7,926 nt of DNA from Nitrospinae bacterium RIFCSPLOWO2_12_FULL_45_22 (GCA_001803565.1 MHDQ01000138.1:1-7926); one strand, 5' to 3'; counted from the first letter of the stretch, positions 1-7,926 are shown. Translations and numbers: made by a program. Notes: a model not told the origin generated them from the letters alone.

Positions 1-777
1 ATTATTTATCAACTTAAGGATGTATCTTTGCCCTCCGCTATTCAGGGCCTTGCGGATCTGGCCTAAGGAACCACAGAGCCTGATCTTGCCCTGGTCGATG
101 ATAGCCATCCGGTCGCACAACTGCTCTGCCTCTTCCAGGTTATGGGTAGCCAGAAAGACCGTCTTCCCATTTTCCAATACCAGCTTATTCCGTAAGAATT
201 CCCTGAGCTTGTGCGCAGCTATCGGGTCCAGGCTCTTGGTCGGCTCATCCATTAAAAGTGTGCCTGGATTAGTCAGGAGTGCCCGGGCAATAGAGAGCCG
301 TTGCCGCATACCGGTGGAATAGTCCTTGAACATCCGGTCAGCATGATCTTCCAGCTCCACCTGCTGTAATACTTCTTTTACCCTACCCTGGGCTTCTGCC
401 CGGGAGAGGTTATTCAGCGTAGCAAAGAAGATCAGGTTTTGTCGGCCCGTGAGGCGCCAGGAGAAGCTCCTTTCATCACTGACCACATAGCCAATAGCCC
501 GCCTGATCTCCCTGCCATTCTTCACAACATTGTATCCATGGACATAGGCCTGCCCTGCATCAGGCAGGATCAAGGTGCATAGGATCTTTATCAGGGTAGT
601 CTTACCGGCCCCATTGGGTCCTAGCAGACCGAACAATTCCCCCTCCTCTACCTGGATACTTACCCGATCCAGGGCCAGGACTTCCTTCCGCTGGAAGGGA
701 TGGAAGACTAAATCCCCATAGCCTTTGGCCTGCAAAAACCGCTTGGTTAAGTCAATAGTCTCAATAGCAAAACCCAT
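1..777 (-). CDS. ABC-2 type transporter ATP-binding protein, 3' end outside window
   Basis: This is the nucleotide-binding subunit of an ABC transporter, which hydrolyses ATP on the cytoplasmic side of the membrane. The reverse strand is open from the ATG at 775-777 to the window edge, giving 259 codons with no stop. Walker A (GPNGAGKTT) is at residues 53-61, the signature STGMRQ at 154-159, Walker B (LLMDEPT) at 174-180, a D-loop SLD at 182-184 and the switch histidine in ATHN at 212. The Q-loop region reads VVSDERSF, so the usual glutamine is absent; I believe this occurs in one branch of ABC-2 exporters. An AAAGGA ribosome site lies about 9 nt before the ATG. The partner permease would lie to the left, outside the window. 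The gene is on the same strand as the RiPP operon and could be its exporter, but hicAB and a VanZ-like gene intervene, so this link is weak. The substrate is unknown. Confidence 0.95.
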   Translation of the reverse strand, partial: MGFAIETIDLTKRFLQAKGYGDLVFHPFQRKEVLALDRVSIQVEEGELFGLLGPNGAGKTTLIKILCTLILPDAGQAYVHGYNVVKNGREIRRAIGYVVSDERSFSWRLTGRQNLIFFATLNNLSRAEAQGRVKEVLQQVELEDHADRMFKDYSTGMRQRLSIARALLTNPGTLLMDEPTKSLDPIAAHKLREFLRNKLVLENGKTVFLATHNLEEAEQLCDRMAIIDQGKIRLCGSLGQIRKALNSGGQRYILKLINN

Positions 778-836
778 CGAGTATTATCCTTTAAGCAGGA
801 TGAATAACGCAATCTATATTTAATCTCCTCTAGGCC

Positions 837-863
837 CCTTCTTACCGGAGAAGGCTCTTTTTT
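837..863 (+). terminator. Rho-independent terminator-like hairpin
   Basis: CCTTCT (837-842) pairs with AGAAGG (849-854) across a 6-nt loop. CTC and six T follow, at 858-863. It reads as a terminator on the plus strand, but no plus-strand gene lies just upstream: the ABC gene is divergent and starts at 777. It may insulate hicA from upstream read-through or be left over from a lost gene. Confidence 0.5.
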
Positions 864-941
864 GTTGGCTTGGCCCCTCATAGGCTACAAGAGAAAAGCA
901 AGGATTCCTCTTTATAAAGGTTTTCTGAACTGATAGAGATA

Positions 942-970
942 TTGACAAACCGATAAAAAACTAATATAGA
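942..970 (+). promoter_or_regulatory. Sigma-70-type promoter of hicAB
   Basis: A perfect -35 box TTGACA (942-947) is followed by a 17-nt spacer and a -10-like TATAGA (965-970). Transcription would start near 976-978, which is the hicA start codon itself. Confidence 0.65.
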
Positions 971-977
971 ATAAGAA

Positions 978-1226
978 ATGAAAGAAGATAAAATTTATCA
1001 TAAGGCTAAGACTAACCCTTATGGACTTCGATTCAATGAGTTTTGTAATCTTATCGAGGCCTTTGGATTTATCCATCGCCGTCAAAAAGGTAGCCATGTC
1101 ATTTATGGTCGGCCAGACATCCCGGAATTTGTTAATATTCAGAGCGATAGAGGAAAGGCTAAAAGTTATCAAGTTAAGCAATTCTTGCAACTTATTGAAA
1201 AATATGATTTAAGGATGGAGGAATAG
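978..1226 (+). CDS. hicA: HicA family mRNA interferase toxin
   Basis: This is probably the toxin of a HicAB type II TA pair; HicA proteins are small double-stranded-RNA-binding-fold ribonucleases that cleave mRNA. The 82-aa product has the hallmark QKGSHVIY at 36-43, with the expected catalytic histidine at 40 inside GSH. It is preceded by the usual helix (EFCNLIEAFGF, 21-31) and followed by a C-terminal helix ending in EKYDL. It is somewhat longer than the usual 60-70 aa because of a charged N-terminus of about 17 residues. No good ribosome site precedes the ATG, and the promoter places transcription start at or within 2 nt of it, which suggests a leaderless mRNA. No later in-frame ATG would leave the domain whole. 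The next gene starts 2 nt after the stop, the classic toxin-first hicA-hicB order. Confidence 0.88.
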   Translation: MKEDKIYHKAKTNPYGLRFNEFCNLIEAFGFIHRRQKGSHVIYGRPDIPEFVNIQSDRGKAKSYQVKQFLQLIEKYDLRMEE

Positions 1227-1228
1227 GA

Positions 1229-1453
1229 GTGAAAAGAAAATTTAAATATCGTATAGAAGTAAGCTATAGCCAGGAAGATGATTGTTACATAGCTATAGTG
1301 CCTGAGCTGAAGGGATGTAATACATTCGGTGATACACCGGAGGAGGCGGTAAAAGAAGTAGAGACAGCTATTGAGCTGTGGATTGAGCTTGCTAAAGAAA
1401 TGGGACGGGAAATACCAGGGCCAGCCTCCAAACCTTATATCTTCTCGCATTAA
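1229..1453 (+). CDS. hicB: HicB family antitoxin, short form without DNA-binding domain
   Basis: This is the likely antitoxin for the preceding HicA. The 74-aa protein matches the HicB partial RNase-H-like fold: an N-terminal strand (YRIEVSYSQEDDCYIAIVPEL), then GCNTFGDTPEEAVKEVETAIELWI at about 29-52, and a GREIPGP tail. It ends there without the C-terminal HTH or ribbon-helix-helix domain that longer HicB proteins use to repress their operon, so it probably cannot bind DNA alone. The start is GTG at 1229, with the GGAG-like site overlapping the end of hicA (AGGAATAGGAG), which suggests translational coupling. Family assignment is firm; activity is inferred. Confidence 0.88.
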   Translation: MKRKFKYRIEVSYSQEDDCYIAIVPELKGCNTFGDTPEEAVKEVETAIELWIELAKEMGREIPGPASKPYIFSH

Positions 1454-1558
1454 CCTATAATCCTACTATCTTCCAGGAAAATAAAATCTCCAGACGTGCC
1501 ATTCCTTTCTTTATGATGTCACCTGGTAAGCTGCCCACCCGGTCTTTCCTGAAGATTT

Positions 1559-1595
1559 ATTAGTGTTACTAATCGACCTTTTTAGTGTAACTAAT
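1559..1595. repeat. Two tandem palindromes, possible operator pair
   Basis: ATTAGT-GTT-ACTAAT (1559-1573) and TTAGT-GTA-ACTAAT (1582-1595) are near-identical dyads with centres 22 bp apart, about two helical turns. They lie between the converging 3' ends of hicB and the VanZ-like gene and end 1-2 bp from the VanZ-like stop codon. Even spacing and symmetry look like a binding-site pair for a dimeric regulator, but no promoter is obvious nearby. The stems are AT-rich and would make poor terminators. Confidence 0.45.
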
Positions 1596-1596
1596 A

Positions 1597-2007
1597 CTAT
1601 CCCTTCTGAGCTTTCAGCTCAATGATAAAGCCGCTGAAGGCGGCCAGGCAATCTACCAGAATATCTCGTAACTGGAATGAACGGAATGGGACCGTGGACT
1701 GATAGAACTCATCCATCACACCATAGAAGCAGGTAAAGATCAGGGTAGTAATCAGGCCTACCTGCCTCATCTTATTACCCTGCTCTTGATGGATAAATAC
1801 CCCTTTAGCCAGTTGGAAGAGGACAAAATAGAGGAAGAAATGGGCCGGGTATTGGACAGAATCACCGAATACCTGCTTCAGGAAAGAAAATTTCTTTACA
1901 ATAAGAGCAGCCGAGGGTGTAGATAGGTAGAAGATAAATACCATCCACCCCATAGTGGCCAGTAAGGATATCACGGTGCGATAGCGTAGCCATAAAAGCT
2001 TATCCAC
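1597..2007 (-). CDS. VanZ family membrane protein
   Basis: This is a 136-aa VanZ-like protein. The family is named after the teicoplanin-resistance accessory gene vanZ; most members have no known function. It has a hydrophobic N-terminal segment (about 11-30, ending in IFYLST), a second around PAHFFLYFVLFQLA (54-67), a third around LITTLIFTCFYGVMDEFYQ (85-103), the family signature DEFYQ..VPFRSFQLRDILVD (99-119) and a last hydrophobic stretch (120-130). The frame opens at a GTG (2005-2007) and a stop lies four codons upstream; no clear ribosome site is visible, so a start some codons later is possible. It lies 332 bp downstream of the RiPP precursor on the same strand. Whether it belongs to that operon is unknown, because a weak terminator may lie between. 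Confidence 0.85.
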   Translation of the reverse strand: MDKLLWLRYRTVISLLATMGWMVFIFYLSTPSAALIVKKFSFLKQVFGDSVQYPAHFFLYFVLFQLAKGVFIHQEQGNKMRQVGLITTLIFTCFYGVMDEFYQSTVPFRSFQLRDILVDCLAAFSGFIIELKAQKG

Positions 2008-2339
2008 AAATAGACTCTATCGGCGAAGTCCGAAAAGCATTAACCCACATCCAGGGCGACCAATCTCAGGTAGCACCTAAGCAAGGGCATCCTAAGTTCA
2101 CCATTGCTACTGCCCAACGGTAGCAGATACAGGCTCTGGATATCTACTGGAATCTTACATTTTGCCTTCGGCAAATCCTTATCCGCTAAGCATCTTTCAT
2201 TGCTACCGATGGATTCAGGATTAATGTAATTTAGCGGTGTTGACTCCCAGAATCAGGATCTGTTCCTGAAAAAGGGTAGCCTGAATTGAGCAACCGCCCA
2301 CCCAGGACACCCCCCCTTTCAGTATCCCACCCCGGAAGT
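2008..2339. other. Gene-free interval after the RiPP precursor
   Basis: No convincing gene was found on either strand. The stretch holds a weak terminator-like hairpin (2269-2303), a 6-bp stem TTTGCC-TTC-GGCAAA (2161-2175), a CAGGA-TCTGT-TCCTG dyad at about 2254-2268 and scattered GGTAGC/GCTACC words. It could be a decayed gene or an untranslated tail of the RiPP transcript. Confidence 0.4.
2269..2303 (-). terminator. Possible terminator after the RiPP precursor gene
   Basis: On the minus strand GGGTGG (2303-2298) can pair with CTACCC (2279-2274), with one G-U pair, and TTTTT (2273-2269) follows. The loop is long (18 nt), so the structure is weak. Its place 37 nt after the precursor stop fits the end of the operon. 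Confidence 0.3.
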
Positions 2340-2480
2340 TTAGCCACCAGATAACCAGTTATTAACTGCATCGATAATAAAGCTACCTACGTCATCGCCG
2401 CTACATGCACATGTACCGGCTAGTGAAGTAGCTTCCAGCCGCTCAGACTTAATCTCTGGCTTGACATATTTTCGTTTCAT
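2340..2480 (-). CDS. Putative RiPP precursor peptide, 46 aa
   Basis: This is a small gene directly after the radical SAM gene. The ATG (2478-2480) follows a strong AGGAGGTGA ribosome site that contains the stop codon of the radical SAM gene, and only 4 nt separate the two, so translation is very likely coupled. The peptide begins MKRKYVKPEIKSERLEA. Tyr5, Pro8 and Ile10 form Y-x2-P-x-I, the motif used in lasso and related leaders for binding a PqqD-like RRE. A small-residue stretch SLAG (19-22) then leads into GTCACSGDDVG (22-32) and a hydrophobic-to-polar tail ending NNWLSGG. Cys24 and Cys26 are the only cysteines. Acidic leader and Gly/Cys/Ser-rich core are what a modified peptide should look like. 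Product class, cleavage site and activity cannot be read from the sequence. Little else would explain a coding frame with this ribosome site and context. Confidence 0.82.
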   Translation of the reverse strand: MKRKYVKPEIKSERLEATSLAGTCACSGDDVGSFIIDAVNNWLSGG

Positions 2481-2484
2481 ATCT

Positions 2485-3543
2485 TCACCTCCTCTCAGGC
2501 GGGATGGCCCCCTGGCATAGCCAGTGGGCTTGCCGGCAGTATCCTGCCGAACACTGGAAGATATCTCCCTTTTCCAGATAATTTACCCCCAGGCAGGGGG
2601 TACAAAAAGGCAAGATATCACACTGAACACATTGCGAAAGATTCGATAAGCTAGCAGCCCTTATTTGCTTTAATACCTCTGGAGGAGCTGTCTGCCAGAT
2701 ATCCCTAAAGCTATTTTTTCGCAGGCTCCCCAGACCGCTGGGAATCAGCACGCAGGGATATACCAATCCCTGGGGAGAGATACTGCATAAGGATCGGCCG
2801 GCATTGCAAAAATCCTTTTTGCTAAGTTGAGATTCCGACAAACTTTTGCTGCCTGCCTGCCCAAGGCTCAATCTCTTACCAGTTGCCCATTGAGACAGGT
2901 ACCTCTTCCAATCCTCTTCAGAAATCTGGTACTGTAGCGGATTCCGGGAGCCATCTACCTTTGGAATAACCATAGGACCGATGCTAAACCTTGCCCCTAA
3001 TCTCCGGGCTATATCCTTTAGCCCCTCATATTCATGGATATTCTCTCTCATCATGGTGCTCTTAATAACAGTAGGTATCTGCTCCCTTTGCAGGAGACCG
3101 AGGGCATTTATCGTTCTGATGTAAGAACCAGATACCCCGGTAATCGCATCATGAACTTGGGGGCTGGCCCCATAGAGGCTAATCTCCACCTGGGTAATCC
3201 CTATCTCTTTCAGGCATTGAACTATGGACGGGGTTATAAAAGTTCCGTTGGTAAGGAGGATAACGACGAAATGCTGCCCGGCAAACCGGATTATCTCTGA
3301 TAAATCCTCCCGGAGGAATATCTCTCCCCCGGACAAGGCCAGACTGACCGTTCCCATCTCCTGGAGTTGTTTCAGGATATCGATAATTTCCGGATAGGTG
3401 AGCTCATCCCCCTCTTCCTTATCTACGACATAGCAATGGCAGCAATCCAGATTACAGCGGTGAGTCAACTCGAAATGGACCCCCCAGGGTAAACAGAACT
3501 CCCTATATTTATTCTGTATAGCAGTAATCAAGCTAGCCGGCAT
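2485..3543 (-). CDS. Radical SAM/SPASM peptide-modifying enzyme
   Basis: This 352-aa protein is probably the maturase that modifies the downstream precursor peptide. The radical SAM cluster motif CNLDCCHC places the [4Fe-4S] ligands at Cys30, Cys34 and Cys37, preceded by the typical FELTHRC. The SAM-binding GGE is at 72-74 and the strand LLTNGT at 96-101. The C-terminal third is a SPASM-type auxiliary cluster domain: GLVYPC (Gly259, Cys264), then C305-x2-C308-x5-C314-x2-C317, with further cysteines at 331, 336 and 343 and earlier ones at 246 and 253. SPASM enzymes include PqqE and sactipeptide or thioether maturases, so C-C or Cys-thioether cross-links are plausible. The ribosome site before the ATG at 3541-3543 is weak (GTGAGATA). 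The gene lies 156 bp after the HprK-like gene, and a repeat element occupies most of that gap. Confidence 0.93.
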   Translation of the reverse strand: MPASLITAIQNKYREFCLPWGVHFELTHRCNLDCCHCYVVDKEEGDELTYPEIIDILKQLQEMGTVSLALSGGEIFLREDLSEIIRFAGQHFVVILLTNGTFITPSIVQCLKEIGITQVEISLYGASPQVHDAITGVSGSYIRTINALGLLQREQIPTVIKSTMMRENIHEYEGLKDIARRLGARFSIGPMVIPKVDGSRNPLQYQISEEDWKRYLSQWATGKRLSLGQAGSKSLSESQLSKKDFCNAGRSLCSISPQGLVYPCVLIPSGLGSLRKNSFRDIWQTAPPEVLKQIRAASLSNLSQCVQCDILPFCTPCLGVNYLEKGDIFQCSAGYCRQAHWLCQGAIPPERR

Positions 3544-3585
3544 ATTTTTATCTCACAAGTGGGGCTATTTTCTGTCAGAAAAGAC

Positions 3586-3661
3586 CGTAACTCAACCCTT
3601 CAGGGTTGATCAGTCAGAGTCTGCCCTGGGCTTGTCGAAGGGGCTAAAGCCCTGAGTTACG
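3586..3661. repeat. Small palindromic repeat element, copy A
   Basis: This 76-bp element is bounded by the inverted repeat CGTAACTCA (3586-3594) / TGAGTTACG (3653-3661). Inside it are the hairpins CAACCCT-TC-AGGGTTG (3593-3608) and GGGCT-AA-AGCCC (about 3642-3653). It lies between the HprK-like and radical SAM genes. A related copy is at 4872-4922. It looks like a non-autonomous REP/MITE-like repeat. Confidence 0.7.
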
Positions 3662-3699
3662 CCTACTTCATGACAAAGAATACCCCCACCCTATTTTTC

Positions 3700-4530
3700 C
3701 TACAAGCTTTCGATGAGGTGCCAGAAGCTATTGTCCTGCGTAAAATGCAGCTCATAGCAAGGTATTTTATTGACCAGCCCGGAGACGAGCCTTAATACCT
3801 CTGAGATAGCTTCTATTCGATTATCAGAGAAATTAGCGGGATAAAAGAGAAGGGGAAAGAGTTTTATACCTGCATCTATACCCTTAATCCTCTGGACATA
3901 AGAGATATTATCCTTTCTAAGGATAAATATCCCCCTCAGCTTCTTAGTCAAATCAGTAGAGGCATAAAAATCGCCCTTTACAGGTGTCCCTTTCAGCCAG
4001 TATTCCCCGTTGATGTTACTAATAAGGACCAGTTCGTCGTTAATCGCAATACCTTCTGGATGAGACAATCTGGATATTGTTGTCTTGCCACTGCCCGATG
4101 GGCCGGCAAAGACATAACCTTTATCATCTCTGATAATACCGGCTGCATGTAAAAAAACACTATCCTCCTGCCCCTTTTTTAAGATATAAAAGGCGCTTAT
4201 CAGCAGAGACAAAAGGTAAGCAGGGTGGAGGGGGTTAGCTGCCTCTTCAAATAACACCTTGATTTTCGTTCCCCCACGGCGGAAATATCCCCTAACCCCT
4301 CTATCCCCATAGCCGATTTCTTGCCACTCGGGGTCGCTCAGGATTTCTGCACTCTTGACACGTCCGGCTGGCAAAAATCCTATCTCAAGGCTGATCTGGG
4401 GCTTATGATTATGATCAGGTAAGATAAAAGAGTTTCGTAGACTCTTGATAAAGGGTTCATTAATGGATATTATCGAAAAAGACACCCCACCAAGCTCCAG
4501 GTCAATCCGATTATTCTCTTCCCCAGGCAT
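3700..4530 (-). CDS. HPr kinase-like protein of a RiPP cluster
   Basis: This 276-aa protein resembles the HprK-like proteins found in RiPP and lasso-peptide clusters rather than true HPr kinase: it lacks the HprK N-terminal regulatory domain. The lead-in strand FLHAAGI (126-132) is followed by the P-loop GPSGSGKTT (143-151), an NDE acidic motif (164-166) and a C-terminal PCYELHFTQDNSFWHLI typical of this group. Known relatives in lasso clusters phosphorylate a serine at the C-terminus of the precursor; here the precursor has Ser44 near its C-terminus, so a similar step is possible but not shown. A good ribosome site (CAGGAGATAATAT-ATG) supports the start. It is separated from the PqqD-like gene by 388 bp of repeats and may need its own promoter. 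Confidence 0.85.
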   Translation of the reverse strand: MPGEENNRIDLELGGVSFSIISINEPFIKSLRNSFILPDHNHKPQISLEIGFLPAGRVKSAEILSDPEWQEIGYGDRGVRGYFRRGGTKIKVLFEEAANPLHPAYLLSLLISAFYILKKGQEDSVFLHAAGIIRDDKGYVFAGPSGSGKTTISRLSHPEGIAINDELVLISNINGEYWLKGTPVKGDFYASTDLTKKLRGIFILRKDNISYVQRIKGIDAGIKLFPLLFYPANFSDNRIEAISEVLRLVSGLVNKIPCYELHFTQDNSFWHLIESL

Positions 4531-4918
4531 ATATTATCTCCTGGTAACAGTTAACAGGGTTCAGGAAAAGACTTTAAATTAGTAACAGGTATAGGCAGAG
4601 GCATAGGTAGAGAATTTCCTGTACCTCTACCTCTTCTTATTTGGAGATTGCGCTAAGGGTTAAATGCCCGTGAAGGTCTTTGAAGAAAAGCCTTTCTGGC
4701 CTGTCTGCCAAGGCACAGGCAGGAATGTCATTCCGAGCGAAGCGAGGAATCTTGTATTTTAACGGTATAGAAGATTTCTCCCTTTGGTCGAAATGACAAC
4801 TTTATTTGGTCGTTTACTATAAGTTATATGCCTTTATACATCCAGATTAAGTTACCTGCTTTTTATACATCCGTAACTCAGGGCTTTAGCCCTGACAGGT
4901 CAACCCTAAAAGGTCGAG
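4531..4918. other. Repeat-filled gap inside the RiPP operon
   Basis: No gene is visible on either strand. From left to right it holds an imperfect inverted repeat rich in AGGTAG/CTACCT (about 4596-4640), a CTGCC-AA-GGCAG-like hairpin (about 4700-4720), a REP-like palindrome (4726-4798), two direct TTTATACATCC words (about 4833 and 4861) and copy B of the GTAACTCA repeat (4872-4922). It looks like a landing site for small mobile repeats. Confidence 0.6.
4726..4798. repeat. REP-like palindromic element
   Basis: Left arm TGTCATTCCGAGCGAAGCGA... (4726-4753) and right arm (4771-4798) ending GGTCGAAATGACA form a 73-bp imperfect inverted repeat bounded by TGTCATT/AATGACA. The same two arm types recur at 7366-7393 and 7653-7680. 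To my knowledge similar GTCATTCCGAGCGAAGCGAG repeats are widespread in bacterial genomes. Confidence 0.75.
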
Positions 4919-4922
4919 TCAC
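4872..4922. repeat. Small palindromic repeat element, copy B
   Basis: CGTAACTCA with GGGCT-TT-AGCCC (4872-4892) at one end and the imperfect partner CGAGTCAC (4915-4922) at the other make a shorter relative of the 3586-3661 element, in the opposite orientation. Its outer end overlaps the last codon and stop of the PqqD-like gene, so the repeat supplies that stop codon. Confidence 0.6.
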
Positions 4923-5194
4923 TCCCTTTTTACGTTCTCCTTAAACTCAACCACCCCTTTTTCAGAAAGGATACGGATAAATTCAGCGGTATCCTGCCGG
5001 GCTGTGCTCTCTTCTACCTCAAATTCCTGGCATATCTTCAAGATAATCTCTTCTACCGTCATAGCGCCATCCGCGCAGTTCCAGATTTCAGTCCCTACTT
5101 CATTTAAGACATGGAACCATTCCCCATCTTCGCCTATGATAATGGTTTCACCGTCTACTACTCTCCAGATACATTTCGATCGTTTTATATACAT
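4919..5194 (-). CDS. PqqD family RiPP recognition element protein
   Basis: This 91-aa stand-alone PqqD-like protein should bind the leader of the precursor and present it to the radical SAM enzyme. The family pattern is clear: N-terminal strands (CIWRVVDGETIIIG, 8-21; EWFHVLNEVGTEIW, 25-38), then ADGAMTVEEIILKICQEFEVE (41-61) and a last helix-strand ending EFIRILSEKGVVE. A GGGAGG ribosome site lies about 10 nt before the ATG. It follows the S26-like protease gene by 24 nt and surely shares its transcript. The C-terminal KENVKRE tail ends in a stop inside a palindromic repeat, so the original C-terminus may have been changed by that insertion; the domain itself is whole. Confidence 0.9.
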   Translation of the reverse strand: MYIKRSKCIWRVVDGETIIIGEDGEWFHVLNEVGTEIWNCADGAMTVEEIILKICQEFEVEESTARQDTAEFIRILSEKGVVEFKENVKRE

Positions 5195-5218
5195 AAAATC
5201 TTCTTCCTCCCTTTTACT

Positions 5219-5827
5219 CTAATGTCCTGGCCAGGCAGCCCTTACTAATATAGCTACCATGATCCTATGCGCCGATAAGACAGGTTTCTTTGCGGCCCGA
5301 TATAGCCATTTAAAAAATACTAATTCATACTGCCCATTAAGCCTTTGCTGGAAGTATCCCAGCCTTCTTCCAAGCAGATAGGCGCCATAAAAATAGACAG
5401 CAAATAGACGATTAATCAGTCCCCCCCAACCCCTATCTATCCTTAGAAGGTTATATTCCCCTCTTTTAATAGCCACCACCTTGCCCAGTACACTACTGGC
5501 CGGGATCTGCACCGCTATACTTCCTCGATCGCCTTTCTGCCAGAAAAAGAGCCCCTCATCGTCCCTATATTTGCCGATCACCCGATGGGTAATGAAGGTG
5601 CCGTCTTCTGAGAAGACAATAATATCACCGAATCTTATCTCTCCTGCAGGAACCCGTTGGGCCAGCACCCGATCGTTTACCTCAATCAGGGGCATCATGC
5701 TGCCCGAGGTGATACGGAACCAGGCCTTCCCATTTCGGGCAAAATACTCTGCCCAGAGTTCCTTAATCATCTCTTTAGGCAGAGAAAACCCGTTCTTTTT
5801 CTCACCAATGTTCAGCATAAACTCCAT
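5219..5827 (-). CDS. S26 signal peptidase-like protease of the RiPP operon
   Basis: This is a serine protease of the signal peptidase I (S24/S26) group. The nucleophile is Ser45 in SGSMMP (43-48, counting from the TTG at 5831-5833), followed by DRVLAQRVPAGEIRFGDIIVF, then THRVIGKY with His83, and FFWQKGD (96-102). The Ser/His arrangement resembles the archaeal/SipW type, which uses histidine in place of lysine. The usual N-terminal membrane anchor is missing; instead there is a hydrophobic segment near LINRLFAVYFYGAYLL in a C-terminal extension of about 75 residues. I chose the ATG at 5825-5827; the ATG at 5816-5818 is equally possible. It is the first gene of the operon and may process the modified peptide. 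PqqD-like, HprK-like and S26-like genes often occur together, which supports a shared pathway. Confidence 0.8.
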   Translation of the reverse strand: MEFMLNIGEKKNGFSLPKEMIKELWAEYFARNGKAWFRITSGSMMPLIEVNDRVLAQRVPAGEIRFGDIIVFSEDGTFITHRVIGKYRDDEGLFFWQKGDRGSIAVQIPASSVLGKVVAIKRGEYNLLRIDRGWGGLINRLFAVYFYGAYLLGRRLGYFQQRLNGQYELVFFKWLYRAAKKPVLSAHRIMVAILVRAAWPGH

Positions 5828-5857
5828 CCGCAAATTAACAATTGACCCTTTTTCCCT

Positions 5858-5886
5858 TTGACAGGCACAACTATATTATATATTCT
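5858..5886 (+). promoter_or_regulatory. Promoter of antitoxin copy 1
   Basis: TTGACA (5858-5863), a 17-nt spacer and TATTCT (5881-5886). The -10 box lies in the middle of the operator dyad, as expected for an autorepressed TA operon. Confidence 0.55.
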
Positions 5887-5900
5887 AAATACATAGTATA
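5872..5900. promoter_or_regulatory. Operator dyad, decayed copy
   Basis: The right arm AAATACATAGTATA (5887-5900) is the same as in copy 2, but the left arm has three changes (5876, 5880, 5885) that break symmetry. It overlaps the antitoxin promoter and a TATAAT on the minus strand (5880-5875) that could be the -10 box of the RiPP operon, about 48 nt before the protease start codon. Confidence 0.6.
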
Positions 5901-5921
5901 ACCCATTTAGGGAGGTGCATT

Positions 5922-6190
5922 ATGGATACGGTTCGTTAAATATTACTCTGCCAAAAGAACTGGCCCGGCAGTTAGATAAGTTGGTTGGATCCAGAAAAAA
6001 GAGTCGTTTCATCACCGAAACCCTGACCCAAAGGATAAAGCAAATTCAGCATGAAGAACTTCAGAAACTTTTGGAAGAAGGCTATCGTGCCACCAAACAA
6101 GAGGGCCTTGCTATAGCAAAAGAGTTTGAACCCATAAAAATCTTCGGAAGATCTATCCCTTTGAGGTATTCTTACCTATTTCTCCTTTAA
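5922..6190 (+). pseudogene. Broken ribbon-helix-helix (CopG/MazE-like) antitoxin gene
   Basis: The native start is the ATG at 5922, 7 nt after the strong GGGAGG site. After MDTVR a one-base deletion (one G near 5934-5936, relative to copy 2) brings a TAA at 5937-5939. Past the deletion the other frame encodes NITLPKELARQLDKLV..., a typical ribbon-helix-helix DNA-binding start, then a helical stretch (ETLTQRIKQIQHEELQKLLEEGYRATKQEGLAIAKEFE) typical of MazE-type antitoxins. From about 6130 the sequence no longer looks like the family and overlaps the 3' end of the convergent toxin gene, so the C-terminus is probably replaced and no MazF-like partner follows. The frame could be opened at GTG 5915, but that codon lies inside the ribosome site itself, so use is unlikely. 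Confidence 0.75.
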
Positions 6191-6520
6191 CTCATTAATG
6201 ATCCTCTCAAACTTCTTCATTATCTGTTCGATAGACATTTCAGGAGTTTTCTCATGTCGCTCTGGGTACTCAATGGGATGATAATGCCAGTTGTCCAAAT
6301 TATCTATACCGAAAATGCGATCTTTATCCTTGATCAAAGCAAAATCAACGCGTCTTTTTCTATAGCCATAGAAAATGTCGATAAATAGAGAGGAAGTAAT
6401 CATAACCCTAACTTTTAGTCTTAATACGTTAAATTCATTTAACTCAACTTTAGCAGAAGGGAAGTACCTCTTGATGCTCTGTTCCACTTCCTGGAGGAAT
6501 TCCTTAACTGAAATGAACAT
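6176..6520 (-). CDS. Possible TumE/DUF6516-like toxin
   Basis: This 114-aa protein has no firm family match by eye. The order of features, LFIDIFYGYRKRRVDFALI (45-63), RIFGIDNLDNWHYHP (68-82) and a charged C-terminal helix (SIEQIMKKFERIINEL), resembles the DUF6516/TumE toxin group, whose mark is a DN followed by a histidine cluster. Here Asp72-Asn73, His78, His80 and a further His89 fit that pattern. The start ATG overlaps the stop of the upstream gene by one base (TAATG), so the two are co-translated, as in most TA modules. A homologous but ruined copy lies at 6848-7080. Its 3' end overlaps by 15 nt the tail of the convergent broken antitoxin gene. The ribonuclease/toxin role is inference. 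Confidence 0.6.
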   Translation of the reverse strand: MFISVKEFLQEVEQSIKRYFPSAKVELNEFNVLRLKVRVMITSSLFIDIFYGYRKRRVDFALIKDKDRIFGIDNLDNWHYHPIEYPERHEKTPEMSIEQIMKKFERIINELKEK

Positions 6521-6843
6521 TACTTTTGAAATATCTCCTCCTGGATGTTGCGCAATTGAGAAAGGATCAGGGTGTGTTCATCATCGAGGCTTTCCCACTC
6601 CATATAATCTCGCTCAACCGGATGAGAGTATTTATCAGGGATAAGGTTACTTTCCCAGGCATCTTTAAATTCATTGAAACTCATGCCATATTTGCTTTCA
6701 AAGGAATAAATTCGGTCTAAACAAGCCCTCAAACTTTGCTTCAAATCGCTAACTACCAGATGCATTAATTTATCATCTATTGTTTCCCCTTCTATATATT
6801 CTAAGGCTGATTTCACGGCTTTTGGAATGTTATTTATTTCCAC
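6520..6843 (-). CDS. Small partner of the TumE-like protein, probable antitoxin
   Basis: This 107-aa acidic protein starts at GTG 6841-6843 behind an AAGGAG site. An N-terminal helical part (DKLMHLVVSDLKQSLRACLDRIYSFESKYG, about 24-53) is followed by MSFNEFKDAWE and the distinctive PVERDYMEWESLDDEHTLILSQL (75-97). Similar small proteins with a Y-G-M-x-F-x-E-F...D-Y-x-E-W-E pattern are, as I recall, coded beside DUF6516-like genes. It has no recognisable DNA-binding motif. The one-base overlap with the downstream gene and its position first in the pair suggest it is the antitoxin. Family naming is uncertain. Confidence 0.65.
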   Translation of the reverse strand: MEINNIPKAVKSALEYIEGETIDDKLMHLVVSDLKQSLRACLDRIYSFESKYGMSFNEFKDAWESNLIPDKYSHPVERDYMEWESLDDEHTLILSQLRNIQEEIFQK

Positions 6844-6847
6844 AACC

Positions 6848-7080
6848 TTATCTCCTTCTTAAAAGGCTACCGTCTTTTTGTGAAATTTCGGAAGTTTTCT
6901 GATGTTGATTTGGATTCCAAATAGGATGATAATGCCATTCAGGTAGATTATCAATACCTAAGTTTATCAGTGGCGATGAGTGTTTATCTGATTTCATCCG
7001 TGAAGACATTTGTAATCCCAAGAATGTCGATCTGTCAGGCTAGTGAGTAATAGTATAACAAGGAGTTCCACTCTGCAGCT
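6848..7080 (-). pseudogene. Remnant of a second TumE-like toxin gene
   Basis: The frame at 6848-7009 encodes 53 codons including LGIDNLPEWHYHPIWNPNQH, clearly related to RIFGIDNLDNWHYHPIEYPERH of the intact gene at 6176-6520. Further upstream a second frame (VELLVILLLTSL, about 7080-7040) matches the VRVMITSSL region, so a frameshift lies near 7040. The N-terminal part is missing, and after QKTSEIS the C-terminal helix is lost and the frame runs into the ribosome site of the partner gene, where it stops. It is probably the left-over of an older toxin in the same module. Confidence 0.7.
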
Positions 7081-7122
7081 ACATTGCAGCAGATGAGCTT
7101 GAGTTTCTCGCTTATTTTTTTT

Positions 7123-7263
7123 GTAACCGTTCACCCGGTTCCCTTTGGGTGCTGCCACTAAGGCACAAAAAGACCATGTAGCCGCAGGGCCTTGCCCTGC
7201 TAAGATGGCAGCGTAAGACGCTGCTGCTACCTTTCCTTAGTGCTTTGATGGCTGAACGGGTAC
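7123..7263. repeat. Nested double-hairpin palindromic element
   Basis: Outer arms GTAACCGTTCA (7123-7133) / TGAACGGGTAC (7253-7263) pair at 10 of 11 positions. Inside are CACTAAGG (7156-7163) / CCTTAGTG (7235-7242) and GTAGC (7178-7182) / GCTAC (7226-7230), enclosing two perfect 7-bp hairpins with 3-nt loops: GCAGGGC-CTT-GCCCTGC (7184-7200) and GCAGCGT-AAG-ACGCTGC (7208-7224). This would fold into a branched structure in single-stranded DNA or RNA. Confidence 0.75.
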
Positions 7264-7365
7264 TTTTTTTTTAAACCCGTGAATTTACCGAAGATTATAT
7301 TTTAGAAATTCAATTTTGAGCCATTGTAAACCGTTATAAAAACGTAATAGCACAACTCTCAATAT

Positions 7366-7393
7366 TGTCATTTCGACCGAAGGGAGAAATCTT
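7366..7393. repeat. REP-like arm, left
   Basis: TGTCATTTCGACCGAAGGGA and the following GAAATCTT match the reverse complement of the right arm of the 4726-4798 element with one or two changes. Its partner arm is at 7653-7680, so the pair is split by about 260 bp holding the GIY-YIG remnant. Confidence 0.7.
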
Positions 7394-7416
7394 TGTTTTG
7401 CCGATAGCAGAAATCT

Positions 7417-7608
7417 TTACCCTTCAGAACACAGGTCGTTCCAGGTTGGATTAATCTGATTAACCAATTGGTTCTTTTTCTCCCTTCGCCAGTTACTTCA
7501 ACTCCGCTTCAGTACAAGCCTTAATTTCTTTTTCCCTAGCAATAGCTGCAGTTACATCACTTTATTGTTCCAGTTTGTTAGCAAATAAACATAATAACCT
7601 TCTGCCAT
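7417..7608 (-). pseudogene. Ruined GIY-YIG family nuclease gene
   Basis: From the ATG at 7606-7608 the frame encodes MAEGYYVYLLTNWNNKVM and then stops. The start is that of small GIY-YIG (COG2827-type) nucleases, YVYILTN. In a second frame follows AIAREKEIKA, the family's EAIxREKxIK motif, and in a third WRREKKNQLVNQINPTWNDL, matching the family's C-terminal NPEWxDL, with a stop at 7417-7419. The middle part is deleted and at least two frameshifts are present, so it cannot be active. It lies between two REP-like arms. Confidence 0.75.
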
Positions 7609-7652
7609 AGACGTTTAAGATTTCTCCCGGAGTTTACCCTGAGCTCCAATAA

Positions 7653-7680
7653 AAGATTCCTCGCTTCGCTCGGAATGACA
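7653..7680. repeat. REP-like arm, right
   Basis: AAGATTCCTCGCTTCGCTCG followed by GAATGACA is the reverse complement of the left arm at 4726-4753. Extra fragments of the same family lie at 7617-7628 (AAGATTTCTCCC) and 7691-7703 (GGTCGGAATGACA), showing repeated insertion or rearrangement here. Confidence 0.7.
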
Positions 7681-7719
7681 GGGGCGAAGGGGTCGGAATG
7701 ACATTATTCATACCTTTTG

Positions 7720-7776
7720 TTAAAAATAAGCGAGAGACCCGTTCTTTTTCTCACAAATGTTCAGCATAAACTCCAT
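7720..7776 (-). pseudogene. Duplicated 5' fragment of the S26-like protease gene
   Basis: The ATG at 7774-7776 opens MEFMLNICEKKNG, the same start as the intact protease except for one Gly-to-Cys change, then runs into unrelated sequence and stops after 18 codons. It is a by-product of the segment duplication. Confidence 0.8.
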
Positions 7777-7806
7777 CCGCAAATTAACAATTGACCCTTT
7801 TTCCCT

Positions 7807-7835
7807 TTGACAGGCACAACTATACTATGTATTTT
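7807..7835 (+). promoter_or_regulatory. Promoter of antitoxin copy 2
   Basis: TTGACA (7807-7812), a 17-nt spacer and TATTTT (7830-7835), with the -10 box in the centre of the operator. Confidence 0.6.
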
Positions 7836-7849
7836 AAATACATAGTATA
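7821..7849. promoter_or_regulatory. Perfect 29-bp palindromic operator
   Basis: TATACTATGTATTT (7821-7834), a central T (7835) and AAATACATAGTATA (7836-7849) form a perfect inverted repeat. It covers the -10 region of the antitoxin gene 22 bp before its ATG, which is the usual place for autorepression by a ribbon-helix-helix antitoxin. Confidence 0.8.
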
Positions 7850-7870
7850 ACCCATTTAGGGAGGTGCATT

Positions 7871-7926
7871 ATGGATACGGTTCGGTTAAATATTGCTCTG
7901 CCAAAGGAACTGGCCCGGCAGTTAGA
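7871..7926 (+). CDS. Ribbon-helix-helix antitoxin, 5' part only
   Basis: The ATG at 7871 follows a GGGAGG site by 7 nt and opens MDTVRLNIALPKELARQLD before the window ends. The strand VRLNIALP and helix KELARQLD are the start of a CopG/MazE-type ribbon-helix-helix domain that would bind the 29-bp operator just upstream. Unlike the copy at 5922 it keeps the G that holds the frame. A toxin gene, MazF-like by analogy, may follow outside the window. Confidence 0.75.
   Translation, partial: MDTVRLNIALPKELARQL

Follow-up and report, generated by a model that had tools for sequence, protein, structure and literature searches.

The window, by which we mean the whole stretch of DNA analysed, is one entire contig of 7,926 bases from a 3.67 Mb genome in 321 contigs; the lineage is poorly sampled and the genomes searched included just one other of the organism's order. 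ORF calling places five genes on the minus strand, in the order S26-like protease, PqqD-like RRE, HprK-like kinase, radical SAM/SPASM enzyme and a 46-aa peptide, and the ORFs and their family matches bear out the five-gene set that a sequence-only reading had proposed at 2340-5827. The features are:

5219..5833, minus strand: S26-like protease, 204 aa, putative leader peptidase; TTG start, with an in-frame ATG at 5827, the end given by the sequence-only reading
4919..5194, minus strand: discrete PqqD-like RiPP recognition element (RRE), 91 aa (PF05402)
4531..4918, minus strand: PqqD-HprK intergenic gap, 388 nt, with interspersed genomic repeats (repeat matches); outside the machinery
3700..4530, minus strand: predicted HprK-like peptide kinase, 276 aa (conserved residues, modelled fold, ScmC match)
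3544..3699, minus strand: HprK-rSAM intergenic gap, 156 nt, with an interspersed repeat (repeat matches); outside the machinery
2485..3543, minus strand: radical SAM/SPASM maturase, 352 aa (PF04055 and PF13186)
2486..2493, minus strand: perfect Shine-Dalgarno sequence AGGAGGTG for the peptide, lying across the stop codon of the radical SAM gene
2340..2480, minus strand: precursor peptide MKRKYVKPEIKSERLEATSLAGTCACSGDDVGSFIIDAVNNWLSGG, 46 aa (leader HMM), beginning 4 nt past the radical SAM stop
2451..2474, minus strand: leader motif R-K-Y-V-K-P-E-I, putative RRE-binding site (family consensus KKKPYQKPEITKVKLVPEEAVLAGCK; YxxPxL in lasso leaders, PMC10368454)

The peptide had been described as coupled to the radical SAM gene, and this holds: the two are 4 nt apart, the Shine-Dalgarno sequence lies over the radical SAM stop, and the peptide matches the leader profile described below. 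The set had also been called an operon; the genes are there but they are not tightly packed. Parts of 4685-4822 in the larger gap match dozens of sites across the genome and the segment 3559-3694 in the smaller one recurs at contigs C148, C66 and C258. With the genes loosely packed and both gaps filled with repeats, a single transcript of all five is no more than presumed. No nucleotidyltransferase is encoded on the window contig; as the contig stops 2.3 kb past the peptide gene and the genome is fragmented, one may lie off-contig or be provided by contig C54. A phage origin was considered and rejected, as PHROGs gave no match for peptide, kinase or protease.

Two of the four enzymes are clear by Pfam. 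The PqqD-like protein matches PF05402 over the whole model (positions 1-67 of 67, E=6.1e-17); among named models, the lasso PqqD chaperone NF033536 comes closest, at 44.5 bits (cut-off 80). The radical SAM enzyme matches PF04055 (Radical_SAM, E=1e-20) and PF13186 (SPASM, E=1.8e-7) and has the CxxxCxxC motif. Pfam matches of the kinase and the protease are weak and these two were therefore examined by residues and fold, with the result that the catalytic motifs that the sequence-only reading had reported are found in all the enzymes concerned. The kinase has H128, the P-loop GPSGSGKT and D165, and His, GxSGxGKT and Asp are common to its relatives; where the kinase motif given in PMC10368454 has its second Asp, the window protein has Glu. 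The best solved matches to its structure model (pLDDT 83) are PEP carboxykinases, with the full length of the chain covered (Z 15, rmsd 4.7, 242 aligned), and the model thus confirms the HPrK/PEPCK fold, the class to which HPr kinase belongs. The best named match is ScmC, at 32.3 bits (cut-off 125); a genome contig search with the window kinase alone as query gave no match.

The S26-like ORF stays below the Pfam gathering cut-off and, with 51.2 bits, barely under the cut-off of 51.85 for TIGR02228 (archaeal-type signal peptidase). The catalytic residues S45, H83 and D102 are kept, and S45-M-x-P, G69-D70, H83-R84 and K100-G101-D102 are invariant among 12 S26 relatives. The sequence has no hydrophobic N-terminal segment or anchor before Ser45, which is consistent with a TM-less Ser-His protease of the archaeal/SipW type that is a putative leader peptidase.

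The sequence-only reading had suggested looking for conserved small peptides by homologous radical SAM genes, and such peptides, with a conserved leader, do exist. A profile was made from the leader only, up to the first Cys, with eight C-terminal residues masked in each candidate and with the window peptide excluded from the seeds; four search rounds over 18,187 small ORFs gave 107 matches below E=0.01, corresponding to 102 distinct peptides with the consensus leader K..Y.KP.I. The window peptide was retrieved at E=9.2e-6, though absent from the seeds, and fits the cassette pattern: it is short and has the leader and then a Cys. It is the only peptide with the leader motif in the window, where a second one was sought and not found. 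The core regions of the family are variable, with about 15-35 residues and 2-4 Cys.

Most pronounced is the C-terminus: 99 of the 102 distinct peptides have Ser or Thr as their final residue (89 Ser, 10 Thr), compared with 10.3% Ser and 4.6% Thr (together 15%) among other small ORFs. The binomial probability is 1e-77, a figure that ignores relatedness, though the sequences come from many phyla. Three peptides depart from the rule: L217 (..KSL), L081 (..ACN) and the window peptide itself, which ends in ..NWLSGG and whose phosphosite is therefore uncertain. Another start or frame that would give the window peptide a C-terminal Ser was sought and rejected: a TAA stop follows right after ..SGG and the alternative frame has no leader. 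Both the rule and its breach by the window peptide lie beyond the view of the sequence-only reading. Peptides by two more window-like radical SAM genes, L257 (genome G287) and L259 (G149), end in Ser; no kinase is found in the surrounding stretch examined, and both genomes carry HprK-like matches on other contigs. Relatives with two radical SAM enzymes have HprK and their peptides mostly lack a C-terminal Ser/Thr; thus, the presence of HprK does not always imply a C-terminal site.

The gene set is not peculiar to the window. The kinase profile matched 80 of 386 genomes, and within 5 kb of the 35 strong HprK-like matches examined are PqqD (28/35), radical SAM (27/35) and S26 genes (21/35); the sequence-only reading had asked whether these genes occur together elsewhere, and they do. 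Its view of the combination as unusual stands in so far as no lasso cluster matches, but the set is widespread and a near relative, SynChlorMet, is already named in NCBIfam. If the cassette is defined as HprK-like, PqqD-like, SPASM radical SAM and S26 genes clustered in about 5 kb, the window has one. Scanning named genomes with a motif of the canonical kinase, a choice that biases the sample towards the canonical clade, yielded 80 loci. Relatives come from over a dozen phyla: Aminicenantes, Desulfobacterota/Deltaproteobacteria, Nitrospirota, Omnitrophota, KSB1, Acidobacteriota, Chloroflexota, Methylomirabilis, WOR-3, Aerophobetes, Desantisbacteria, Fermentibacteria and others. The commonest order in relatives is PqqD-rSAM-peptide-HprK-S26-nucleotidyltransferase (PF14907). 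This is also the order on contig C54 of the window genome, one of two further cassettes there; the other, on contig C258, has the order peptide-HprK-S26-PqqD-rSAM.

In the radical SAM tree, the window groups with L065/L122, L066/L138, L067, L071/L127 and L074 (clade II; support 89, fork open), and the HprK tree puts it beside L065/L122 (82), followed by L066, L129 and L126; both are quick trees with long branches. The two trees agree on L065/L122, which speaks for joint inheritance of the cassette, with genes that travelled together. Judged from these sequence trees, the window is a divergent member in a minority clade for both enzymes. The other two cassettes of its genome sit in the large canonical clade of the radical SAM tree; the nearest radical SAM sequence to one canonical cassette (L041) is from Desulfobacterales.

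The order of PqqD and HprK in the window differs from that of its clade. Together with the missing C-terminal Ser/Thr, the repeats in two intergenic gaps and the lack of a nucleotidyltransferase on the contig, this could mean that the window copy is decaying, a formerly working cassette whose peptide has lost its phosphosite and whose genes were split by mobile repeats. We consider such decay unlikely, given five open frames, intact catalytic residues, a strong Shine-Dalgarno sequence and the coupling of radical SAM gene and peptide.

A working RiPP cassette has its closest functional parallel in phosphorylated lasso peptides. PadeK-type kinases of paeninodin-type lasso clusters phosphorylate their precursors at the extremely conserved C-terminal Ser, and in pseudomycoidin the nucleotidyltransferase PsmN is required for hexoses on the phospho-Ser (PMC9266682). 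In the Bradymonas cluster, the RRE speeds the HprK-like kinase, the conserved YxxPxL motif of the leader was examined for its part in phosphorylation and in leader removal, and the kinase modifies core Ser3 of a precursor that ends in Asp (PMC10368454). The clusters of paeninodin, pseudomycoidin and Bradymonas BsfA share with the cassette an HprK-like kinase with the same motif, a discrete PqqD-like RRE (the lasso B1 feature, present in the window as PF05402) and a YxxP leader; most cassette precursors have a C-terminal Ser, and many cassette relatives have a nucleotidyltransferase, as phosphorylated lasso clusters do. The difference is that a radical SAM/SPASM enzyme replaces the lasso cyclase and an S26 protease replaces B2. 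Since the C-terminal Ser is the phosphosite of paeninodin-type HprK-like kinases, the cassette looks, by analogy, like a radical-SAM counterpart of phosphorylated lasso peptides.

It is hardly conceivable that the cassette itself encodes a lasso peptide, with the radical SAM enzyme as an accessory, even though lasso clusters are known to have an HprK-like kinase, a discrete RRE, a YxxP leader and a nucleotidyltransferase (PMC9266682, PMC10368454), because the defining cyclase is absent. Pfam finds neither an Asn_synthase-type cyclase (PF00733) nor a PF13471 peptidase in the window, and neither lies near S26 cassettes in the 26-31 genomes searched: PF00733 cyclases are present in these genomes but never near cassettes (nearest at about 45 kb), and the cassette contigs of genome G000 have no PF13471 B2 peptidase. 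The sequence-only reading had likewise seen no lasso cluster here. Three PF13471 loci taken as lasso controls (L261-L263) were discarded, as their sequences show another PqqD-HprK-rSAM variant.

The nearest named relative of the window cassette is SynChlorMet (NCBIfam TIGR04248-TIGR04251: ScmD, ScmC, ScmE, ScmF), which also has PqqD-like, HprK-like and SPASM radical SAM proteins together and a Y.KP-type leader in its candidate peptides. The window could be a divergent cassette of this kind, that is, the Scm pathway minus one radical SAM gene: ScmC is the top named match of the kinase, the radical SAM and PqqD proteins have ScmE and ScmD, respectively, among their better matches, and in L227 a true ScmC locus adjoins a canonical cassette. 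This adjacency indicates that SynChlorMet and the cassette with a single radical SAM enzyme are neighbours in kind yet distinct. The window misses every Scm cut-off by a wide margin (ScmC 32.3 bits, cut-off 125; ScmD 28, 100; ScmE 120.6, 400; ScmF 82.8, 400) and membership was rejected on these scores. It has one radical SAM enzyme where SynChlorMet has two, and the candidate precursors of loci with two such enzymes are, unlike cassette peptides, longer, with Cys-Gly repeats and mostly without C-terminal Ser/Thr. We thus regard a reduced Scm pathway as improbable, and more so than decay of the copy.

Sactipeptides and ranthipeptides (AlbA, StsB, PapB) share with the cassette a SPASM radical SAM enzyme and a Cys-bearing core beside the leader, but the cassette differs in having a separate RRE, a kinase and an S26 protease, and the window remains under all cut-offs (AlbA 93, cut-off 850; StsB 99, 625; StsA peptide 16.5, 42). 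The HPr-rel-A system (TIGR04352/TIGR04353) resembles the cassette in that an HprK-related kinase has a PqqD-like partner; the window reaches 26.6 bits for the kinase (cut-off 200) and 16.6 for PqqD (35). Within the literature collection searched, we found no description of radical SAM, HprK, S26 and PqqD genes with such a precursor, and no mention of SynChlorMet.

Mycofactocin and PqqE models are among the best matches of the radical SAM enzyme. With the PqqD-like partner, the PF14907 nucleotidyltransferase of many relatives and three cassettes in one genome, this suggests as a further reading a small redox cofactor or signal derived from the peptide, like PQQ or mycofactocin, with phosphorylation or nucleotidylation building a cofactor-like product. 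Cores of PqqA and mycofactocin are short and fixed, unlike the variable, Cys-bearing cores of the family, and no dehydrogenase family is prominent among the flanking ORFs; a cofactor is therefore an unlikely product too, if marginally less so than that of a reduced Scm pathway.

We conclude that the window probably carries a RiPP cassette whose type is widespread and, it appears, undescribed. The genes, their motifs, the leader, the co-occurrence and the C-terminal Ser/Thr rule are observed; how the leader is bound, which cross-link is made, that the peptide is phosphorylated, in what order the steps run and what results are what we infer. The PqqD-like RRE would bind the leader and hand the precursor to both modifying enzymes. 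The radical SAM/SPASM enzyme would cross-link the Cys-containing core and the HprK-like kinase would phosphorylate a side-chain hydroxyl, for the family in general at the C-terminal Ser/Thr. In the window peptide, the site may be an internal Ser, for example in WLSGG; an internal Ser is possible by analogy, because the Bradymonas kinase uses a Ser other than a C-terminal one. The cytoplasmic Ser-His S26 protease would then remove the leader and, in many relatives, the PF14907 nucleotidyltransferase would further decorate the phosphate.

The cassette may represent a RiPP class of its own. We rate this as slightly more likely than not: a separate class, found across more than a dozen phyla, most of them uncultured, whose peptides would combine a radical SAM cross-link near a conserved Cys with a C-terminal Ser/Thr phosphate (nucleotidylated or glycosylated in many members) and lose their leader to a cytoplasmic, signal-peptidase-like protease; the window would be a divergent branch whose phosphosite has moved. 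The gene set is widespread in little-studied phyla, and in the literature searched we found it nowhere described as a class of natural products. It would unite two branches that are normally apart: cross-linking by radical SAM enzymes and modification of the tail by kinase and nucleotidyltransferase, the latter so far from lasso peptides. Precursor candidates are also gained for the related SynChlorMet cassette, and the sharp C-terminal Ser/Thr feature of the precursor family makes the function of a large group of orphan HprK-like and S26-like genes directly testable.

Peptides with a window-like leader (Y.KPSI.SE..FETSAL.C) are present at three further loci, where they are longer, Gly/Ser-rich and have Ser as C-terminal residue; in the genomes concerned, kinase matches and radical SAM matches lie on separate contigs.

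Longer Gly/Ser-rich peptides
L126, 8786-9034
L257, 8126-8365
L259, 6550-6789

A Y..P-type leader is common to the cassette peptides and to peptides of loci with two radical SAM enzymes. The latter have long cores of Cys-Gly repeats, mostly lack a C-terminal Ser/Thr and are candidate SynChlorMet precursors.

Peptides at two-radical-SAM loci
L072 (SynChlorMet-like), 3753-3992
L073 (SynChlorMet-like), 6373-6666
L075 (SynChlorMet-like), 4302-4529
L076 (SynChlorMet-like), 11957-12271
L227 (true ScmC locus), 9861-10076

Another variant, found in three genomes (L261, L262 and L263), has PqqD, HprK and radical SAM genes with a PF13471 (lasso B2-like) peptidase replacing S26; no obvious Y.KP peptide was identified nearby.

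The window contains several further features:

978-1453, plus strand, HicA/HicB-like toxin-antitoxin pair (PF07927, PF15919)
1597-2007, minus strand, gene for a VanZ-like membrane protein, lying downstream of the one for the peptide
3559-3694, interspersed repeat between cassette genes
4685-4822, interspersed repeat between cassette genes

The VanZ-like gene showed no constant partnership with cassettes. Parts of these repeats have dozens of copies in the genome. Moreover, 5789-5970 and 7741-7926 are near-identical copies of one segment. It covers the beginnings of two genes, namely the 5' end of S26 and the first codons of a divergent gene for a ribbon-helix-helix-like antitoxin (ATGGATACGGTTCG...): in the first copy, a single-base difference halts the ATG frame immediately, and the second runs into the contig end.

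Poly_export, Wzz and Glycos_transf_4 are each found in 2-4 of 105 flanking ORFs. Since exopolysaccharide genes adjoin some cassettes (the canonical L041, L170, L080 and others), a link of the cassettes to cell-surface polysaccharide is possible.
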